A stretch of 64,000 nucleotides of DNA from Oscillospiraceae bacterium (GTDB taxonomy: Bacteria > Bacillota > Clostridia > Oscillospirales > Ruminococcaceae). Positions within the stretch are counted from its first letter, which is position 1, and every line of letters starts with the position of its first letter. A program made the position numbers and the translations under genes. Positions 1 to 64,000 of the stretch are shown piece after piece. The stretch lies in NCBI GenBank assembly GCA_009784825.1, contig WQXO01000004.1, positions 62,001-126,000 on the forward strand, given 5' to 3'. The notes beneath the pieces were generated by a model that was given only the letters and a program-made list of their open reading frames with translations, ran no database searches and was not told the DNA's origin.

Positions 1-505
1 AAAATCCCCGTTTTATGGCGGGGATTATTTCATCTTTGGTAATCGCCTTAAACTCGAATACAGTACTCCGTGACAGTATCGCCCCGTATACGTAGAAATA
101 CGGGTTTTCGGTGGTAGAGGCAATCAGTGTAATATCACCATTTTCGATAAACTCAAGCAGGCTTTGTTGCTGCTTTTTATTGAGATACTGGATTTCATCT
201 AAGTATAACAACGTGCCGCCGTAGTTCATCAGCGATTTCGACTGAGCGATTATCGCCTTTATGTCGGCGGTGGAAGCAGACGTGCCGTTCAGCTTATGAA
301 AGTTCATGTTTGTCTGCTCGGCGATAATATTGGCGAGGGTGGTCTTCCCCACTCCCGAAGGCCCATAGAACAGCATGTTCGGAAGCTTAGCGGAATTCCC
401 CGTATTTTCAATAATCTTCCTGAGCGGTTTCCCCGGGGCGAGCAAGTGACCTTGTCCGACAATGTCGTCTAAGGATTTCGGGCGGATTTCAGCAGCTAAC
501 GGCAT
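1..505 (-). CDS. rarA: RarA/MgsA-type AAA+ ATPase, 3' end cut by window edge
   Basis: This is the N-terminal 168 residues of the replication-associated recombination protein RarA (MgsA), a clamp-loader-like AAA+ ATPase that acts at stalled replication forks. The Walker A motif GPSGVGKT lies at about residues 48-55 and the Walker B motif LLYLDEIQ at about 99-106. The S-T-T-E-N-P stretch at about 130-134 is the sensor-1 region typical of this family. The start begins MPLAAEIRPKSLDDIVGQGH, a classic RarA N-terminus, and the ATG abuts the stop codon of the upstream membrane-protein gene, so the two are probably co-transcribed. The C-terminal part lies outside the window. Family call is firm; function is inferred from homologues. 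Confidence 0.93.
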   Translation of the reverse strand, partial: MPLAAEIRPKSLDDIVGQGHLLAPGKPLRKIIENTGNSAKLPNMLFYGPSGVGKTTLANIIAEQTNMNFHKLNGTSASTADIKAIIAQSKSLMNYGGTLLYLDEIQYLNKKQQQSLLEFIENGDITLIASTTENPYFYVYGAILSRSTVFEFKAITKDEIIPAIKRGF

Positions 506-1486
506 TTATAAAGGTTCACTTTCTTCTTGTTTTTGATTTCGTATAATCGGGTGGAGCTTAGGGAAAGCGAAGTAAAATGTTCGCCTCGCCATAAACCAGC
601 ACAGCAACGGGAAAAATATCAGCGGTAGAGTTGCCATTGAAATAACTTCCAAATAATAAATACTACCTAAACCGAAATACGATATAAGTCTAACCGGATT
701 AACAAATTCAATCATATGAAATATATTCATAATTGAATAATAATCCATAAAAAAACGGATATAAAAATACCATGCAGAAATGCTGATAACAAACATTACA
801 ATCGGAAAAATTCCGATATGCTTTCTTATGTTATACGGAGGAGCAATTTCCTTTTTTCTGAAAAGCAGGGCATACAACCCCAATAACGCAACCTCAAGGA
901 TTTTAAATAAAACCATAAACGTAGCATACGTTAATAAGTGTATTTCAAGCTGACTTGTAGCAGGATTAACAATTTTTATTATCAAGAATATAAGTAAGGC
1001 AAATGAGATAATTATTTCTTGTCCTTGTGAAAGTGCGGCGATAATTACTCTCGAGCTTAATTTCAGATTAGCAGTGCTTGTGAATAAAAACACATTATAC
1101 AAAACGAATAACACTATATAGATATAAACCAAAATGAGTATTTCAATAAGAAAATCATAATCAACAGTACTATTAGCAGCTATGCTTCTTGCCAAAAGTG
1201 CCATTTCTTCATCAAAAACAATATAATTGGTTAATGTTAATCGCCATGTATTAACTGTGGTTAGAATAATTAAAGGGGTCAAAAAATACCAAATACTTTT
1301 AATTGATAAGCGATGTCCCAATAAATTATAAACAACCAACACTGCCCCGACTATCTGCATGAAAAAAAGAGCGTAAAGTATAATCGATAACACACCGTTA
1401 TATTCAAAAAGCGGTATAACCTTATAACGATGAAAACCATGTGCGAACGATAAAACATTATGCCATAACAAAAACAAAACCGACAT
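506..1486 (-). CDS. Polytopic membrane protein of unknown function
   Basis: I do not recognise this 326-residue protein. It has about seven to eight hydrophobic segments spread over its length, separated by short charged loops, and ends in a hydrophilic tail (RNQKQEESEPL). There is no visible catalytic or transporter signature. A purine-rich ribosome binding site (GAGGGG) precedes the ATG. It lies 9 bp after an acyl-CoA ligase gene and directly abuts rarA, so it appears to be a passenger in that transcription unit. It could be an integral-membrane sensor or transporter component, but nothing in the sequence decides this. Confidence 0.7.
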   Translation of the reverse strand: MSVLFLLWHNVLSFAHGFHRYKVIPLFEYNGVLSIILYALFFMQIVGAVLVVYNLLGHRLSIKSIWYFLTPLIILTTVNTWRLTLTNYIVFDEEMALLARSIAANSTVDYDFLIEILILVYIYIVLFVLYNVFLFTSTANLKLSSRVIIAALSQGQEIIISFALLIFLIIKIVNPATSQLEIHLLTYATFMVLFKILEVALLGLYALLFRKKEIAPPYNIRKHIGIFPIVMFVISISAWYFYIRFFMDYYSIMNIFHMIEFVNPVRLISYFGLGSIYYLEVISMATLPLIFFPLLCWFMARRTFYFAFPKLHPIIRNQKQEESEPL

Positions 1487-1495
1487 AAATCCCCT

Positions 1496-3169
1496 CTACT
1501 TATTATCCTCTTGTCTTATCTGCACTCTTCTGATTTTCCCGCTGATTGTCTTAGGAAGCTCCGACACGAACTCGACAATTCGCGGATATTTATACGGAGC
1601 GGTGTTCTTTTTAACATGCTCTTGCAATTCTTTTACTAATTCCGCTTCCTCTTTCGCCGAATAATCCTTTGTAATAACAACAGTCGCCTTAACCACCTGC
1701 CCTCTTATCGGGTCAGGGGCACCGGTAACAGCACATTCAAGCACAGCGGGGTGGGTCAAAAGAACACTTTCAATCTCGAAAGGTCCGATACGATAACCCG
1801 AAGCCTTGATTAAATCATCATTCCGTCCGACATACCAATAATACCCGTCCTCATCACGATAAGCGGTGTCGCCGGTTCGGTAAATATCGTTGCTCCACGC
1901 CTTATCGGTCAATTCATCATTTTTGAAATAACCCTGGAACATTCCGTCGGCGTCTCTCTCGGTGCGGACGACAATTTCACCAACCTCACCCACTTGAACA
2001 GTATTGTTATCCTCATCAACAATATCCATATTATATAAAGGTACAGGCTTACCCATAGAACCGGGCTTCGGCTGCATACCAATGAGATTAGCCAGCATAA
2101 CAACACTCTCGGTCTGCCCGAACCCCTCCATTAATTCTATACCGGTATACTCCAGCCAACGCTCAAAAATTTCAGGATTGAGTGCCTCACCCGCAATCAC
2201 GCAATATTTCAAGCAAGACAAGTCATAACTGCCCAACCCCTCTTTTATGAAAAATCTAAACATAGTAGGCGGGGCACAAAACGACGTAATTTTATAATCC
2301 TGTATCATTTTTAAAACATCGGCAGGGATAAATTTATCAAAGTCATAAACATACAGACAAGCCCCAAGAGCCAACTGCCCGTATAAACAACCCCACGCCG
2401 ATTTCGCCCAGCCGGTATCAGCAACGGTAAAGTGAATACCGTCGGGTTGGACGTTCTGCCAGTGTGCCGCCGTAAGAATATGTGCAAGGGCATAACGATA
2501 GTTATGTGTCACCATTTTCGGATAACCGGTTGTCCCCGATGTAAAATACAATAACATCATCTCACGGCAATCGGTTTGCACCCGTTCAAAGGTATCAGGC
2601 TGACTCTCAAGTAGCTTGTCGAAATCCTCAAAACCAACAGGTAACTCACCTTTACTGTTAGCAATCATCTTAAACTTAAGAGTATTTCCGGTTTGTTCAT
2701 CTGCCTCATTGACATGAACGCATACCTCCGGGTTATACCCTGTCGTAACTATTCCCGTAACCTCCGCCTGCTCAAAGCGGTAAACAAAGTCATGTGCGGT
2801 CAGTAAATGCGTTGCGGGAATTGCTACAGCCCCGATTTTATGGAGTGCAATAATCGCATACCAAAACTGATAATTTCGTTTCAGCACAAGCATAACCTTG
2901 TCGCCTTTTTTAACGCCTTTCTGGGCGAACAGATTAGCGGCTTTATTTGACAATCTCGACATTTCCCCATAAGAAAGCGTTCTTTCACCGCCGGCAGTAT
3001 CCGTCCAAAGGAGAGCGGGTCTGTCCGGCTGTAGCTGTGCAAACTTATCTATAATATCATAAGCAAAATTAAAGTTATCGGGACAGTTAATCTCGAAATT
3101 GTTTAATATACCATCCTCGCCGAACCCCTCGGTCACGAATTTTTTATAATATCCTTTTATTTGTTCCAC
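1496..3169 (-). CDS. AMP-forming acyl-CoA synthetase (acetyl/medium-chain acyl-CoA ligase family)
   Basis: A 557-residue ANL-superfamily enzyme that activates a carboxylic acid as acyl-AMP and then forms the acyl-CoA. Visible hallmarks are the P-loop-like YFTSGTTGYPKM (A3), the GFGQTE motif (A5), YRTGDTAYRDEDGYYWYVGR (A7 region), the hinge and KASGYRIGPFEIES (A8), and the C-terminal PKTISGKIRR carrying the adenylation lysine (A10). Length and motif spacing fit the ACSM/acetyl-CoA synthetase-like group rather than long-chain FadD. It lies 17 bp downstream of an XRE-cupin regulator gene, a pairing that recurs in Clostridia, so that regulator probably controls it. The actual substrate (acetate, propionate, medium-chain or aromatic acid) cannot be read from the sequence. 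Confidence 0.9.
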   Translation of the reverse strand: MEQIKGYYKKFVTEGFGEDGILNNFEINCPDNFNFAYDIIDKFAQLQPDRPALLWTDTAGGERTLSYGEMSRLSNKAANLFAQKGVKKGDKVMLVLKRNYQFWYAIIALHKIGAVAIPATHLLTAHDFVYRFEQAEVTGIVTTGYNPEVCVHVNEADEQTGNTLKFKMIANSKGELPVGFEDFDKLLESQPDTFERVQTDCREMMLLYFTSGTTGYPKMVTHNYRYALAHILTAAHWQNVQPDGIHFTVADTGWAKSAWGCLYGQLALGACLYVYDFDKFIPADVLKMIQDYKITSFCAPPTMFRFFIKEGLGSYDLSCLKYCVIAGEALNPEIFERWLEYTGIELMEGFGQTESVVMLANLIGMQPKPGSMGKPVPLYNMDIVDEDNNTVQVGEVGEIVVRTERDADGMFQGYFKNDELTDKAWSNDIYRTGDTAYRDEDGYYWYVGRNDDLIKASGYRIGPFEIESVLLTHPAVLECAVTGAPDPIRGQVVKATVVITKDYSAKEEAELVKELQEHVKKNTAPYKYPRIVEFVSELPKTISGKIRRVQIRQEDNK

Positions 3170-3186
3170 TTATTTTAATATCCTTC

Positions 3187-3747
3187 CTATATTAAGATTG
3201 CCAAGAACTTACATTCCTTACCGCCGACAGCTATCATTCCGTGAAGATTTTTAGCGTCGAAATAAACGCAGTCACCCTCTTTTAATATTTCCTCTTTCCC
3301 GCTGATAATAAACCTCATCTCACCGGAAATAATATAGTTCATTTCATGCCCGTCATGGGTGGAAAGGTGAATAGGCTTCCCCTGCTCGTCTTCACAATAC
3401 GGTGCAGTAACAAGAAGCGGCTCGATTTTCTTATTCTTGAACAAATACGCCAAATGGCTATAAGAAAAACCCTCCCTCCTGTCAATCGGAAGACCTTTCT
3501 CGCTACGCACAATTGAATACTTCCGCAAAGTCGGAGTAGTCCCGGTCAACAGCTCAATCAACTCCATATGAAAAGCATTCGCACATTCATTAAGAAACGA
3601 CAGCGACAAATCCTTTTCGCCGTTTTCGAGAGAGGTATACTCCTCGGGCGACATATAGGTTTTCTCCGCCATAATCTCTGTGGTAATATCGAGATATTCA
3701 CGGGTTGCCTTTAACCTACCCGCAACATCTTTGTTATTGTAGTTCAT
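3187..3747 (-). CDS. XRE-family transcriptional regulator with C-terminal cupin domain
   Basis: A 186-residue regulator with an N-terminal helix-turn-helix (about residues 10-65, containing LKATREYLDITTEIMAEKTY) and a C-terminal cupin_2 ligand-binding barrel (about 110-185). The cupin carries the His-rich HDGHEMNYIISGEMRF motif and the later GDCVYFDAKNLHGMIAV motif, so metal or small-ligand binding is plausible. It sits immediately upstream of the acyl-CoA ligase and is likely its regulator. The ligand is unknown; members of this architecture sense varied small molecules. A good SD (GGAGGAAAG in the sense direction) precedes the ATG. Confidence 0.88.
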   Translation of the reverse strand: MNYNNKDVAGRLKATREYLDITTEIMAEKTYMSPEEYTSLENGEKDLSLSFLNECANAFHMELIELLTGTTPTLRKYSIVRSEKGLPIDRREGFSYSHLAYLFKNKKIEPLLVTAPYCEDEQGKPIHLSTHDGHEMNYIISGEMRFIISGKEEILKEGDCVYFDAKNLHGMIAVGGKECKFLAILI

Positions 3748-3768
3748 ATTCTTTCCTCCACACTCAAT

Positions 3769-5232
3769 TTATCTTGCCGCATTAATTACTTCATCAAACG
3801 AACCCTTAGGCTGGTCAATCCCCGTGAAAATTAGCGGGGTATAAGCTCGCCTCCACGAAACACTGTCATAAAGCCCCCATATAGTAACACTTGTGATATT
3901 TGCACCGCCGTTCTTCTTTTGAATGAGCAGTCTGAACAAATCACCATAAAACTTCTCTTGGTCGGCAACAGTTTTTCTCGCACCGCTGTAATATGCTCCG
4001 TTTAAAGTCACATCAAGCTCGGTAATTTGAATTTCAAACCCCGCACGCTGGAACGCATCAATCGTAGTACCTAAACGGCTGATTGTGGGATAACCCACAT
4101 CAAGGTGCATATGCATACCAATCCCGTCACAGTATTTCCCACCTTTATTTATCTCATTAATCAGATTAACAATTGTGGTTGTATGCTCATAGGTGTTGTA
4201 ATCGTTGTAGAACAGCTTTACACTGCTGCGTTTGCCCATCGCCGTAAGCTGCTCATGGGCATACTTAAATGCATTAATCACATAAGAATTATCGTTTCCG
4301 TAAATGGCTTCCCACCGCCCCGTACCTCTGTTGGTGACATATTCATTAACCACGTCCCACGCATAAACAGTGTTACCGTGCGGACTGTCATACACATGCT
4401 TTATTATGGTCTTAATATACATTTCCATGCGTTTGTCCAACACTTCTTTTGAAACATCATTAGTAGTACCGGAAGCGTCAAGATAATCAACCTTGAAAAA
4501 CCATCTCGGTGTTTGACTGTGCCATACAAGAGTATGAAAACGAATTTTCAAGCCGTTATCGTGAGCGATTTTCATATAATCGTCTAATATACTAAAGTTA
4601 ATAGTGGGAACAAATGCCTCATTATATCCCTCGGGAATAACATAACCTCTGCCCTTTGCGGCTTCCACAGTTATACGAGTGCTGCTTAATAATGCATCGG
4701 GTTTCATTTCATTTTCGGCGGTAATGCTGTTATAGTGCTTTTTAATAAACGCCAAAGTCGCAGAATCACGCAACTGACTCCGAGAAACAGCATTCCCCAT
4801 ATACCCGAATATCGGCTGATATGTCCCCACTAATGTAGCATTTCCGGCAGGAGGGGTCGTCGCCGCAGTCGTAGCTGCAGTTGTGGCAACCGTGGCGACA
4901 GTAGTCGCTGCAGTCGTTGCCGCAGTTGTAGTCGCCGCAGAAGAAGTAGCCGCTGTATCATCAGTATCGATTTCGTCGGGTTCATCAATTTCATCAGGCT
5001 CCGAATCGTCCGTATCAGGCTCGGGAGCGGCAGTAGTCGTCTTTGCGGTTGTCGTGGCAACGGTTTCAGTCGTCGTTTCCTCAACAGCCTCAGTTGCCTC
5101 GGTTGCAACAGTTGCAGTTGTCGATGTCGGCTCAGTGGTCATAAGCTCGAACCTTTCCGGCGGCTCAGAACACCCTACTATTCCGACAAACAACACACAA
5201 GCAAGTGTAAGTGCAATCAGTTTAATTTTCAT
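3769..5232 (-). CDS. Secreted lipoprotein endo-1,4-beta-xylanase, GH10
   Basis: A 487-residue lipoprotein that hydrolyses xylan backbones outside the cell. The signal peptide ends in a lipobox (GIVGC, Cys about 21), so it should be anchored to the outer face of the membrane. A Thr/Ala/Glu/Asp-rich linker of about 100 residues follows, then a GH10 catalytic barrel (about 132-487). The acid/base Glu is in WDVVNEY and the nucleophile Glu in ITELDVTL; the substrate-binding HTLVWHSQTPRWF motif is also present. No carbohydrate-binding module is seen. It is 18 bp downstream of the GH5 gene and shares the same linker style, so the two probably form a secreted hydrolase pair in one transcript. Confidence 0.95.
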   Translation of the reverse strand: MKIKLIALTLACVLFVGIVGCSEPPERFELMTTEPTSTTATVATEATEAVEETTTETVATTTAKTTTAAPEPDTDDSEPDEIDEPDEIDTDDTAATSSAATTTAATTAATTVATVATTAATTAATTPPAGNATLVGTYQPIFGYMGNAVSRSQLRDSATLAFIKKHYNSITAENEMKPDALLSSTRITVEAAKGRGYVIPEGYNEAFVPTINFSILDDYMKIAHDNGLKIRFHTLVWHSQTPRWFFKVDYLDASGTTNDVSKEVLDKRMEMYIKTIIKHVYDSPHGNTVYAWDVVNEYVTNRGTGRWEAIYGNDNSYVINAFKYAHEQLTAMGKRSSVKLFYNDYNTYEHTTTIVNLINEINKGGKYCDGIGMHMHLDVGYPTISRLGTTIDAFQRAGFEIQITELDVTLNGAYYSGARKTVADQEKFYGDLFRLLIQKKNGGANITSVTIWGLYDSVSWRRAYTPLIFTGIDQPKGSFDEVINAAR

Positions 5233-5250
5233 AACAATTTCTCCTTTGTA

Positions 5251-6714
5251 TTACGATGTTCCCCGCATAAGTGCATCAACAATTTCCGGGAATAAAAACT
5301 TATTATTTCTTCTGTCATATATCGCAAAGGTATCAGGGTCACTCGCCTTGATAGTAGTCCCTATACCGCCGTTATCCCACCAAAAACACGCAATCCCTTT
5401 AGACTTGGCATAAGCCGTGTAAAACTCTGCCCATTCTGCCCTTGCCGCAGTGTTATTACGGTTCTGCGTCCCCATTTCCCCCATAATAACAGGAACACCC
5501 TTACTCACGAACAGATTATATGCCCTGTCAAGCACGGAGGTAATCGGGTTAGTGTCAGAGGATTTATTCTTATCCCATGTGCTGACACCGTCATTCTTCA
5601 AAGCGAATTCCCACGGTGAATAAACGTGGATAGACACAATAATTTTATTGCTCACGGTATCCTTGGGAATAACCAATGCGTTCATCGCCGAAGACTCACC
5701 CGAAGCCGCATAAGTGGGAATCATAAGTATGCGTTTGCTGTTGTTCCCGCCGGTCGCCCTTACAGTGTCCACGAAAAGCTGATTAAGAGCATTTACATTA
5801 TTGCGTTCCTCAGCGGTGCCGCCGCTCCATTCGTTAGAGCTACCCTTGGTTCTCGGCTCGTTTAACCCCTCGAACACTAATTTTTCATTATAACCCTTAA
5901 ACTCCTCGGCAATCTGCTTCCATATCTTCTCAAAGGCTTTCTTGGTTTCGGGCATACCGCTGTTCATGACCTTGAATATCTCTTCGTCGTGGTGTGTGTT
6001 CAGAATAATATACATATCGTTGGCAACCGCATAATCCACCACCTCTTTAACACGAGCCATCCAGTCCGCACGAATGTTATAATCCTTGTCACACGCCTTA
6101 GCCCACGAAACGGGTATTCTTATTGCGTTGAATCCCGCTTTCTTAATATCATCAATATTTCTCTTAGTTGTTACCGGATTCCCCCAGCAGGTTTCTAATG
6201 AGGAAACCGAACCGCTCCTGTTGAGCCAGCCGTCACCGAAATCAGTAGCGTCAAGCGAGTTTCCCAAGTTCCAGCCGACACGAATGTTTGCAACTAATTG
6301 AGCGGCAGTAATATCGAATGACGACGGTGTTGTTGCGGGAGGAGCTGCAGTTGTCACCGCAGTGGTAGCAACAGTAGTAACAGCAGTGGTAACCACAGTT
6401 GTTGCAACAGTTGTCGCCGCAGTAGTAGTTGATTCTGTAGGGGCAGACGACTCTGTCTGCCCGTTTGTCGCAGAAGTCTCCTCTGCAACAGTTTCGGGTT
6501 CAGTCAATTCTGTAGGGGCAGACGACTCTGTCTGCCCGCGTGTAGCGGTCGTTTCTGTAGGAGCAGACGACTCTGTCTGCCCATGTGTAACAGACGTATC
6601 TGCGGTTGTTTCCGGCTCAGACGTGTCCTCGGTTTCAGCAAGCTCAATATTACCGGCACACCCTGCCATTACAATAACTGCGGTTAATACCAATGAAACA
6701 AACCTCTTTCTCAT
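5251..6714 (-). CDS. Secreted lipoprotein endoglucanase, GH5
   Basis: A 487-residue GH5 cellulase-type lipoprotein. The signal peptide ends in VMAGC (Cys about 19). Residues of about 25-135 form a Thr/Ser/Pro/Glu-rich linker that contains three near-identical GQTESSAPTE blocks, each produced by a DNA repeat (see 6436-6583). The catalytic domain (about 137-487) begins with VANIRVGWNLGNSLD; the acid/base Glu is in FEGLNEPR, the active-site His in SIHVYSPWEF, and the nucleophile Glu in VIMGEMGTQN. Attack on cellulose or mixed beta-glucan is expected for this family, though xyloglucanase or mannanase activity is possible. It follows DUF4956 by 10 bp in the same direction. Confidence 0.94.
   Translation of the reverse strand: MRKRFVSLVLTAVIVMAGCAGNIELAETEDTSEPETTADTSVTHGQTESSAPTETTATRGQTESSAPTELTEPETVAEETSATNGQTESSAPTESTTTAATTVATTVVTTAVTTVATTAVTTAAPPATTPSSFDITAAQLVANIRVGWNLGNSLDATDFGDGWLNRSGSVSSLETCWGNPVTTKRNIDDIKKAGFNAIRIPVSWAKACDKDYNIRADWMARVKEVVDYAVANDMYIILNTHHDEEIFKVMNSGMPETKKAFEKIWKQIAEEFKGYNEKLVFEGLNEPRTKGSSNEWSGGTAEERNNVNALNQLFVDTVRATGGNNSKRILMIPTYAASGESSAMNALVIPKDTVSNKIIVSIHVYSPWEFALKNDGVSTWDKNKSSDTNPITSVLDRAYNLFVSKGVPVIMGEMGTQNRNNTAARAEWAEFYTAYAKSKGIACFWWDNGGIGTTIKASDPDTFAIYDRRNNKFLFPEIVDALMRGTS
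6436..6583 (+). repeat. Three in-frame copies of a GTAGGGG palindromic repeat in the GH5 linker
   Basis: Three copies of a roughly 28-bp element (TGTAGGGGCAGACGACTCTG followed by TCTGCCC) lie at about 6436-6463, 6511-6538 and 6556-6583. Each is an imperfect palindrome (GGGCAGAC with GTCTGCCC). Read on the minus strand each encodes GQTESSAPTE. The third copy has GGAGC in place of GGGGC. A related element lies in the 3' end of ftsH (27065-27092). Confidence 0.8.
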
Positions 6715-6724
6715 AATCGCTCCC

Positions 6725-7414
6725 CTAATTCATATACTCGCCGGTATATTCAAGAAGCGTAACACTCATAACACCCTCAACGGTATTAAACCTTGTGATA
6801 TGCTCAGAATTGTTCCGCTTAATCTTAATTTCAATGGTCAGCTCAACATCAGAACCGGAAACAGTCTTGCTTTTCAGTTTATACTTCATGGCATTAAGTA
6901 ACGCATCAACATTGCTTTGTGCAACATCGGTATGACGAACAATAAGCAGATAGTTCTTGCGTTCCTTTTTCACAAAGGTCATGATAATATACAAAACGGC
7001 GATAAACGCAGTAGCCATAAACGCAGGCAGATACAATCCCGCACCGCAGGTTAAGCCCGCCGCAATTGCCCAGAACAGGAACCCTAAATCAAGCGGGTCT
7101 TTAATCGCCGCACGGAAACGCACAATCGAAAGGGCACCAACCATTCCCAATGAAATGACAATATTAGCACTGATTGTCATAATTATAAACGATGTAATTA
7201 CAGTGATAAACACCAACAGAATGTTGAAGTTGTCGCTATAGACAACCCCTCTGTAGAAGAAGCGGTAGATGAAATAAATCACCACTCCGCACGCCGTAGC
7301 ACATAAAAGTGCGGCGATTATGTAACCTGCTGTCAGGTTTTGCACAATTGAGGAAATCCCGAGTCCCTCCATAATGGCGTCGTGAACATCGTTGACCGAA
7401 ATCATAGAATGCAT
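6725..7414 (-). CDS. DUF4956 membrane protein
   Basis: A 229-residue protein with about four transmembrane segments in its first 150 residues and a soluble C-terminal domain of about 75 residues. The central loop VGALSIVRFRAAIKDPLDLGFLFWAI matches the signature of the DUF4956 family (paraphrased here as SIVRFRAAIKDP plus a hydrophobic helix). Its ATG overlaps the end of the VTC-domain gene by 13 bp, indicating translational coupling. DUF4956 and VTC proteins are regular genomic partners, which suggests a membrane partner or channel for polyphosphate polymerase. That role is inference. Confidence 0.85.
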   Translation of the reverse strand: MHSMISVNDVHDAIMEGLGISSIVQNLTAGYIIAALLCATACGVVIYFIYRFFYRGVVYSDNFNILLVFITVITSFIIMTISANIVISLGMVGALSIVRFRAAIKDPLDLGFLFWAIAAGLTCGAGLYLPAFMATAFIAVLYIIMTFVKKERKNYLLIVRHTDVAQSNVDALLNAMKYKLKSKTVSGSDVELTIEIKIKRNNSEHITRFNTVEGVMSVTLLEYTGEYMN

Positions 7415-8127
7415 TGTTTCTTTACCTCCAATAATTTATCTGTACATATAACAAATTTTGATACAGTTTCCTTACGCAGTGAAAAATCGGCGAATATATC
7501 GCAGATATAAGTAGGCATGAAGCTGTTATACTTAATTTCCAATATAACTGCATTTCCCCACACAGGTGAATACCGTGCATTAAATATATCAAGCGAATTA
7601 TAACTCGTTGAAAGCCCGGAATCAAGTGTCACCCGAATGTTCCCCGCCGGTTCAATAAACGCCTCACGGAAATAATCAACAAGCACAGACGGGCGAGGGC
7701 GGGACAGCTTATCGGAAATCAAAAGCTCCTCCATAGCGGTGGACTTGAACTCCTCGCTCACCCCGAATGAATAATCCCCCTTAAGAAGCATTTGATACTG
7801 CTCAAGAGTTAAGCGGGCGTGTTTTTTAGAAATGTATTCATCGTCCTTATACTTCACCTCAAGATTAATAACCGACGGGTCAAGGTTATATGCACGCACA
7901 CGGAACTTACTGCGTTGACCAATCCCCGCCATCTTATCGTTATAGGACGAACGGTATATATTCTCAAGATAAAGCGACGTAACCCGATAACCGCCGCTTT
8001 GTGCATCAGCGTATTTATCGCTCTTCATAACGACACTAAGCCGCCTTTTAAGCGTTTGAGCCATGGCGTTCGTGATTATATATTTGTATTCGTGTCGAAG
8101 TCGGCGATTGTTATGAGTCATAGTCAT
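7402..8127 (-). CDS. VTC-domain polyphosphate polymerase
   Basis: A 241-residue VTC-domain protein of the triphosphate-tunnel metalloenzyme superfamily, expected to polymerise phosphate from nucleoside triphosphates. Visible family features are the basic N-terminus RRLRHEYKYIIT, the YRVTSLYLEN strand, KFRVRAYN, LEVKYKDDEYISKKHARL with tunnel-facing Glu/Lys/Arg, the PSVLVDYFREAF stretch and the late AVILEIKYN strand. It is the first gene of a run VTC-DUF4956-GH5-GH10. In many Clostridia the pair is followed by a CotH kinase gene; here the hydrolases take that place. A TTGAAA-17-TATACT promoter lies just upstream. Confidence 0.87.
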   Translation of the reverse strand: MTMTHNNRRLRHEYKYIITNAMAQTLKRRLSVVMKSDKYADAQSGGYRVTSLYLENIYRSSYNDKMAGIGQRSKFRVRAYNLDPSVINLEVKYKDDEYISKKHARLTLEQYQMLLKGDYSFGVSEEFKSTAMEELLISDKLSRPRPSVLVDYFREAFIEPAGNIRVTLDSGLSTSYNSLDIFNARYSPVWGNAVILEIKYNSFMPTYICDIFADFSLRKETVSKFVICTDKLLEVKKQCIL

Positions 8128-8157
8128 ACCCTTTATATAATTGTAAATAACATGTAA

Positions 8158-8186
8158 AGTATAACATATTCGGAAAAATTTTTCAA
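8158..8186 (-). promoter_or_regulatory. Sigma-A-type promoter of the VTC/DUF4956/hydrolase run
   Basis: On the minus strand TTGAAA (8186-8181) is followed after 17 bp by TATACT (8163-8158). The predicted start would fall about 8151, leaving a leader of about 24 nt with an AAAGGG ribosome binding site before the VTC ATG at 8127. Confidence 0.6.
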
Positions 8187-8218
8187 TAGTTTATCAAAAA
8201 ATATAATTTAAACCCTTA

Positions 8219-8254
8219 ATTTCGGCAAAATCCGCATTAAACGGGTTGTATAAT
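8219..8254 (+). promoter_or_regulatory. spoIIGA promoter with candidate Spo0A box, leaderless arrangement
   Basis: TATAAT (8249-8254) lies only 8 bp before the spoIIGA ATG, so transcription should begin at or within 2 nt of the start codon. No good TTGACA is found 17 bp upstream. Instead TTCGGCA (8221-8227), whose reverse complement TGCCGAA differs by one base from the 0A box TGTCGAA, sits where Spo0A binds the unusual B. subtilis spoIIG promoter. The box is a single, imperfect match and remains tentative. Confidence 0.45.
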
Positions 8255-8262
8255 TCTATTCA

Positions 8263-9069
8263 ATGGGTACGATTTATATTGATTTATTGATAATCATTAA
8301 CATTTACATAACTTTTTTCATGATAAGAAGCTCGGGGGCTTTTCTCCACAGGAAAATCGGGGCGGTGAGGGTTCTCCTCGGCTCAATTGCGGGAGGGGCT
8401 TCATCGCTTATAATTTTCCTCCCCCCACTGCCGTTTCTTTTAACTATATCAATCAAAATCGCAATAGGACTGCTGATTACCCTAATCGTTTTCGGGTATA
8501 AAAACATTCATGAATACTTGAAAAACGCACTGATATTCACGATAATCACCGTAGTGTTTGCAGGATTTACAATGCTGTTGTGGCTGTTTGCCGCACCGCT
8601 CTCAATGGCTTACAGAAACGGTATTGCATATTTCAACATATCCTTCCCCGCATTGGTAATTACAACAGCGTTAGCATACGGGTTAATTAAGCTCCTGCGG
8701 TATATTCTCGATATTCGACAAGCGGCACAACGCAGTTATACTGTTCAGATAATTCGCACAGGTTATGCAGTGGAGCTTAACGCATTAGCCGATTCCGGAA
8801 ACATGCTGACCGACTATTTCTCGGGACTGCCGGTAATCATCTGCCCGAAATCAGCGGTAAAGGAGCTTATTCCGGATGTCGGAGCAAGGCTGTTACCCTA
8901 CAACACAATTAACTCATCGGGGTTAGTATCGGTTTTCAGAGCCGACAGCATAATTATCAAGACAGACGGTAAACCCGATAAGAGCGTCAAAGCCTTAGTC
9001 GGTGTCAACCCCCACCATAACGAAAACGACGAAATAAAAGCAATATTCAATCCGAAATTATTAATATAA
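8263..9069 (+). CDS. spoIIGA: SpoIIGA, pro-sigma-E processing peptidase
   Basis: A 268-residue membrane aspartic peptidase that, at the sporulation septum, removes the pro-sequence of sigma-E. Five hydrophobic segments fill the first 150 residues, and the soluble C-terminal half carries the catalytic [11 protein letters not shown] motif at about 175-185. The N-terminus [19 protein letters not shown] matches the usual MxIYLD start of SpoIIGA, which fixes the start at 8263 although no ribosome binding site precedes it. Length is somewhat below the roughly 300 residues usual in Bacillus. sigE follows by 16 bp. Expression is probably from the leaderless-type promoter just upstream. Confidence 0.92.
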
Positions 9070-9085
9070 ATCAAGAGGTAAGAAA

Positions 9086-9802
9086 ATGGGCGAACTGCAA
9101 AGAGTCTTAAGGAATCTGTTTGAAAAAATCAGGATAATAAAAAAAGAACAAGGCGTATTCTACATAAACGGGGCAGAGTCACTCCCGCCTCCTCTTTCAA
9201 AGGAGGAAGAGGAAACCGCATTCGCAATGCTGATTACTGACTTTAATGCAGCACGTGAAATTCTGATTGTTCATAACCTGCGGTTGGTTGTGTACATTGC
9301 GAAAAAGTTCGAGTCCACGGGAATTGGAATAGAGGACTTGATTTCCATTGGCACAATCGGCTTAATTAAAGCGGTTAACACCTTCAGCCCCGACAAGAAC
9401 ATCAAGTTAGCTACCTATGCCTCCCGCTGTATCGAAAATGAGATACTGATGTTCTTACGTAAATCCAACCAGTATAAATACGAGATTTCCATTGACGAAC
9501 CGCTCAACATAGATTGGGACGGGAACGAGCTTTTACTGTCCGATGTCCTCGGCACCGACAACGACGTGGTGAATATTAACATAGAAAACGAGGTTGAACG
9601 CAATCTATTGCTTTCGGCAATAAAGCGGCTCAACCCCCGTGAACGGCAGATTATGGAAATGCGGTTCGGGTTGGACGACGGGAAAGAACGCACTCAAAAG
9701 GAAGTCGCCGACCAAATCGGAATTTCTCAAAGTTATATCTCCCGACTTGAAAAAAGGATTATTAAGAGATTGAGGAAAGAATTAGAGCAGTTATGCGGGT
9801 GA
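9086..9802 (+). CDS. sigE: RNA polymerase sigma-E factor (mother cell sporulation sigma)
   Basis: A 238-residue sigma-70 family factor. An N-terminal pro-sequence of about 30 residues precedes the conserved [20 protein letters not shown] region, where SpoIIGA cleaves in homologues. Region 2 contains [13 protein letters not shown] and [17 protein letters not shown], and [13 protein letters not shown]; region 4 contains [17 protein letters not shown] and the helix-turn-helix [20 protein letters not shown]. An AAGAGGT ribosome binding site lies before the ATG. The usual downstream sigG is absent; a terminator follows instead. The stop codon TGA is also the first three bases of a 44-bp repeat. 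Confidence 0.96.
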
Positions 9803-9843
9803 CGAACAATTGACAATTGACAATGTACAATTGACAATTAAAG
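9800..9843 (+). repeat. 44-bp intergenic repeat starting at the sigE stop codon
   Basis: The element begins TGACGAACAATTGACAAT and ends ACAATTGACAATTAAGG. Its first three bases are the sigE stop codon. An equal-length copy in the same orientation relative to its gene lies at the end of comEB (18417-18374); the two differ only in where an extra TGACAAT unit sits. A related, more diverged copy follows rnj (36223-36194). Confidence 0.85.
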
Positions 9844-9868
9844 GTGTCTTTTAAAAGACACCTTTTTA
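9840..9868. terminator. Bidirectional terminator between sigE and the GH10 gene
   Basis: AAGGTGTCTTTTAAAAGACACCTT is a perfect palindrome followed by TTT on the plus strand and preceded by A residues for the minus strand. It separates convergent sigE (+) and the xylanase gene (-). Confidence 0.8.
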
Positions 9869-9873
9869 ATATA

Positions 9874-11520
9874 TTAACCCGCCAGAGCATTAATCCTCTC
9901 AATCGTCCCCTCCGGGTCAGCCAAGAACCCCTCCGGGTCAACCATTGCATAATATGCCGCCTTAGCACTTAAATCCGAGTTAAACAACAGCGGAAACCTG
10001 TCGGCACGCCAGCTTGTGGAATCATCAAGCCCCCAAACCGTCACCCTCACAATATGGTCAGAATACTTCTTGTAGATTACCATCAACTCAGCGAATAACC
10101 TTGCCTGCCTCATTTCCTGCTCGGGAGTGAGGCTTTCGTTCCCCTTAGCCCCCTCAACGGTAATATCAAGCTCGGTAATGCTGATTTCCACCCCCAACTC
10201 GATAAATCTGATAATAGACGCCTCCACATCTTCCGGTTTAGTCCCCATGTTATAGTGTGCCTGCATACCAATCCCCTCAATAAGAAGGCGGTCATTCCCC
10301 TCGGCAAGCCAGCGTTCGTTTAATTCCTTAACCATTGCAGCGGTTGCAATCGACTTATTCTGATAATCCAAGTTATAGTCATTGTAATACAGAATTGCGT
10401 TAGGGTCAGCCTTGCGGGCTTCGACAAATGCGAGATAGACATAGTCCCAGCCGCCCTCGTCGTTTTCCTTATCTGCACCATTCTCGAATGCGTTATACCA
10501 GTCACTTTTCCGCAATGCCCCACGCCAATTCGTAGGATTGCTCGGGCCGTCTGCCATTCCCTCATTTAAAACGTCCCACATGATTACCCGCCCTGCATAA
10601 TGCCCCGCAACCCCGTGAATATGCCCGATAAGGTTCTGCATTGCCTGTTCCCTCGAAATCGGCTCACCCTCACTGTCCTTGTTCAACCAAGCAGACGACT
10701 GCTCATGCCATACCAACGTATGCCCGCATAAGACAATACCGAAGCTCGAAAGTATCTCCTCCATTTCGTCCATTCTGTTAAAGCGGAACATTCCCTCGTT
10801 CGGTTGCATTGCGTCGGGTTTCATGGCGTTACCCGCCGTCATTGCATTAAAGTGGTGACGGATTAATGCAAACCTAATCCCCGATAAATCGGCAGGGACA
10901 AACGCACTCCCGAACAGGAAATAGTCGGCGTAAACGTCCTTCAACGCAGGTAAATTCAGATTAAGCTTATTCCCCGAATCAATCTCGACAACCGAAACAT
11001 CGTCTATATAATATTCGCCGCCGTGTTCACCGTTCTCGATAAATAATGAGATATAGTTATCAGCATCACTCCCGTAAAAAAAGTCGCCCTGAAGCTCCAC
11101 CCATTCCCTCGACCTAACGCCGTTCCTTGAAAAAATCGTATCAATTCGCATATCATCACCCTCACCGATTTGTGTAAGCAGTTTTATATCAGTCGGAACG
11201 GGCGTTTTTATATAAATCCACGCAGTTATTAAATACTCCTTGTCCCGTTCAATGAATTGGTCAATGCGGATTTCAGCGGAATGGAACAGCTCGGTTCGTC
11301 CGGAAACCATTAGTGAATACTCCCCTGTATGTGCAAACCCCCGAACAACGGTTAACTCTTCTGTTCCCCCACGCGGGAAGAACCCGCTTTTCGTGCCGTT
11401 CTCGAAGTCGAAGACCGGCTCTTCGGGTATAATATCGGGAACACTTTGAATAGCTCCCGGACACGCCGACAACGCCATAACAGCGGAAAGGGCGATTGCG
11501 GTGAGAAGTCGTTTTTTCAT
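9874..11520 (-). CDS. Secreted lipoprotein xylanase: CBM4/9-like module plus GH10
   Basis: A 548-residue lipoprotein with a signal peptide ending ALSAC (Cys about 20). Residues of about 35-190 form a beta-sandwich carbohydrate-binding module of the CBM4/9/22 type (starting FDFENGTKSGFFPRGG and ending YYIDDVSVVEI). The GH10 barrel covers about 200-545, with acid/base Glu in WDVLNEGM and nucleophile Glu in ITELDITV, plus HTLVWHEQSSAW in the substrate cleft. It should cleave xylan with help from the binding module. Unlike the GH10 protein at 3769-5232 it has no Thr-rich linker. It is followed by a strong terminator and lies downstream of tsaD with a 47-bp gap and its own AGGAGC ribosome binding site. 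Confidence 0.94.
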   Translation of the reverse strand: MKKRLLTAIALSAVMALSACPGAIQSVPDIIPEEPVFDFENGTKSGFFPRGGTEELTVVRGFAHTGEYSLMVSGRTELFHSAEIRIDQFIERDKEYLITAWIYIKTPVPTDIKLLTQIGEGDDMRIDTIFSRNGVRSREWVELQGDFFYGSDADNYISLFIENGEHGGEYYIDDVSVVEIDSGNKLNLNLPALKDVYADYFLFGSAFVPADLSGIRFALIRHHFNAMTAGNAMKPDAMQPNEGMFRFNRMDEMEEILSSFGIVLCGHTLVWHEQSSAWLNKDSEGEPISREQAMQNLIGHIHGVAGHYAGRVIMWDVLNEGMADGPSNPTNWRGALRKSDWYNAFENGADKENDEGGWDYVYLAFVEARKADPNAILYYNDYNLDYQNKSIATAAMVKELNERWLAEGNDRLLIEGIGMQAHYNMGTKPEDVEASIIRFIELGVEISITELDITVEGAKGNESLTPEQEMRQARLFAELMVIYKKYSDHIVRVTVWGLDDSTSWRADRFPLLFNSDLSAKAAYYAMVDPEGFLADPEGTIERINALAG

Positions 11521-11567
11521 AATAGCTCCTTATGTTATAATTGCTTTATCAATCTTGATTAATCTTA

Positions 11568-12566
11568 TTAAATTACTTTCGTCGCATAGGCGTTCAGGTC
11601 ACTCCCTGCGACATTCCCGGCCCTATACTCATAAAACCCCTGACAGCCAATCATCGCCGCATTATCCCCGCACAGTGAAATCGGCGGAATATATAAATCG
11701 ATTCCCACATCTGAACAGCGTTCATTAAGCATATCCCGCAATCCCGAATTTGCCGCCACCCCACCGGACAAGGCGATTTTTTTATGCCCGAATTTCTCTG
11801 CCGCTTTAATCGTTTTATCAACGAGAATCTCACAAACAGTATTTTGAAAACAAGCCGCAAGTGAGTTGATGTCTAATTCTTCGTTTTTCTGTGCAGAATT
11901 ATGAATAAGGTTAATCACAGCTGTTTTAAGCCCCGAAAAGCTGAAATCATATTCGTTTTCGGTTTTAGGATAAGGCAGTTTATACTTTGATGTATCACCG
12001 TTTTTAGAAGCCTTATCAATATACAACCCACCCGGATACGGGAAACCCATCGCCCTTGCCGCTTTATCGAACGCCTCCCCTGCCGCATCGTCCAAGGTTG
12101 AACCGATTACATTAAACTCGGTGTAGTCCCTAACCTCGATAATCGAGGTATGCCCGCCCGATACTACTAATGCTAAGAAAGGCGGCTCTAATTCGGGGAA
12201 TTCAATATAATTAGCGGCGATATGCCCCCTAATGTGGTGAACCGGAATAAGCGGCTTACCACACGCTAATGCTACCCCTTTTGCGAAGTTGACCCCGACT
12301 AACAACGCCCCGATTAACCCGGGAGCATAGGTCACGGCGACTGCGTCAATGTCGGTTAATTCAATACCCGCCTGCCGTAACGCCTCATCGGTAACGCTTA
12401 CTATGCTTTCGCAGTGACGGCGGGAGGCAATTTCGGGGACAACACCGCCGTATAGCTTATGCTCCTCTATTTGTGAGGCGGTAACATTAGAAAGCACCCG
12501 CCTGCCGTTCTCGGTAACTGCAACGGAGGTTTCATCGCAGGAGGTTTCGATTGACAGGATTTTCAT
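11568..12566 (-). CDS. tsaD: TsaD, tRNA N6-threonylcarbamoyladenosine transferase
   Basis: A 332-residue ASKHA-fold protein that transfers the threonylcarbamoyl group to A37 of ANN-decoding tRNAs, together with TsaB and TsaE. Visible motifs are the N-terminal MKILSIETSCDETSVAV, the metal-binding HHIRGHIAANY, the VVSGGHTSII phosphate loop and the C-terminal LSGGVAANSGLRD and CGDNAAMIG. Length is normal. The ATG overlaps the stop codon of the upstream lipoprotein by one base. TsaB and TsaE are not in this window. Confidence 0.96.
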   Translation of the reverse strand: MKILSIETSCDETSVAVTENGRRVLSNVTASQIEEHKLYGGVVPEIASRRHCESIVSVTDEALRQAGIELTDIDAVAVTYAPGLIGALLVGVNFAKGVALACGKPLIPVHHIRGHIAANYIEFPELEPPFLALVVSGGHTSIIEVRDYTEFNVIGSTLDDAAGEAFDKAARAMGFPYPGGLYIDKASKNGDTSKYKLPYPKTENEYDFSFSGLKTAVINLIHNSAQKNEELDINSLAACFQNTVCEILVDKTIKAAEKFGHKKIALSGGVAANSGLRDMLNERCSDVGIDLYIPPISLCGDNAAMIGCQGFYEYRAGNVAGSDLNAYATKVI

Positions 12567-13747
12567 TAATTAACCTCCACACACTCTAATATTAATAAAT
12601 CGTTATTGCTGATTAAATCATATACTTGGCTCAACGGGACTTTCTGTGTGTATCTGAAGTAGAAACTGGCGGCATAACTAAATGCACAAGTACCTAATTC
12701 CAAATAATCACCATTTATTTCCATATAATCGAATTCCGCACCATTAATACCCGAAGCCTTAATAATCATTCTATAATCACCGGTTTTTACATTATAATAA
12801 TACACATTCCCGCCACGAGTTACCGAGCCTTGGTCAAAACCGACAGTAACCAACATAACGTCATCATTTAACCAAATCGCTCTTTTTGCCGCTATACTTT
12901 CTTCATGAACTGTAAGCTCATTTACAACAGTAAACTCCCTTGTTATAACATCATAATAGTATAATGTCCCATATAATCCTATGGCAACTGAAGAAACACA
13001 GGAAATCTTCGTCCCGTCGGGAGAAACTCGAACAAGTGAATGATATAATTCATAAGTGAAAATAACCGTTTCATCACTATCCTCGTAATATACAACAATG
13101 TCTTTTATCCGTTCATGATTGCCATCTCTTACCACAAGCTTAGCATCACCCGCCAACGGCATTGTCGCAAGGTAGGCATCAATATCTTCATAACCATACC
13201 AAAGAGGTTTTTCTGTATTATCAATAATTGTTTCACCGTCTAAGCTGATAAAAGAGCCGTCAAATCCAATATAACCGCAATAATATATAGAACCATGCTG
13301 TCCTAATTTATATGAAACAAAAATATCGGGAAGCCATTCACTTTCATTAAATGAATATTCAATATAATAATCCGTTGTGAAACCCCACTCTACACTGAAA
13401 ATAACCTCATCAATATACGTTACACGTTCGGTAGAACTTTTCTTGCATAATTTAAAATAGAATATTACTTCATCACCGTATATTATAATTTTCTCTCCAC
13501 CCTCACCGTATCTAATCGGAATTCTGTCTTGATAGTCCTCCGGATTAAGGTTATAATCATAATCAATAAATACAGTTGGTTCGGGTTCGGGAATTACAGG
13601 CTCAAATTCTGTCGTCGCCTCGGTTACCGTTTCTGTAACCGTTTCACTTGTTTCCTCAATCTTACCCTGCCAATTCTCCGGGATTGACTGAACGCACCCG
13701 CAAATCAAACACACACATAACAACCCCGCAATAACACACTTTTTCAT
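12566..13747 (-). CDS. Lipoprotein of unknown function, beta-propeller-like
   Basis: A 393-residue lipoprotein. The signal peptide MKKCVIAGLLCVCLICGC ends in a lipobox. A short Thr/Glu-rich linker (about 30-60) leads into a region rich in Tyr/Asp beta-strand repeats with phrases such as SPDGTKISCVSSVAIGLYG and VYYYNVKTGDYRMIIKA, which resemble TolB/WD40-type blades. I do not recognise a named family. Its first nine codons are identical at nucleotide level to those of the neighbouring LRR lipoprotein (13766-15082), suggesting that the two signal sequences share a recent origin. Likely displayed on the cell surface. Confidence 0.75.
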   Translation of the reverse strand: MKKCVIAGLLCVCLICGCVQSIPENWQGKIEETSETVTETVTEATTEFEPVIPEPEPTVFIDYDYNLNPEDYQDRIPIRYGEGGEKIIIYGDEVIFYFKLCKKSSTERVTYIDEVIFSVEWGFTTDYYIEYSFNESEWLPDIFVSYKLGQHGSIYYCGYIGFDGSFISLDGETIIDNTEKPLWYGYEDIDAYLATMPLAGDAKLVVRDGNHERIKDIVVYYEDSDETVIFTYELYHSLVRVSPDGTKISCVSSVAIGLYGTLYYYDVITREFTVVNELTVHEESIAAKRAIWLNDDVMLVTVGFDQGSVTRGGNVYYYNVKTGDYRMIIKASGINGAEFDYMEINGDYLELGTCAFSYAASFYFRYTQKVPLSQVYDLISNNDLLILECVEVN

Positions 13748-13765
13748 AACCTCTCCCCCCCTAAC

Positions 13766-15082
13766 TCAATAAAACAAGCTCTGCCTTAAATACTCCGACA
13801 AATCCTCCCGTGCAGACACAGCCGTATCCTCGTCCATTCCCGGAAGCCACCTCGTTTGAACATCGAAATCAAAATCATCGCCATTAGAGATAATGATATA
13901 TAGCTCCTCCATAGTCTTTTCCCATTCCTCCCGACTGACCGGTTCGCCGCTTATATAAAAATTATCAGCCTCATCAAGTGTCGTTACATGACTTCCTCCA
14001 TCGAAATAAAACGAAATCTCTCTTTCTGAATACCCCTCATCAGTCCAATCACAAAAGAAATAATGCACACCCTTGTGTCCCCCGCTGACATAATGGAAAA
14101 GCTGCCCCGTCTCCTTGAAGTACCCATACTCGTGATACCAGCCGCCGCTTGCGAGTGAAAAACCAATTACTTGAAGTCTGCCGTCCCCGAATGAAACTAT
14201 TTCAAAATACTGTGAACCAGACAAATACAATTCGGGAATTCCATCATGATTGATGTCCATTACCCCAATCCCCCACCAACCGACATTGTCCTGTGAAATC
14301 CCGTTATTCCAAGAAAGAAACTCGGCATACTGGTTCTGCCATTCCGTGTCAAACGAAATAAGAGAATTCAGATTAGTGAGATTGGTTAAACCAAACAGAA
14401 CGCTTCTGTCGGAAATCGGATTACCGTATAAGCTGACCTTGGTTAAACTATTAAAATGTTCCAGCACACTTATATCCGATATATTGTTAAAGCTTATATC
14501 AAGCACCTCGAGATTAGTAAGCTTTTCGAGCGGGCTTATATCACTGATAGAGTTACGGCTTAAATGCAATTCCCGAAGCTTAGTAAGCCCCGACAAAGCA
14601 CTTATATCCTCGATTTCATGTTTATTCAATTCCAAATATTCAAGATTGATTAATTCCTTTAAAGGGGTAATATCAACCAAATTCCCGTGATAATGCACAG
14701 AGACAGAAACAGATAAGTTTTTCAAATTAACAAGCCCGCTTAAAACGCTTAAATCGGGTGCTTCACTTATGAACACATCCCCCTCGACATAACCGGTTGT
14801 ATATATAATTTTAAGAGATTCAAGCTCAGTCATCTTATACAGCTCTTGTAACTCTGCATTATTATACCCCCAAGAACTTGTCAGGTTCAATTCCGTTAAA
14901 TCAGTCGCATACTCGCTTTTACCGATTTTTACATACTCAATCGGTTTTTCTGCGGGTTGAATAACTATTGTGTGTTCCGTGACAGTCGTCTGAGTTAATA
15001 TACTTGTTTCCTCAGGCAAAGCAGAACGCACACACCCGCACAGCAAAACCGCCGCCAACCCCGCAATAACACACTTTTTCAT
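13766..15082 (-). CDS. Leucine-rich-repeat lipoprotein with C-terminal FG-GAP/EF-hand-like segment
   Basis: A 438-residue lipoprotein: signal peptide MKKCVIAGLAAVLLCGC, a short linker, then about seven internalin-type 22-residue LRRs (about 55-230) with phrases such as LTKLRELHLSRNSISDISPL. A second domain (about 235-438) begins WWGIGVMDINHDGIPELYL, an Asp/Asn-rich Ca-binding-like loop also seen in the protein at 32986-33513. It probably mediates surface binding, but no partner can be named. The ATG overlaps the stop codon of the upstream unknown gene as ATGA, so they are translationally coupled. Confidence 0.82.
   Translation of the reverse strand: MKKCVIAGLAAVLLCGCVRSALPEETSILTQTTVTEHTIVIQPAEKPIEYVKIGKSEYATDLTELNLTSSWGYNNAELQELYKMTELESLKIIYTTGYVEGDVFISEAPDLSVLSGLVNLKNLSVSVSVHYHGNLVDITPLKELINLEYLELNKHEIEDISALSGLTKLRELHLSRNSISDISPLEKLTNLEVLDISFNNISDISVLEHFNSLTKVSLYGNPISDRSVLFGLTNLTNLNSLISFDTEWQNQYAEFLSWNNGISQDNVGWWGIGVMDINHDGIPELYLSGSQYFEIVSFGDGRLQVIGFSLASGGWYHEYGYFKETGQLFHYVSGGHKGVHYFFCDWTDEGYSEREISFYFDGGSHVTTLDEADNFYISGEPVSREEWEKTMEELYIIISNGDDFDFDVQTRWLPGMDEDTAVSAREDLSEYLRQSLFY
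15056..15082 (-). repeat. 27-bp duplicated signal-peptide start (second copy at 13721-13747)
   Basis: The first nine codons (encoding MKKCVIAGL) of the lipoprotein genes at 13766-15082 and 12566-13747 are identical over all 27 bases, then diverge completely in the mature proteins. Confidence 0.85.
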
Positions 15083-15624
15083 TTAAACAAAAACCTCGCT
15101 ATTTTACTGATTTTAGACTCTTCTTTCGGGTTCTGTGCATCCAATAACACCGACAAAGGATAGGGCGGTCGGGGTTCCTCATACTTGCCTTGTGCGTGTG
15201 AATACCTCGCATTCTTCGGGTCAGCGTATATTATCAAAGCAAGCACCGACCCTCCGTATAACAAAGCTTCCTCCCCTGCCCCGTGAACCTCTGCTACTTT
15301 AATATCCTCCTTATCATAACACACACCAATGTCACCGACTATCTCAACTCTGCCGACTCGAATTTTCTTGGCTTTCGCAGGATTTTTTACCTTCCCCTCA
15401 GAATTAACCACGTCACTGCCGACACCCTCTTTATTGTAATAGACAGTTCCGTCGGCAACAGCCTGTGCAACCCTCATTTTAAAGCCGCCCTGCTCTCTTG
15501 CGAAAATTACTCCGCCGCCCCCCTCAACTGCTCTCACAGTACCTACATTAAAAGTGGTATTCATAATATGTTGTTTCAAAAGCCTGCCTAATACAAGCCC
15601 TTCGGGATTTAAAAAATAAATCAT
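15079..15624 (-). CDS. Conserved-looking protein of unknown function in the rsmA operon
   Basis: An 181-residue soluble protein I do not recognise. It has no signal peptide and no membrane span. The middle (about 45-135) is rich in Gly, Val and charged residues with several predicted beta strands; the end is KISKIARFLFK, an amphipathic basic helix. The ATG overlaps the rsmA stop as ATGA, and its own stop overlaps the next ATG in the same way, so it is locked between rsmA and an LRR lipoprotein by translational coupling. An internal Met at residue 21 (MNTTFNVGTVRAVEGGGG) is an alternative start. Function cannot be stated. Confidence 0.65.
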   Translation of the reverse strand: MIYFLNPEGLVLGRLLKQHIMNTTFNVGTVRAVEGGGGVIFAREQGGFKMRVAQAVADGTVYYNKEGVGSDVVNSEGKVKNPAKAKKIRVGRVEIVGDIGVCYDKEDIKVAEVHGAGEEALLYGGSVLALIIYADPKNARYSHAQGKYEEPRPPYPLSVLLDAQNPKEESKISKIARFLFK

Positions 15625-16475
15625 TCTACCAATATCCTTTCATACAGCTTAATGAACTCATTTAAGCCTAATTCCTCCGCACGTGCTGTGGAGTTCATTC
15701 CAATATGCTCCAACGCCGCTTTAACCGCCTCTTTCTCAATCCCAAACTCCTTAGAAACCGGATTACATAATTGCTTCCTACGTTCCGAAAAAGCAGCCTT
15801 GATTAACTTAAACAGCTTTTTTTCATCATGCATTATTAATTGTTCATTATTAATTATTAATTGTATCACCGCACTATCCACATTCGGGCTGGGCATAAAG
15901 CTCCCCCTCGATACCTTAAACAACTGCTTCGGCTCAGCGAAATACCGTGTAATCACGCCGACTATTCCATACTGCTTACTCCCGGGTAATGCCGTGAACC
16001 GCTGTGCCACCTCCTCTTGAACCATTGCAGTGATTGAACGAACCGGCAAACCACTTTCTAATAACTGCATTATAATATGTGTCGCCGCATAATAGGGCAA
16101 GTTTGCACACACATGCACAGGCTGAGTAATAATTTCATGCAGATTTAGCTTAAGCACATCTCCCCATATAATCTCGACGTTGTCGCAGTCGGCGAGCGTT
16201 TCTGCGAGAATGGGCTTCAGCGTTTCATCGATTTCGATAACTATAACTTTGTCGGCGACTTTTGACAGTTCACGAGTGAGAACGCCGATACCCGCCCCAA
16301 TCTCGACCACAGTGCCTGTGGACGCATGCTTAGGGTTTCCCACCCCGGTAACTGCCGCAGCCATACGAGGGCAAACCGACGGGTTAATAAGAAAATTCTG
16401 CCCAAGCGACTTGGTAAAGGTAAATCCATGACGCATGAGCAGGTCTTTTATTGTGTTGATGTTTGTCAGTTTCAT
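15621..16475 (-). CDS. rsmA: 16S rRNA dimethyladenosine transferase (KsgA)
   Basis: A 284-residue SAM-dependent methyltransferase that dimethylates A1518 and A1519 of 16S rRNA. It has the SAM-binding VEIGAGIGVLTREL motif (about 52-65), the acidic VIEIDETLKP loop and the catalytic NLPYYAATHI motif, and the C-terminal RRKQL helix region. The segment encoding about residues 203-215 (QLIINNEQLIMHD) is built from the same AT-rich repeat found between genes elsewhere (15831-15868). Overall length is normal, so the repeat replaces rather than lengthens a variable loop. It lies one base after ricT's stop. Confidence 0.95.
   Translation of the reverse strand: MKLTNINTIKDLLMRHGFTFTKSLGQNFLINPSVCPRMAAAVTGVGNPKHASTGTVVEIGAGIGVLTRELSKVADKVIVIEIDETLKPILAETLADCDNVEIIWGDVLKLNLHEIITQPVHVCANLPYYAATHIIMQLLESGLPVRSITAMVQEEVAQRFTALPGSKQYGIVGVITRYFAEPKQLFKVSRGSFMPSPNVDSAVIQLIINNEQLIMHDEKKLFKLIKAAFSERRKQLCNPVSKEFGIEKEAVKAALEHIGMNSTARAEELGLNEFIKLYERILVE
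15831..15868 (-). repeat. AT-rich repeat embedded in the rsmA coding sequence
   Basis: On the minus strand this reads ACAATTAATAATTAATAATG then AACAATTAATAATG. It is made of the same AATTAATAA/ACAATTAATAA units that fill the glyA-prs gap (24988-25110) and follow rplK. Here it is translated in frame as QLIINNEQLIM. Confidence 0.65.
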
Positions 16476-16476
16476 T

Positions 16477-17343
16477 TTAATCTTCTAACGATTTCAGGGC
16501 ATTAATCTCGTCACGGTTTACTCTGATTTGACCGTCCTTTAAAAGCTTAACATCGTCTTTCTTAACAACAATTGCGGGTGCGTCTTGGTTCTTGTCTAAT
16601 TTAACCTTCAAAACACCTGTTAAAATATTCGACTCCTCGACGGTTCCTCTACCCTCGGCGGTTTCTACATAAGCACCGACCTTCGGGGTAATTTTAAGCA
16701 GCTCCTCATAACAATCCTGCTCATATTTTAAACAGCACATCAGCCGTCCGCAAGTCCCCGAAATCTTAGTCGGGTTCAACGAAAGTGACTGTTCTTTTGC
16801 CATCTTTATGGACACAGGCTGGAACTCACCCAAAAAACTCGAACAGCAGAATCTTCTCCCGCATATTCCCAGTCCGCCTAACATCTTCGCCTCATCTCGA
16901 ACGCCGATTTGCCTAAGCTCAATTCGGGTACGGTAGATTCCCGCTAAATCCTTAACTAATTCACGGAAGTCAACCCTGCTTTCCGCCGTAAAATAAAACA
17001 GGATTTTACTGCCGTCGAAAGTGCAGTCAATGTCAATGGGTTTCATGGACAGCTTATGCTCATCGATTTTCTTTGTGAAAACCTCCATAATTTCCTTTTC
17101 ACGCTCACGGTTTTTTGAATTAACATTCAAATCCTCCCCGGTAGCCACACGGATAATCGGCTTCAGAGGACGTGTAATATCACCCTCCGTGATTTCCTTA
17201 TTGGCAATCACAACCTCGCCCATTTCGACACCACGAGCCGTCTCCACGATTACATTTGTTCCGATATTAATTTTTTGAGCGTTCGGGGAAAAATAATACA
17301 CCTTTCCCACGTCCTTAAACCTCACGCCTATTATTTCAATCAT
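16477..17343 (-). CDS. ricT: RicT/YaaT, PSP1-domain regulator of RNA processing and sporulation
   Basis: A 288-residue PSP1-domain protein. In Bacillus, RicT (YaaT) works with RicA and RicF as an Fe-S-containing complex that stimulates RNase Y processing and the Spo0A phosphorelay. The Cys clusters CGRRFCC and CGRLMCCLKYEQDC (about 160-215) are intact. The gene order holB-ricT-rsmA matches the conserved Firmicutes neighbourhood. Its start overlaps the end of holB by 8 bp. Confidence 0.93.
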   Translation of the reverse strand: MIEIIGVRFKDVGKVYYFSPNAQKINIGTNVIVETARGVEMGEVVIANKEITEGDITRPLKPIIRVATGEDLNVNSKNREREKEIMEVFTKKIDEHKLSMKPIDIDCTFDGSKILFYFTAESRVDFRELVKDLAGIYRTRIELRQIGVRDEAKMLGGLGICGRRFCCSSFLGEFQPVSIKMAKEQSLSLNPTKISGTCGRLMCCLKYEQDCYEELLKITPKVGAYVETAEGRGTVEESNILTGVLKVKLDKNQDAPAIVVKKDDVKLLKDGQIRVNRDEINALKSLED

Positions 17344-18043
17344 TAACTATCTCCTTGAAAAGCTCCAACGCACATGAAGAAGCCATAACTGCTACATTCG
17401 GATTAACTTCCATGCGTTTTATATATTTTTGAACCACATCGGTTGCAGCGATTATATTCGCCGTATTTTCTGAATTCACCATAATATTTGAGAGTTCCGC
17501 CAATAACAGCCGCAAAACCAATGTAAACGACTGCCTGTCCTTAATTCGGGTGAACGCCGCCGCAGTGCCGTATTCACTTTCTCTTAATAATGCAGAAACT
17601 ATAGCTGATACTATATCGGTGATTTCAGCAGGCGGGACATCCGGATTTACATCCCCTACATCAATTTTTACCACACGGGATATAATTGTCGGCAGGATTT
17701 TCCCGGTTGACGAGGCGGTCAGCACAAACTTATTATACTCCATCGGCTCTTCAATAAACTTCAATAATGCGTTCTGGCATATTTCGCTCATATTATCGAA
17801 ATCTGTGAACACGAATAATCTTGTGTCCCCGAAATGCGGACGAAGACTGCCGGAGTTGATTATTTTCCTGAGCGGCTCTATTTTATATTTCCCGTCAGGC
17901 ATAGTATCCTTAACATAAACCGTATCAGCGGGTGCAGAATTGTATAACTCGATTGTTTCTTTTAAGGGTAAATCATTTTCACCCGCAACAAGTAATACCG
18001 CATGGGGAAGCCTGCCCGCCTCATACAACGATTGAACAGTCAT
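17336..18043 (-). CDS. holB: DNA polymerase III delta-prime subunit, compact form
   Basis: A 235-residue clamp-loader subunit of the HolB family. Recognisable stretches are LPHAVLLVAGEND, IEPLRKIINSG, ALLKFIEEPMEYNKFVLTAS and KILPTIISRV (the sensor/arginine region). It is about 80-90 residues shorter than typical HolB, shows no P-loop (GxxGxGKT is absent) and no four-Cys zinc module. Delta-prime proteins of some bacteria do not bind ATP, so function is still likely. Position next to ricT and darA supports the call. It overlaps darA's stop by one base and ricT's start by 8 bp. Confidence 0.85.
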   Translation of the reverse strand: MTVQSLYEAGRLPHAVLLVAGENDLPLKETIELYNSAPADTVYVKDTMPDGKYKIEPLRKIINSGSLRPHFGDTRLFVFTDFDNMSEICQNALLKFIEEPMEYNKFVLTASSTGKILPTIISRVVKIDVGDVNPDVPPAEITDIVSAIVSALLRESEYGTAAAFTRIKDRQSFTLVLRLLLAELSNIMVNSENTANIIAATDVVQKYIKRMEVNPNVAVMASSCALELFKEIVND

Positions 18044-18366
18044 TATACTTTTTCAAAGCGTTCAATATCGCTCACAAAAATAGTCGCACCACCCACGCTT
18101 ACCTCGACAGGAAAGCTGGTATAGCTCCCCACCCCATACGAAGCGGCAGACGGTACAAACTGCTTACGTTTATGTGAATGTTCCTTAATAATCTCAATTA
18201 TCTCGTCCACCCGTGAATCGTCCGCACACAGTAAAAACGTGGTGTTCCCCGACATAAGAAAGCCACCGGTGGAAGCTAACTTAGTCGTCGAGAAGCCGTT
18301 CTGCATAAGAGCAGTTGACACCGAATGTGAATCGTCATTGTTAATAATCGCAAATATAAGTTTCAT
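18043..18366 (-). CDS. darA: Cyclic-di-AMP receptor (DarA/PstA family)
   Basis: A 107-residue PII-like protein (former DUF970). The sequence MKLIFAIINNDDSHSVSTAL, then FSTTKLASTGGFL and GNTTFLLCADDSRVDEII match the ferredoxin-like DarA fold that binds c-di-AMP as a trimer. It sits at its conserved place before holB and ricT. A cyclic-di-AMP phosphodiesterase (gdpP) is present at 33514-35505, so this cell evidently uses the messenger. Its AAGGAG ribosome binding site begins in the last bases of the repeat that follows comEB. Confidence 0.93.
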   Translation of the reverse strand: MKLIFAIINNDDSHSVSTALMQNGFSTTKLASTGGFLMSGNTTFLLCADDSRVDEIIEIIKEHSHKRKQFVPSAASYGVGSYTSFPVEVSVGGATIFVSDIERFEKV

Positions 18367-18373
18367 AATCTCT

Positions 18374-18417
18374 CCTTAATTGTCAATTGTCAATTGTACA
18401 TTGTCAATTGTTCGTCA
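18374..18417 (-). repeat. 44-bp repeat starting at the comEB stop codon
   Basis: Read on the minus strand it starts TGACGAACAATTGACAATG, where TGA is the comEB stop, and ends TGACAATTAAGG, where AAGG opens the darA ribosome binding site. It has the same length, orientation and ends as the copy at the sigE stop (9800-9843), but the extra TGACAAT unit is in a different place. Confidence 0.85.
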
Positions 18418-18900
18418 ATATCCATTACTGGCAGTGGTATCATCGTCCTCTATCCATTTTTCGACAGAAACCGACTTATACTCATTCTCAGTGACACGAA
18501 TAATCACATTGGAAATCCCGGAATTAATAATCAGCCGCTTACACATCGAGCAGGGTTCGACATTTCCGTCGATTTCCCCCGTAACTGCGTCACAGCAGGC
18601 TAAATACAGCGTCGAGCCTAACATGTCACGCCGAGCCGCTGAAATAATACAATTGGCCTCTGCATGAACCGCACGGCAGGTTTCGTATCGCTGTCCCTTA
18701 GGAATTTTCATTTCCTCCCTAAGGCAGATATTCCTGTCACAGCAATTGTCCCTCCCTCGAGGTGCTCCGACGAACCCCGTGGAAATAATTTCGTCATTAT
18801 TCACAATAATTGCACCGAATTTTCGGCGAATACATGTACCACGTTCACTGACCGTCCACGCTATGTCAAGATAATAATTAATTTTATCTCGCCTTTTCAT
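18415..18900 (-). CDS. comEB: dCMP deaminase (ComEB type)
   Basis: A 161-residue zinc-dependent deoxycytidylate deaminase that turns dCMP into dUMP for thymidylate synthesis. The zinc ligands and catalytic Glu are in VHAEANC and EPCSMCK. An insert with further Cys residues (RDNCCDRNICLREEMKIPKG) is typical of this family. It is the first gene of the leftward run leading to darA, holB, ricT and rsmA. Its stop codon lies within the first bases of a repeated element. Confidence 0.93.
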   Translation of the reverse strand: MKRRDKINYYLDIAWTVSERGTCIRRKFGAIIVNNDEIISTGFVGAPRGRDNCCDRNICLREEMKIPKGQRYETCRAVHAEANCIISAARRDMLGSTLYLACCDAVTGEIDGNVEPCSMCKRLIINSGISNVIIRVTENEYKSVSVEKWIEDDDTTASNGY

Positions 18901-18971
18901 ACGTTTTACCCCACTTTGAATTGATTAATTCATACCATTATATATTATTTTTAATAATTAGTCAACCGCTA

Positions 18972-19000
18972 TTGACAAAAAGAGGTAATTTTATTATAAT
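18972..19000 (+). promoter_or_regulatory. Consensus promoter of the xylose operon
   Basis: TTGACA (18972-18977) and TATAAT (18995-19000) are separated by exactly 17 bp, a perfect sigma-A promoter. Transcription should begin about 19007, giving a leader of about 30 nt with the GGAGG site at 19023. I see no clear XylR operator or cre site. Confidence 0.8.
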
Positions 19001-19036
19001 TAGTTGGAAATATAAAATAAACGGAGGTTGCTCAAA

Positions 19037-20371
19037 ATGGGTGAATTTTTCAAAGACATTCCGCAAATCAAGTATGAGGGGAAATCCTCAAAGAACCCGC
19101 TGGCGTTTAAGTTCTACAATCCCGATGAAGTCCTACACTGCGGTGGGCTGGGGAAAACCATGCGTGAACAGATGAAGTTCGCACTCTCATGGTGGCATAC
19201 CATGTGCGGTGACGGTGCAGACATGTTCGGACGGGGTACAGCCGATAAAGGGTGGGGTTCCGCTTCCGACGAGGAAAAGTCAAAGAACAAGGTTCTTGCA
19301 GCTTTTGAAATCATGGACAAATTAGGCATTGACTATTTCTGCTTCCATGACAGAGATGTTTCTCCCGACTACGCTACATTAGCCGAATCCAACGCTAAGC
19401 TTGATGCGGCTGTCGCTGTTATTGAAGAAATGCAGGCGAAGACCGGTAAAAAACTCCTCTGGGGAACTGCTAACTGTTTCTCACACCCTCGTTACATGCA
19501 CGGTGCGGGGACTTCTCCGTCGGTAGATGTATACGCATTTGCAGGGGCACAAATTAAAAAAGCACTCGAAATCACCGTAAAATTAGGCGGCAACGGTTAC
19601 GTGTTCTGGGGCGGCCGTGAGGGTTATGAAACTCTCCTCAACACCGACATGGGCTTAGAGCTTGACAACCTTGCCCGTCTTATGAAAATGGCAGTTGAAT
19701 ACGGGCGTTCAATCGGTTTTAAAGGCGACTTCTACGTTGAACCCAAGCCGAAGGAACCCACCAAGCACCAGTATGACTTTGATTCCGCAACCGTAATCGG
19801 CTTCCTTAATAAATACGGTTTGGACAAAGACTTCAAGCTGAACATAGAAGCCAACCACGCTACATTGGCAATGCACACCTTCCAGCATGAATTAAGAGTT
19901 GCTCGTGAAAACGGCATGTTCGGTTCAATAGACGCTAACCAAGGCGACACATTATTAGGCTGGGATACTGACCAGTTCCCGACTAACGTGTATGACTGTG
20001 CATTATGTATGTATGAAGTTATTAAAGCAGGCGGCTTCACCAACGGCGGACTGAACTTCGACTCAAAAGCACGCAGAGGTTCGTTTAAGCCGGAGGACAT
20101 TTTCTATTCATACATCGCAGGTATGGACGCATTCGCATTAGGACTGAGAATAGCCGACAAGATGATTACCGACGGCAGAATTGACAGCTTCACAGCTGAC
20201 AGATATGCAGGCTGGAAACAAGGCTTAGGTAAGGACATTATCTCCGGCAATGCGAAGTTGGCTGATTTAGAGAAATTCGCGCTCGACAAGGGTGAGGTCT
20301 TCGATTCGCTGACAAGCGGCAGACAGGAATACTTAGAGAATATCTTAAACGAAATCATGTTCACGTTATAA
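19037..20371 (+). CDS. xylA: Xylose isomerase
   Basis: A cytoplasmic enzyme of 444 residues interconverting D-xylose and D-xylulose. Catalytic and metal motifs are visible: [11 protein letters not shown] (active-site His and Asp), [34 protein letters not shown] and [10 protein letters not shown] chose the ATG at 19037 rather than a TTG nine bases upstream because ACGGAGG lies at the right distance and the protein then starts [15 protein letters not shown] like its homologues. Length fits class II xylose isomerases. It is first in an operon with xylB; substrate is supplied by the xylanases encoded nearby. Confidence 0.97.
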
Positions 20372-20395
20372 TCCAATAAATAAGGAGATGTTTTT

Positions 20396-21919
20396 ATGGC
20401 ATATGTAATTGGCGTAGATATAGGAACATCCGGAACCAAGACCGTCCTCTTTTCTGAGGACGGTGCGGTTGTTTCTTCAGCGAAATACGAATATCCGCTT
20501 TACACACCGTTAAACGGTTATGCGGAGCAAGACCCCGAGGACTGGCGAACCGCCGTTATCACAACCATTAGGGAAGCTATTGACGAATCGGGCGTAGACG
20601 TAAACGACATTAAGGGCGTCGGTTTATCCGGACAAATGCACGGACTTGTCATGCTTGACGGTGATAACAAGGTTTTGCGTAAGTCCATCATATGGTGTGA
20701 CCAAAGGACTGCGGCAGAGGCGGACGAAATCACAAAACGTGTCGGTCACGATAAGCTTATCGAGATTACCGCTAACCCCGCAATCACAGGGTTCACTGCG
20801 GCGAAAATCCTGTGGGTGCGTAACAACGAGCCGGAAATCTATGAAAAATGCAGGCACATTCTTTTACCCAAGGACTATATCCGCTTTATCCTCACAGGGG
20901 AATACGCTACCGAGGTAAGTGATGCTTCGGGTATGCAGCTGCTTGACATTCCCGGGCGTGACTGGTCTGACGAGGTTCTGAAGCTACTCGAAATCGACAA
21001 GGCACTGTTACCGAAGGTTTACGAATCTCCCGAAATCACGGGACAAATCACAAAATCCGTTGCAGAGTTCACAGGACTCGCCGAGGGTACTCCCGTTGTA
21101 GGCGGTGCAGGCGATAATGCGGCGGCGGCAGTAGGCACAGGCGTAGTCGAGGACGGGAAAGCGTTCACCACAATCGGTTCATCCGGAGTGGTATTCGCAC
21201 ACACCGACAAAATCTCGATTGACAAAGGCGGCAGAGTTCATACCTTCTGCTGTGCAGTACCCGGGGCATGGCACGTCATGGGTGTTACCCAAAGTGCCGG
21301 CTTGTCGCTTAAGTGGTTCCGTGACAACTTCTGCTGGAGCGAGATGGAAACCGCTATGATGATGGGGGTTGACCCGTATTACTTAACCGACAAATCAGTC
21401 GGCTCGGTGAAAATCGGCTCAGAGGGACTGTTGTTCCTGCCTTATCTCAACGGCGAGAGAACCCCTCACCTTGACCCGAACGCACGGGGCGTATTCTTCG
21501 GGCTGTCCTCCATGCACAGGAAAAAACATATGTTGCGTGCGATTATGGAGGGTGTGGCATTTTCAATGAGGGATTGTGCCGAGGTTATGCGGGAAATGGG
21601 CATTGATGTTTGTGACATGATGGCGTGCGGAGGGGGCGGAACCTCTCCCATATGGCGGCAAATGTTAGCAGACTTATATTCCTGCCCCGTTAAGACCACA
21701 CTAAATAAAGAGGGACCTGCTTTGGGCGTGGCACTTCTTGCGGCAGTCGGAACAGGGATTTATAAATCCGTTCCCGAGGCATGTAATGCGGTTATTAAGG
21801 CGGAACGTGTTCAAGAGCCGATAAAAGAAAACATTCCCGATTATGAAAGGGTTTATAAGCTATACACGTCCCTTTACCCGATTATGAAAGAATCATTCAA
21901 GGAATTAACCAAAATATAA
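20396..21919 (+). CDS. xylB: Xylulokinase
   Basis: A 507-residue FGGY-family kinase that phosphorylates D-xylulose to xylulose 5-phosphate. It shows the N-terminal phosphate loop GVDIGTSGTKTVLF, GLSGQMHGLVMLD, the DASGMQLLDI segment and the C-terminal MACGGGGTSPIWRQMLADL signature. An AAGGAG site precedes the ATG, 24 bp after xylA. Together with XylA it completes entry of xylose into the pentose phosphate pathway. Confidence 0.97.
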   Translation: MAYVIGVDIGTSGTKTVLFSEDGAVVSSAKYEYPLYTPLNGYAEQDPEDWRTAVITTIREAIDESGVDVNDIKGVGLSGQMHGLVMLDGDNKVLRKSIIWCDQRTAAEADEITKRVGHDKLIEITANPAITGFTAAKILWVRNNEPEIYEKCRHILLPKDYIRFILTGEYATEVSDASGMQLLDIPGRDWSDEVLKLLEIDKALLPKVYESPEITGQITKSVAEFTGLAEGTPVVGGAGDNAAAAVGTGVVEDGKAFTTIGSSGVVFAHTDKISIDKGGRVHTFCCAVPGAWHVMGVTQSAGLSLKWFRDNFCWSEMETAMMMGVDPYYLTDKSVGSVKIGSEGLLFLPYLNGERTPHLDPNARGVFFGLSSMHRKKHMLRAIMEGVAFSMRDCAEVMREMGIDVCDMMACGGGGTSPIWRQMLADLYSCPVKTTLNKEGPALGVALLAAVGTGIYKSVPEACNAVIKAERVQEPIKENIPDYERVYKLYTSLYPIMKESFKELTKI

Positions 21920-21931
21920 GGAGTAAACCAA

Positions 21932-22579
21932 ATGAAATTATTTATTGATACCGCTAATGTAACAGAGATAAAACGTGCCAATGACATGGGGATTATCTGC
22001 GGAGTTACCACCAACCCGTCACTGATTGCAAAAGAGGGGCGTGACTTTAAAGAGGTTGTCACCGAGATTACCTCAATCGTAGACGGGCCTATTTCAGCAG
22101 AGGTCATTTCCATGAACGCTGATGAAATGGTGAAAGAAGCACTTCCCTTAGCGGCAATCCACAAGAATATCGTTATAAAACTTCCCATGTGCGAGGAGGG
22201 GCTGAAAGCCTGTAAGGCACTCACCGAAAAAGGGATTAAAACTAATGTAACGCTGATTTTCTCGGCGGCACAAGCACTTCTCGCGGCAAAAGCGGGTGCA
22301 ACCTTCGTAAGCCCGTTCTTAGGCAGGTTAGACGATGTGGGAACAAGGGGAATGGAGCTGATTGAAGAAATTGTTGACATTTTCGCAATTCAAGAAATCG
22401 ACTGCGAGATTATCGCCGCTTCAATCCGTAACCCCATTCACGTAACAAGAGCGGCACGGTGCGGTTGCCATATCGCTACTGTCCCGGGAGGTGTTCTGTG
22501 GCAGATGTTAAGCCACCCGCTGACCACCTCGGGAATAGAGAGGTTCTTAAAAGACTGGGAAGGCTTCGAGAACAGATAG
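21932..22579 (+). CDS. Transaldolase / fructose-6-phosphate aldolase-like protein
   Basis: A 215-residue class I aldolase of the small transaldolase (TalC/FSA) family. The N-terminus [14 protein letters not shown] and [13 protein letters not shown], the Schiff-base lysine in NIVIKLPM, and the [20 protein letters not shown] and [13 protein letters not shown] motifs are all present. Placement 12 bp after xylB argues for a pentose-phosphate transaldolase role over FSA activity, but the two cannot be separated by eye. AAGGAG ribosome binding site. Confidence 0.93.
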
Positions 22580-22580
22580 C

Positions 22581-23720
22581 ATGAACGATATTGTCTATGT
22601 TTCAGAAAATAAAATCTTTACAAGAATAAACGGAAAAACTCAGGAGCTCCCTTCGGAGAGGGTCATAAAGTATAAGAAAAGCATCGAAGCTATACGAAAA
22701 CGTAATGATTGGAAAACCTCCGGCAAGGGGGCACAGTTTATGGGAGTGAACCGTTCCGGAGGCGATGTTCACGAGGCTACCGCATATATTTCCGGTATAT
22801 CTAAATATGAGGATGGGTTTGTTTATTCAATTAACCTTGACGGTATAGGTGCAATGTACAAGAAATCCACCGACAAGGAATCAAGCGAGGGTCATATAAC
22901 TGTAAGCGATAAAATACAAATCCGTGATATTGATATTAAGGAAAACAAGTGTACCGCAAGTATAGGCGGAAGCTCAATAAGAAACCTTGCTTTATTTGAA
23001 TTGCCGTCGGGGAACTTCACCGAGCTGACTGAGGGTGATACCAAGGAAGATTTCCCGAGTTTTTCCAAAAGTTCAAACACAATTACATTTTCCTCGGCAG
23101 GCTTGGCACGTAATCAGAACGGCACAACAATTACAGGCCCGTATGCGGCGATGAAGTTTGACCTTGACCGTGGCGAAATGGAAGAATTGTTCTCGGACGA
23201 AAATTTTGATTTTATCCGTATTAAGGAAGATTCCGACGGAAATATCTACTGTATAAAACGCCCTTACGGCGGCGAGAAAAACGAGAATTTTCTGATTGAT
23301 TTTTTTCTGTTTCCGTGGCGTATGGTAAGGGCGGTTTTCGGTTTTTTCAATTATTTTTCCGTTTTATACGGTGGGGAATCACTACGTTCCAATAAAGACC
23401 CGCAATCTGCAAATACAAAAATGAAACAAAAATCCGAGCGTGAGCTTTTCATTGACGGCAATGTTATAAACGCAGAGCAAACCTACAAGATTAATAAGCA
23501 AAAGGGTGAGAAATTCCCCGGGCTTATTCCGCTTAGCTGGGAGTTAATCAGAATTGTTGATGACGGGTATGTTTGCTTAAAAAGGGGCGTATTAGATTAC
23601 ACCCTCTGTGAAAACGGAGATATTATATATTCCAACGGGCAGGCAATTGTGAAAATATCAGGCGGCAAGGAAGAGCTTATCGAAAAGTGCAGACTTGCGA
23701 ATTGTATAGTAGAATTATAA
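22581..23720 (+). CDS. Unknown protein in the xylose operon
   Basis: A 379-residue protein I do not recognise. It lacks a signal peptide. Repeated short strands with Asp/Gly turns (for example [38 protein letters not shown]) hint at a beta-propeller, and a hydrophobic stretch ([20 protein letters not shown], about 235-255) could be membrane-associated. The ATG follows the aldolase stop by one base without its own clear ribosome binding site, so it is probably translated by coupling. glyA follows by 13 bp. Function cannot be assigned. Confidence 0.7.
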
Positions 23721-23733
23721 CAAGGAGAACAAC

Positions 23734-24990
23734 ATGTATAAAGATTTAATAGACTCAATCGGGTTTGTAGAACAGTATGACCCGGAAATCGCCTCCGCAA
23801 TGGGGGACGAGCTTAAACGCCAGAAACGCAACTTAGAACTAATCGCAAGTGAGAACATTGTTTCCCCCGCTGTTATGGCGGCGATGGGCAGCGTTTTGAC
23901 CAACAAGTACGCCGAGGGATACCCCGGTAAGCGTTACTATGGCGGGTGCGAGTGTGTTGACGTTGCCGAGGAAATTGCAATAGAACGTGCAAAGAAGCTG
24001 TTCGGGTGCAATTTTGCGAATGTTCAGCCCCACTCGGGAGCAAGTGCTAACATGGCAGTGTATTTCGGTTTGCTGGAATACGGTGACACGGTTTTAGGAA
24101 TGAGCCTTGACCAAGGCGGTCACTTAACTCATGGTATGCCGATTAACATTTCCGGTAAGTATTTCAACTTTGTGCCGTATAAACTTGACGAAACTACTCA
24201 AAAGTTAGACTATGACGTAATTCAAAAATTAGCCGACGAGCATAAGCCTAAAATGATTGTGGCAGGTGCAACGGTCTACCCTTATGAAATCGACTTTAAG
24301 CGGTTCAGCGAAATTGCCAAAAGCGTCGGTGCATATTTATTTGTGGATATGGCTCACATCGCCGGATTAGTTGCGGCAGGCGAGCATATGTCACCCATTC
24401 CTTATGCTGATGTCACCGCTACGACTACCCATAAGACGTTGCGTGGACCGAGAGGCGGTGCGATTTTCACGAACGATGAAGCCATTGCCAAAAAAATCAA
24501 CAGTGCGGTTTTCCCCGGAACACAGGGAGGGCCTCTCATGCACATCATTGCGGCTAAGGCGGTCTGCTTTGCCGAAGCCATGAAGCCGGAGTTTAAGGCA
24601 TACGCTGTTCAAGTGAAAAAGAACGCCAAGGCATTAGCAAAAGCGTTACAGGAGCGTGGGTTTAAGCTGATTTCCGGAGGTACTGAGAACCACCTCATGT
24701 TAGTGGATTTGCGGGATTTCGGGGTAACGGGTAAGGAATTCCAAATCAGACTTGATGAGGTGTATATCACCGCTAACAAGAACACAATTCCGAATGACCC
24801 GCAAAGCCCGTTCGTCACCAGCGGACTGAGAATTGGCACACCCGCAGTTACAACTCGGGGATTAGTCGAGGAAGATATGCCGATTATCGCCGAGTGTATT
24901 CTCTTAACCGCTAAGGATTTCGAGGGGAACAAGGAAAAGGTTCGTTCAATGGTAACTGAATTATGTGACAAATACCCACTGTATCAATGA
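23734..24990 (+). CDS. glyA: Serine hydroxymethyltransferase
   Basis: A 418-residue PLP enzyme converting serine and tetrahydrofolate to glycine and methylene-tetrahydrofolate. Motifs include [45 protein letters not shown]-like (here [13 protein letters not shown]), and the PLP-lysine motif [14 protein letters not shown] adapted as [15 protein letters not shown]. Length is normal. Strong AAGGAGAA site. The stop codon TGA is embedded in the first bases of an AT-rich repeat block that fills the gap to prs. Confidence 0.97.
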
Positions 24991-25110
24991 ATAATTAATA
25001 ATGAATAATGAATAATTTTGGTGTTCAAAATCAGTCGCAAAGCGACACAATCATTATTAATTATAAACTGTTAATTATTAATTATTAATTGTTAATTATT
25101 AATTGTTTAA
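24988..25110. repeat. AT-rich repeat block between glyA and prs
   Basis: From the glyA stop onward the sequence is ATAATTAATAATGAATAATG-type units on the left, a small GTCGC-AAA-GCGAC hairpin at about 25034-25046 in the middle, and TTAATTATTAATTGTTAATT-type units on the right, which are the inverted form of the left arm. The whole forms a loose inverted repeat of about 120 bp. Confidence 0.7.
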
Positions 25111-25127
25111 TAGGGAGGTTGAAAAAA

Positions 25128-26291
25128 ATGTCTGCTAAGGCCGGTGAAATTGTTTTAAATGCGAAAACACAAATCGCCCCTTTGTCAATAGTTGCCATGG
25201 AGGGTGCTAAGGAGTTAGGTGAGAATGTCAACCGTTATTTGGTGGAATGGTCGAAGAATAACGGTCACTCTCCGGAAACATTCCTTGTCCGCACCGAATG
25301 CCCCCGTTTTTCTTCGGGAGATGCAAAAGGGTTAATCCGGAATACCGTTCGGGGGGACGATTTGTTTATCATTGTTGACGTCGGTAATTACAGCTGCACC
25401 TATAAAATGTTCGGGGAGCAGAACAAAATGTCCCCCGATGACCATTATCAGGATTTGAAGCGGATTATTCAAGCGTCAAGCGGGAAAGCACGCAGAATAA
25501 ACGTAGTCATGCCCATTCTCTATGGAGGGCGACAGCATAGGCGGAACTATCGTGAGTCTCTTGACTGTGCTGTGGCGTTACAGGAATTAGAGAACATGGG
25601 TGTTGAGAACATCATTACCTTTGACGCACACGATTCACGGGTTTGTAACGCTGTACCGCTCATGGGATTTGATAATGTTATCCCCTCTTATCAGGTGCTT
25701 AAAACAATATTCAAAAACGTAAAGGACATTAGGATTGATAAAGACACATTTATGATTGTCAGTCCCGACGAGGGGGCACTCCACAGGAATATGTATTACG
25801 CCTCGGTTTTAAGCGTTGAATTAGGAATGTTCTATAAAAGGCGTGACTATTCTATGTTAGTTAACGGGCGTAACCCGATTGTGGCACATGAATACCTCGG
25901 TAATTCCGTTGAGGGGAAGGACATTTTCATTTCCGACGATATTATTTCCTCGGGTGAATCCATGCTTGAGGTTGCTCATGAGCTGAAAAAACGCAAGGCA
26001 GGGCGTATCCTTGTATATGCGACTTACCCGATTTTCACAGGCGGACTCAGTGACTTCGATAAAGCGTATAACGAGGGGATTATCGACTGTGTGTTTGGGA
26101 CAAACCTTACATACAGAACTCCCGAGCTACTCTCACGGGAATGGTTTTATGAGGTTGATGTGTCGAAGTATATCGCATATCTTATAGCGGCACTCAACCA
26201 CGGCGTATCGACAAGTAAGGTAATCGACCCGCATTATAAGGTTAAGTCGTTGTTAGAAATGTATAACGTGAAACGACCGGCAGGAATGTAG
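25128..26291 (+). CDS. prs: Ribose-phosphate pyrophosphokinase, long clostridial form
   Basis: A 387-residue PRPP synthetase that makes 5-phosphoribosyl 1-pyrophosphate from ribose 5-phosphate and ATP. Visible features: NVVMPILYGGRQHRRNYRES, FDAHDSRVCNAVPL, the VSPDEGALHRN motif and the PRPP-binding loop FISDDIISSGESM. It is about 70 residues longer than the usual enzyme, as in related Clostridia. The start at 25128 is set by AGGGAGG seven bases upstream; an earlier in-frame ATG lies in the repeat and lacks a ribosome binding site. A second, shorter PRPP-synthetase homologue is at 52973-53824. Confidence 0.92.
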   Translation: MSAKAGEIVLNAKTQIAPLSIVAMEGAKELGENVNRYLVEWSKNNGHSPETFLVRTECPRFSSGDAKGLIRNTVRGDDLFIIVDVGNYSCTYKMFGEQNKMSPDDHYQDLKRIIQASSGKARRINVVMPILYGGRQHRRNYRESLDCAVALQELENMGVENIITFDAHDSRVCNAVPLMGFDNVIPSYQVLKTIFKNVKDIRIDKDTFMIVSPDEGALHRNMYYASVLSVELGMFYKRRDYSMLVNGRNPIVAHEYLGNSVEGKDIFISDDIISSGESMLEVAHELKKRKAGRILVYATYPIFTGGLSDFDKAYNEGIIDCVFGTNLTYRTPELLSREWFYEVDVSKYIAYLIAALNHGVSTSKVIDPHYKVKSLLEMYNVKRPAGM

Positions 26292-26298
26292 AAATATG

Positions 26299-26326
26299 AA
26301 ACGGCGGGAAATCCCCGCCGTTTTTA
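26299..26326 (+). terminator. Rho-independent terminator after prs
   Basis: AAACGGCGGG, loop AAAT, then CCCCGCCGTTTTT, located 8 bp after the prs stop codon. It ends the xylose operon and faces the small minus-strand gene at 26338-26505. Confidence 0.9.
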
Positions 26327-26337
26327 TTGTTATTGTC

Positions 26338-26505
26338 TTACTTCTCTTCATTAATTATTTTTTCAACATAAGCAAAATCCTCTGCTTCCATAGAGGCTTT
26401 CATTTTCTTAATTAAATCGTCAATGCTTCCGTTTTCCATTTTTGCTTTCAGCATATCATAAAGCAAAGCCTTTTGTGTAGTACGAATTTCAATTCCCGTC
26501 GCCAT
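26338..26505 (-). CDS. Small 55-residue protein of unknown function
   Basis: A 55-residue ORF read on the minus strand, starting MATGIEIRTTQKALLYDMLK and ending KIINEEK. It is highly charged and predicted mainly helical. A strong ribosome binding site (AAGGAGGGG) lies 7 bases before the ATG, which makes it more credible than a chance ORF. It stands alone between the prs terminator and the EamA gene. No family recognised. Confidence 0.6.
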   Translation of the reverse strand: MATGIEIRTTQKALLYDMLKAKMENGSIDDLIKKMKASMEAEDFAYVEKIINEEK

Positions 26506-26575
26506 AACTCACCCCTCCTTATATAAGAATATATACATATTATACCATGAGGGAAACAAACTTGTCAAGTAATTT

Positions 26576-26989
26576 CTACAACGCTAATATCAGCACACCC
26601 ACTGCGATTAATATTCCGCCGATAATCGACTTTGCATCGATTGTTTCTCTTAAAATCACAAATGCCAGAACCATTGTAATAACCACGCTTAGTTTATCAA
26701 TCGGAACGACCTTCGAGGCTTCACCCGTTTGCAATGCTTTATAGTAAAACAGCCATGATATTCCTGTTGCCGCACCCGACAGAATTAGAAAGACCCAGCT
26801 TTTTTGACCGATGGTTTGCAGCTCGGCGTGCCTGCCTGTGGCGAACACAATCCCCCACGCCATTATAAGTACAATAACGGTTCTAATGGCCACCGCTAAA
26901 TTGGAATTGACATTCTCAATTCCGATTTTAGCGAAGATTGCCGTTAATGAAGCGAACACCGCCGCTAATAATGCGTATACAATCCACAT
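26576..26989 (-). CDS. Single-EamA-domain membrane transporter
   Basis: A 137-residue protein with about five hydrophobic helices, equal to one EamA repeat (half of a classical ten-helix drug/metabolite transporter). Typical features are the Gly/Ala-rich first helix, the segment SWLFYYKALQTGEASKVVPIDKL before helix 4, and LRETIDAKSIIGGILIAVGVLIL at the end. Half-size EamA proteins work as dimers in some families. It lies after ftsH, separated by a palindromic repeat. Substrate unknown. Confidence 0.87.
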   Translation of the reverse strand: MWIVYALLAAVFASLTAIFAKIGIENVNSNLAVAIRTVIVLIMAWGIVFATGRHAELQTIGQKSWVFLILSGAATGISWLFYYKALQTGEASKVVPIDKLSVVITMVLAFVILRETIDAKSIIGGILIAVGVLILAL

Positions 26990-27002
26990 AATGTCACCAA
27001 AA

Positions 27003-27050
27003 CGTAGGGGCGTATGCAGGAGTTCGGAACGAACTCCATCGTCCCCTACG
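27003..27050. repeat. 48-bp palindromic GTAGGGG element between ftsH and the EamA gene
   Basis: CGTAGGGGCG and CGTCCCCTACG-type ends flank GGAGTTC-GGAAC-GAACTCC, forming a long imperfect hairpin directly after the ftsH stop. It belongs to the same GTAGGGG family as the copies in the GH5 linker and the ftsH 3' end. It could act as a weak terminator or RNA stabiliser. Confidence 0.75.
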
Positions 27051-27052
27051 GT

Positions 27053-28993
27053 TTATTCTTCAGACGGGACGACAGGGTCGTCGTCCCCTACAATTTTTTC
27101 AATTGCTTCTTCTTTTAATTCCTCGTCGTCGATGGCTTCCAATTCGCCTTTCATCAGCTTATCGAAATCTGCACCGTCGATTTTCTCGTTCTCCATAAGA
27201 TATTCGGCGACTATATCTAATTTTGTGCGGTTCTCTTCAATAATCGTCTTCGCCTGCTCATAACCCGTTTCGATAATCTGGCGAATTTCTGCATCTATTT
27301 CTGCGGCTACGCTTTCGGAATAGTTCCGCCCCTGTGAATAGTCACGCCCTAAGAATACCTCCGGATTTTCATGCCCGTAGACAATCGGCCCTAACTTTTC
27401 CGAGAAACCGTAACGTGTCACCATATTTCGAGCAATCGAGGTGGCACGGTTAATATCACTCGATGCACCTGTGGAAATATCGTCAAGCACTAACTTTTCT
27501 GCCACACGCCCGCCTAATAAAACAATAATGTCCTCTTCAAACTCACGCTTGCTTATATAATTCTTGTCCTGCTCCGGAAGTGACATGGTGAACCCGCCCG
27601 CAGTTCCCCTTGGGATAATCGTAACCATATGAACCTTATCCTGTGTTGAGCAGAAAAACGTACAAATTGCGTGACCGGCTTCGTGGAATGCGGTAAGCTT
27701 GCGTTCCTTTTCGGTGACAACACGGGACTTTTTCTCAGGCCCTGCCACAACTTTTATAGTGGCTTCCTCTATATCTTTTTCGGTTATTGCTTTTTTATTA
27801 TGGCGTGCCGCAAGTAAAGCCGCTTCATTGACTAAGTTTTCTAAGTCTGCACCTGTGAACCCCGCAGTCGATTTTGCGATTGTCGCAAGAACAACATCGG
27901 GTGCAAGGTTCTTGTTGCGTGTGTGGACTTTCAGAATTTCCTCCCTACCTTTAATATCGGGATAGTTTACTACAATCTGCCTATCGAATCTTCCCGGACG
28001 CAGCAATGCCGGGTCAAGAATATCCCGACGGTTAGTAGCCGCAATTATAATAATCCCCTCATTCTCGGCGAACCCGTCCATTTCTACTAACAACTGGTTC
28101 AACGTCTGCTCACGCTCGTCGTGACCGCCGCCTAATCCCGCACCCCTGTGCCGCCCGACTGCGTCAATCTCGTCTATGAATATAATTGAGGGAGTGTGTT
28201 TTTTCGCTTGGTCGAACAGGTCACGCACTCTCGACGCACCCACACCCACGAACATTTCCACAAAGTCTGAACCGCTTATGCTGAAGAACGGCACATTCGC
28301 TTCACCTGCGACTGCTTTCGCAAGGAGGGTTTTACCTGTACCCGGAGGGCCCACAAGTAACACGCCCTTGGGAATTCTCGCACCTAATTCCTGATACTTC
28401 TTCGGGTTTCTCAAAAAGTCAACGATTTCCTCGAGTTCTTCTTTTTCTTCATCTGCTCCTGCCACATCATCGAACATGATTTTCTTCCCGCTGGCGGGCT
28501 GGTGTCGTGTATTCGCACGGGAAAAGCCGGACATTTTTCCGCCGCCCGTAGTCTGCCGCATAATAATCAATGTGAACCCAATCATTACTGCGAACAGCAG
28601 AATATAGGGAATGAAGTTCATCCAGAATGAGTTATCCGTCGGTGCGAAATAGTCCTGCTCTACATTAGTAGAATGCTTTTCGTTATACAGTCTGCGATAG
28701 TCATACGTGTCGTTGAGAAACAGGTTGGCGTTAGGGACAGTGTAGGTTTCTATCCTGTCCTCGGGTGTGTTTCTTAAACGATATTCTAATTTACCGTTGC
28801 CGAGGTTGAGTTTATAATAAGCTACCTCTAAATTATCAAAGTGGACGAGAACATCGGAATAGGTTTTTTCCTTGGGTTTCTCGCCGGACGAAATGCCACC
28901 CCCACCGAGGCTTGTCACAGTGAAATAAAGCACCCCGATAATGCAGGCGGCTATTAAAATGTAGATGATTATACCTTTTATGCCTCTGTTCAT
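27053..28993 (-). CDS. ftsH: ATP-dependent zinc metalloprotease FtsH
   Basis: A 646-residue membrane-bound AAA+ protease that degrades misfolded and short-lived membrane proteins. Two N-terminal transmembrane helices flank an extracytoplasmic domain; then come Walker A GPPGTGKT, Walker B IIFIDEID, the second-region-of-homology Arg finger ([10 protein letters not shown]) and the zinc site HEAGHA. The last residues ([12 protein letters not shown]) are encoded by a GTAGGGG-family repeat, so the acidic tail looks newly acquired. hpt lies immediately upstream, the conserved Firmicutes order tilS-hpt-ftsH. Confidence 0.97.
27065..27092 (-). repeat. GTAGGGG repeat inside the ftsH 3' end
   Basis: On the minus strand TGTAGGGGACGACGACCCTG followed by TCGTCCCG forms an imperfect palindrome (GGGACGAC with GTCGTCCC). 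It is translated as part of the FtsH tail. Compared with its gene, it runs opposite to the GH5 copies. Confidence 0.78.
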
Positions 28994-29527
28994 TTAAACC
29001 CCCAATACTCCCAAATATGGTAAATTTCTGTATTTTTCTGCGTAGTCAAGACCATAACCCACGACAAATTCATTTTCTATATCAAAACATTTATAATCTG
29101 CGGTTACAGGGACTTTCCTTTCGATGTTCTTATCAAGGAAGACGCATATTTTAATCGAAGCAGGATTCCTCGCCTTAAGAACCTCGGTTATACTGAACAG
29201 GGTGTTCGCCGTGTCGAGAATGTCCTCGATAATTATAACGTCACGCCCGTTTATATCTGTATTAATGTCTTTCAATATTTCCACAACACCCGACGACTGT
29301 GTTCGCTGACCGTAGGACTTCGCCACCATGAACTCCATCTCGCAGGGAATGTCAAGCACCCTGACTAAGTCTGCCATGAATATAAACGAGCCTTTCAGCA
29401 CCCCGATTAACAGCGGATTTTTATCACGATATTCCTCGGAGATAATCGCCCCGACACGCTTAACCGCTGAAGCAATGGTTGCTTGGTCATATAAAATTCT
29501 GCTTATACCGTCCATAACAAACCTCAA
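28994..29527 (-). CDS. hpt: Hypoxanthine phosphoribosyltransferase
   Basis: A 177-residue purine salvage enzyme joining PRPP to hypoxanthine or guanine. The PRPP-binding loop is VIIIEDILDTANTL and the N-terminal LIGVLKGSFIFMADL and SYGQRTQSSG stretches are typical. It abuts ftsH (no gap) and follows tilS, the standard arrangement. Confidence 0.96.
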   Translation of the reverse strand: MRFVMDGISRILYDQATIASAVKRVGAIISEEYRDKNPLLIGVLKGSFIFMADLVRVLDIPCEMEFMVAKSYGQRTQSSGVVEILKDINTDINGRDVIIIEDILDTANTLFSITEVLKARNPASIKICVFLDKNIERKVPVTADYKCFDIENEFVVGYGLDYAEKYRNLPYLGVLGV

Positions 29528-29570
29528 TAAATTAATACAGAAATGATTATATCATAGATTTTGTTAAAAA

Positions 29571-30497
29571 TCAAATGTTATTTCGATAATTTTGGAAAAT
29601 TGTCACAATTTTTAGCTTTTCATCCTCGATTAAAGCGAATTTGTTCTTTGAAATATTGACCTTGCCCTGCCCCGCTGTGACAATTCCCGTTATTTGTGAA
29701 ATCCTTGTAAAAGACGGTGATATATTATTGTGGGATAATAACCGACTAATTATGCGGGTTAGAATAGGTTTTTCCAAATTCACGAGATATGATATACTGT
29801 AATCACCGCTGTTCGCCATATTGTCAATCAATTCATCGTCAATCCGCAGAATTTCAGTCATTTTCGATATGCTTGTTACAAACGACGGGTTCATCTCATT
29901 TATCAAGGGAATAAGGTTGTGCCTTATTTTGTTCCTCGTAAACTCAAGCGAATTATTGGTTTCGTCGGTGACATACTCTAAATTGTACTCTATGCAGAAC
30001 TCCTCAATCTGTGAGCGTGTGCATAAAATAAGCGGGCGGATTATATTATCCCGAACGGGGGGAATTCCGCATAAGCCTTTCAGTGCAGTTCCCCGAATGA
30101 GGTTTAACAATACAGTTTCTGCGTTATCCGAGGCGGAATGTGCTGTTGCAACAGTTGACAGTTTGTTAAATACATCATAGCGGGCGTTGCGGGCGGTTTC
30201 CTCAATGCTTTCGTGCTTTTGCTGAAGTGACCTAACATCAATCGAATGAACCGTAAGCGGTACATTCATGCGTTTGCACAGCTCCCGAACAAACTGCTCG
30301 TCGTTATCGGAAGCCTCGCCCCTGAGATTATGGTTGATGTGGCATGCCGAAACGGTAATGTCGTATTCCTCACGCAATAACAGCATTGCTTTTAAAAGTG
30401 CGACACTGTCTGCACCTCCGCTTAATGCGACAACTATATCATCACCTGCGGTTATCATGTTATGCTGTGTTATTGCGGTTTTTACAAAATCAAGCAT
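29571..30497 (-). CDS. tilS: tRNA(Ile)-lysidine synthetase
   Basis: A 308-residue N-type ATP pyrophosphatase that converts C34 of the CAU-anticodon tRNA-Ile to lysidine. The P-loop VVALSGGADSVALL and the motifs CHINHNLRGEASDNDE and ATAHSASDNAETVLLNLIRG are present. The open frame extends 64 codons further upstream into dnaB, but the conserved N-terminus begins at MLDFVKTAI, so the start is placed at 30497, overlapping the dnaB stop by 8 bp. The C-terminal domain is short compared with the E. coli protein. Confidence 0.93.
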   Translation of the reverse strand: MLDFVKTAITQHNMITAGDDIVVALSGGADSVALLKAMLLLREEYDITVSACHINHNLRGEASDNDEQFVRELCKRMNVPLTVHSIDVRSLQQKHESIEETARNARYDVFNKLSTVATAHSASDNAETVLLNLIRGTALKGLCGIPPVRDNIIRPLILCTRSQIEEFCIEYNLEYVTDETNNSLEFTRNKIRHNLIPLINEMNPSFVTSISKMTEILRIDDELIDNMANSGDYSISYLVNLEKPILTRIISRLLSHNNISPSFTRISQITGIVTAGQGKVNISKNKFALIEDEKLKIVTIFQNYRNNI

Positions 30498-31830
30498 GTT
30501 TAAAATCCATCGATGTAAACTTAGTGTACCTCTCGTCCCAATTGAGTGGGATTGTGCAGGTTTCGCCGTGGCGGTTTTTGGCGATGATACATTCACACAA
30601 ATTCGGTTTTTCAAATTCTTTATTATAATAATGCTCACGGTAAAGCATGAGTACGATGTCGGAGTCCTGCTCGATTGAACCGGATTCACGCAGGTCTGAC
30701 AGCACCGGTCGTTTATTGGTGGCAGAACGGTTTTCGTTCAACCGTGAAAGCTGGGATACAAGAATAACCGGAACGTCTAAATCCTTAGCCATGAGCTTGA
30801 TGTTCCTTGTGATTTCGCTGACCTCCTGAACTCTGTTACCGTCCCTTCGTCCGGTGGACATTAAGTTAAGGTGGTCGATGACTACTAAGCCTAAATTGGT
30901 TTTCCGCCTAAGCTTAGCTTTCATCTCCCCGATTGAAACATTCGGGCTGTCGTCGATATATAATTCTAATCCGGAAAGCCTTTCGGCGGTGTTGGCTATG
31001 TTAATCCAACCGTCCTTATTAATCTGACCGTAACGCATTTGGTCGGCGGTAATCATTGCTTCTGATGAAATAATACGTGATACTAACTGTTCACTCGACA
31101 TTTCAAAGCTGAATATCACCACTTCTTTTTTGGGTTGTTTCATTGCCGCACCGATTGCAATATTCACCGCTAAGGAGGTTTTACCCATTCCCGGACGCCC
31201 TGCAATGATTATTAAATTAGACGGGGCTAACCCGTGGATACACTTGTCTAAATCATTGAATGAGGTTGACATGTTCCGAGATTTGTGGGGGTCGGCTTGA
31301 ATAGCCTTTAGTTCCTTTATTCTGCTGTCGATGAACGGTTTTATGTGGATTAGTCCGCCGGAATCTCTCTCCGTCCTAAGCTCGAACACCTTCGATTCGG
31401 CATAGTCCATGATGTGCTGCGGTTCCTCCGCACCTGTACTTGCCATATCAAAAACCTCTTTACAGGCGTACATCAGATTTCTAATCATGTGCTTTTCTTC
31501 GATAATCCGTGCATAGTCTGCAATGCCGGAGGGGTTGACCACCGATTCTGCCATTTTTAAGAGGTATGAGCGTGCCTCGTCTTGATTTTCAAAAACCTTT
31601 TGTTGAATTGTGCTTTCGATAATCGTGACAAGGTCAATGGGCATGTTTGTGATAAACATGCGGTATAATACTCCAAACAAGTCCCTGTGTAAGGCAACAT
31701 GGAAATGCTCGGGTTTTAAAAATACCGTCACCTCTGCCATTGCCGCCGAGTCTAACACGATTGTGCCAAGGACTGTCTGCTCTGCGTCTAAGCTGTAGGG
31801 GAGGTTGGAATTGTTGATTTCAATTGCCAT
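30490..31830 (-). CDS. dnaB: Replicative DNA helicase DnaB
   Basis: A 446-residue hexameric helicase (DnaC in Bacillus naming). The N-terminal domain begins LPYSLDAEQTVLGTIVLD; the RecA-like domain carries Walker A IIAGRPGMGKTSLAVN, Walker B LVVIDHLNLM and the DLRESGSIEQDSD motif. Gene order rplI-(toxin pair)-dnaB is close to the usual gdpP-rplI-dnaB cluster of Firmicutes, interrupted here by a PIN-domain toxin-antitoxin pair. Confidence 0.97.
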   Translation of the reverse strand: MAIEINNSNLPYSLDAEQTVLGTIVLDSAAMAEVTVFLKPEHFHVALHRDLFGVLYRMFITNMPIDLVTIIESTIQQKVFENQDEARSYLLKMAESVVNPSGIADYARIIEEKHMIRNLMYACKEVFDMASTGAEEPQHIMDYAESKVFELRTERDSGGLIHIKPFIDSRIKELKAIQADPHKSRNMSTSFNDLDKCIHGLAPSNLIIIAGRPGMGKTSLAVNIAIGAAMKQPKKEVVIFSFEMSSEQLVSRIISSEAMITADQMRYGQINKDGWINIANTAERLSGLELYIDDSPNVSIGEMKAKLRRKTNLGLVVIDHLNLMSTGRRDGNRVQEVSEITRNIKLMAKDLDVPVILVSQLSRLNENRSATNKRPVLSDLRESGSIEQDSDIVLMLYREHYYNKEFEKPNLCECIIAKNRHGETCTIPLNWDERYTKFTSMDFKHA

Positions 31831-31844
31831 AGTTATGTGTCCTT

Positions 31845-32261
31845 TTATGATATAATCAAATCAAGAAATTCTTCAGGGGATATAACTTTTATTTTACTTT
31901 CTGAAAAATCCTTTGGGTTTCTTGTAATAATATACTCAACAGAAACGCTCTTTCCCGCAACGTATTGAACAGAGTCTTCAAAATCACTCCATTTTAAATC
32001 TATCGCTTCATATATATCAATTTCTGTAATTGAAGCTATGCGAATGGTGCTTAGCATTTTTTTTATTAATTCAATTGCAACGTCATGACTTTTCAATTCC
32101 TTTTTTGCGATATAAAATATATCTGTAACCGCACAAGCTGATATATAACTTTGCGTATATCCCTTTTCAGATAATAATGCAATCCGTGCGGAGTTTTCAA
32201 AAAAAGGTTCTCTGTTCAGCAGATAATCCAGTATTACATTTGTATCAATCAACAGTTTCAT
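31845..32261 (-). CDS. PIN-domain toxin-like ribonuclease (PIN_3 group)
   Basis: A 138-residue PIN-domain protein. The first acidic residue is in MKLLIDTNVILDYLLNREPF; later markers are AVTDIFYIAKKE, WSDFEDSVQYVAGK and YIITRNPKDFSESKI, matching the PIN_3 family. PIN toxins of type II systems cleave RNA. It overlaps the upstream 87-residue gene by 17 bp, as expected of an antitoxin-toxin pair. The pair sits between rplI and dnaB, breaking a conserved housekeeping order, which suggests insertion. Confidence 0.85.
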   Translation of the reverse strand: MKLLIDTNVILDYLLNREPFFENSARIALLSEKGYTQSYISACAVTDIFYIAKKELKSHDVAIELIKKMLSTIRIASITEIDIYEAIDLKWSDFEDSVQYVAGKSVSVEYIITRNPKDFSESKIKVISPEEFLDLIIS

Positions 32262-32508
32262 ATTTTTTTAACCTTTCCGCTCGGTATTCGTCAAGTGAAG
32301 CACTGCGATTAGGCAAAACACCAATTAATGATTCGGTTACAGAACCTTTCATCATTTCATTAATCTCAGTCATAGTCAAAGACGGTATAACGCTTTTTTC
32401 TTCTGCCGGAAAAACTATAACCTCTACTTTTTTACTTTGAAAATACTCCGGCAAAGGAATAACATTATTCAACAAATCTCTGTCTACAATAGTTCTGATA
32501 GCTTCCAT
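32245..32508 (-). CDS. Probable antitoxin partner of the PIN protein
   Basis: An 87-residue protein preceding and overlapping the PIN gene. The N-terminus MEAIRTIVDRDLLNNVIPLP resembles the start of AbrB- or Phd-like antitoxins, with EVIVFPAEE as a short strand; the C-terminal half is charged and probably helical, suited to wrap the toxin. Family assignment is weak; the role is inferred mainly from gene arrangement and size. Confidence 0.7.
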   Translation of the reverse strand: MEAIRTIVDRDLLNNVIPLPEYFQSKKVEVIVFPAEEKSVIPSLTMTEINEMMKGSVTESLIGVLPNRSASLDEYRAERLKKYETVD

Positions 32509-32517
32509 AATTATCTC

Positions 32518-32958
32518 CTATTCCGATACATTTATAAAAAAATTCGCAATAACTCCTTGATGTAGCTTTGCCTGTGCTTCGTATGTTCCGAAGGTCTTGA
32601 TTTCGTCTTTCACAGTCAGCTTCTTTTTGTCAATGTCGAAGCCGTCTTTTTTCATGGCGGCGGAAACATCCTTCGCCGTAACCGAGCCGAACAGTCTGCC
32701 GCCCTCCCCTGCCTTTGCGGGGATTTTAAAGGTTTTGCCGTCTATCCGTTTGGCGAGTTTTTCGGCGGTTTCATGCTCTAAGTCTTTCTTTTGTTTAATC
32801 GACGCTTTCTTTTCTTCAAGAAGAGTTAAGTTGGTTTTAGTCGCCTCTAACGCAAGCCCCTTCGGGAAAAGCAGATTCCTCGCAAACCCGTCCTTGACCT
32901 CTTTAATCTCGCCTTTTTTACCTGTTCCGGCAACGTCCTGTGTTAATATAACTTTCAT
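32518..32958 (-). CDS. rplI: 50S ribosomal protein L9
   Basis: A 146-residue ribosomal protein. The N-terminal domain [18 protein letters not shown] and [16 protein letters not shown] is diagnostic, followed by the long connecting helix and a C-terminal domain with [17 protein letters not shown]. It lies in the gdpP-rplI-dnaB neighbourhood typical of Firmicutes. Confidence 0.97.
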
Positions 32959-32985
32959 AGTTAATATCCTTTCTGGAATTATAAT

Positions 32986-33513
32986 TTAGCTTACCTCTTT
33001 TAGAATAAATGTGTTGTTTTCATAATCAAGTTCAGGTGTATAATAAATTTCGCTGTTCATATCAAACACATAAAGCCTGCCTTTTACTTCTCTGAACTCA
33101 AGATTACGCCCCCCGATTAACACAGTTTCGCCTTCCACCTCAATTTCTCTGGTAAATCGTTCATGCAATTCAAAATAGCATTCATACTTAAAATCATAAC
33201 CCATTATCAGAAAACTAACAAATCCCGAACCATACGAGGCATTCACATAAATTTCTTTATATCCGTCATTATTCAAATCAGCATAGAAAAAATCACTCAC
33301 AATATAATGCTCGAATTTATACTCTTTCCCGCATTCAGAAACTACGGTATAATCATACTTTGAAAAATTTTCAGCTGTTTTGCGTTTGGCACGTTCCTCC
33401 GCATTTGGAAAGAAAATCGGAAGAACAATAAAAATGCAAAGTAATAAGACACTAACGATAAAAAATAATAGTGAGCCAATAAGGATTTTCAGTCTTAATG
33501 TCATTATACCCAC
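32986..33513 (-). CDS. Membrane-anchored protein with FG-GAP-like segment, unknown function
   Basis: A 175-residue protein with one N-terminal membrane helix (about 8-32) and an extracytoplasmic domain. The phrase FFYADLNNDGYKEIYVNAS is an Asp/Asn-rich loop like that in the LRR lipoprotein at 13766-15082. No named family. It abuts the gdpP stop codon directly and probably shares its transcript. Confidence 0.7.
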   Translation of the reverse strand: MGIMTLRLKILIGSLLFFIVSVLLLCIFIVLPIFFPNAEERAKRKTAENFSKYDYTVVSECGKEYKFEHYIVSDFFYADLNNDGYKEIYVNASYGSGFVSFLIMGYDFKYECYFELHERFTREIEVEGETVLIGGRNLEFREVKGRLYVFDMNSEIYYTPELDYENNTFILKEVS

Positions 33514-35505
33514 CTACGATTTATCCTCATAGTATTTGTCTATGGTTTCTTTCAACAGTTTTTCAACTTCTTTAATCGGTGTGTCCTTAAACTGTGCCCC
33601 TGCCATTGTCTGGTGTCCGCCTCCCCCTAACGCTTCGGTGATAATCTGCACGTTCATGTTTCCGAGGGAGCGGGCACTTAAACTGATTTCATTGCTGTTT
33701 ACTGCAGTCCGATATATTAAAAATGATGCGTCAACTCCCGATATTTCAAGCAGCTCGTCTGCCGCTTGGGGGGCGATTACCCGAATGTCCTCGCCTACGT
33801 TTTCTGTAACTGAAATTGCACATTTCCTGTATACGTTAGCCCCGCTGACAAGTGCGATTTTTTGTTTATAATTCCCGATTGAATTTGCGAACAGCGACTT
33901 GACATTAACCGTGTCTGCACCTAATTTTCTAAGGAATGCCGCCGCCTCAAACGTCCTCGCTCCTGTTTTTAAAGAGAATTTCTTGGTGTCAAGCATAATC
34001 CCCGCTAACAACGCCTCTGCCTGTGAAGCGTTGATAATCCCTGCGTTCCCGAAGAATTGCAACAGCTCTGTCACCATCTCCGATGCGGAAGAGGCACTGA
34101 CCTCGTGGTGGAAAATTAAGGCGTTGTCAATAAAGTCAACCATTTTTCGATGGTGGTCGATTACTACGACTTTAGTAGCGTTTTCGTAGATTTCAACATC
34201 CTCTAACAATTTCTTATTGTGGGTGTCTACGATTATTAAAAGTGAGTTATCCGTCCATGCGTCACGGGCTTTGTCGGGCGGAATAAACAAAGGAACTTTG
34301 TTCGGGTCGTCCTTTTCCTTTTCGGTGAGCCGCTCTATCAGGTTCATCCCTAATGTTGTTGTTTTGTCGATTACTACGTATGCCGGTCTGCCTAAGTTCC
34401 TTAGTCCGCAGGCTAAGCCTACCGCCGAGCCGATACTGTCTAAATCGCTGAACTTATGCCCCATTATGTAGACAATATCTGAGGCATTAGCCAAGTCAAT
34501 CAGCGAGTTTGCGATTATGCGGGTGCGTGATTTTGCATGGCGTTCCACTCCTTTTGCGACACCGCCGTAAAACTCGAACCCCGATTTTGTTTTAATTGCC
34601 GCCTGGTCGCCTCCACGCCCTAAAGCCATTTCAAGTGCTTGACGTGCGAACGCCTCACTCTCCGCCATGTCTTTTCCGGTTTTGCCTATCCCTATGGACA
34701 GGGTCATGCTCATTCTGTCGTTAACGGCAATCTCCCTCGCCCTGTCAAGCAGCTTGACCTTGTTCTCGATTAAATGCTGGACGTGCCTGTCTTCAATCAC
34801 TGCCCAAAATCTGTCACGCCCTGTTTTCCTTATAACGCCGGTTGTCGTTTTTATATAATCCTCTAACATTCTGTCAATCTTAACTGTGACAGACGCTGTC
34901 ATGCTTTCTGATTCCTTTTCAAATATATCTGCATAGCTGTCAATCATGATTATCATAACCACGGGTTGTGACAGCTTTTTCTCCATGTCTAACACAACTT
35001 CTTTGGTTATGTTCTCGAAGTAAATTATATATATTTCGCTTGCGTCGTTTTCTTTAGGTGTGGTCGCAGTTACTTTGAAATATTTGTTGTTTGACTTAAT
35101 CCTTGCACCGCCTTGGCTGAACAGCAAGTCCATGCTTGCACCTGTCACCAAGTCTAACGAGTTGCCGAATACTGCCACCTCTGAAAAATCGCTTACAAAA
35201 CCCTCATTAAACCAAATGAAACGGCGTTCACGGTCGATGATTGCGATTGATACCGGAAAGCTGTATAACGATACGCTGTTGGCTAAGTCAATTTCGCTGT
35301 TTATTACTGCGAAGTATTGAAAGGTTTTCCTTGTTACTAAAATAAGCTTACCTATGGTGAATCCCGCTGTCAGCACAATAAAAGGTGCGAACACCCAGAA
35401 AATTTGTGAGTCTAATGTGTATACTGTTACGGAAAGTGCGATTGTTACGATTAACAATGCACTTATTGATATGACATGACCACCGTCACGGTAGAAGTTC
35501 TTCAA
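33514..35505 (-). CDS. gdpP: GdpP-type cyclic-di-AMP phosphodiesterase
   Basis: A 663-residue protein: two N-terminal membrane helices, a degenerate PAS domain (about 85-180), a degenerate GGDEF domain (about 185-310) and a DHH/DHHA1 phosphodiesterase (about 335-655). The DHH motifs are MGHKFSDLDSIGSAVG, VDTHNKK and VVVIDHHRK; DHHA1 shows GGGGHQTMAGAQF. It should hydrolyse c-di-AMP, whose receptor DarA is encoded at 18043-18366. It lies upstream of rplI as in many Firmicutes. Confidence 0.95.
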   Translation of the reverse strand: MKNFYRDGGHVISISALLIVTIALSVTVYTLDSQIFWVFAPFIVLTAGFTIGKLILVTRKTFQYFAVINSEIDLANSVSLYSFPVSIAIIDRERRFIWFNEGFVSDFSEVAVFGNSLDLVTGASMDLLFSQGGARIKSNNKYFKVTATTPKENDASEIYIIYFENITKEVVLDMEKKLSQPVVMIIMIDSYADIFEKESESMTASVTVKIDRMLEDYIKTTTGVIRKTGRDRFWAVIEDRHVQHLIENKVKLLDRAREIAVNDRMSMTLSIGIGKTGKDMAESEAFARQALEMALGRGGDQAAIKTKSGFEFYGGVAKGVERHAKSRTRIIANSLIDLANASDIVYIMGHKFSDLDSIGSAVGLACGLRNLGRPAYVVIDKTTTLGMNLIERLTEKEKDDPNKVPLFIPPDKARDAWTDNSLLIIVDTHNKKLLEDVEIYENATKVVVIDHHRKMVDFIDNALIFHHEVSASSASEMVTELLQFFGNAGIINASQAEALLAGIMLDTKKFSLKTGARTFEAAAFLRKLGADTVNVKSLFANSIGNYKQKIALVSGANVYRKCAISVTENVGEDIRVIAPQAADELLEISGVDASFLIYRTAVNSNEISLSARSLGNMNVQIITEALGGGGHQTMAGAQFKDTPIKEVEKLLKETIDKYYEDKS

Positions 35506-35538
35506 GTGTCCACCTCCTTTTGTTTTGAAAATAAGCTA

Positions 35539-35865
35539 TTAGCCGTATAACCAAGAAATATCTTCTAATACCGCCTCTTTAAATTTAGGATTATCAGATT
35601 CAATAACACCCTTATACCATACATAATCCACTTTAGTGGCATGAGAATAATTAATTAAAAGGTCGTTTATTTCCTCGATATATCCTAATAATTCATTTGT
35701 GCTCTGCTCATCTGTATGGTCGTAATCATATATCAAATCTATATCGCTATCTTTATCAGTCTCCCCCCTCGCATATGAACCGAAAATGCCGACTCTTTTT
35801 ATTGTCGGATATTTAGAAGCGAGTACAATCGTATCTACAATACGCTTATCAATTGTTGATTTCAT
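35539..35865 (-). CDS. MNT-type nucleotidyltransferase, HEPN partner decayed
   Basis: A 108-residue minimal nucleotidyltransferase. The motif GSYARGETDKDSDIDLIYD (GSx10DxD) is intact. In HEPN/MNT type VII toxin-antitoxin pairs such proteins AMPylate and neutralise a HEPN RNase. The matching HEPN gene directly upstream survives only as a remnant (35862-36013), whose frame ends in an ATGA overlap with this start. This MNT protein may therefore be an orphan antitoxin or have another substrate. Confidence 0.85.
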   Translation of the reverse strand: MKSTIDKRIVDTIVLASKYPTIKRVGIFGSYARGETDKDSDIDLIYDYDHTDEQSTNELLGYIEEINDLLINYSHATKVDYVWYKGVIESDNPKFKEAVLEDISWLYG

Positions 35866-36013
35866 TTTAATTCCTCCTTAATAACACTATCTAATTCGGA
35901 TAAAATCTTTATATCTGTTAATTGACAACAAATCGAATGAATAACTATGAAATTAACACTGTCATAATCATGGCTTGCAATTTTAGTATATCAAGCTCAT
36001 TTGATTTTTTCAT
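35862..36013 (-). pseudogene. Remnant of a HEPN (HepT/DUF86-like) toxin gene
   Basis: After a ribosome binding site (GAGGAGC) an ATG opens MKKSNELDILKLQ, like a HepT start, but this frame soon stops. Another frame from about 35990 reads ASHDYDSVNFIVIHSICC and ends SVIKEELK, with stop overlapping the MNT start. That tail resembles the HxY-containing C-terminus of DUF86 HEPN proteins. About 80-100 central residues, including the catalytic Arg of Rx4-6H, are missing. An internal deletion with frameshift explains both pieces. The family match is by eye. Confidence 0.55.
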
Positions 36014-36193
36014 AATTACTTTTGCTCCTCATCTCACAAATGTATATTATGCAGTTTTGGGATTTCCTCGCGTGCGCGCGTGCGTATTATAATTATAATA
36101 TTTATAATATATAAAGCAGTTCTGAATTTTCACTGTTTTTCGCTGTGCATAATGATGAATAAATGTTGTATAATGCTGCATACTGTCATTTAT
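36014..36193. other. Non-coding gap with alternating GC tract and AT-rich palindromes
   Basis: No ORF is supported here. The gap holds an alternating purine-pyrimidine tract CGCGTGCGCGCGTGCG at about 36069-36084 next to AT palindromes (TATAATTATAATATTTATAA). These could melt or form unusual DNA structures, and on the minus strand TATAAT-like boxes occur, but I see no paired -35 element. Confidence 0.5.
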
Positions 36194-36223
36194 GCAATAA
36201 TTGTGCATTGTGAATTGTTAGTC
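36194..36223 (-). repeat. Diverged copy of the ACAATTGACAAT repeat at the rnj stop codon
   Basis: The minus strand reads GACTAACAATTCACAATGCA then CAATT; the TAA is the rnj stop codon. It aligns with GACGAACAATTGACAATGTA of the sigE and comEB copies with few differences. Confidence 0.65.
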
Positions 36224-37999
36224 AATCATCATTAATATCGGCAGTATCATCGGGTTGCGTTTGGTTTGACCGTAGATTAAGTCTGACATTTCGTCTCTCA
36301 TTGTGTTTTTAACCATGCCCCACTCTCTTGTGTTGGAGGCGACACATTTTTCTAACACGTCACGCATTAGTTCACGGGCTTGAACCATTAGCTCCTCAGA
36401 CTCCCGAACGTATACAAACCCTCGTGAAACAATGTCGGGACCGGAAAGAATTTCGCCTGTTTCTCTTTCAATCGAGGCGACGATTATTATAAGTCCGTCC
36501 TCTGCAAGGCGTTTCCTGTCACGCAGAACTACCGTGCCTACGTCACCCACTCCCAGACCGTCAACAAGAACCGCTCCCGCTGTTACTTGTCCTGTGATTT
36601 TCATGTCAATGCTGTCGGTTTCTAAAATATTGCCTAAGCCTAAAATAAATATATTGTCCTCGGTTATGCCCATTCTGCGGGCTAATTGGGCGTGTTTTTG
36701 CAGGTGCTTGTATTCCCCGTGGACGGGTATGAAAAACTTCGGCTTGGTGAGTGACAGCATCATCTTCAACTCGTCCTGACAGGCGTGACCGGATACGTGA
36801 ACCTCGTACATGGCTTCGTAAACCACCTCTGCTCCGGAACGCATTAGCTCGTTGACAACCTTGCCGACTAATTTTTCGTTACCCGGGATAGGTGTGGCTG
36901 ATAATATTATTAAGTCACGGGGGTTAATTCTGACCTGCTTGTGGTCGTTGGTAGACATTCTCGATAAGGCACTGAGCGGTTCGCCTTGACTGCCTGTTGT
37001 TATGATTACGATTTTTTCGGGGGGGTGACTGTTCACTGCGTCAATGTCAATCAGCGTTTTTGCTTTTACACGGATATAACCTAACTCAATCGCCTTGTTC
37101 ATGACGTTAATCATGCTCCTGCCGGAGACTGCGACAAATCTTCCGGAGATTTCCGCATTATCGATAATTTGCTGAACTCTGTGGATATTACTCGCAAAGG
37201 TAGCGACGATTATCCTCCTGTCGTCTGCCGACATGAATATATTACGGAAGCTGTCACCGACTTTTCGCTCTGAAGTAGTATATCCCGGACGTTCGGCATT
37301 GGTGCTTTCCGAAAGAAGTGCCAATACACCCTTGTTACCGAGTTCGCCGAAACGTGCGAGGTCGATAATCCCCTCGTTGCCGATTGGGGTATAGTCCACC
37401 TTAAAGTCACCTGTGCAGACGATTATTCCTGCGGGGGTGTGGATTGCCAATGCACAGGAATCAGGTATAGAGTGGTTTACCCTTATGAATTCCACGCCCA
37501 TGCACCCCATGTTAACCGTTTGGCGGGGTTGAACTACGTTAAGTGTGCATTGGTTGAGAATCCCGTGTTCCTTTAACTTACCCTCCACTAAACCCAATGT
37601 CAGCCGTGTTCCGTAGACCGGTACGTTGATTTTCTTCAAAAGATACGGTAATGCTCCTACGTGGTCCTCGTGTCCGTGGGTGAGGATTACACCTCTGAAT
37701 TTTTCCTTGTTCTTCTCTAAATAGGAAAAATCGGGAATGACAATGTCAACCCCGAGCATATCCTCATCCGGGAATGCCAGTCCACAGTCAACTATGAACA
37801 TGTCGTTAGAACACTCGAAGACGTACAGGTTCTTCCCGATTTCGTTAAGTCCGCCGAGCGGAATTATTTTAACCGGGGCGGAACGACGAGTGTTAGCCCG
37901 CTTTCTGACCGGCTTTTTTATCGCTTTTGACGAATCTGTTTTTGGTGTTTTTGTTGCTGTTTTTGCGGTTTTTTCTGTTTTTTGGTTATTATATGTCAT
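36218..37999 (-). CDS. rnj: Ribonuclease J
   Basis: A 593-residue metallo-beta-lactamase/beta-CASP ribonuclease with endo- and 5'-exonuclease activity in mRNA decay and rRNA maturation. Key motifs are LTHGHEDHVGALPYLL, GDFKVDYTP, ESTNAERPG, VAVSGRSM and the GHACQDELKMML and FIPVHGEYKHLQKHA regions. A Lys/Thr/Arg-rich N-terminal extension of about 45 residues precedes the catalytic core. The numbering J1 versus J2 cannot be decided from one copy. Confidence 0.96.
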   Translation of the reverse strand: MTYNNQKTEKTAKTATKTPKTDSSKAIKKPVRKRANTRRSAPVKIIPLGGLNEIGKNLYVFECSNDMFIVDCGLAFPDEDMLGVDIVIPDFSYLEKNKEKFRGVILTHGHEDHVGALPYLLKKINVPVYGTRLTLGLVEGKLKEHGILNQCTLNVVQPRQTVNMGCMGVEFIRVNHSIPDSCALAIHTPAGIIVCTGDFKVDYTPIGNEGIIDLARFGELGNKGVLALLSESTNAERPGYTTSERKVGDSFRNIFMSADDRRIIVATFASNIHRVQQIIDNAEISGRFVAVSGRSMINVMNKAIELGYIRVKAKTLIDIDAVNSHPPEKIVIITTGSQGEPLSALSRMSTNDHKQVRINPRDLIILSATPIPGNEKLVGKVVNELMRSGAEVVYEAMYEVHVSGHACQDELKMMLSLTKPKFFIPVHGEYKHLQKHAQLARRMGITEDNIFILGLGNILETDSIDMKITGQVTAGAVLVDGLGVGDVGTVVLRDRKRLAEDGLIIIVASIERETGEILSGPDIVSRGFVYVRESEELMVQARELMRDVLEKCVASNTREWGMVKNTMRDEMSDLIYGQTKRNPMILPILMMID

Positions 38000-38071
38000 A
38001 CTGCCCTCATTTTAACGTCATAATCAATTAATTGTACTATATTTCTTTATAGATGTCAAGTAAAATTGTTA

Positions 38072-40387
38072 TTATCCTCGGCGATTAGTGTTAATATCTT
38101 CGGATATTATCTTTTCTATCATTTTTTCGGTGGTGTCGCATAACTCCTTGGCTGTTTCTGAGGATAGGCTTTGTGCTAATAAAAATAACGAATTGCCTTT
38201 CTTGCTTGAGCGTAACAGCACGCTTTCTGTAATTGTACCTGTGCTTTGTAGAATTACTCCCTCTCCCATTCCTGAATTTTCACTGCATAGCTTGGATATT
38301 ATTCGCTGGGGCGGGCAGGTTATCTCCATTTCTCGGCGTTCTGTGGCGTAGTCGGGAATGGCTTTCATGGCGTCCTCTATTGTGGAATTGTTTCGGGTTA
38401 ATAGTTCAAGCACAGTTAATGCAAGGATTGCACCGTCACGCAGGAAGGGCTGGTTTATTGCCATGCTGCGGGCTTGTGTGTCACTCGAATCGTTCGGGCA
38501 CATGAAGTATCTGTGGATTTTTCTGCCGTAGCTTTGTGCAAGGAAGTCGGCACATGCTGCGAAATCATTCGGGAGGGCGGCATCGTAGCCGTGCTGCATT
38601 ACGCTGACTGCCGCTAATAAAAGTAAATGCTCGTGGTCGATTTTAACGTCCTTCTCTGTGTAGAATTCCGCTTTTGAGCCGCCGTCTGTTAATGTGACTA
38701 CTAAGATTTCGCTGTCGTTCTCTGAACTGCTGATTTTTTCAAATACTGGTGAAACGCTTTCTAAGAAGTCTGAATTTGTGCAGTTGAGCTTGATTTTGTA
38801 ATTACTCTTGAAATGTGTGAAGCGGTTAAGCATTGAGGTGTAGATTTCGTCTAAGCCTGTGATATTATTAATTTTACCGAATTTGTTGTATTCTGCTGAT
38901 TTGTATTCCGAGCGGGAGAGTGCCGCCTCTAACTTACGCTCGTCAAGCCTTGTAAGCGGCAGTCCGAATTTTGATTTTATCTCGATTTCGGTGAATAGTG
39001 AGCATTTTATTCTTGCGATTATGCCACAGTCAAGCAGTCCCGATGCGTAGATTAATTGGGGGAAGGAGCTTGTCATAATATCGAATACGTTAGCTCCTGC
39101 ACCTGTCGCTCCCGCAATTATTGCATGTTTCATTGATGTTGCGGCGTTGTTGTCGTCACATGAAATTGCAATTCTGTCAGATACGCAGGACAGTGCCGCT
39201 CCGAGCCTTGTGCAAAGCTCCGGGGTAATGTCGGCGTTAGTTTCGCCGGATATACCCTGCTCTGTTAATTCGATTGAGGATTTTGCACCGTATTTTATAT
39301 CGCGGCTGACAATTGTGTTATCGGGGACTTCCTTCTCGTTCCAGATTTTTGCACCTGCACTTATGACCGAGCCTTTGCCGATTAAACAGTTTTCGCCGAT
39401 TACACTGCCCTCGAAAACATTTGCACCGTAAAGCAGTTTTGTGTTATTGCAGATTACTGCGTGGTTAATTGTGACGTTATCGGAAAGGTATACGCCGTCT
39501 AAGATAATCGAGTTATTAATTTTTACGTTATTGCCGATTGTTGTGTGATTACCGATAACGCTGTCGCTGATTAAACAGTTTTCGCCGAGTGTGACGTGTT
39601 CACCGAATTGTGAGCTATTGCAGGTTATACCGGGTAGTGGTGTACATTTTACCCTGCCGTTTATAATGTCACGCTGGCTTCTCGCATAGGTGGAAAAGTC
39701 GCCTATATCGCACCAGTAGCCTTTTTCTTCATATGAATAAAGCGGTAGTTCGCCTTTGAGCATTTTCGGGAAAATGTCCCTCGCAAAGTCGCTGGGTGAG
39801 TTATTGGGAATTAAATCAAGGATATTCGGGGACAGAACGTATACCCCTGTATTCGCTGAGTCGGCGATACAGTTAAGGTAGGAGGGTTTTTCGGAAAATC
39901 CGGTAATTCGCCCGTCGGGAGCGGAAATGACAAGCCCGTATTCCCTTGGGTCGTCTACTTTTTTTGTAATTATCGTGGCGTGGGCTTTTGTAGTTTTGTG
40001 GGCTTGCATTATGGCTGACAGGTTGAAATCGCAGAGTGCGTCTCCGCTTATAACTAAAAAGTCTTCCCCAATTTCGCTACCGCCGTTTACGGCGGCAAAA
40101 CAACCGATGGTTGCTTTTTTGACACAGCCTGCTGTTCCAAGGGGGGAGTCTTCATTAGAAAAACTGAGCGTGAGGTTCTTGTATTTCCCGCTTTCAAATC
40201 GGTCTTCGATTTGGCTGCCTTTGTACCCTAATGTGAAAATTGCTTCGGTAAAGCCGTGTTCGTTGAGCAAATCTAATATATAATCCACCACGGGGCGGCC
40301 GCATAATGTCGCTAACGGTTTCGGAATTGAACAGGTAAGCGGACGTAAACGTGTTCCCTCGCCGCCTGCCATAATAATTGCTTTCAT
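38072..40387 (-). CDS. Sugar-phosphate nucleotidyltransferase fused to a degenerate phosphomutase-like domain
   Basis: A 771-residue protein in three parts. Residues of about 1-235 are a nucleotidyltransferase with KAIIMAGGEGTRLRPLT and the downstream GDALCDFNL and EKPSYLNC motifs, probably making GDP-mannose or another NDP-sugar. About 250-365 is a left-handed beta-helix of hexapeptide repeats (IGNHTTIGNNVKINNSIIL). About 375-771 aligns with phosphomannomutases in fold-like pattern but lacks the phospho-serine TASHNP loop and the metal loop DGDxDR (here TDGGSKAEF), so it is likely inactive or regulatory. Such fusions occur in Clostridia and cyanobacteria. Product is uncertain. Confidence 0.87.
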   Translation of the reverse strand: MKAIIMAGGEGTRLRPLTCSIPKPLATLCGRPVVDYILDLLNEHGFTEAIFTLGYKGSQIEDRFESGKYKNLTLSFSNEDSPLGTAGCVKKATIGCFAAVNGGSEIGEDFLVISGDALCDFNLSAIMQAHKTTKAHATIITKKVDDPREYGLVISAPDGRITGFSEKPSYLNCIADSANTGVYVLSPNILDLIPNNSPSDFARDIFPKMLKGELPLYSYEEKGYWCDIGDFSTYARSQRDIINGRVKCTPLPGITCNSSQFGEHVTLGENCLISDSVIGNHTTIGNNVKINNSIILDGVYLSDNVTINHAVICNNTKLLYGANVFEGSVIGENCLIGKGSVISAGAKIWNEKEVPDNTIVSRDIKYGAKSSIELTEQGISGETNADITPELCTRLGAALSCVSDRIAISCDDNNAATSMKHAIIAGATGAGANVFDIMTSSFPQLIYASGLLDCGIIARIKCSLFTEIEIKSKFGLPLTRLDERKLEAALSRSEYKSAEYNKFGKINNITGLDEIYTSMLNRFTHFKSNYKIKLNCTNSDFLESVSPVFEKISSSENDSEILVVTLTDGGSKAEFYTEKDVKIDHEHLLLLAAVSVMQHGYDAALPNDFAACADFLAQSYGRKIHRYFMCPNDSSDTQARSMAINQPFLRDGAILALTVLELLTRNNSTIEDAMKAIPDYATERREMEITCPPQRIISKLCSENSGMGEGVILQSTGTITESVLLRSSKKGNSLFLLAQSLSSETAKELCDTTEKMIEKIISEDINTNRRG

Positions 40388-40478
40388 ATATATTTCCTTT
40401 TCATTTTTTATAATATGATACAGTTATTATTGTGTAGAATTGGCGGATTTATTCCGACGGTGTTTTTTTCATAAATGC

Positions 40479-40507
40479 TTGACATTAAATATTTTATATG
40501 ATATAAT
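40479..40507 (+). promoter_or_regulatory. Promoter of the TetR/CPBP operon
   Basis: TTGACA (40479-40484), 17 bp spacer, TATAAT (40502-40507): a perfect sigma-A promoter. The palindromic operator candidate begins 5 bp downstream. Confidence 0.82.
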
Positions 40508-40511
40508 ACTT

Positions 40512-40529
40512 ATACTGAATGTTCAGTAT
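40512..40529 (+). promoter_or_regulatory. Palindromic operator, probable TetR autoregulation site
   Basis: ATACTGAATGTTCAGTAT has 8-bp perfect arms (ATACTGAA/TTCAGTAT) around a 2-bp centre. It covers the predicted transcription start of the tetR gene, so binding would block its own operon. Confidence 0.72.
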
Positions 40530-40552
40530 TATTAATTTAAAGAGGATTATCA

Positions 40553-41116
40553 ATGCCGAAACAAACTAAAAAAGATTTAATACTGTCAGTTGCGAAGAAG
40601 CATTTCTCTGAGAAGGGATATGATGCGACCGGAATGGACGAAATCGCTCTTTCTGCCTGTGTTCCTAAATCCTTGATATACTATCATTTCAAAAATAAAG
40701 AGGATTTGCTGAATAGGATTATTACTGACTTTTTAGGCGAGTATGAACGGATTCTGCAGGATGGTTCTCAAAGGGGAATTGATAAAATATCAAGATACGT
40801 TCAATTCCTTGAGGAGAATAGTGAAAGTGCCCGTATTATACTGACTGAGTCGTTCAAGCCTGCGGGGAATAATTATACATCAATTTTTAAGGCTGTGGAG
40901 ATTTTGAGAAATAATGATTCCGAGCCGTCGAAGCATCCGCATTGGGTCGCTGAATTTTTTACGAGTATGTTGCCCGCTTTACTTTTTGTTTGCTATTCAG
41001 AGAGCTGGTGCAAGTATTTCAACGTGCAACCCGAAACCCTTGCGAAGGATTTTAGTAACGCTTATAAATTAACTCATGGAGCATATCATGAGCATATAAA
41101 GAAAGAAAGCCTGTAA
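40553..41116 (+). CDS. TetR/AcrR-family transcriptional regulator
   Basis: A 187-residue repressor-type protein. The N-terminal helix-turn-helix domain contains KDLILSVAKKHFSEKGYDAT and the recognition helix PKSLIYYHFKNKEDLL. The C-terminal ligand-binding half is not recognisable to family. A consensus promoter and a palindrome over the start site precede it, consistent with self-repression. It precedes a CPBP-family membrane protease gene by 22 bp, which it probably also controls. Confidence 0.92.
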   Translation: MPKQTKKDLILSVAKKHFSEKGYDATGMDEIALSACVPKSLIYYHFKNKEDLLNRIITDFLGEYERILQDGSQRGIDKISRYVQFLEENSESARIILTESFKPAGNNYTSIFKAVEILRNNDSEPSKHPHWVAEFFTSMLPALLFVCYSESWCKYFNVQPETLAKDFSNAYKLTHGAYHEHIKKESL

Positions 41117-41138
41117 CGTCTTACAAAAAGGAGGAAAT

Positions 41139-41903
41139 ATGAACGTAAAATTGACCATGCAATTCTTAATTTGGACATTCCTGATTATGTTAGCGACATG
41201 GGGAACAACGATTGTTCTCGGGCAATTCGGGATTGTTGAATCAACCCACCCTTGGGTTTTAATTCTGCAGCTTGTCGGCGGCTTGTCGCCTGCAATCGCT
41301 TCATACATTGCTATGAAGAAAAATAAAAAAACCACGGGGTTTAAACAGTGGTTCAAGTTAGTTTTTAATGCTAAAATTCGATTTACATACTATTTGCTTG
41401 CTCTCGTACCCGTTGCTGTTTTCCATATACTTAACAGGGTGATTTCGGGGGCTGTCGAGCCTCCCCTACATATACTTCCCCTTATTTTTGTTATCTGCTT
41501 TTTTATGGGCGGATTGGAAGAAGCGGGGTGGCGCAGCGTGTTACAGCCGGAGTTAGAGAAGAAATTCGGATTTGTTGTAACTTCATTAGTTTTCAGCATT
41601 ATATGGTTTATTTGGCATTTACCGTTGTACTTCATTCCCGAAATTAGCGAGAGTCGCATTGATATGTGGTTTTTCCTGTTTGTTTGCATTATGACATCAT
41701 TTTTATTCGGGGCAATCCGCAGAATAACAGGGAGCATATTCTTAGCGATATTAGCCCACACTTTGAGCAATACATTAGCGGTTGACGGTATTTTTCTGAA
41801 TAATTGGACCGGGATAATAATTTCGACAATTGTTCTTTCTGTGGGTTCAGCTGCGGCGGTTTATTTCTTCGAGAAGAAACATAAAAAGAATAAATCGGGA
41901 TAA
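41139..41903 (+). CDS. CPBP-family intramembrane metalloprotease
   Basis: A 254-residue polytopic protein with about eight hydrophobic segments. The catalytic motifs are GGLEEAGWRSVL (EExxxR), FIWHLPLYF (FxxxH) and LAHTLSNTLA (HxxxN/D). This family includes CAAX prenyl proteases and bacteriocin-immunity-type proteins. A GGGGGCTGTCGAGCCTCCCC stretch within the gene (about 41446-41465) resembles the GTAGGGG repeat family but could be chance. The target is unknown. A hairpin terminator lies beyond the antisense tRNA gene. Confidence 0.9.
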   Translation: MNVKLTMQFLIWTFLIMLATWGTTIVLGQFGIVESTHPWVLILQLVGGLSPAIASYIAMKKNKKTTGFKQWFKLVFNAKIRFTYYLLALVPVAVFHILNRVISGAVEPPLHILPLIFVICFFMGGLEEAGWRSVLQPELEKKFGFVVTSLVFSIIWFIWHLPLYFIPEISESRIDMWFFLFVCIMTSFLFGAIRRITGSIFLAILAHTLSNTLAVDGIFLNNWTGIIISTIVLSVGSAAAVYFFEKKHKKNKSG

Positions 41904-41919
41904 TGTGCCTGTATACGAC

Positions 41920-41993
41920 TCGAGGTGACAGGACTCGAACCTGCGGCATCTTGGTCCCAAACCAAGCACTCTACCAAACTGAGCTACACCTCG
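41920..41993 (-). tRNA. tRNA-Pro (anticodon TGG)
   Basis: The minus strand folds as a tRNA: acceptor CGAGGTG paired with CACCTCG, D-arm with TAGCTCAGTTTGGTAGAG, anticodon arm CTTGG-TTTGGGA-CCAAG giving anticodon TGG, and T-arm GCAGGTTCGAGTCCTGT-like (here CAGG/CCTG around TTCGAGT). CCA is not encoded. It stands alone, antisense to the operons on both sides. Confidence 0.95.
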
Positions 41994-42010
41994 CTTGCGA
42001 GGTGTAGCTC
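41981..42010. repeat. Perfect 14-bp inverted repeat using the tRNA-Pro 5' end
   Basis: GAGCTACACCTCGC (41981-41994, complement of the tRNA 5' end) is followed after two bases by GCGAGGTGTAGCTC (41997-42010), its exact reverse complement. The second arm also forms a hairpin with AGCTACGACCTCGC (42014-42027). Confidence 0.88.
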
Positions 42011-42031
42011 ATTAGCTACGACCTCGCTTTT
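41997..42031 (+). terminator. Rho-independent terminator of the TetR/CPBP operon
   Basis: GCGAGGTGTAGCT, loop CATT-like, AGCTACGACCTCGC, then TTTT. The stem has one bulged base. The left arm duplicates the first bases of the neighbouring tRNA-Pro. Confidence 0.7.
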
Positions 42032-42076
42032 ATAATTAATAATTAATAATTAATAGTTAATAATGTATAATTGACA
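42031..42076. repeat. AT-rich repeat before the CoA-transferase gene
   Basis: Units of AATTAATAATTAATAATTAA are followed by AATGTATAATTGACAAT, close to the AATGTACAATTGACAAT core of the 44-bp repeat. The TTGACA in it serves as the -35 box of the next promoter. Confidence 0.65.
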
Positions 42077-42100
42077 ATAGGCAGTAGATTAATGTATAAT
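42071..42100 (+). promoter_or_regulatory. Promoter of the CoA-transferase gene
   Basis: TTGACA (42071-42076), 18 bp spacer, TATAAT (42095-42100). The -35 box lies at the edge of the repeat block. Confidence 0.72.
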
Positions 42101-42149
42101 ATATTATCATAGTTATTATTATTTGTCAAATGTTTTGAAAGGATTATTT

Positions 42150-43652
42150 ATGTTTAAGATTGTTTCTTCACGTGAGGCGGTTGACCTTATCCCCGATAAC
42201 GCCTGCGTTGCCGTTAATTCGTTCCTGGCACTGTCAAATCCTGAACAATTACACAAATCCATTTATGACCGGTTCATTACGACCGGTTCGCCTAATAATT
42301 TACGAATGTTCTGCTCTGCCGGGTTTGGTGCGTGGGACGAAGCACGTTTCGCTGACCCGTACATTAAAGCGGGGGCAGTATGTGAGATTGTCGCGGGTCA
42401 CTTTAACAGTATGCCTTGTGCAATTAAAGCGGCATTAGCGGGGGAAATTGAGGCTTATTGTCTACCGTTAGGCGTTCTTTCTCATGTTGTTCGGGCTGCC
42501 GCCTCCGGTAAGGATTATCACCTTAGCGAGGTGGGAATAGGTATATACGCTGACCCTCGTGTGGGAAGTTATGCACTTAATTCTAAATCCAAGAAAGAAT
42601 TAGTCCGTGTGTGTGAGTTTGAGGGGAAAGAGTATCTGCTTTATGAAACTCCCCAGATTGATATTGCACTGCTTAAAGGGACAACTGTTGACCCGAACGG
42701 GAATATTTCGTTCGAGAAGGAATACCTCACCGTTGATGCGTTGGCGTTAGCACAGGCGACTAAGCGGAACGGCGGTAAGGTAATTGTGCAGGTTGAGCGG
42801 GTCAGCCACGAGTTCTCCCGTCCAAGAAATGTAATCGTTCCGGGGATATTAGTGGATTATGTGGTGGTTTGTGAGGAGGTGAACGATTCTAAGGTATATA
42901 ATCCTGCTTTGTCGGGGGACGTTCATGTTCCGGCTTCGCAGATGGATTATTATGTGAATAAGCTGTCTACCACTAAGAACAGGAATCCTGAGGATAAAAC
43001 TGCTGATATTATCGGGGAGCGTGCCTCGTGCGAATTACAGGCGGGGCATCTCATAAATATCGGAATAGGTATTCCTGAGATGGTGGGTAAATATGCCTCT
43101 AAAAAAGGGATTTTGAAAGACATAGTCACCACCGTTGAGGCGGGCGGAATAGGCGGACTCCCTGCACCGGGAGTGGCGTTCGGGGCGACAATCGGTGCGG
43201 ATATGATATGTGACATGGCAACCCAGTTCGATTTTTATGACGGGGGTGGGCTTGATATATGTTTCTTGGGCGGGCTGGAAGCCGATAAACACGGCAATGT
43301 CAACGTCCACGAGATTGAGGGGGGTTATCCCGGGATTGGCGGGTTTGCGAATATCACCCACTCCACTAAGGTGATTGTGTTTTGTTTGAGCTTCAACACA
43401 AAAGGATTAATCGCCGTTAAAAACGGCGATAAGGTGGTTATTAAACAAGAGGGGAAGATTCCGAAGTTTATTAAGCAGGTTAGGGCAATCAGCTTTTCCG
43501 GGGCTGAAGCGGTTAAACGGGGTCAGCGGGTGCTTTATGTGACCGAGCGGTGTGTGTTCGAGCTGACCTCCTCTGGGTTAAGGCTGAAAGAAGTTTATTC
43601 AGGTATAGACGAGGTTAAGCAGATTAGAGAGTTATTGGAGTTTGAGGTGTAG
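42150..43652 (+). CDS. Acyl-CoA:acetate/propionate CoA-transferase-like enzyme
   Basis: A 500-residue class I CoA-transferase with fused alpha and beta halves. The catalytic Glu is in TTVEAGGIGGLPAPGVAFGA, and GxGxPE-like NIGIGIPEMVGKYA precedes it. The length and fusion match propionate CoA-transferase and related 3-ketoacid CoA-transferases used in fermentative acid production. The ATG at 42150 is chosen because AAAGGA lies eight bases before it and the sequence then starts MFKIVSSREAVDLIPDNACV, as homologues do. It is a single-gene unit facing the phosphatase gene convergently. Exact substrates are unknown. Confidence 0.9.
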   Translation: MFKIVSSREAVDLIPDNACVAVNSFLALSNPEQLHKSIYDRFITTGSPNNLRMFCSAGFGAWDEARFADPYIKAGAVCEIVAGHFNSMPCAIKAALAGEIEAYCLPLGVLSHVVRAAASGKDYHLSEVGIGIYADPRVGSYALNSKSKKELVRVCEFEGKEYLLYETPQIDIALLKGTTVDPNGNISFEKEYLTVDALALAQATKRNGGKVIVQVERVSHEFSRPRNVIVPGILVDYVVVCEEVNDSKVYNPALSGDVHVPASQMDYYVNKLSTTKNRNPEDKTADIIGERASCELQAGHLINIGIGIPEMVGKYASKKGILKDIVTTVEAGGIGGLPAPGVAFGATIGADMICDMATQFDFYDGGGLDICFLGGLEADKHGNVNVHEIEGGYPGIGGFANITHSTKVIVFCLSFNTKGLIAVKNGDKVVIKQEGKIPKFIKQVRAISFSGAEAVKRGQRVLYVTERCVFELTSSGLRLKEVYSGIDEVKQIRELLEFEV

Positions 43653-45230
43653 TTATCCTTTGTACTTCAGCATGAGCATGGTTATATCGTCGGCTTGGGG
43701 GGCTTCGCCTGCGAATTCATCGATTTTCTCCTTGACGTATACCGAGAATTCCTCAATTGTGTTATATTGACATTCGTTTGCCACCACTAACAAGTACGGG
43801 TCGGTGAACAGCTCCTCCTCCATGTTTTGGGCTTCGGTGACACCGTCGGTGTATAGATACAATTCTTCGCCGGGTTGAATTGTTATTTCGTTTTCCACGT
43901 AGGGCATTTCCTCCATTCCCGCTAAGACGAACCCGACTTTTCCGTTGAGCCAGTCAAACTTTCCGTCACGCTTCAAAATGGGTGGGTTGTGCCCTGCGTT
44001 GACAAAGGTGAATTTGCCCGTGGGAATATCGAGATAACCCATGAACGCTGTCACGAACATTCCCGCATCATTACCCTCGCACAACATGTTATTGGCGGTT
44101 TCAAAAACCTCGCCGGGGGACAATCCCCTTAATGCACTGTTTTTAATAAGTGTCTTCGCAATTACCATAAATAATGCGGCGGGGACACCTTTACCGGACA
44201 CGTCTGCCATTACTATGGCAAGCGTGTTTTTGTCTATGAAAAAGAAATCGTAGAAGTCGCCGCCTACCTCTTTAGCGGGACACATCGAGGCGAACAGCTC
44301 AAGCTCCTCTCTCACAGGGAAATTCGTTGGCAGCATGCTCGCTTGAATTTGTGTGGCAACGGTCAGCTCCGCACCTATACGCTCTTTTTCGGCAGTGACT
44401 GCCGTGAGGTTCTTGATATAGGTAATCATATCGATTGTCATCTGCTCGATACTTACGGAAAGTGTTTCGATTTCATCATTGGTTTTTATGGTGCTGACAA
44501 TGGGCTGAAGCTCTTCCTCGGAGTTTTTGTTGACAAAGTTGTCGGTGCTTTCGGAAAGCTTTTGAATTGGGCGGGTGATTTTGCTCCTGAAGTATAATAT
44601 AGCAATTGCCGTAAACACAAACATAATCATTGCCGCACCGATTATTACCGTGAACAGGTATGTTTGGCGTGTGGAATTAATATCATACATATCAATATCC
44701 ACTACTAAAATCCCTATTATATCTTCGTTTGTATCTCTCACCGCCATATATGCGCCCATCATATGCCCGTATCGTGATACGTCGGTGATAAACTGAATGT
44801 CATACCCCATTTCGTCAATGTTTAAGTTGTTGGGGAGCGGGTCTGTATTAAGCAGTGAAACTAAGAATTGCCCTTCCCTAAGCTGGTTGAGTTCAGCTTC
44901 GGTATATGCGTTTATGTAGTATATCATTCTATCGTCCTGCGGGTAGAAATAATACAGGAAGGTTATGTCGGTTTCCTCCACCAACATGTTAAACGCAATT
45001 TGTGTGTAATGATACTGAAGTGTTTTCTCTCCCGAGTTAAGGCAATAAAGCATATCATCGGTGTCGATATGACTCCTTGCTACTTTGAGAATTGATGATG
45101 CAAATTCCTCATATCTTTTCACAACCGTAGCCATATAGGTTTCATATCCAATGTAACCGATTGCCGAGCTCAATGCTATGGAAAACAAAAACATGATTAT
45201 TATCAGTTTTCTGCTCAATCCTCGAAACAT
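43653..45230 (-). CDS. SpoIIE/RsbU-type PP2C phosphatase with sensor and HAMP domains
   Basis: A 525-residue membrane protein: N-terminal helix (about 8-30), extracytoplasmic sensor region (about 31-180), second helix (about 185-210), HAMP (about 215-275) and C-terminal PP2C-type phosphatase (about 295-525). Metal-binding Asp motifs CPAKEVGGDFYDFFF, VMADVSGKGVPAALF, LYLYTDGVTEAQ and QADDITMLML are intact. Such enzymes dephosphorylate STAS antagonists in response to external signals. It ends the operon with the surface protein, RsbW-like kinase, GGDEF and STAS genes, lying only 3 bp after the surface-protein stop, so it is the likely input arm of the circuit. Confidence 0.93.
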   Translation of the reverse strand: MFRGLSRKLIIIMFLFSIALSSAIGYIGYETYMATVVKRYEEFASSILKVARSHIDTDDMLYCLNSGEKTLQYHYTQIAFNMLVEETDITFLYYFYPQDDRMIYYINAYTEAELNQLREGQFLVSLLNTDPLPNNLNIDEMGYDIQFITDVSRYGHMMGAYMAVRDTNEDIIGILVVDIDMYDINSTRQTYLFTVIIGAAMIMFVFTAIAILYFRSKITRPIQKLSESTDNFVNKNSEEELQPIVSTIKTNDEIETLSVSIEQMTIDMITYIKNLTAVTAEKERIGAELTVATQIQASMLPTNFPVREELELFASMCPAKEVGGDFYDFFFIDKNTLAIVMADVSGKGVPAALFMVIAKTLIKNSALRGLSPGEVFETANNMLCEGNDAGMFVTAFMGYLDIPTGKFTFVNAGHNPPILKRDGKFDWLNGKVGFVLAGMEEMPYVENEITIQPGEELYLYTDGVTEAQNMEEELFTDPYLLVVANECQYNTIEEFSVYVKEKIDEFAGEAPQADDITMLMLKYKG

Positions 45231-45233
45231 AAT

Positions 45234-48200
45234 TTACAATCCTTTTTTCAATCTTATACGTCTTACGGTGAATGCTGTTCCTCCACCGACTGCACCTGCA
45301 CCCGCTACGGAAACCGTAACCACTAACGGGACATTTGCACCCTTTTTATCGTCTGCAACAGACTCGTCGGGTTGACTTGAACCGGGGTCAATTATTTCCT
45401 GCACTCGTGAGGGTACTAACGCATCCGGTTCACTCGTGGTGGGATTAAGCGGAGCGGGTGATACGGGAGGAGGAGTTGTTCCGGTTATGGGGGGTGGTGT
45501 TGTACCGGTTACGGGAGGTGGTGTTGTTCCGGTAACGACGGGGGGATTTACATTGACCGCAGTTGGTATATTCAACTCAATAACCGGCGGGGGTTCTGCG
45601 TCAGCGACATTCTGAACTCTTCCGCCCTCGGCTTTCGGTGCTGCCATAAGGAAATAATTCGAGAATTTCGACAGGGTGACTGTTACGTTACCGTCCCTAT
45701 CCACCGCTAAGTCTTCGCTGATTAGAATAAACTCGAAGGTTCCGTCCGGGTTTTGGTGAATTCCGAAGAATAACAGCTTCATCCCGTCTTGACGGTATTC
45801 CTCGGGTACTGAGAATTTGATACTGACCGTGCCGTCGCCAAGGTCGATTATATTGCTCCCGTTGTAGTCGAGAGTTATGTCAAATCCGACAATCAATGCG
45901 TTTTCTACATCGAAATCGTCGCTTTCTAATGCGTCGAACAACGCTTGTAACGCTTCAATTACCTCATTTGAATCTGCACCTCCGCCCATTAGGTTGGTGA
46001 GGAATTCTACAAGGTCATCTAAATCATCCTCGGTTTCTACTATGAATAATGTGAGATTTTCAAGGTCGTCTATTGTGTGGGTGTTGCCGTTTTCATCTGT
46101 TATTTTATCGCCCTCGCCGAGTGATGTGTCTGCACTCTCTATGCCTACACCACTGTCACCGGGTTCGTCCTCGATGTTCATACTGCCGTCATCGTCGGGT
46201 TCGGGTTCGGGTTCGATGGGAGGGGGAGGATTGCCGAATACAACGGAAATGTTAACGTCGCTTTCAAAAATCCAAACAGAAATATGCATATAATCATCAC
46301 GAAAATCGTGAACATCTATACCAAAACTGACATAATCGTTGGCAGAATTAGGAGGGTTGGCAGTTGTAAACGTAAACCCGTTTATTGCTACGCTGAGAAC
46401 CCTTTCTCCACTGTTCGGTTCGGCATATAACTCTATACCGTTTCCGGTAAAGAACCAGTCGCCGGATGAAACAGGACCTCCTCCGGCAAATCCCTCAGCC
46501 CAGAGAGTTCCGTTACCGGTTTTACTGAATGTGACGGTGTGAACCTTTATCCATTGTGCATAAAGTGTAACAGGTTCATTTAAAGTATACTGCCAGCCTG
46601 TAGCCGCACTGTGTGTATTTCCCGAGCCGTTAGCCATTGTGTTCCATCCGTCGAAAATATACCCTGTTCTTGTAGGGAATTCAGAAGTCGGTGAGAAGTT
46701 CACGCCGTGCGTTTTTGTTTGAGTTGCGGGGACACTGCCCAACGAACCGCCGTTAGCGTTATATGTGATAGTGTAGGTGTTCAGTGTCCAGTTGGCAGTG
46801 TAGGTTTTGTTTCCTGTACTGCCTATGGGAATAGTTACAGTCGTCTGCGGGGTTGCACCATTAGCACCCGTCCACCCTGTAAAAGTATATCCGGTTTTTG
46901 TTGGGTTGGTGAGTGTTATGGTGGCTGTTTCTATGCTGTAGGTTGCAGGGTTTGCAGTGGCAACCGTGCCGCCGTCAAGCTCGTAGGTAATATTGTAGGT
47001 AGGGATTTCACCGTTAATCGTGCCGCCGGTGTGGTTTACTGTAACAGTTCCGGTGCCTGCACCTCTTCCGACTGCTAAACCACTGCCTCCGCCTGTGGCG
47101 ATAATCGTACCGCCATATATGTTTACTGTGCCGCCGCTACCGTTTCTGCCGCTACCTATGCCTGCACCGCCGTCACTGCCGCCTGTAGCGTTAATATTGC
47201 CGCCGTATATGTTGATTGTGCCACAGCCGTTATTTAAGCCGCCGCCAATCCCCGCACCGTTAGTGTTACCTGCGACGGTAATCGTACCCATGCTTGAACC
47301 CGTTGATTGTACGAAAATATTTACCGTTGCGTTGACTGTTCTAATACCGGGATAATCGGCTCCGACACCGGAAAGTTCTACCGTTAAATGTGCATTATCT
47401 TCAAGAATTATATTAAGTGTTCCGCCTTCCGTCGCAACTAAAGACCTTGTAATAGTAACGTCGCCCCGTACAACAAGCCAAACACCGTCGAAAAAGCGTA
47501 CTTCGTTAGTATTGCCAAGAGACACCATATCGGGAACAGAAGCGGTAGGCATTGATGTGAGTATAATTGAATTATTCTGGGGTGAGTTTGCGGAAGTACC
47601 GCTTGCGTTGAGATATGTAACGGAAGCCAAAACAACAGGTTGAGCTCCCGTAATTGTTCCGCTACCTCTAATTATACCTTTGTTTATAATCGTGCCTGTG
47701 GTATTGCTGATAGTGCCTGTATTGTCAATAATGCCGTTTAAGTCTTCGCTATCGCTATTAAAACCGTTGACAGTAATCGTTCCGGTATTGGTAATTGTGC
47801 TTGCATTGGTGACTCTTCCCACACTTTGGACATTAAATGCCCCGCTGTTGGTAATTGTGCCATTATTGGTAAGTGTACAGAAGAGAATTGTAAGTGTACC
47901 GTCATTTGTATTTGTAATCGTGCCGCTATTGGTAATTGTACTGTAGTTAGCTGTAAGTGTACCGTTATTTGTAATCGTGCCTGCATTGATAATTCTACTG
48001 TAGTTAATTTCTTGAAGCCCACCGTCACTTGCGAGTGTACCGTTATTTGTAAGCGTTACGCCACTCGGAATTGTAAGCGATGTACTCGCCGGGGCGGTAA
48101 GCGTTCTGCCGCTTGGTATTGTTAAATTGCTTTGGAGAGTTACACTACCGTATACCGTGCCGGAAACATTAGCACCTTGAACACCTAAAAACAGGATACC

Positions 48201-49211
48201 TCGGTCTAATTCTTCTTGATAAGGTTCATTGACTTTTATAGAAGAGGTGTATACAATCGCATTGCCGTCTAAAGTAACCCTACCGTCGACACCGCTTACA
48301 TTAGCACCATTACCTATACCGCCGTTTGCGTTTCCCTCACCCTCGGTTGTTACAACACCGCCGGTTATATTAATTTGACCAAATCCGCCGTTATTGCCGC
48401 CACCGATAGCCGCCGCAAGGCTACCGCCGCTTGTAGCATTGACTGTACCACCTGATATTAGAATGCTTCCACCTCTACTGCCGGCACCACCACCACCGCC
48501 GCCGCCTATTCCTGCGGCTCTGTAACCTCCCTTGGCGTTAACTGTACCGCCGGTTATGGTAATAGTATTATTGTCACCATTAGTACCGCCGCCAATACCC
48601 GCCCCGCCTTCGCCGGTAGTTCCGCCAAGATTGCCGCCGTTAGCGTTAATTGTGCCGCCGTTTATAGTGATTTGTCCGTGGGTTGAACCAACTGAACCGC
48701 CAATTCCCGCACCGCCGTCACTGCCGCCTGTAACATTAAGTGTGCCTGTACTGTCGGCGGTTATTATCAGCTCTGCGAGGGGGGAACTGCCGTCACCCAC
48801 TTCTATTCCTGCATTTACAGAATTCGCAGCTAAGGTGTTTGTTCCGCGGAGTGTGAGGTATAAGGTAGCATCATTCTCTATTTTAATAGGTGCAAGTGAT
48901 GTAATAGTTGCATTTTCCAGAATTACATTTGTAGTAACGCCGGCATTTACCGTTATGCTAAAAGTGGCGGAAGAACCCGTAATTGTATATTCGCCGCCAC
49001 TGGTGCTAATGGTCAGGGGAGTAGCATCTGTGCCAAGATTAATGTTTTGAATATACGCCGCTGATTTTATATTAAACACACCGAGGTAGTCCCCGATTAC
49101 TTCATTCAACGCCTCAAACGGGGTGTTATTCACCGTTAACGCACCGGCTACAAGTAAGCCGAGTGCCGCCTTTCGGATTTTATGAAATTTACGCTTTTGC
49201 TGTCTGTTCAT
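45234..49211 (-). CDS. Large cell-surface protein: Cthe_2159-like beta-helix, InlB repeats, Pro-rich stalk, membrane anchor
   Basis: A 1325-residue secreted protein. After a signal peptide (about 1-50) comes a Gly/Asn/Thr-rich beta-helix region with AGIGGG-type turns similar to the Cthe_2159 polysaccharide-binding family (about 60-320), a stretch of TITNNGTLT-type tandem repeats (about 385-540), a second Gly-rich block (about 560-740), two InlB/Flg_new repeats (each ending in GYTFTGW or GYIFDGW then ANW/AQW), an acidic EPEPEPDDDG joint, a globular part, four TGTTPPP units and a C-terminal hydrophobic helix with RRIRLKKGL. No LPxTG motif is seen, so it is probably held by the last helix. Binding to plant or host polymers is plausible. 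Confidence 0.87.
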   Translation of the reverse strand: MNRQQKRKFHKIRKAALGLLVAGALTVNNTPFEALNEVIGDYLGVFNIKSAAYIQNINLGTDATPLTISTSGGEYTITGSSATFSITVNAGVTTNVILENATITSLAPIKIENDATLYLTLRGTNTLAANSVNAGIEVGDGSSPLAELIITADSTGTLNVTGGSDGGAGIGGSVGSTHGQITINGGTINANGGNLGGTTGEGGAGIGGGTNGDNNTITITGGTVNAKGGYRAAGIGGGGGGGAGSRGGSILISGGTVNATSGGSLAAAIGGGNNGGFGQINITGGVVTTEGEGNANGGIGNGANVSGVDGRVTLDGNAIVYTSSIKVNEPYQEELDRGILFLGVQGANVSGTVYGSVTLQSNLTIPSGRTLTAPASTSLTIPSGVTLTNNGTLASDGGLQEINYSRIINAGTITNNGTLTANYSTITNSGTITNTNDGTLTILFCTLTNNGTITNSGAFNVQSVGRVTNASTITNTGTITVNGFNSDSEDLNGIIDNTGTISNTTGTIINKGIIRGSGTITGAQPVVLASVTYLNASGTSANSPQNNSIILTSMPTASVPDMVSLGNTNEVRFFDGVWLVVRGDVTITRSLVATEGGTLNIILEDNAHLTVELSGVGADYPGIRTVNATVNIFVQSTGSSMGTITVAGNTNGAGIGGGLNNGCGTINIYGGNINATGGSDGGAGIGSGRNGSGGTVNIYGGTIIATGGGSGLAVGRGAGTGTVTVNHTGGTINGEIPTYNITYELDGGTVATANPATYSIETATITLTNPTKTGYTFTGWTGANGATPQTTVTIPIGSTGNKTYTANWTLNTYTITYNANGGSLGSVPATQTKTHGVNFSPTSEFPTRTGYIFDGWNTMANGSGNTHSAATGWQYTLNEPVTLYAQWIKVHTVTFSKTGNGTLWAEGFAGGGPVSSGDWFFTGNGIELYAEPNSGERVLSVAINGFTFTTANPPNSANDYVSFGIDVHDFRDDYMHISVWIFESDVNISVVFGNPPPPIEPEPEPDDDGSMNIEDEPGDSGVGIESADTSLGEGDKITDENGNTHTIDDLENLTLFIVETEDDLDDLVEFLTNLMGGGADSNEVIEALQALFDALESDDFDVENALIVGFDITLDYNGSNIIDLGDGTVSIKFSVPEEYRQDGMKLLFFGIHQNPDGTFEFILISEDLAVDRDGNVTVTLSKFSNYFLMAAPKAEGGRVQNVADAEPPPVIELNIPTAVNVNPPVVTGTTPPPVTGTTPPPITGTTPPPVSPAPLNPTTSEPDALVPSRVQEIIDPGSSQPDESVADDKKGANVPLVVTVSVAGAGAVGGGTAFTVRRIRLKKGL

Positions 49212-49226
49212 GAATATACCCCTCTC

Positions 49227-49622
49227 TTATGACAACTGCTTCTTAATTGTAAGAATGTTCTTGCTTCCGTCACGCCTGTATTCAACCGAGTCCATTATAT
49301 TTTTCACCATAAATATGCCTAAGCCGCCGATTTCCCGTTCCTCTGCGGAAAGAGTAATGTCCGGGTCTTCGTTCAGTAACGGGTTGTAGGGAACACCACT
49401 GTCCTCAAATTCGATGGTTATATCGTCCTCCGCCTTTATGCGGACAGTGACACTGCCTGCATTAGGATTGTAGGCATAGGCGGCGATATTCGCAAAGATT
49501 TCGTCAATGACAATTCCGATTTGGCTTTGAATTTTCATCGGGCAGTGTTCGATATGCTCGTTTACAAAATCCAGCACCTTGTCTAAATTTTCTGTTTTGG
49601 CTTCGACAAAAAGTTCATACAT
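49227..49622 (-). CDS. RsbW-like anti-sigma/serine kinase (GHKL ATPase)
   Basis: A 131-residue ATP-binding protein of the RsbW/SpoIIAB type. The N box is GIVIDEIFANIAAYAY, the G1 box FEDSGVPYNPL and the G2 region GGLGIFMVKNIMDSVEYRR. Proteins of this class bind a target (often a sigma factor) and phosphorylate STAS antagonists. No sigma gene is in the operon, so the target is unknown. It lies 15 bp upstream of the surface-protein gene and follows the GGDEF gene after a gap of about 60 bp containing a small hairpin. Confidence 0.92.
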   Translation of the reverse strand: MYELFVEAKTENLDKVLDFVNEHIEHCPMKIQSQIGIVIDEIFANIAAYAYNPNAGSVTVRIKAEDDITIEFEDSGVPYNPLLNEDPDITLSAEEREIGGLGIFMVKNIMDSVEYRRDGSKNILTIKKQLS

Positions 49623-49654
49623 ATTTTATGCTCCTTTATATTTAACGTGACAAG

Positions 49655-49672
49655 TCCCGACGTGAAAGTCGG
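49655..49672 (-). other. Small intercistronic hairpin
   Basis: CCCGAC-GTGAAA-GTCGGG lies between the GGDEF and RsbW-like genes. On the minus strand no T-run follows, so it is more likely an RNA-processing or stabilising hairpin than a terminator. Confidence 0.5.
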
Positions 49673-49685
49673 GTACTTATTACTG

Positions 49686-50273
49686 CTAACGCGGTTTTTG
49701 CCCTTTTGCGGCTTTCATTTCGACTTTGTTGGCGTACATACGTTCGTCGGCGATTTTCAACACGTCTTCAACACTGTAATCCTGTGAGCCGTATGCCGTT
49801 CCTGCTGAAATTGAACAGTGGATTCCATCGTCTGCCGAGTTAAGCACTGCCAGACCCTCACGCCATTTCACCATTACTGCGTCAATGTCCTGCTCGGTGC
49901 AGTTTGTAATTATCGTGACAAACTCGTCGCCTCCGAGGCGGAAGGAGTGAATGTTCCCTCCGGAAATATTCATAAGGCTTTCTGCCGCTTTCTGCAAGAG
50001 CAGGTCGCCTGCGTGATGACCCTTGTTGTCGTTGTAATACTTCAGGTCGTTTACGTCATAAAAGATTATTCCGACGGTTGATGCACGGTTCTTCAGCTCC
50101 GCAATGAAGCTGTGATACTTATTGCTTCCGGGTAAGCCCGTCAGCGTATCAAGCTCAAAGCGTTCTAATAACCGCTTATAGTATTCGACTAAGCCCGCTG
50201 TTTCTTTAAGTAAAAATAACACATCTTCACTGTCTGAGCCGAGTTCAGCCAAGAATTCTTCCGCTACGTTCAT
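49686..50273 (-). CDS. Diguanylate cyclase (GGDEF), single-domain
   Basis: A 195-residue protein with a short helical N-terminus (about 1-40) and one GGDEF domain (about 41-185). The active-site motif is FRLGGDEFVTII, with ELDTLTGLPGSNKYH at the domain start and YDVNDLKYYNDNKGHHAGD for substrate and metal binding. The RxxD inhibitory site normally five residues before GGDEF is absent (GGNI there), so product inhibition should be lacking. No sensor domain is attached. The ATG overlaps the STAS stop as ATGA, so the two are translationally coupled and likely functionally linked. Confidence 0.93.
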   Translation of the reverse strand: MNVAEEFLAELGSDSEDVLFLLKETAGLVEYYKRLLERFELDTLTGLPGSNKYHSFIAELKNRASTVGIIFYDVNDLKYYNDNKGHHAGDLLLQKAAESLMNISGGNIHSFRLGGDEFVTIITNCTEQDIDAVMVKWREGLAVLNSADDGIHCSISAGTAYGSQDYSVEDVLKIADERMYANKVEMKAAKGQKPR

Positions 50274-50584
50274 TGAGCAACCTCTTCAAATTTAAGTACA
50301 CTGGCGAACCCCGTCATATTAAACACTTCCATTATATCCTCAGACACGTTTTTCAGCTTCATTGATACGTCCTTGGATTTTGCTGTTTTCTCTCCCATAA
50401 GTAAAACCCTCAGCCCTGCCGATGAAACGTATACAAGGTCTTTAAAATCGAGAATTACGTCTTTCCCTAATTCAAGCTGTGCCATAAGTGTTTTTTGCAG
50501 GTCTGCGGCTGTCGAGGTATCAAGCCTTCCGAATAAGCCGAGTACGTTTTGGGTGTCGTTTTCTGTTGTTACGATGTTTAACAT
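50270..50584 (-). CDS. STAS-domain anti-sigma factor antagonist
   Basis: A 104-residue STAS protein of the RsbV/SpoIIAA type. The phosphorylation site region is VYVSSAGLRVLLMG, with Ser at the usual place. In partner-switching circuits the kinase phosphorylates it and a PP2C phosphatase resets it; both genes lie in the same operon. It overlaps the GGDEF gene by 4 bp. Confidence 0.93.
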   Translation of the reverse strand: MLNIVTTENDTQNVLGLFGRLDTSTAADLQKTLMAQLELGKDVILDFKDLVYVSSAGLRVLLMGEKTAKSKDVSMKLKNVSEDIMEVFNMTGFASVLKFEEVAQ

Positions 50585-50629
50585 GTTATTTTTCCTCCAA
50601 AGATTTTTTTTATATTTCGCTGAAAATAA

Positions 50630-51544
50630 TTAACCGTTTACCGCTGTGTAAAAGTCCGGGTGCATGTCTGTCATTCCCCAGCTGTTTTTCTCCGAACCGT
50701 ATCGCACGCTTTTGTATGTAACGCTTGCTATACCGGGAGTACACCCCAAAAACGCATTTGAACCAACGTATGTCACACTGTCGGGGATTTTCACGTTGCC
50801 TAACTTACTGCACCCGTTGAACGCCCCTCCGCCTATGCTTGTCACTCCCTCCGGAATGGTTACGCCGGTTAACTCCGCACAGTCCTGAAAAATGCTGCTT
50901 TCGACTGCTGTTAAACCCGCCGGTAATGTACACCCCGCAAGTCCCGAGCAGTTTTGGAACGCTCTTTCTCCGATTGAAGTGACTGTGTCGGGAATGTCAA
51001 CGCTCATTAGTCCTGTGCAGTTCTCGAAAGCTCGTTCGCCTATGCTTGTTACGCTTTCGGGGATTGTGATAATTGTCAGCCTTTCACACCCTACGAACGC
51101 CTCTGCACCTATGCTTAACACACCGTCCGGTATGGAAATAACCGTTAACCATGAGCAAAGACTGAATGCACCGTATCCGATTTCTGTCACCCCTGCAGGG
51201 ATAGTGAAGTTAGTCAGCCGCTTGCACCCGAGGAACGCACTCCTGCCGATATTGGTAATGCTTGTCGGGAGAATGACATTGGTCAATCCCGAGCAGAGGC
51301 TGAACGCACCGTCACCTATGTTTGTTATTCCCTCGGGGATTGTTACGTGTGTCAGCTCCTCGCACCCGAGAAATGCCGCATTTCCGATTGATACGATGGC
51401 TTCACCCTTTACTGTTGCGGGAATTGTTACCCTTTCGGCGTTCCCCTTGTATTTTTTAATCTCAACCTTTTTTCCTCCGTCGTCCGAAGAAATGAATTTA
51501 TAATCAAAGTCGGTTAAATTGATTACCGGATTATTTTCCATCAT
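50630..51544 (-). CDS. BspA-like leucine-rich-repeat protein without signal peptide
   Basis: A 304-residue protein made of about ten 23-residue LRR_5/BspA-type repeats (pattern TxIPxGVTxIGxxAFxxCxxL). The first 40 residues (starting MMENNPVINLTDFDYKFISS) are soluble, and no signal peptide or anchor is visible, unlike most BspA relatives. It may therefore act in the cytosol or be exported by a non-classical route. It is first in the operon with STAS, GGDEF, RsbW-like, surface protein and phosphatase genes, preceded by a good promoter. Confidence 0.88.
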   Translation of the reverse strand: MMENNPVINLTDFDYKFISSDDGGKKVEIKKYKGNAERVTIPATVKGEAIVSIGNAAFLGCEELTHVTIPEGITNIGDGAFSLCSGLTNVILPTSITNIGRSAFLGCKRLTNFTIPAGVTEIGYGAFSLCSWLTVISIPDGVLSIGAEAFVGCERLTIITIPESVTSIGERAFENCTGLMSVDIPDTVTSIGERAFQNCSGLAGCTLPAGLTAVESSIFQDCAELTGVTIPEGVTSIGGGAFNGCSKLGNVKIPDSVTYVGSNAFLGCTPGIASVTYKSVRYGSEKNSWGMTDMHPDFYTAVNG

Positions 51545-51571
51545 TTATCAATCTCCTGTATGTTTTTCAAA

Positions 51572-51600
51572 ATTTTAACATATATTTTGTATATTGTCAA
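51572..51600 (-). promoter_or_regulatory. Promoter of the LRR/partner-switching/surface-protein operon
   Basis: On the minus strand TTGACA (51600-51595), 17 bp spacer, TAAAAT (51577-51572). A leader of about 20 nt contains an AGGAGA ribosome binding site before the ATG at 51544. Confidence 0.75.
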
Positions 51601-51636
51601 GCGTGTCTTATATATTATTAGCAAATCTTTAGACTG

Positions 51637-52317
51637 TTATCGCCCGCTTAACCCGCTTAACAGAGAAGAATAGTATTCATGCGGGTAATGGTCGTCTGCC
51701 GAGAAAATCAGCGGAATTTCGGGAAAACCTGTGTGCAGCTTCGCTCCGACATGCCTGTAACCCATTATTGCGGGCGGAACCTTTGTAACAACATCGTTGC
51801 CGTTCTCTACACGAATAGTTTTGTCCACACGCTTGTTATAGGATTTTACGAATGCTTTATTGCCCACTCTCGGGCAGCCGAACAAAACTGTTTCTATGTT
51901 GCGGTCAGGAAAGTTATACTGAATGTCCACAGCACATAAAACTGCCAATGCCGCTCCCCGTGAGTGTCCCGATACCTTGATGTAATTCATGTCGCCGGTT
52001 ATTGCGTTAAGAATACGCCCACGCACATTATTGTTCTTGTATGAGTTCAAGAAACCTGTGTGTACCTTGATTTTGGATTCGACATTGTCATACGGAATTG
52101 TCTTTTGGCTGAAACGGAAATTCGACAGCCACTGCCTCGGCTCGTCTGTTCCCCGAAAGGTTATGTATAAAACGTCTTCCTCTTTTCTCAGAAAATACTT
52201 AACACCCGCTTGCCTTTCATCGGTGAATACCGCAAGAACGTGCGGTGTGTACGGCTGAATGTCCCTGTACGCCGCTGTTGACAGCTCTAAAGATTTGATT
52301 ATGTCTGAACGGTTCAT
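51637..52317 (-). CDS. Class 3 lipase-like alpha/beta hydrolase
   Basis: A 226-residue lipase_3 family protein. The nucleophile elbow is VSGHSRGAALAVL; ITFRGTDEPRQWLSNF holds the oxyanion-side strand, and NDVVTKVPP and the later YPHEYY supply the probable Asp and His. No signal peptide is visible, so it may be cytosolic, although these proteins are sometimes secreted. A GGGGGTGA ribosome binding site precedes the ATG. It lies just upstream of the LRR operon promoter in the same direction, with no clear terminator between. Confidence 0.9.
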   Translation of the reverse strand: MNRSDIIKSLELSTAAYRDIQPYTPHVLAVFTDERQAGVKYFLRKEEDVLYITFRGTDEPRQWLSNFRFSQKTIPYDNVESKIKVHTGFLNSYKNNNVRGRILNAITGDMNYIKVSGHSRGAALAVLCAVDIQYNFPDRNIETVLFGCPRVGNKAFVKSYNKRVDKTIRVENGNDVVTKVPPAIMGYRHVGAKLHTGFPEIPLIFSADDHYPHEYYSSLLSGLSGR

Positions 52318-52357
52318 AAAAAATCACCCCCTTTTCTATAAATTATATGCCGTATGG

Positions 52358-52386
52358 TTGACTTTTCATTTCAAACATAGTATAAT
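52358..52386 (+). promoter_or_regulatory. Promoter of the NAD salvage operon
   Basis: TTGACT (52358-52363), 17 bp spacer, TATAAT (52381-52386). Transcription should begin about 52393, giving a leader of about 36 nt with the AGGGGAGG site before 52429. Confidence 0.78.
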
Positions 52387-52428
52387 TTATGGAAATTAAT
52401 GAAAATTCGATTAAAAGGGGAGGCTTAT

Positions 52429-52947
52429 ATGAGTAGGATTTTGATTGTGGTTGACATGCAAAATGACTTTGTAGACGGCAGCTTGGGCAGCCCCATGGCA
52501 CAAGCAATCGTTGAGAAGGTTAAAGCAAAAATTGCCGAATATCAAAAAAAATCGGGGGCTGTTATAATTTTCACCCGTGACACTCACCAAGAAAACTATC
52601 TCGATACATTAGAGGGGAAGTTCCTCCCTGTCAAGCACTGTATCGCAGGTACTGCGGGGCATGACATAATCAGTGAGCTTGATACCGGCGGTTATGTTAT
52701 ATTTGATAAGCCGAACTTCGGTTCTATTGGGCTTGCCGATATGCTGAAACAGTATAACCCCACAGAAATAGAATTGTGCGGATTATGCACCGACATATGT
52801 GTGGTAAGTAACGCACTTATTCTGAAAGCACGGTTCCCCGAAACAAGAATTATCGTTGACGCTTCCTGCTGTGCGGGGGTGAGTGAGGAAAGCCACAACG
52901 CCGCATTATTAACAATGAAAATGTGCCAAGTGGAAATCATAAATTAG
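52429..52947 (+). CDS. Isochorismatase-family hydrolase, probable nicotinamidase
   Basis: A 172-residue cysteine hydrolase. The triad is visible: Asp in VVDMQNDFVDG, Lys in IFDKPNFG, Cys in GLCTDICVVSNAL. The operon context (PRPP synthetase homologue, NAMPT-like, NadE) makes nicotinamide deamidation to nicotinate the likely reaction. The ATG at 52429 has AGGGGAGG at the right distance; an in-frame ATG 30 bases upstream does not. Nicotinamidase is usually longer, so other amidase substrates remain possible. Confidence 0.85.
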   Translation: MSRILIVVDMQNDFVDGSLGSPMAQAIVEKVKAKIAEYQKKSGAVIIFTRDTHQENYLDTLEGKFLPVKHCIAGTAGHDIISELDTGGYVIFDKPNFGSIGLADMLKQYNPTEIELCGLCTDICVVSNALILKARFPETRIIVDASCCAGVSEESHNAALLTMKMCQVEIIN

Positions 52948-52972
52948 AAAGAAATTTAGAAAGAGTAAAGCT

Positions 52973-53824
52973 ATGTTCATAATCAACAACATACCTGTAC
53001 AAGTCGAGCGTTTCCCTGACGGGACGCCGAGAATCAACATTTCGACAAGCGACGCTCGTGCCGTTATCGAATGGTTTTATGAAAAAGATGAGGAGATGAT
53101 TCTTTTCATGATAACCAATCATTTGCGGGAGCAGTGCGGCGTTGTGGATATTTCGCTTTATATGCCCTATATCCCCCATGCGAGAATGGACAGGGTTAAG
53201 AAGGTTAGCGAGGTCTTCACCTTGAAGCACTTCTGTGCGTTTATTAACTCCATGAGCTTCAGCAAGGTAACAGTGCGTGACGCTCACTCAAGCGTTTCGC
53301 TGGCTATGATAAACAACGTCGTTCAAGAGCCGATTACCGAGCCGATTGTAAAGCTTGTTAAAAAACTGCTTAATCCTAAGACAGACATAGTTTTCTACCC
53401 CGACGAGGGTAGCTGTAAGCGGTATACCGAGATATTAAAGTTCCCCTATGCGTTTGGTATTAAAAACCGCAACTGGGAGGACGGTTCGATTATGGGGCTG
53501 GACATTCACGGTGATGTACCGAAGGGTGCAAATGTTCTGATAATTGACGATATTTCAAGCTATGGCGGGACTTTCCTCAATTCTGCGAAGAAGCTGAAAA
53601 AATTAGGGGCGGGCAGCATTTATCTGTATGTCACCCACTGTGAGAACGCAATTCTCGACGGTCAGTTAATCGGCAGGAACCTACTCGAGAAAATCTACAC
53701 CACTAAGAGTATATTCACCCAGACCCACGAATTAATCGAGGTTATCGGGGAAGCTCCCCCTGCCGAAAAGGAAACGGCAAAGCCGACAAGACGACCCCCG
53801 AAGCCCATTAAATCGGAGGAATAA
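52973..53824 (+). CDS. Ribose-phosphate pyrophosphokinase homologue in NAD operon
   Basis: A 283-residue PRPP-synthetase-fold protein of the short type found beside NAMPT genes in bacteria and phages. Features: MPYIPHARMDRVKK (catalytic loop equivalent), VRDAHSSVSLAMINNV, FYPDEGSCKRY and the PRPP-site VLIIDDISSYGGTF. A Pro/Lys-rich tail ends the protein. A complete second PRPP synthetase exists at 25128-26291. It may feed PRPP to the next enzyme, or, as in the phage NARP1 pathway, phosphorylate ADP-ribose instead; the sequence alone does not decide. Confidence 0.85.
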   Translation: MFIINNIPVQVERFPDGTPRINISTSDARAVIEWFYEKDEEMILFMITNHLREQCGVVDISLYMPYIPHARMDRVKKVSEVFTLKHFCAFINSMSFSKVTVRDAHSSVSLAMINNVVQEPITEPIVKLVKKLLNPKTDIVFYPDEGSCKRYTEILKFPYAFGIKNRNWEDGSIMGLDIHGDVPKGANVLIIDDISSYGGTFLNSAKKLKKLGAGSIYLYVTHCENAILDGQLIGRNLLEKIYTTKSIFTQTHELIEVIGEAPPAEKETAKPTRRPPKPIKSEE

Positions 53825-53827
53825 GCC

Positions 53828-55387
53828 ATGCATATGAACCCATGCTTAATGGTGGACGCTTATAAATTGGGACACTATTTCATGCAGCCGCCGGGCGTGA
53901 CCTTTGTGTGGGACGGGTGGACTGCCCGCAGTAACCGTCATATGCCCGATTGCCCCGAGACTGTTAACTTCGGGTATCAGTTTACCATTAAGCGATATTT
54001 CGTGGATTTCTTTAATCGGTGGTTCTTCGGTGAGGACATAAACGCACTTGAAGCCGATTTCATAAAAAAAGTGAATAATGGGTTTAATCCCCGTTATTCG
54101 GATTTTGCACGCTTTCGTGAGCTGTATGACCTTGGGTATCTTCCTATATGCATTATGGGGTTGCCTGAGGGAATGACAGTCCCCGTTCGCGTGCCGCTTT
54201 ATGTAATCTATAACACAGATGAAAGGTTTTCGTGGCTTCCGCAATATTTGGAGGATTTATGGAGCTGTCATAACTGGCACCCGTCAACCTCGGCTACTGT
54301 TGCTTATGACCGACGGAAAATCCTCCAGCATTATGTAAACCTCACCTGCGATGATACCACTATTACCAAGAATTTGGCGGGGGATTTCAGTTTCAGAGGA
54401 TTAACCGGGGTTGAGACTGCGTATATCTCCACCTGCGGGCATTTGCTGTCGTTCGCAAAGACTGCCACGTTCGACTGTTACGGGCTGTTGCAGGAATTCT
54501 ACTCCGCTACTGACGAGGATTTATCGGGGATAGGCACACCGTCATTAGAACACAGTGTCGTTTGTCAAGGGATTGCCTATTATTTGAATATTCTGAAAAG
54601 TAATGGTGAGTATAAAGGGATAACCCTTGATAAATTCAGCGAATGGGACGAGAAGTTAGTCGCCGAGATGTGTTATTTAAAGTGGCTGATTACCGAGCTA
54701 CAGCCCGACGGTGCATTGTCATATGTGAGTGATACCTTCGATTTTTGGGGGGTCTGCACTAAGGTATTACCCGAGTTACGTGAGGATATTTTAGCACGGG
54801 AGGGTGTTTTGTTAATTCGCCCGGACAGTGGTGACCCGATTAAGATATGCTGTGGTGATGCCGGGGCTCAGACCTGGCATGAGCGGCAGGGGGCAATTCG
54901 GGTTATCGAGCATTATTTCGGAAGTACGCTGAACAGTAAGGGTTTCAAGGTCATTTCCCCGAAAATTCGTGTGATTTATGGGGACGCGATTGACCGTCAG
55001 CGTAATGTAGCAATTCCGCAGGGGTTGTATGAATTAAAGTATTCGGTTGAGAATATAGTGTTCGGGATTGGTTCACTGTCGTATCAGTGGGTTACGAGGG
55101 ATAACAGGGGTTATGCCTTAAAAGTGACTGATTGCATTATGGACGGGGTGGAAATTCCCCTGTATAAGTCCCCGAAGACTGACGACGGTACTAAGGCTTC
55201 ACAAAGAGGGTGTTTTGCGGTTCACTATGACGAGGACGGCAGAATTACCTATACCGACGGCTTGACATTCAAGGAGGCGATTGGTTTTAAGGGGAATCTG
55301 ATGCGTGAGGTTTTTAGGGACGGTGTTATGAAAAACTTAGAGGATTTCGCTACTATTCGTAATCGTTTATGGGGAGGGGAATTCTGA
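53828..55387 (+). CDS. NAMPT/NadV-like nicotinamide phosphoribosyltransferase
   Basis: A 519-residue protein similar to NadV/NAMPT. The start MVDAYKLGHYFMQPPG and WTARSNRHMP match the N-terminal phosphoribosyl-acceptor region; GDFSFRGLTGVETA holds the Asp tied to nicotinamide preference in NAMPT; LEHSVVCQG has the catalytic His; LIRPDSGDPIK binds phosphate. The GGAGG site lies seven bases before the ATG. It directly follows the PRPP-synthetase homologue (3 bp) and overlaps nadE by one base. A relaxed or ADP-ribose-based activity as in phage NARP1 enzymes cannot be excluded. Confidence 0.88.
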   Translation: MHMNPCLMVDAYKLGHYFMQPPGVTFVWDGWTARSNRHMPDCPETVNFGYQFTIKRYFVDFFNRWFFGEDINALEADFIKKVNNGFNPRYSDFARFRELYDLGYLPICIMGLPEGMTVPVRVPLYVIYNTDERFSWLPQYLEDLWSCHNWHPSTSATVAYDRRKILQHYVNLTCDDTTITKNLAGDFSFRGLTGVETAYISTCGHLLSFAKTATFDCYGLLQEFYSATDEDLSGIGTPSLEHSVVCQGIAYYLNILKSNGEYKGITLDKFSEWDEKLVAEMCYLKWLITELQPDGALSYVSDTFDFWGVCTKVLPELREDILAREGVLLIRPDSGDPIKICCGDAGAQTWHERQGAIRVIEHYFGSTLNSKGFKVISPKIRVIYGDAIDRQRNVAIPQGLYELKYSVENIVFGIGSLSYQWVTRDNRGYALKVTDCIMDGVEIPLYKSPKTDDGTKASQRGCFAVHYDEDGRITYTDGLTFKEAIGFKGNLMREVFRDGVMKNLEDFATIRNRLWGGEF

Positions 55388-56103
55388 TGAACGCTATAAA
55401 AAATGATATTGTTATGTGGATAAAAGATTATTTCAAGCATAACGCCTCTCCCGAAACTAAGGCGGTTATCGGCATAAGCGGCGGGAAGGACAGTTCGGTG
55501 TGTGCGGCGTTATGCGTGGCGGCACTCGGAAAGTCCCGTGTGCTTGGGGTGCTGATGCCGCAGGGAAGCCAGCATGACATTGATGTTTCTTATGAATTAT
55601 GCGAGTTCCTCGAAATTGAGCATGTTGAAGTGAATATAGGAAAGTCTGTAAATGATGTTTATTCCGCAATTGAAAATACCGGACTTGTTTTAAATGATAC
55701 TGCCGTGTTTAATACTCCTGCAAGAATTCGCATGACCACGCTTTATGCGGTTTCGGCGATTGTGGGAGGTAGGGTGGTCAACACCTCTAACTTAAGTGAG
55801 GATTATGTCGGGTGGGCGACAAAGTTCGGGGATATGGCAGGCGACTTCAGCCCGCTGTCGAGCTTAACGTATACGCAGGTTATTTCTGTTGGGAAAGCAC
55901 TTGGGCTTCCGGAGAAGTTTATAAATAAAGTCCCCGAGGACGGTTTAACCGGGAAAACCGACGAGGAAAACTTCGGGTTTTCTTATGAGGTGCTTGACGA
56001 GTATATACGTAAAGGGACATGTTCATCTGTCGAAATTAAGGAAAAAATTGATAAACTTCATAAACAAAGCAGGCATAAATTCAAAGAAATGCCCAAATAT
56101 TGA
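55387..56103 (+). CDS. nadE: NAD synthetase (ammonia-dependent type)
   Basis: A 238-residue N-type ATP pyrophosphatase that amidates nicotinic acid adenine dinucleotide to NAD. The P-loop is VIGISGGKDSSVCAAL; VNTSNLSEDYVGWATKFGD and KVPEDGLTGKTDEENFGFSY are further NadE signatures. No glutaminase domain is attached, so ammonia is the likely nitrogen donor. The start overlaps the previous stop as TGATG; an earlier in-frame ATG lies inside the previous gene. It ends the NAD operon. Confidence 0.95.
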   Translation: MNAIKNDIVMWIKDYFKHNASPETKAVIGISGGKDSSVCAALCVAALGKSRVLGVLMPQGSQHDIDVSYELCEFLEIEHVEVNIGKSVNDVYSAIENTGLVLNDTAVFNTPARIRMTTLYAVSAIVGGRVVNTSNLSEDYVGWATKFGDMAGDFSPLSSLTYTQVISVGKALGLPEKFINKVPEDGLTGKTDEENFGFSYEVLDEYIRKGTCSSVEIKEKIDKLHKQSRHKFKEMPKY

Positions 56104-56131
56104 AGATTTTCGGAAAATTTATAAAAAACCC

Positions 56132-56160
56132 TTGACAAGCATTGCTTTATATGATATAAT
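56132..56160 (+). promoter_or_regulatory. Promoter of the rpmG-secE-nusG-rplK-rplA operon
   Basis: TTGACA (56132-56137), 17 bp spacer, TATAAT (56155-56160). A leader of about 120 nt follows with a GCGAAC-ATTCT-GTTCGC hairpin (about 56228-56244) before rpmG. Confidence 0.85.
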
Positions 56161-56286
56161 GCAATCACCTCATCAAGGGGTCTATTTTTTTGTGCGTTCA
56201 AACAACCCCTAATACGAGGGAGGCAATGCGAACATTCTGTTCGCTATAAGGGTGATAAACCTAATAAATCAGGAGGTGCCGACATT

Positions 56287-56436
56287 ATGAGAATTAAAAT
56301 TACCATGGCTTGTCAGGAATGCAAGCAAAGAAACTACAACACGAAAAAGAACAAGAAGAACAACCCCGACAGAATAGAAATGCAAAAGCATTGTAAATTC
56401 TGCCGCAAGCACACTCTTCACAAGGAAACTAAGTAA
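56287..56436 (+). CDS. rpmG: 50S ribosomal protein L33
   Basis: A 49-residue ribosomal protein with the zinc-ribbon Cys pairs [10 protein letters not shown] and CKFCRKHT, so it is the Cys-containing form of L33. Sequence starts [12 protein letters not shown] and ends HKETK. The site AGGAGGTG lies before the ATG. Position before secE and nusG is standard. Confidence 0.96.
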
Positions 56437-56451
56437 AGGAGGCGGACAATA

Positions 56452-56802
56452 GTGGCTGATATTGAAAAAACAAACGAAAACGAAAAAATTGAAAAGACGG
56501 AAAAATCAAAGTCAAAACCAAAACAGTCTGTAAAGAAAACTGATGCAGACAAAGCAAAAGAAAAGAAAGCAAACGAAAAAGGTGCGAAAAAAGCCGCCGC
56601 CGCCAAGAAATCCAAACGCTCCCCATTAAAATGGTTCAGGGAAGCAAGGTCGGAATTTAAGAAGGTCACATGGCCCACCCCTAAACAGGTCGTTAAAAAT
56701 ACCGGTGTGGTTTTGGTTATGCTGACAATCGCAGGTCTGGCAATTTGGGGAGTAGATTTACTTTTGGAATATATCTTCGGGTTAATTCTGATTGTAGAAT
56801 AA
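56452..56802 (+). CDS. secE: Preprotein translocase subunit SecE
   Basis: A 116-residue protein starting with GTG, preceded by AAAGGAGG. A long Lys/Glu-rich N-terminal extension (about 1-58) leads into the conserved amphipathic helix FREARSEFKKVTWPTPKQVV and a single membrane helix (about 88-112). The extension is unusually long for SecE. Confidence 0.94.
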   Translation: MADIEKTNENEKIEKTEKSKSKPKQSVKKTDADKAKEKKANEKGAKKAAAAKKSKRSPLKWFREARSEFKKVTWPTPKQVVKNTGVVLVMLTIAGLAIWGVDLLLEYIFGLILIVE

Positions 56803-56827
56803 AAAATGCGGTTTTAAGGGGATTAAA

Positions 56828-57352
56828 ATGTCTGAAGCTAAGTGGTATATACTGCACACCTATTCCGGCTATGAAAAAAAGGTTGCCGATAATATTGTCA
56901 AGCTCGTGGAAAACAGAAACTTTCAACATTTGATTGAGGAAGTTATGGTTCCCACCGAAATGGTCACGGAAACTCATGACGGGAAAACAAAACAGGTTGA
57001 GGTTAAGCTCTTCCCATGTTACGTCTATGTTAAAATGGTAATGACCGACGAGTCTTGGTATATTTGCAGGAACACCAGAGGAGTTACCGGATTTGTGGGG
57101 CCCGGGTCTAAGCCCATTCCGCTGACCGAGCAGGAAATACAGAACCTCGGAATGATTAAACAGCCCGCAAGTGAGCTTTCGTTCAAGGAAGGTGAAATCG
57201 TTTCTATCGTTTCCGGCCCTCTCGAAGGATACGAGGGTGTGGTTAAGGAAATTGATGAGGCGGGTGCAAAGGTTCTTGTGGCAGTGTCTATGTTCGGGAG
57301 AGAAACTCCCGCTACGCTTGATATTTCGGCGATTACTAAGTTAAAAGTCTAA
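56828..57352 (+). CDS. nusG: Transcription antitermination factor NusG
   Basis: A 174-residue NusG with the NGN domain (starting AKWYILHTYSGYEKKVADNI, then FPCYVYVKMVM and RNTRGVTGFVG) and a C-terminal KOW domain (FKEGEIVSIVSGPLEGYEGV). Binds RNA polymerase to modulate pausing. Gene order with secE and rplK is conserved. Confidence 0.97.
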   Translation: MSEAKWYILHTYSGYEKKVADNIVKLVENRNFQHLIEEVMVPTEMVTETHDGKTKQVEVKLFPCYVYVKMVMTDESWYICRNTRGVTGFVGPGSKPIPLTEQEIQNLGMIKQPASELSFKEGEIVSIVSGPLEGYEGVVKEIDEAGAKVLVAVSMFGRETPATLDISAITKLKV

Positions 57353-57382
57353 ACTATTCTTAAAATAAGGGGTACGTTAAAA

Positions 57383-57808
57383 ATGGCACAGAAAATTATC
57401 GGTTATATTAAATTACAAATTCCTGCGGGGAAAGCAACTCCCGCTCCGCCTGTAGGCCCTGCATTGGGTCAGCACGGCGTTAATATCATGGCGTTTACCA
57501 AGGATTTCAACGAGCGTACTAAAAATGATGCAGGGTTAATCATTCCTGTTGTTATCACGGTTTATGCGGACAGAAGCTTTTCGTTTATTACGAAAACACC
57601 GCCTGCTGCTGTGTTGATTAAGAAAGCCTGCGGTATTGAAAGCGGTTCGGGTGTTCCGAATAAAACTAAGGTTGCAAAGATTACTAAAAGTCAGCTTGAG
57701 GCAATTGCACAGCAGAAAATGCCTGACCTTAACGCAAGCAATCTTGAATCGGCAATGTCTATGATTGCCGGAACAGCACGTTCCATGGGCGTGGAAGTAG
57801 CAGACTAA
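57383..57808 (+). CDS. rplK: 50S ribosomal protein L11
   Basis: A 141-residue ribosomal protein with the diagnostic [20 protein letters not shown] and [15 protein letters not shown] regions and a normal C-terminal RNA-binding domain ending [13 protein letters not shown]. The stop codon TAA is the start of an AT-rich repeat. Confidence 0.98.
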
Positions 57809-57841
57809 TTAATAGGTAATAATTAATAATTAATAATTATT
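57806..57841. repeat. AT-rich repeat at the rplK stop codon
   Basis: TAATTAATAGGTAATAATTA then ATAATTAATAATTA; the first TAA is the rplK stop. It is the same family as the repeats after glyA and before the CoA-transferase gene. Confidence 0.6.
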
Positions 57842-57905
57842 TATTGTAAATACGTGGGAGATTGCTTTAAAGCTGTCGATAGAACCACTAAGGAGGATTT
57901 TACAA

Positions 57906-58595
57906 ATGAAACACGGTAAAAAGTTCAGAGAGAGCGAAAAGTTAATTGATTCAACCAAGCTTTATGACACCAATGAGGCACTTGACCTTGTTTGTCAAAC
58001 AGCAAAGGCGAAGTTCGACGAGACTGTCGAAATCCACATCAGATTGGGTGTTGACTCCCGTCACGCTGACCAACAGGTAAGAGGTGCAGTTGTGTTACCC
58101 AATGGTACAGGCAGAACTGTCAGAACCCTTGTCTTCGCAAAGGGCGACAAAATTAAGGAAGCTGAGGAAGCCGGTTCGGATTTCGTGGCAGACGATGATA
58201 CCGTTGCGAAAATTCAAGGCGGTTGGATGGACTTCGACGTTGTTATTGCTTCTCCGGATATGATGGGAACAGTCGGTAAATTAGGTAAGGTGTTAGGTCC
58301 TCGCGGTCTTATGCCTAACCCGAAGGCCGGTACGGTTACTCCCGATGTTGCAAAAGCAGTTAAAGAAGCTAAAGCGGGTAAAATCGAATATCGCTTGGAT
58401 AAAACAAACATTATCCACTGCCCTATCGGGAAAGCGTCGTTCGGTAAAGAGAAGTTGGAAGAAAACTTCGATACTCTTATGGGGGCTGTTATTAAAGCTA
58501 AGCCTGCCGCCGCTAAGGGGCAGTATGTGAAAAGCTGTACAGTTGCCGCAACTATGGGACCGGGCGTAAAGGTTAATACAATTAAGTTTATATAA
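57906..58595 (+). CDS. rplA: 50S ribosomal protein L1
   Basis: A 229-residue ribosomal protein of normal length. Diagnostic stretches are [40 protein letters not shown] and [20 protein letters not shown] strong AAGGAGG site precedes it. The next genes expected in most bacteria, rplJ, rplL and rpoB, do not follow; a tryptophanase-family gene does. Confidence 0.98.
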
Positions 58596-58609
58596 TCAAT
58601 TCAAGTATG

Positions 58610-58634
58610 GCACGGTGAATAACCGTGCTTATTT
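58610..58634 (+). terminator. Probable terminator after rplA
   Basis: GCACGGT-GAATA-ACCGTGC followed by TTATTT. The T-run is weak, so termination may be partial. Confidence 0.6.
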
Positions 58635-58660
58635 GTAAATTTAAATAAGGAGAGGTTCTT

Positions 58661-60109
58661 ATGTCTTTTGTGAAATTTATGTCGGGGGAGAATATTCCGC
58701 TTGAAATGCACAAGGTTCGCATGGTGCAGAAGGTCAACCTGTTACCGGTGGAGCAACGCCTTAAAGCTATCGAGGAAGCGGGGTATAATACGTTTTTGTT
58801 GAAAAACCGTGATGTATTCTTAGACCAGCTGACCGACAGCGGTGTAAACGCCATGAGCCAAGAGCAGTATGCCGCTATGATGCGTGCTGATGACAGTTAT
58901 GCCGGGTCTGAGACTTTTTATCGTCTTGAAGCGGTTTTACAGGATATTTTCGGCATGAAGTATTTCCTGCCCGCCCATCAGGGTCGTGCGTGTGAACACC
59001 TTATTTCAAAAATCCTCGTTAAACCGGGTTTAACCACTATTATGAACTATCACTTCACCACCACTAAAGCACACATCACGATATTAGGCGGGATAGTTGA
59101 GGAGATTGTCATTGACGAGGGGTTAAAAATCGAGAGTGATTTACCATTTAAGGGTGACTTAAATATCGACAGGCTTAACGAGCTTATTAAAAAGCTCGGC
59201 AAGGAAAAAATTGCATTCGTTCGCATTGAGGCAGGAACTAACTTAATCGGGGGACAGCCTGTTTCCATGAACAATATGCGTATGGTGTCCGACATTTGCC
59301 GTAATGCCGGTATTCCGCTTGTTTATGACGCAAGTCTGTTGGGGGATAACTTGTATTTCATTAAAAAGCGTGATGAAAAGTATAAAAATGCTGATATTAA
59401 GTCCATTTGCCGTGAAATCGCTTCAATGATGGATATTGTGTATTTCTCTGCCCGTAAGCTCGGCTCTGCACGGGGAGGCGGTATATTAGTCAATAATGAG
59501 GAGCTGTATCTGAAGTTCCGTGACTTGATTCCTTTATATGAGGGATTTCTCACCTATGGCGGCATGTCTGTTCGGGAAATGGAGGCACTTGCTGTCGGTT
59601 TAGAGGAAACCATGGACATGGACGTGGTCAGTCAAACTCCTATAATCGTAGAGGCACTGTGCAATGAATTAATTAAGAATGGCGTGCCTGTTGTAACTCC
59701 TCCGGGGGGCTTGGGCTGTCACGTGGACGCTACGCAAATATGTGCCCACCTGCCTCAAACCCAGTATCGTGCGGGGGCGTTGACTGCCGCTATATATATT
59801 GCAAGCGGTGTTCGTAATATGGAGCGTGGTACTATGAGTGAGCAACGCAACGAGGATGGTAGTGAGCGGTTCGCTGAAATGGAGCTTGCCCGCCTTGCAG
59901 TTCCAAGACGTGTGTTCACTCTTTCGCAGGTTAAATATACTGCTGACCGCATTAGCTGGTTGTACCAAAACCGCAATCTTATAGGCGGGTTGGAATTCAC
60001 CGAGGAGCCTAAGGTATTGCGTTTCTTCTTCGGGCGGCTTAAGCCAATCGGTAACTGGCCCGAGGAATTAGCAAAGAAATTCAGAGAAGATTTCGGCGAT
60101 AGTCTGTAA
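58661..60109 (+). CDS. Tryptophanase/tyrosine phenol-lyase family beta-eliminating lyase
   Basis: A 482-residue PLP enzyme of the TnaA/Tpl family, which splits tryptophan to indole or tyrosine to phenol, with pyruvate and ammonia. Recognisable parts are NTFLLKNRDVFLDQLTDSGV, YFLPAHQGRACEHL, IGGQPVSMNNMRMV, PLVYDASLLGDNLYF, the PLP-lysine region VYFSARKLGSARGGG and TEEPKVLRFFFGRL near the C-terminus. The lysine context differs from the SAKKD/SGKKD of characterised enzymes, so substrate is uncertain. An AAGGAGAGG site precedes the ATG. It occupies the place where rplJ would be expected. Confidence 0.88.
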   Translation: MSFVKFMSGENIPLEMHKVRMVQKVNLLPVEQRLKAIEEAGYNTFLLKNRDVFLDQLTDSGVNAMSQEQYAAMMRADDSYAGSETFYRLEAVLQDIFGMKYFLPAHQGRACEHLISKILVKPGLTTIMNYHFTTTKAHITILGGIVEEIVIDEGLKIESDLPFKGDLNIDRLNELIKKLGKEKIAFVRIEAGTNLIGGQPVSMNNMRMVSDICRNAGIPLVYDASLLGDNLYFIKKRDEKYKNADIKSICREIASMMDIVYFSARKLGSARGGGILVNNEELYLKFRDLIPLYEGFLTYGGMSVREMEALAVGLEETMDMDVVSQTPIIVEALCNELIKNGVPVVTPPGGLGCHVDATQICAHLPQTQYRAGALTAAIYIASGVRNMERGTMSEQRNEDGSERFAEMELARLAVPRRVFTLSQVKYTADRISWLYQNRNLIGGLEFTEEPKVLRFFFGRLKPIGNWPEELAKKFREDFGDSL

Positions 60110-60130
60110 ACTTTTGTGCAATTTATCATA

Positions 60131-60159
60131 TTGACAAATTGAATTTCATATGCTAATAT
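60131..60159 (+). promoter_or_regulatory. Promoter driving the riboswitch and CDF gene
   Basis: TTGACA (60131-60136), 17 bp spacer, TAATAT (60154-60159). The predicted start at about 60166 coincides with the first base pairs of the riboswitch. Confidence 0.65.
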
Positions 60160-60166
60160 AGTTAAA

Positions 60167-60303
60167 ACTGAGCAGGCGATGGATTCGTTTAAGAATTCGT
60201 GGTGCCGGGTCGCTAATGCGACTAAAGTCGCTAATGCAACTTTAGTTGCTAATGCAACAGTAGGATATACCTACGGGACAGTAATGTCCCCGTAGGTATT
60301 TTT
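60167..60303 (+). ncRNA. NiCo (czcD-motif) riboswitch with built-in terminator and expanded P3
   Basis: The leader matches what I recall of the NiCo riboswitch consensus: ACTGAGCAGGCGATG, hairpin GGATTC/GAATTC, GCCGGG, a hairpin, GCAACAG, hairpin GTAGG/CCTAC, then GGGACAGT. P1 pairs ACTG (60167-60170) with CAGT (60279-60282). CCTACGGGACA (60270-60280) can instead pair with TGTCCCCGTAGG (60285-60296), followed by TATTTTTA: a terminator exclusive with P1/P4. Metal binding should thus turn the gene on. P3 is expanded into three 18-bp units GTYGC-TAAT-GCRAC (60209-60258). The next gene is a CDF exporter. Confidence 0.85.
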
Positions 60304-60325
60304 ATTTATATTAGGAGATTTTATT

Positions 60326-61249
60326 ATGAACAAGAACAAAAAGATGATTAAGAAAGAGTTAACTAATGAGCAAATCGGCATAAAAGTCGCATTTAACACG
60401 GTTATGGTAAACCTTATCCTGACCGCTTTTAAGTTTTTTGCGGGGATTTTCGGGAATTCTACCGCTATGATTGCTGATGCGGTTCACTCGCTTTCTGACG
60501 GCTTAACCACGATTTTTGTGATGATTGGGATTAAGTTAGCCAACAAAAAACCCGATAAGGAACACCCTTATGGGCATGAACGCTTTGAATGTGTTGCCGC
60601 CATCATTATGTCTGTCGCATTGTTCTTGACCGGGGTGGGAATAGGCTGGGCAGGGATTCAACAAATTTTATCGGATAATTATGAGGAGATGCCTGTCCCG
60701 GGGATTATCGCACTTGTTGCTGCTGTTTTGACCATTGTTGTAAAAGAAGCCATGTATTGGTATGAGCGTGCCGCCGCTATTAAAATTAACTCCTCTGCCC
60801 TTTTAGCGGACGCATGGCACAGCCGCTCCGACTCGCTTTCCTCAATTGGCAGTTTTTTCGGAATATTGGGGGCACGCCTCGGTTTTCCCATTCTTGACTC
60901 GATTGCGGCGATAATTATTTCTGTGTTTATTCTTAAGGTTGCGATTGATATTTTCCGTGTTTCTGTTGGGAAGATGACCGACAAGTCCTGCGATGACGAA
61001 ACTGAGGGAAAAATGAGAGAGGTCATTCTCGCTCAAGAAGATGTTCAGGGGATTGATTTACTTAAAACAAGAATGTTCGCAGACAAAATATATGTCGATG
61101 TTGAAATATGTGCTGATGGGTTGATTACATTACATGAAGCACACAGCATTGCTCATACTGTACATGACGCAATCGAAACCGAGTTCCCTAAGGTTAAGCA
61201 CTGCTCGGTTCATGTGAACCCGGTTGATTTACCGGATGACTCGGAATAA
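60326..61249 (+). CDS. Cation diffusion facilitator (CzcD-type metal exporter)
   Basis: A 307-residue CDF transporter with about six membrane helices and a C-terminal cytosolic domain (about 215-300). Metal-binding motifs are IADAVHSLSDG in helix 2 (HxxxD) and LLADAWHSRSDSLSS in helix 5. HPYGHERFE between helices 2 and 3 is typical. The preceding riboswitch indicates cobalt and/or nickel export with induction by these ions. Site AGGAGA before the ATG; a terminator follows. Confidence 0.94.
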   Translation: MNKNKKMIKKELTNEQIGIKVAFNTVMVNLILTAFKFFAGIFGNSTAMIADAVHSLSDGLTTIFVMIGIKLANKKPDKEHPYGHERFECVAAIIMSVALFLTGVGIGWAGIQQILSDNYEEMPVPGIIALVAAVLTIVVKEAMYWYERAAAIKINSSALLADAWHSRSDSLSSIGSFFGILGARLGFPILDSIAAIIISVFILKVAIDIFRVSVGKMTDKSCDDETEGKMREVILAQEDVQGIDLLKTRMFADKIYVDVEICADGLITLHEAHSIAHTVHDAIETEFPKVKHCSVHVNPVDLPDDSE

Positions 61250-61261
61250 TAATAGAGTAAG

Positions 61262-61296
61262 ACAGGGCTTTCTATTTAAAGATTGCCCTGTTTTTT
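61262..61296 (+). terminator. Rho-independent terminator after the CDF gene
   Basis: ACAGGGC, a loop of about 16 nt, GCCCTGT, then TTTTT. It isolates the riboswitch-CDF unit from the next operon. Confidence 0.85.
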
Positions 61297-61355
61297 AACG
61301 GATTTTTCAATTATGCATAATATAGTGTATACATTGACAAGGAGAAATTTATTTA

Positions 61356-61574
61356 ATGAATAACGGGAAATCATCAATAATTATACTAAATTCGGTTACT
61401 GAAGCCAATAAAGCACGCAGAGAGCTTTCTAATTATAAAATAAAGTGTTCTGTCGAAAAAGTGACCGTGAAACGGGGCGGCTGCGGCTTCGGTATCAGGG
61501 TCACTGATGACCCTGATAAAATTTGCAGGTATTTGGAATTAATTGATATTGAATGTTCTGAGGTGATAAGATGA
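61356..61574 (+). CDS. DUF3343 putative sulfur/selenium carrier-like protein
   Basis: A 72-residue protein of the DUF3343 family: a single beta-alpha-beta fold with KRGGCGFGIRV, whose Cys is a candidate carrier residue. DUF3343 proteins accompany cysteine desulfurases and selenium genes. Its stop overlaps the start of the next gene (a cysteine desulfurase-like gene) as ATGA, strongly suggesting joint function in sulfur transfer. AAGGAG site before the ATG. Role is inferred. Confidence 0.82.
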   Translation: MNNGKSSIIILNSVTEANKARRELSNYKIKCSVEKVTVKRGGCGFGIRVTDDPDKICRYLELIDIECSEVIR

Positions 61575-62701
61575 TATATTTTGATAATGCTGCCACCACA
61601 TTCCCTAAGCCGCCGATTGTTGCTAATGCAATGTACAAGGCGATGACACAGTATGGCGGTAATCCGGGGAGAGCCGGTCATAAGCTGTCTATGAACACTG
61701 CAGAGGCGATATATAACGCCCGTGAAAAGTGTGCAGAGTTTTTCGGGGCTGAAACCGAGAATGTTGTATTTACGCTCAACTGCACTCATGCCCTTAATAT
61801 CGCCATTAAGGGATTAGCAACAGCTAATGCACATTTTATCATTTCCGACTTGGAGCATAACGCCTCTGCCCGTCCGGTTCATGCCGCTTCAAAGGAAAAC
61901 AATATCACCTATTCCGTGGCTAAGACGGGTGAAACAGTAAGTGAAACAATAAGGGCGTTTGAGTCGTTAATCAATACCCGAACTAAAGCGATAGTTTGTA
62001 CTATGGCGAGCAATGTTACCGGGAAGATTCTGCCGTTTCGGGAAATCGCCGCATTGTGCAAGAAAAAGGGGATTTGTTTTGTTTTAGACGCCGCACAAGG
62101 GGCAGGAGTTATTCCGGTGAGTATGGACGATGGGGTGAATATATTGTGCTGTCCGGGGCATAAGGGATTGTACGGCCCTATGGGTACCGGTCTTATGCTG
62201 ACTGATGCAAAGTATAAGCTTAGGACATTCACCGAGGGGGGAACTGGCAGCAACAGCCGTGACCTTGAGCAACCCGATAACTTGCCCGACAGGTTCGAGT
62301 GCGGGACTGTTAATACTGCAGGGATTATTGCACTTGGAGCGGGGATTGACTTTGTTACCGAGAAAAAGATAACCCGTATCCACGATTATGAAATGAATCT
62401 GTGTGAAATGTTAATTAACGCCTTAAAGAAAAATCCGAAGATAACACTGTATTTCGATAAAATGGACGATACACGAGTGCCGTTAGTTCCCTTTAATATT
62501 ATCGGAACAGATTCTGCGACTGCCGCAAACAGCTTATCCGAGGCGGGATTTTGTTTGAGGGGTGGGTTCCATTGTGCTTTCTTAGCCCATAAGAAAATGA
62601 ACACGCTTAATACAGGGGTGATACGCTTCGCTCCGTCGGTGTTTAATAATAAAAGTGAGGTTCAAGCTTTAATTAAGGCGGTCGGTAAATTAACAGGTTG
62701 A
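61571..62701 (+). CDS. Cysteine desulfurase-like class V aminotransferase (SufS/CsdA type)
   Basis: A 376-residue PLP enzyme. The N-terminus MIYFDNAATTFPKPPIV, the PLP-lysine motif CCPGHKGLYGPMGTG and the Cys in LRGGFHCAFLAHKKMNT mark the group that removes sulfur from cysteine (or selenium from selenocysteine). It overlaps the DUF3343 gene, its probable sulfur acceptor. The stop codon TGA lies within the TTGACA box of the next promoter. Confidence 0.91.
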   Translation: MIYFDNAATTFPKPPIVANAMYKAMTQYGGNPGRAGHKLSMNTAEAIYNAREKCAEFFGAETENVVFTLNCTHALNIAIKGLATANAHFIISDLEHNASARPVHAASKENNITYSVAKTGETVSETIRAFESLINTRTKAIVCTMASNVTGKILPFREIAALCKKKGICFVLDAAQGAGVIPVSMDDGVNILCCPGHKGLYGPMGTGLMLTDAKYKLRTFTEGGTGSNSRDLEQPDNLPDRFECGTVNTAGIIALGAGIDFVTEKKITRIHDYEMNLCEMLINALKKNPKITLYFDKMDDTRVPLVPFNIIGTDSATAANSLSEAGFCLRGGFHCAFLAHKKMNTLNTGVIRFAPSVFNNKSEVQALIKAVGKLTG

Positions 62702-62726
62702 CATAACTTGGTTTTAATGCTATACT
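62698..62726 (+). promoter_or_regulatory. Promoter giving a leaderless NERD mRNA
   Basis: TTGACA (62698-62703), 17 bp spacer, TATACT (62721-62726). Only six bases separate the -10 box from the ATG at 62733, so the transcript should start at the A of the start codon. The -35 box overlaps the upstream stop codon. Confidence 0.68.
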
Positions 62727-62732
62727 TTTGGC

Positions 62733-63464
62733 ATGATAAAGATTTATAAAAATAAGAACGCCAATTTCAAAAAAATATCTTTTTTGTTCGCTATTCAGGT
62801 TATCCTCGGAATGCTGCCTGCTGTGCTTTTTACTGTGTATGCACTCAGCCTTGAGGAAAAAGATATTTCTTTGGGTATAATAATCATCTCCATAATCCTG
62901 TTTTCGTTTGCCGGTTATATAGTAGCGGGCAGGCGTTATAACATTCTTGTTTCCGGCTATAAGGGTGAGAAACGCCTTGTAAAAACTGTTAAGCAATTAG
63001 ACGGTGATTATTCCGTTTTTACTAATCTGCCCATTCGATATAAGAGAAACCGTTCTGAGATTGATTTACTGTTGGTCTCAAGAAACGGTGTTTTGATTGT
63101 GGAGGTTAAAAACCATTCCGGGGTTATCTCGGGTTCGTATAATGAAGATGACTGGATTCACCGCAAGTATTACCGGAAAGGTAAGGTTAGTGAAATCGAA
63201 ATGGAAAACCCGTTTAAACAGATTAAACGGCAACGTGAAATTTTAAAAAGCATTCTCCGCTCTAACGGGCTTGATATTTGGGTTGACAGCATTCTCTATT
63301 TTTCGGGGAAGCCCTGCCTCCGTTTAGATTTGAGCGGTGACAGCTGTGTCGCTTCCTCTGAAAATGAGCTGGTGGGTTTCATAAATAGTTACAAATCTAA
63401 AAAACCGCTCACAGACGAGGAATATAACGGCATTATTAATACATTGCGAACTCACCACAATTAA
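62733..63464 (+). CDS. NERD-domain membrane protein
   Basis: A 243-residue protein with two N-terminal membrane helices (about 12-35 and 44-65) and a NERD (nuclease-related) domain (about 80-215). The nuclease-like core is RNRSEIDLLLVSRNGVLIVE with VKNHSG following, the D...ExK pattern of restriction-endonuclease folds; QIKRQREILKSIL is also typical. No ribosome binding site precedes the ATG, in line with a leaderless transcript. Function of NERD proteins is poorly known; nucleic acid processing is suspected. Confidence 0.88.
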   Translation: MIKIYKNKNANFKKISFLFAIQVILGMLPAVLFTVYALSLEEKDISLGIIIISIILFSFAGYIVAGRRYNILVSGYKGEKRLVKTVKQLDGDYSVFTNLPIRYKRNRSEIDLLLVSRNGVLIVEVKNHSGVISGSYNEDDWIHRKYYRKGKVSEIEMENPFKQIKRQREILKSILRSNGLDIWVDSILYFSGKPCLRLDLSGDSCVASSENELVGFINSYKSKKPLTDEEYNGIINTLRTHHN

Positions 63465-63740
63465 CCGCAATAGTTTTCACTTGTCAATCTATACAATGAA
63501 ATACATTTAATTTGTGACATTGTACAAATTTCGTCGCAGATATGCAAAAATTACTATTACATATTGACAAAATATTTTCTGTGTGTTATTATATACTCAG
63601 CGTAATAATGTTTTCATTTTTTTTACTCCTTTTTATTTAACTATTTTTCGATAGTTGTCTCCTTTCTTTTGTTCTACACATTTTACTTTATTTGATTTCA
63701 CCCCTTCTTTGTTTATTAGAGGGGGATTTTTCTCTTTTCT
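63465..63740 (+). other. Non-coding gap with an orphan promoter
   Basis: The gap holds a promoter-like TTGACA-17-TATTAT (63564-63592) followed by a T-rich stretch with no plausible ORF on the plus strand. On the minus strand an AAGGAG site precedes a six-codon frame (MKTLLR), too short to count as a gene. A short untranslated RNA could start here, but I see no strong terminator to support it. Confidence 0.45.
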
Positions 63741-63769
63741 TGACAAATGCTTACATATAGAGTAGAATT
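63741..63769 (+). promoter_or_regulatory. Promoter of the tyrosine recombinase gene
   Basis: TTGACA (63741-63746), 17 bp spacer, TAGAAT (63764-63769), followed by AGGGAGG about nine bases before the ATG at 63795. Confidence 0.75.
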
Positions 63770-63794
63770 AAATAAACAGGGAGGAACTGCATTT

Positions 63795-64000
63795 ATGTTT
63801 AACAGAGACGAAGTCCCCGCATATGTCAGGGAATTCCTTGATTATATCGCCACGATAAAAGGCAGGTCGCAGAATACTGTTACCGGGTATTTCCATGACT
63901 TAAAGTGTTTTTTAAGGTTTTTGAAAATTAAACATGGTATGGTCGATAAAAAAGCTGTCTTTGAAGAAATCGAGGTTATGGACTTCCCTGCCGAAATTAT
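63795..64000 (+). CDS. Tyrosine recombinase (XerC/XerD-like), 3' end cut by window edge
   Basis: The first 68 residues of a site-specific recombinase. YVREFLDYIATIKGRSQNTV followed by GYFHDLKCFLRFLK is the SAM-like core-binding domain of XerC/XerD proteins. The catalytic domain lies outside the window. It could be the chromosome-dimer resolvase or an element integrase; the isolated position with its own promoter fits the former slightly better. Confidence 0.85.
   Translation, partial: MFNRDEVPAYVREFLDYIATIKGRSQNTVTGYFHDLKCFLRFLKIKHGMVDKKAVFEEIEVMDFPAEI

Follow-up and report, generated by a model that had tools for sequence, protein, structure and literature searches.

A partner-switching operon that lacks a sigma factor gene and may control a diguanylate cyclase in an Oscillospiraceae bacterium

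Partner switches are usually read as controls of sigma factors. What would such a switch act upon in an operon that carries its phosphatase, kinase and STAS antagonist but no sigma factor gene? The question is raised by a locus in a window of 64,000 nucleotides from an Oscillospiraceae bacterium (contig WQXO01000004.1, positions 62,001 to 126,000). We consider it rather probable that a sigma-independent partner switch sets here the activity of a diguanylate cyclase without its own sensor. No description of this operon was found in the literature listings searched. Its features are:

51572..51600, minus strand: promoter-like site TTGACA-17-TAAAAT with extended TG (11/12, consensus match only)
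50630..51544, minus strand: BspA-type leucine-rich-repeat (LRR) protein, 304 aa (Pfam LRR_5, 5.7e-68)
50270..50584, minus strand: STAS antagonist, 104 aa (Pfam STAS, 2.2e-14)
49686..50273, minus strand: stand-alone GGDEF diguanylate cyclase, 195 aa (Pfam GGDEF, 6.8e-25)
49227..49622, minus strand: RsbW-like serine kinase, 131 aa (Pfam HATPase_c_2, 1.7e-21)
45234..49211, minus strand: surface protein, 1325 aa (Pfam Flg_new repeats)
43653..45230, minus strand: two-TM sensor, HAMP-like linker and SpoIIE (PP2C) phosphatase, 525 aa (SpoIIE, 6.9e-46)

ORF calling placed all six frames on the minus strand, tightly packed over 43653-51544, with gaps of 45, -4, 63, 15 and 3 nt from the LRR gene to the phosphatase gene. 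The families named in the sequence-only reading agreed with Pfam, whose cut-offs were passed by LRR_5, STAS, GGDEF, HATPase_c_2, the Flg_new repeats and SpoIIE, and the ATGA coupling it had seen between the STAS and GGDEF genes is a 4-nt overlap. It had also let the whole operon run from one promoter. The promoter-like site is there by consensus (a scan of 11 kb found 30 sites of at least 9/12 against 19 expected), and we infer a single transcript of the six genes. A candidate intrinsic terminator between the GGDEF and kinase genes was rejected: a hairpin is present, but no T tract stands behind it on the coding strand. The reported absence of a sigma gene from the operon was borne out, the only Sigma70_r2 match in the window being sporulation SigE at 9086-9802, about 34 kb away.

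The key motifs of the STAS protein, kinase, cyclase and phosphatase look intact, as had been claimed, except that no RxxD site, which we take to be the cyclase inhibition-site motif, could be read off the cyclase sequence. Ser55 of the STAS protein is in register with the serine of the RsbV DST motif (alignment to 6m36_B), and E41 and N45 of the kinase N box are invariant in 5 orthologues. The cyclase retains RLGGDEF, and Pfam found on its 195 aa GGDEF alone and no further part. Among the eight GGDEF domains in the genome only this one lies in a short frame; its N-terminal helix (residues 12-45) is conserved, and structure prediction modelled this part at pLDDT 58-75, giving the helix moderate confidence. 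The phosphatase has two clear hydrophobic segments (4-29 and 189-216) as well as SpoIIE, but the HAMP domain of its earlier description scored 20.1 bits, below the cut-off of 25.

The cyclase and its orthologues, 11 loci in all, fall into a single clade. Of the ten relatives, seven are MAGs recovered from the guts of named higher termites, and the source bacterium probably lives in a termite gut too. A STAS gene lay within 1.3 kb of the cyclase gene in 10/11 loci, directly upstream in eight, while the same distance held a STAS gene at only one of 94 other GGDEF loci. The kinase and the phosphatase stood beside the cyclase in 5/11 loci each, in varying gene order. One relative (L061) retains all six genes, with the LRR homologue closing the operon; the opposite strand carries an ECF-like gene 2.8 kb upstream. 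In L066 and L069 the place of kinase and phosphatase is taken by a membrane protein, a PrsW protease and an ECF sigma factor, whose gene follows STAS-GGDEF. The part that stays most stable across the loci is the STAS-GGDEF pair, and "without a sigma factor" holds for the window operon but not for these two relatives. Because STAS-GGDEF persists while kinase and phosphatase vary, the cyclase, formerly named as one possible output, is the most likely output of the circuit.

Several results point the other way. The contig of L065 carries no kinase gene, and the 15.8-kb contig of L068 no STAS gene. Thirteen other genomes of the same genus were drawn without the cyclase gene at E 1e-25. Distance correlation over 9 loci gave no sign of STAS-GGDEF coevolution (r 0.10, p 0.31); for kinase-STAS (r 0.85, p 0.04) and kinase-GGDEF (r 0.51, p 0.10) the 4 loci are too few. 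The genome draws are samples of 197, 394 and 386 genomes. The 394-genome draw missed all three orthologues known from the family, and the four other proteins it matched below 1e-25 are GGDEF proteins of greater length and another kind. The survey models of STAS, GGDEF, kinase and phosphatase were built from the module loci (STAS also from L071), contigs of genomes were scanned with two peptide patterns, and the tree was made without L240, an own-genome GGDEF domain that had given no hit.

In the mechanism that we favour, the membrane phosphatase would sense an external signal through its extracytoplasmic part of about 160 residues and remove the phosphate from STAS Ser55, which the kinase would put back. 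The unphosphorylated STAS protein would most likely dock on the stalk helix at the N-terminus of the cyclase and favour the active dimer, raising c-di-GMP, to which receptors elsewhere may respond. The genome encodes two PilZ proteins; no c-di-GMP-I riboswitch was detected in 10 genomes, with 14 controls equally silent. The co-transcribed surface and LRR proteins could be adhesion or matrix factors of the same state. Opposite polarity has a precedent, HsbD binding phospho-HsbA in the part of the source available (PMC5085249), and we count it against our reading.

An ordinary anti-sigma circuit, in which an unlinked sigma factor is bound by the kinase and freed by STAS and the cyclase is a mere neighbour, seems unlikely to us. 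The genome has 31 Sigma70_r2 matches above cut-off, the arrangement in L066 and L069 fits such a circuit, and the kinase does match the RsbW and SpoIIAB equivalog models; however, it missed all of them by far (32.9, 25.2 and 24.6 bits against cut-offs of 145, 155 and 135). The operon contains no sigma gene, nor does one adjoin the module in L061-L065, and the STAS-GGDEF linkage would be left without explanation. In the family at large, the kinase occurs in 85 of the 386 sampled genomes, and only one of 41 loci examined had a same-strand sigma gene within 4 kb. These 41, out of 111 listed places, comprise 39 mostly best-scoring ones plus L139 and L057, leave out the modules of the window and of G136 itself, and were searched with at most 11 query proteins (own-genome sigma proteins and one ECF). 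Sigma-less partner switches are thus frequent in genomes of this family. It is also improbable, in our view, that the kinase itself binds and controls the cyclase, with STAS sequestering the kinase and so freeing the enzyme, as MtT is described to do with MtG in Moorella. The kinase gene directly follows GGDEF in the window, L061 and L062, and in L139 this kinase family adjoins another GGDEF. Against this, STAS-GGDEF adjacency holds at L065, L066 and L069, where the locus has no kinase, and the operon cyclase is GGDEF alone by Pfam, unlike the RsbU_N-GAF-GGDEF protein described for MtG.

The surface protein, whose display had been offered as the other possible output, consists of a beta-helix-like repeat, Listeria-Bacteroides repeats, a conserved membrane-proximal domain (about 1080-1215) and a C-terminal hydrophobic anchor (1296-1314). 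Sortase anchoring was considered and rejected: no LPxTG lies near the C-terminus, and the one loose match is NPTTS at about residue 1256. The membrane-proximal domain recurs in 4/11 orthologous loci and co-occurs with the kinase; of the 386 genomes sampled from the family, only two have it, and each of them carries the module. On these grounds the surface protein probably has a role beyond that of a passenger. If it or the LRR protein were the main target, through export, anchoring or stability, with the cyclase as an accessory, the six-gene set of L061 would fit as well. We regard this as very improbable: seven of 11 loci have no surface domain (although the contigs of L062 and L067 are short), the distal parts are only partly alike across loci, and no cytosolic domain for signal receipt is evident. 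The LRR protein has no hydrophobic segment, in line with its earlier description, and is probably cytosolic.

A switch acting on a cyclase is known in Pseudomonas and Sinorhizobium. The sequence-only reading had taken HsbR/HsbA/HsbD of P. aeruginosa as its model; by our comparison BgrUWV-BgrR and SiaABC-SiaD appear to be the closer functional parallels. In S. meliloti the state of the STAS protein BgrV, which controls the cyclase, depends on BgrU as phosphatase and BgrW as kinase, according to the excerpts available (PMC7647112, PMC8457831). The likeness is drawn from this described content of PP2C phosphatase, kinase, STAS and GGDEF cyclase; the system is proteobacterial, has a mixed-linkage beta-glucan output and the extra BgrS and BgrT, and these excerpts name no surface protein. 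The SiaABC-SiaD operon of P. aeruginosa likewise encodes a sensor-PP2C, a kinase, a partner resembling STAS and a cyclase with a stalk, and the modelled N-terminal stalk of our cyclase would repeat that arrangement. SiaD aligns over 1-187 with the operon cyclase, and SiaA PP2C (6k4e) matches the phosphatase by sequence, but the NCBIfam equivalogs are far under cut-off (SiaA 58.9 vs 700, SiaD 59.1 vs 290 bits). SiaC is a DUF1987 protein with a threonine phosphosite, whereas the operon partner is a true STAS protein with a serine (Pfam STAS/STAS_2, no DUF1987), and SiaD has the I-site that the operon cyclase lacks. The Hsb system shares a STAS protein binding a cyclase, which here is presumed. 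Among solved structures, a response-regulator PP2C (3es2/3eq2), presumably HsbR, matches the phosphatase best. As far as its description was available, HsbR is a phosphatase/kinase that carries a receiver domain and takes its input from HptB, and HsbA also binds FlgM; the operon phosphatase gave no Pfam Response_reg match and has two TM segments and the HAMP-like linker instead.

Moorella thermoacetica is clostridial. Partner control of a cyclase has been reported for it, and the accessible text describes a kinase, MtT, acting on the cyclase and a stressosome scaffold, neither of which was seen here, nor was the MtG domain set. The sets of PP2C, kinase, STAS and c-di-GMP enzyme in Campylobacterota have the same wiring, proposed from co-occurrence in the excerpt available (PMC9239204); they are predictions from another phylum, with no surface protein described there. 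This Moorella precedent and the frequency of sigma-less switches in the family qualify the earlier reading. The tie to surface proteins looks new, as do the operon's version of the switch and the apparent spread between phyla. Most kinase/phosphatase/STAS sets of the family have no nearby sigma gene, and one branch now offers a concrete enzyme output. If our reading is true, Sia/Bgr-type cyclase control reaches uncultured termite-gut Oscillospiraceae, and the surface domain, seen in our sample only with the module, is a lead on gut-bacterial attachment tied to c-di-GMP.

The cyclase clade also takes in Fibrobacterota, an occurrence resting on three loci. Mis-binning is unlikely, because the three MAGs form their own subclade (support 100/98) with distinct G+C (0.54-0.55, vs 0.37-0.49 at the seven Oscillospiraceae loci); its placement beside L066/L069 has support of only 94/82. 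Plasmid and phage records gave no sign of a carrier, with GGDEF-protein matches only below 60% identity (3050 and 61 records) and 8 kinase matches in plasmid records. We offer as a tentative and rather doubtful idea that STAS-GGDEF is a mobile termite-gut cyclase cassette, moved between Bacillota and Fibrobacterota and placed under varied surface-sensing heads. One head would be the PP2C/RsbW switch, accompanied by giant surface proteins anchored in the membrane, and the other a relay of PrsW protease, ECF sigma factor and giant anti-sigma-like surface protein; either would couple touch outside to c-di-GMP inside the cell.

The arrangement of the operon (window 43653-51544, minus strand) is real and is conserved beyond chance. 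All six reading frames lie where the sequence-only reading had placed them, on one strand, with gaps from LRR to phosphatase gene of 45, -4, 63, 15 and 3 nt. Pfam matched LRR_5, STAS, GGDEF, HATPase_c_2, Listeria-Bacteroides repeats and SpoIIE, with HAMP under its cut-off. A scan of the species-genome collection with the GGDEF protein gave ten loci (L061-L070, 56-78% identity), followed by L071 at 43% and the rest below 40%. Three of the ten, on the same contigs, are the orthologues recovered among 197 sampled family genomes (56-67%; next best 35%), and the gene was absent from 13 other same-genus genomes drawn (E 1e-25).

Gene order around STAS-GGDEF at the 11 loci
Window: LRR, STAS, GGDEF, kinase, surface, phosphatase
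L061: STAS, GGDEF, kinase, surface, phosphatase, LRR
L062 (ends at contig end): STAS, GGDEF, kinase
L063: surface, STAS, GGDEF, phosphatase, kinase
L064: S8 protease, STAS, GGDEF, phosphatase, kinase
L065: STAS, GGDEF, surface, phosphatase
L066, L069: STAS, GGDEF, membrane protein, PrsW, ECF sigma, large protein (cut in L066)
L067 (Fibrobacterota): GGDEF, STAS 1.1-1.2 kb on, sensor-HAMP protein cut by contig end ahead of any phosphatase part
L070 (Fibrobacterota): GGDEF, STAS 1.1-1.2 kb on, sensor-HAMP-SpoIIE-HATPase fusion
L068: GGDEF, no STAS on same contig; STAS-kinase pair elsewhere in its genome

A STAS gene lay within 1.3 kb of the orthologous GGDEF gene in 10/11 loci, against 1/94 non-orthologous control loci, and the junction was -4 to +2 nt in six of eight adjacent pairs (wider in L063 and L064). 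Outside this pair the neighbours vary: a separate kinase and a separate phosphatase each adjoined the module at 5/11 loci, the surface domain stood there at 4/11 and an LRR gene within the operon at 2/11. At L055:13111-15944 and L056:5196-12354, STAS-GGDEF was followed by a seven-segment membrane protein, a PrsW protease and an ECF sigma factor; in L056 these are joined by a 1451-aa protein that has a ricin-type lectin domain and, near its start, a single hydrophobic segment (66-94), and that resembles an anti-sigma factor carrying a giant outer portion.

The 11 catalytic domains formed a single clade (100/99) versus 18 other GGDEF domains, with L071 as sister (support 88/80). L071:9182-10827, from Candidatus Adiutrix, has a convergent STAS gene 8 bp from its GGDEF gene. 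Because the Fibrobacterota trio (100/98) was nested inside the clade, beside L066/L069 (94/82), we read the module as having probably moved between phyla. MAGs named Th196, Emb289 and Co191, which PMC7024585 assigns to guts of Termes hospes, Embiratermes neotenicus and Cornitermes, account for 7/10 orthologous loci, Pal332 and Cyl330 for the other three. Since kin of its cyclase come from termite guts, we infer a termite-gut origin for the window organism.

We read the operon as a sigma-free partner switch that most likely acts on the cyclase, as in known systems; its novelty lies in the group of bacteria that carries it, in its tie to a surface protein, in the PrsW/ECF setting found as an alternative and in a spread that seems to cross phyla. 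As claimed, the operon holds no sigma gene, the window's single Sigma70_r2 gene being SigE (9086-9802). For the claimed promoter a consensus match was found, and it is promoter-like by consensus alone. The motifs had been said to appear intact, and key residues were indeed retained: cyclase D73, N81, D82 and G114-G115-D116-E117-F118 were unchanged in the alignment of 11/11 orthologues, and kinase E41, N45 and GGLG box, like the phosphatase aspartates of GGDFYD, ADVSG, TDG and DD, were kept in five orthologues each. When the STAS protein is aligned to RsbV, its Ser55 falls opposite the DST-motif serine, which is the phosphosite. The cyclase, however, has no RxxD motif ahead of GGDEF.

PMC8457831 describes SiaC as activating the cyclase SiaD by binding its stalk, with SiaC phosphorylation blocking activation. 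By this analogy, the phosphatase would turn the cyclase on and the kinase would turn it off. The preference of HsbD as regards partner phosphorylation runs opposite to that of SiaD, so we favour the phosphatase-on polarity only modestly over its reverse. A distance test of STAS versus GGDEF gave no support for correlation. That makes it less likely that the two bind directly, though the test drew on only 9 short sequences.

The kinase profile matched in 85/386 sampled family genomes (E 1e-18) and in 10/10 genomes having the GGDEF gene, six of which had contributed nothing to the profile. Near 41 of 111 kinase places surveyed (<=4 kb, same strand) we found phosphatase at 33, STAS at 27, GGDEF at 2 and sigma at just 1; partner switches without a sigma gene nearby are therefore frequent in this family. 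At L139 a GGDEF gene unlike the window's lies 42 bp downstream of the kinase, which gives another case of a kinase from this family next to a cyclase; the row (L139:4040-9916) reads STAS, MATE transporter, 276-aa protein (by eye resembling a formyltransferase), sensor-SpoIIE, kinase, GGDEF. At L179 the phosphatase is followed by a PAS-HD protein. A ~200-aa protein family occurred in 13/41 kinase loci (L198:4683-5288 and 12 more), often between STAS and kinase; two members tested had no Pfam match, and an LRLLAEEM stretch hints at a possible second ATPase-type partner.

The surface domain (~1080-1215) has an LSxFSNYFL-like end, then a C-terminal hydrophobic anchor; the remainder shows partial likeness between loci, with beta-helix repeats in the window and L061 proteins and Listeria-Bacteroides repeats in those of the window and L065. 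Residues 1020-1211 as query matched one place in the window's own genome and, over 386 family genomes, only that genome and G136, which also has the module (L064). G136 carries five tandem copies of the domain on another contig, C5 (L231, L232), in ~1000-1180-aa surface proteins having the window protein's membrane-proximal domain; copies of a small ~280-aa gene sit between their genes.

The window's own genome (2.18 Mb, 32 contigs) encodes three SpoIIE domains, two PilZ proteins and eight GGDEF domains, the window's alone in a short frame (199 vs 560-864 aa); 4/8 HATPase_c_2 and 31/33 Sigma70_r2 matches were above cut-off. A second switch on its contig C1 comprises STAS, MATE transporter, 327-aa protein and a sensor-SpoIIE-HATPase fusion. 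In the window, a SpoIIGA-like gene adjoins the SigE gene (8263-9802), so the organism has kept early sporulation genes. A 12/12 sigma-70-type promoter match (42071-42100) precedes a CoA-transferase gene (42123-43652) that abuts the phosphatase gene end to end, and a NiCo riboswitch lies at 60158-60283 (Rfam RF02683, 56.2 bits).
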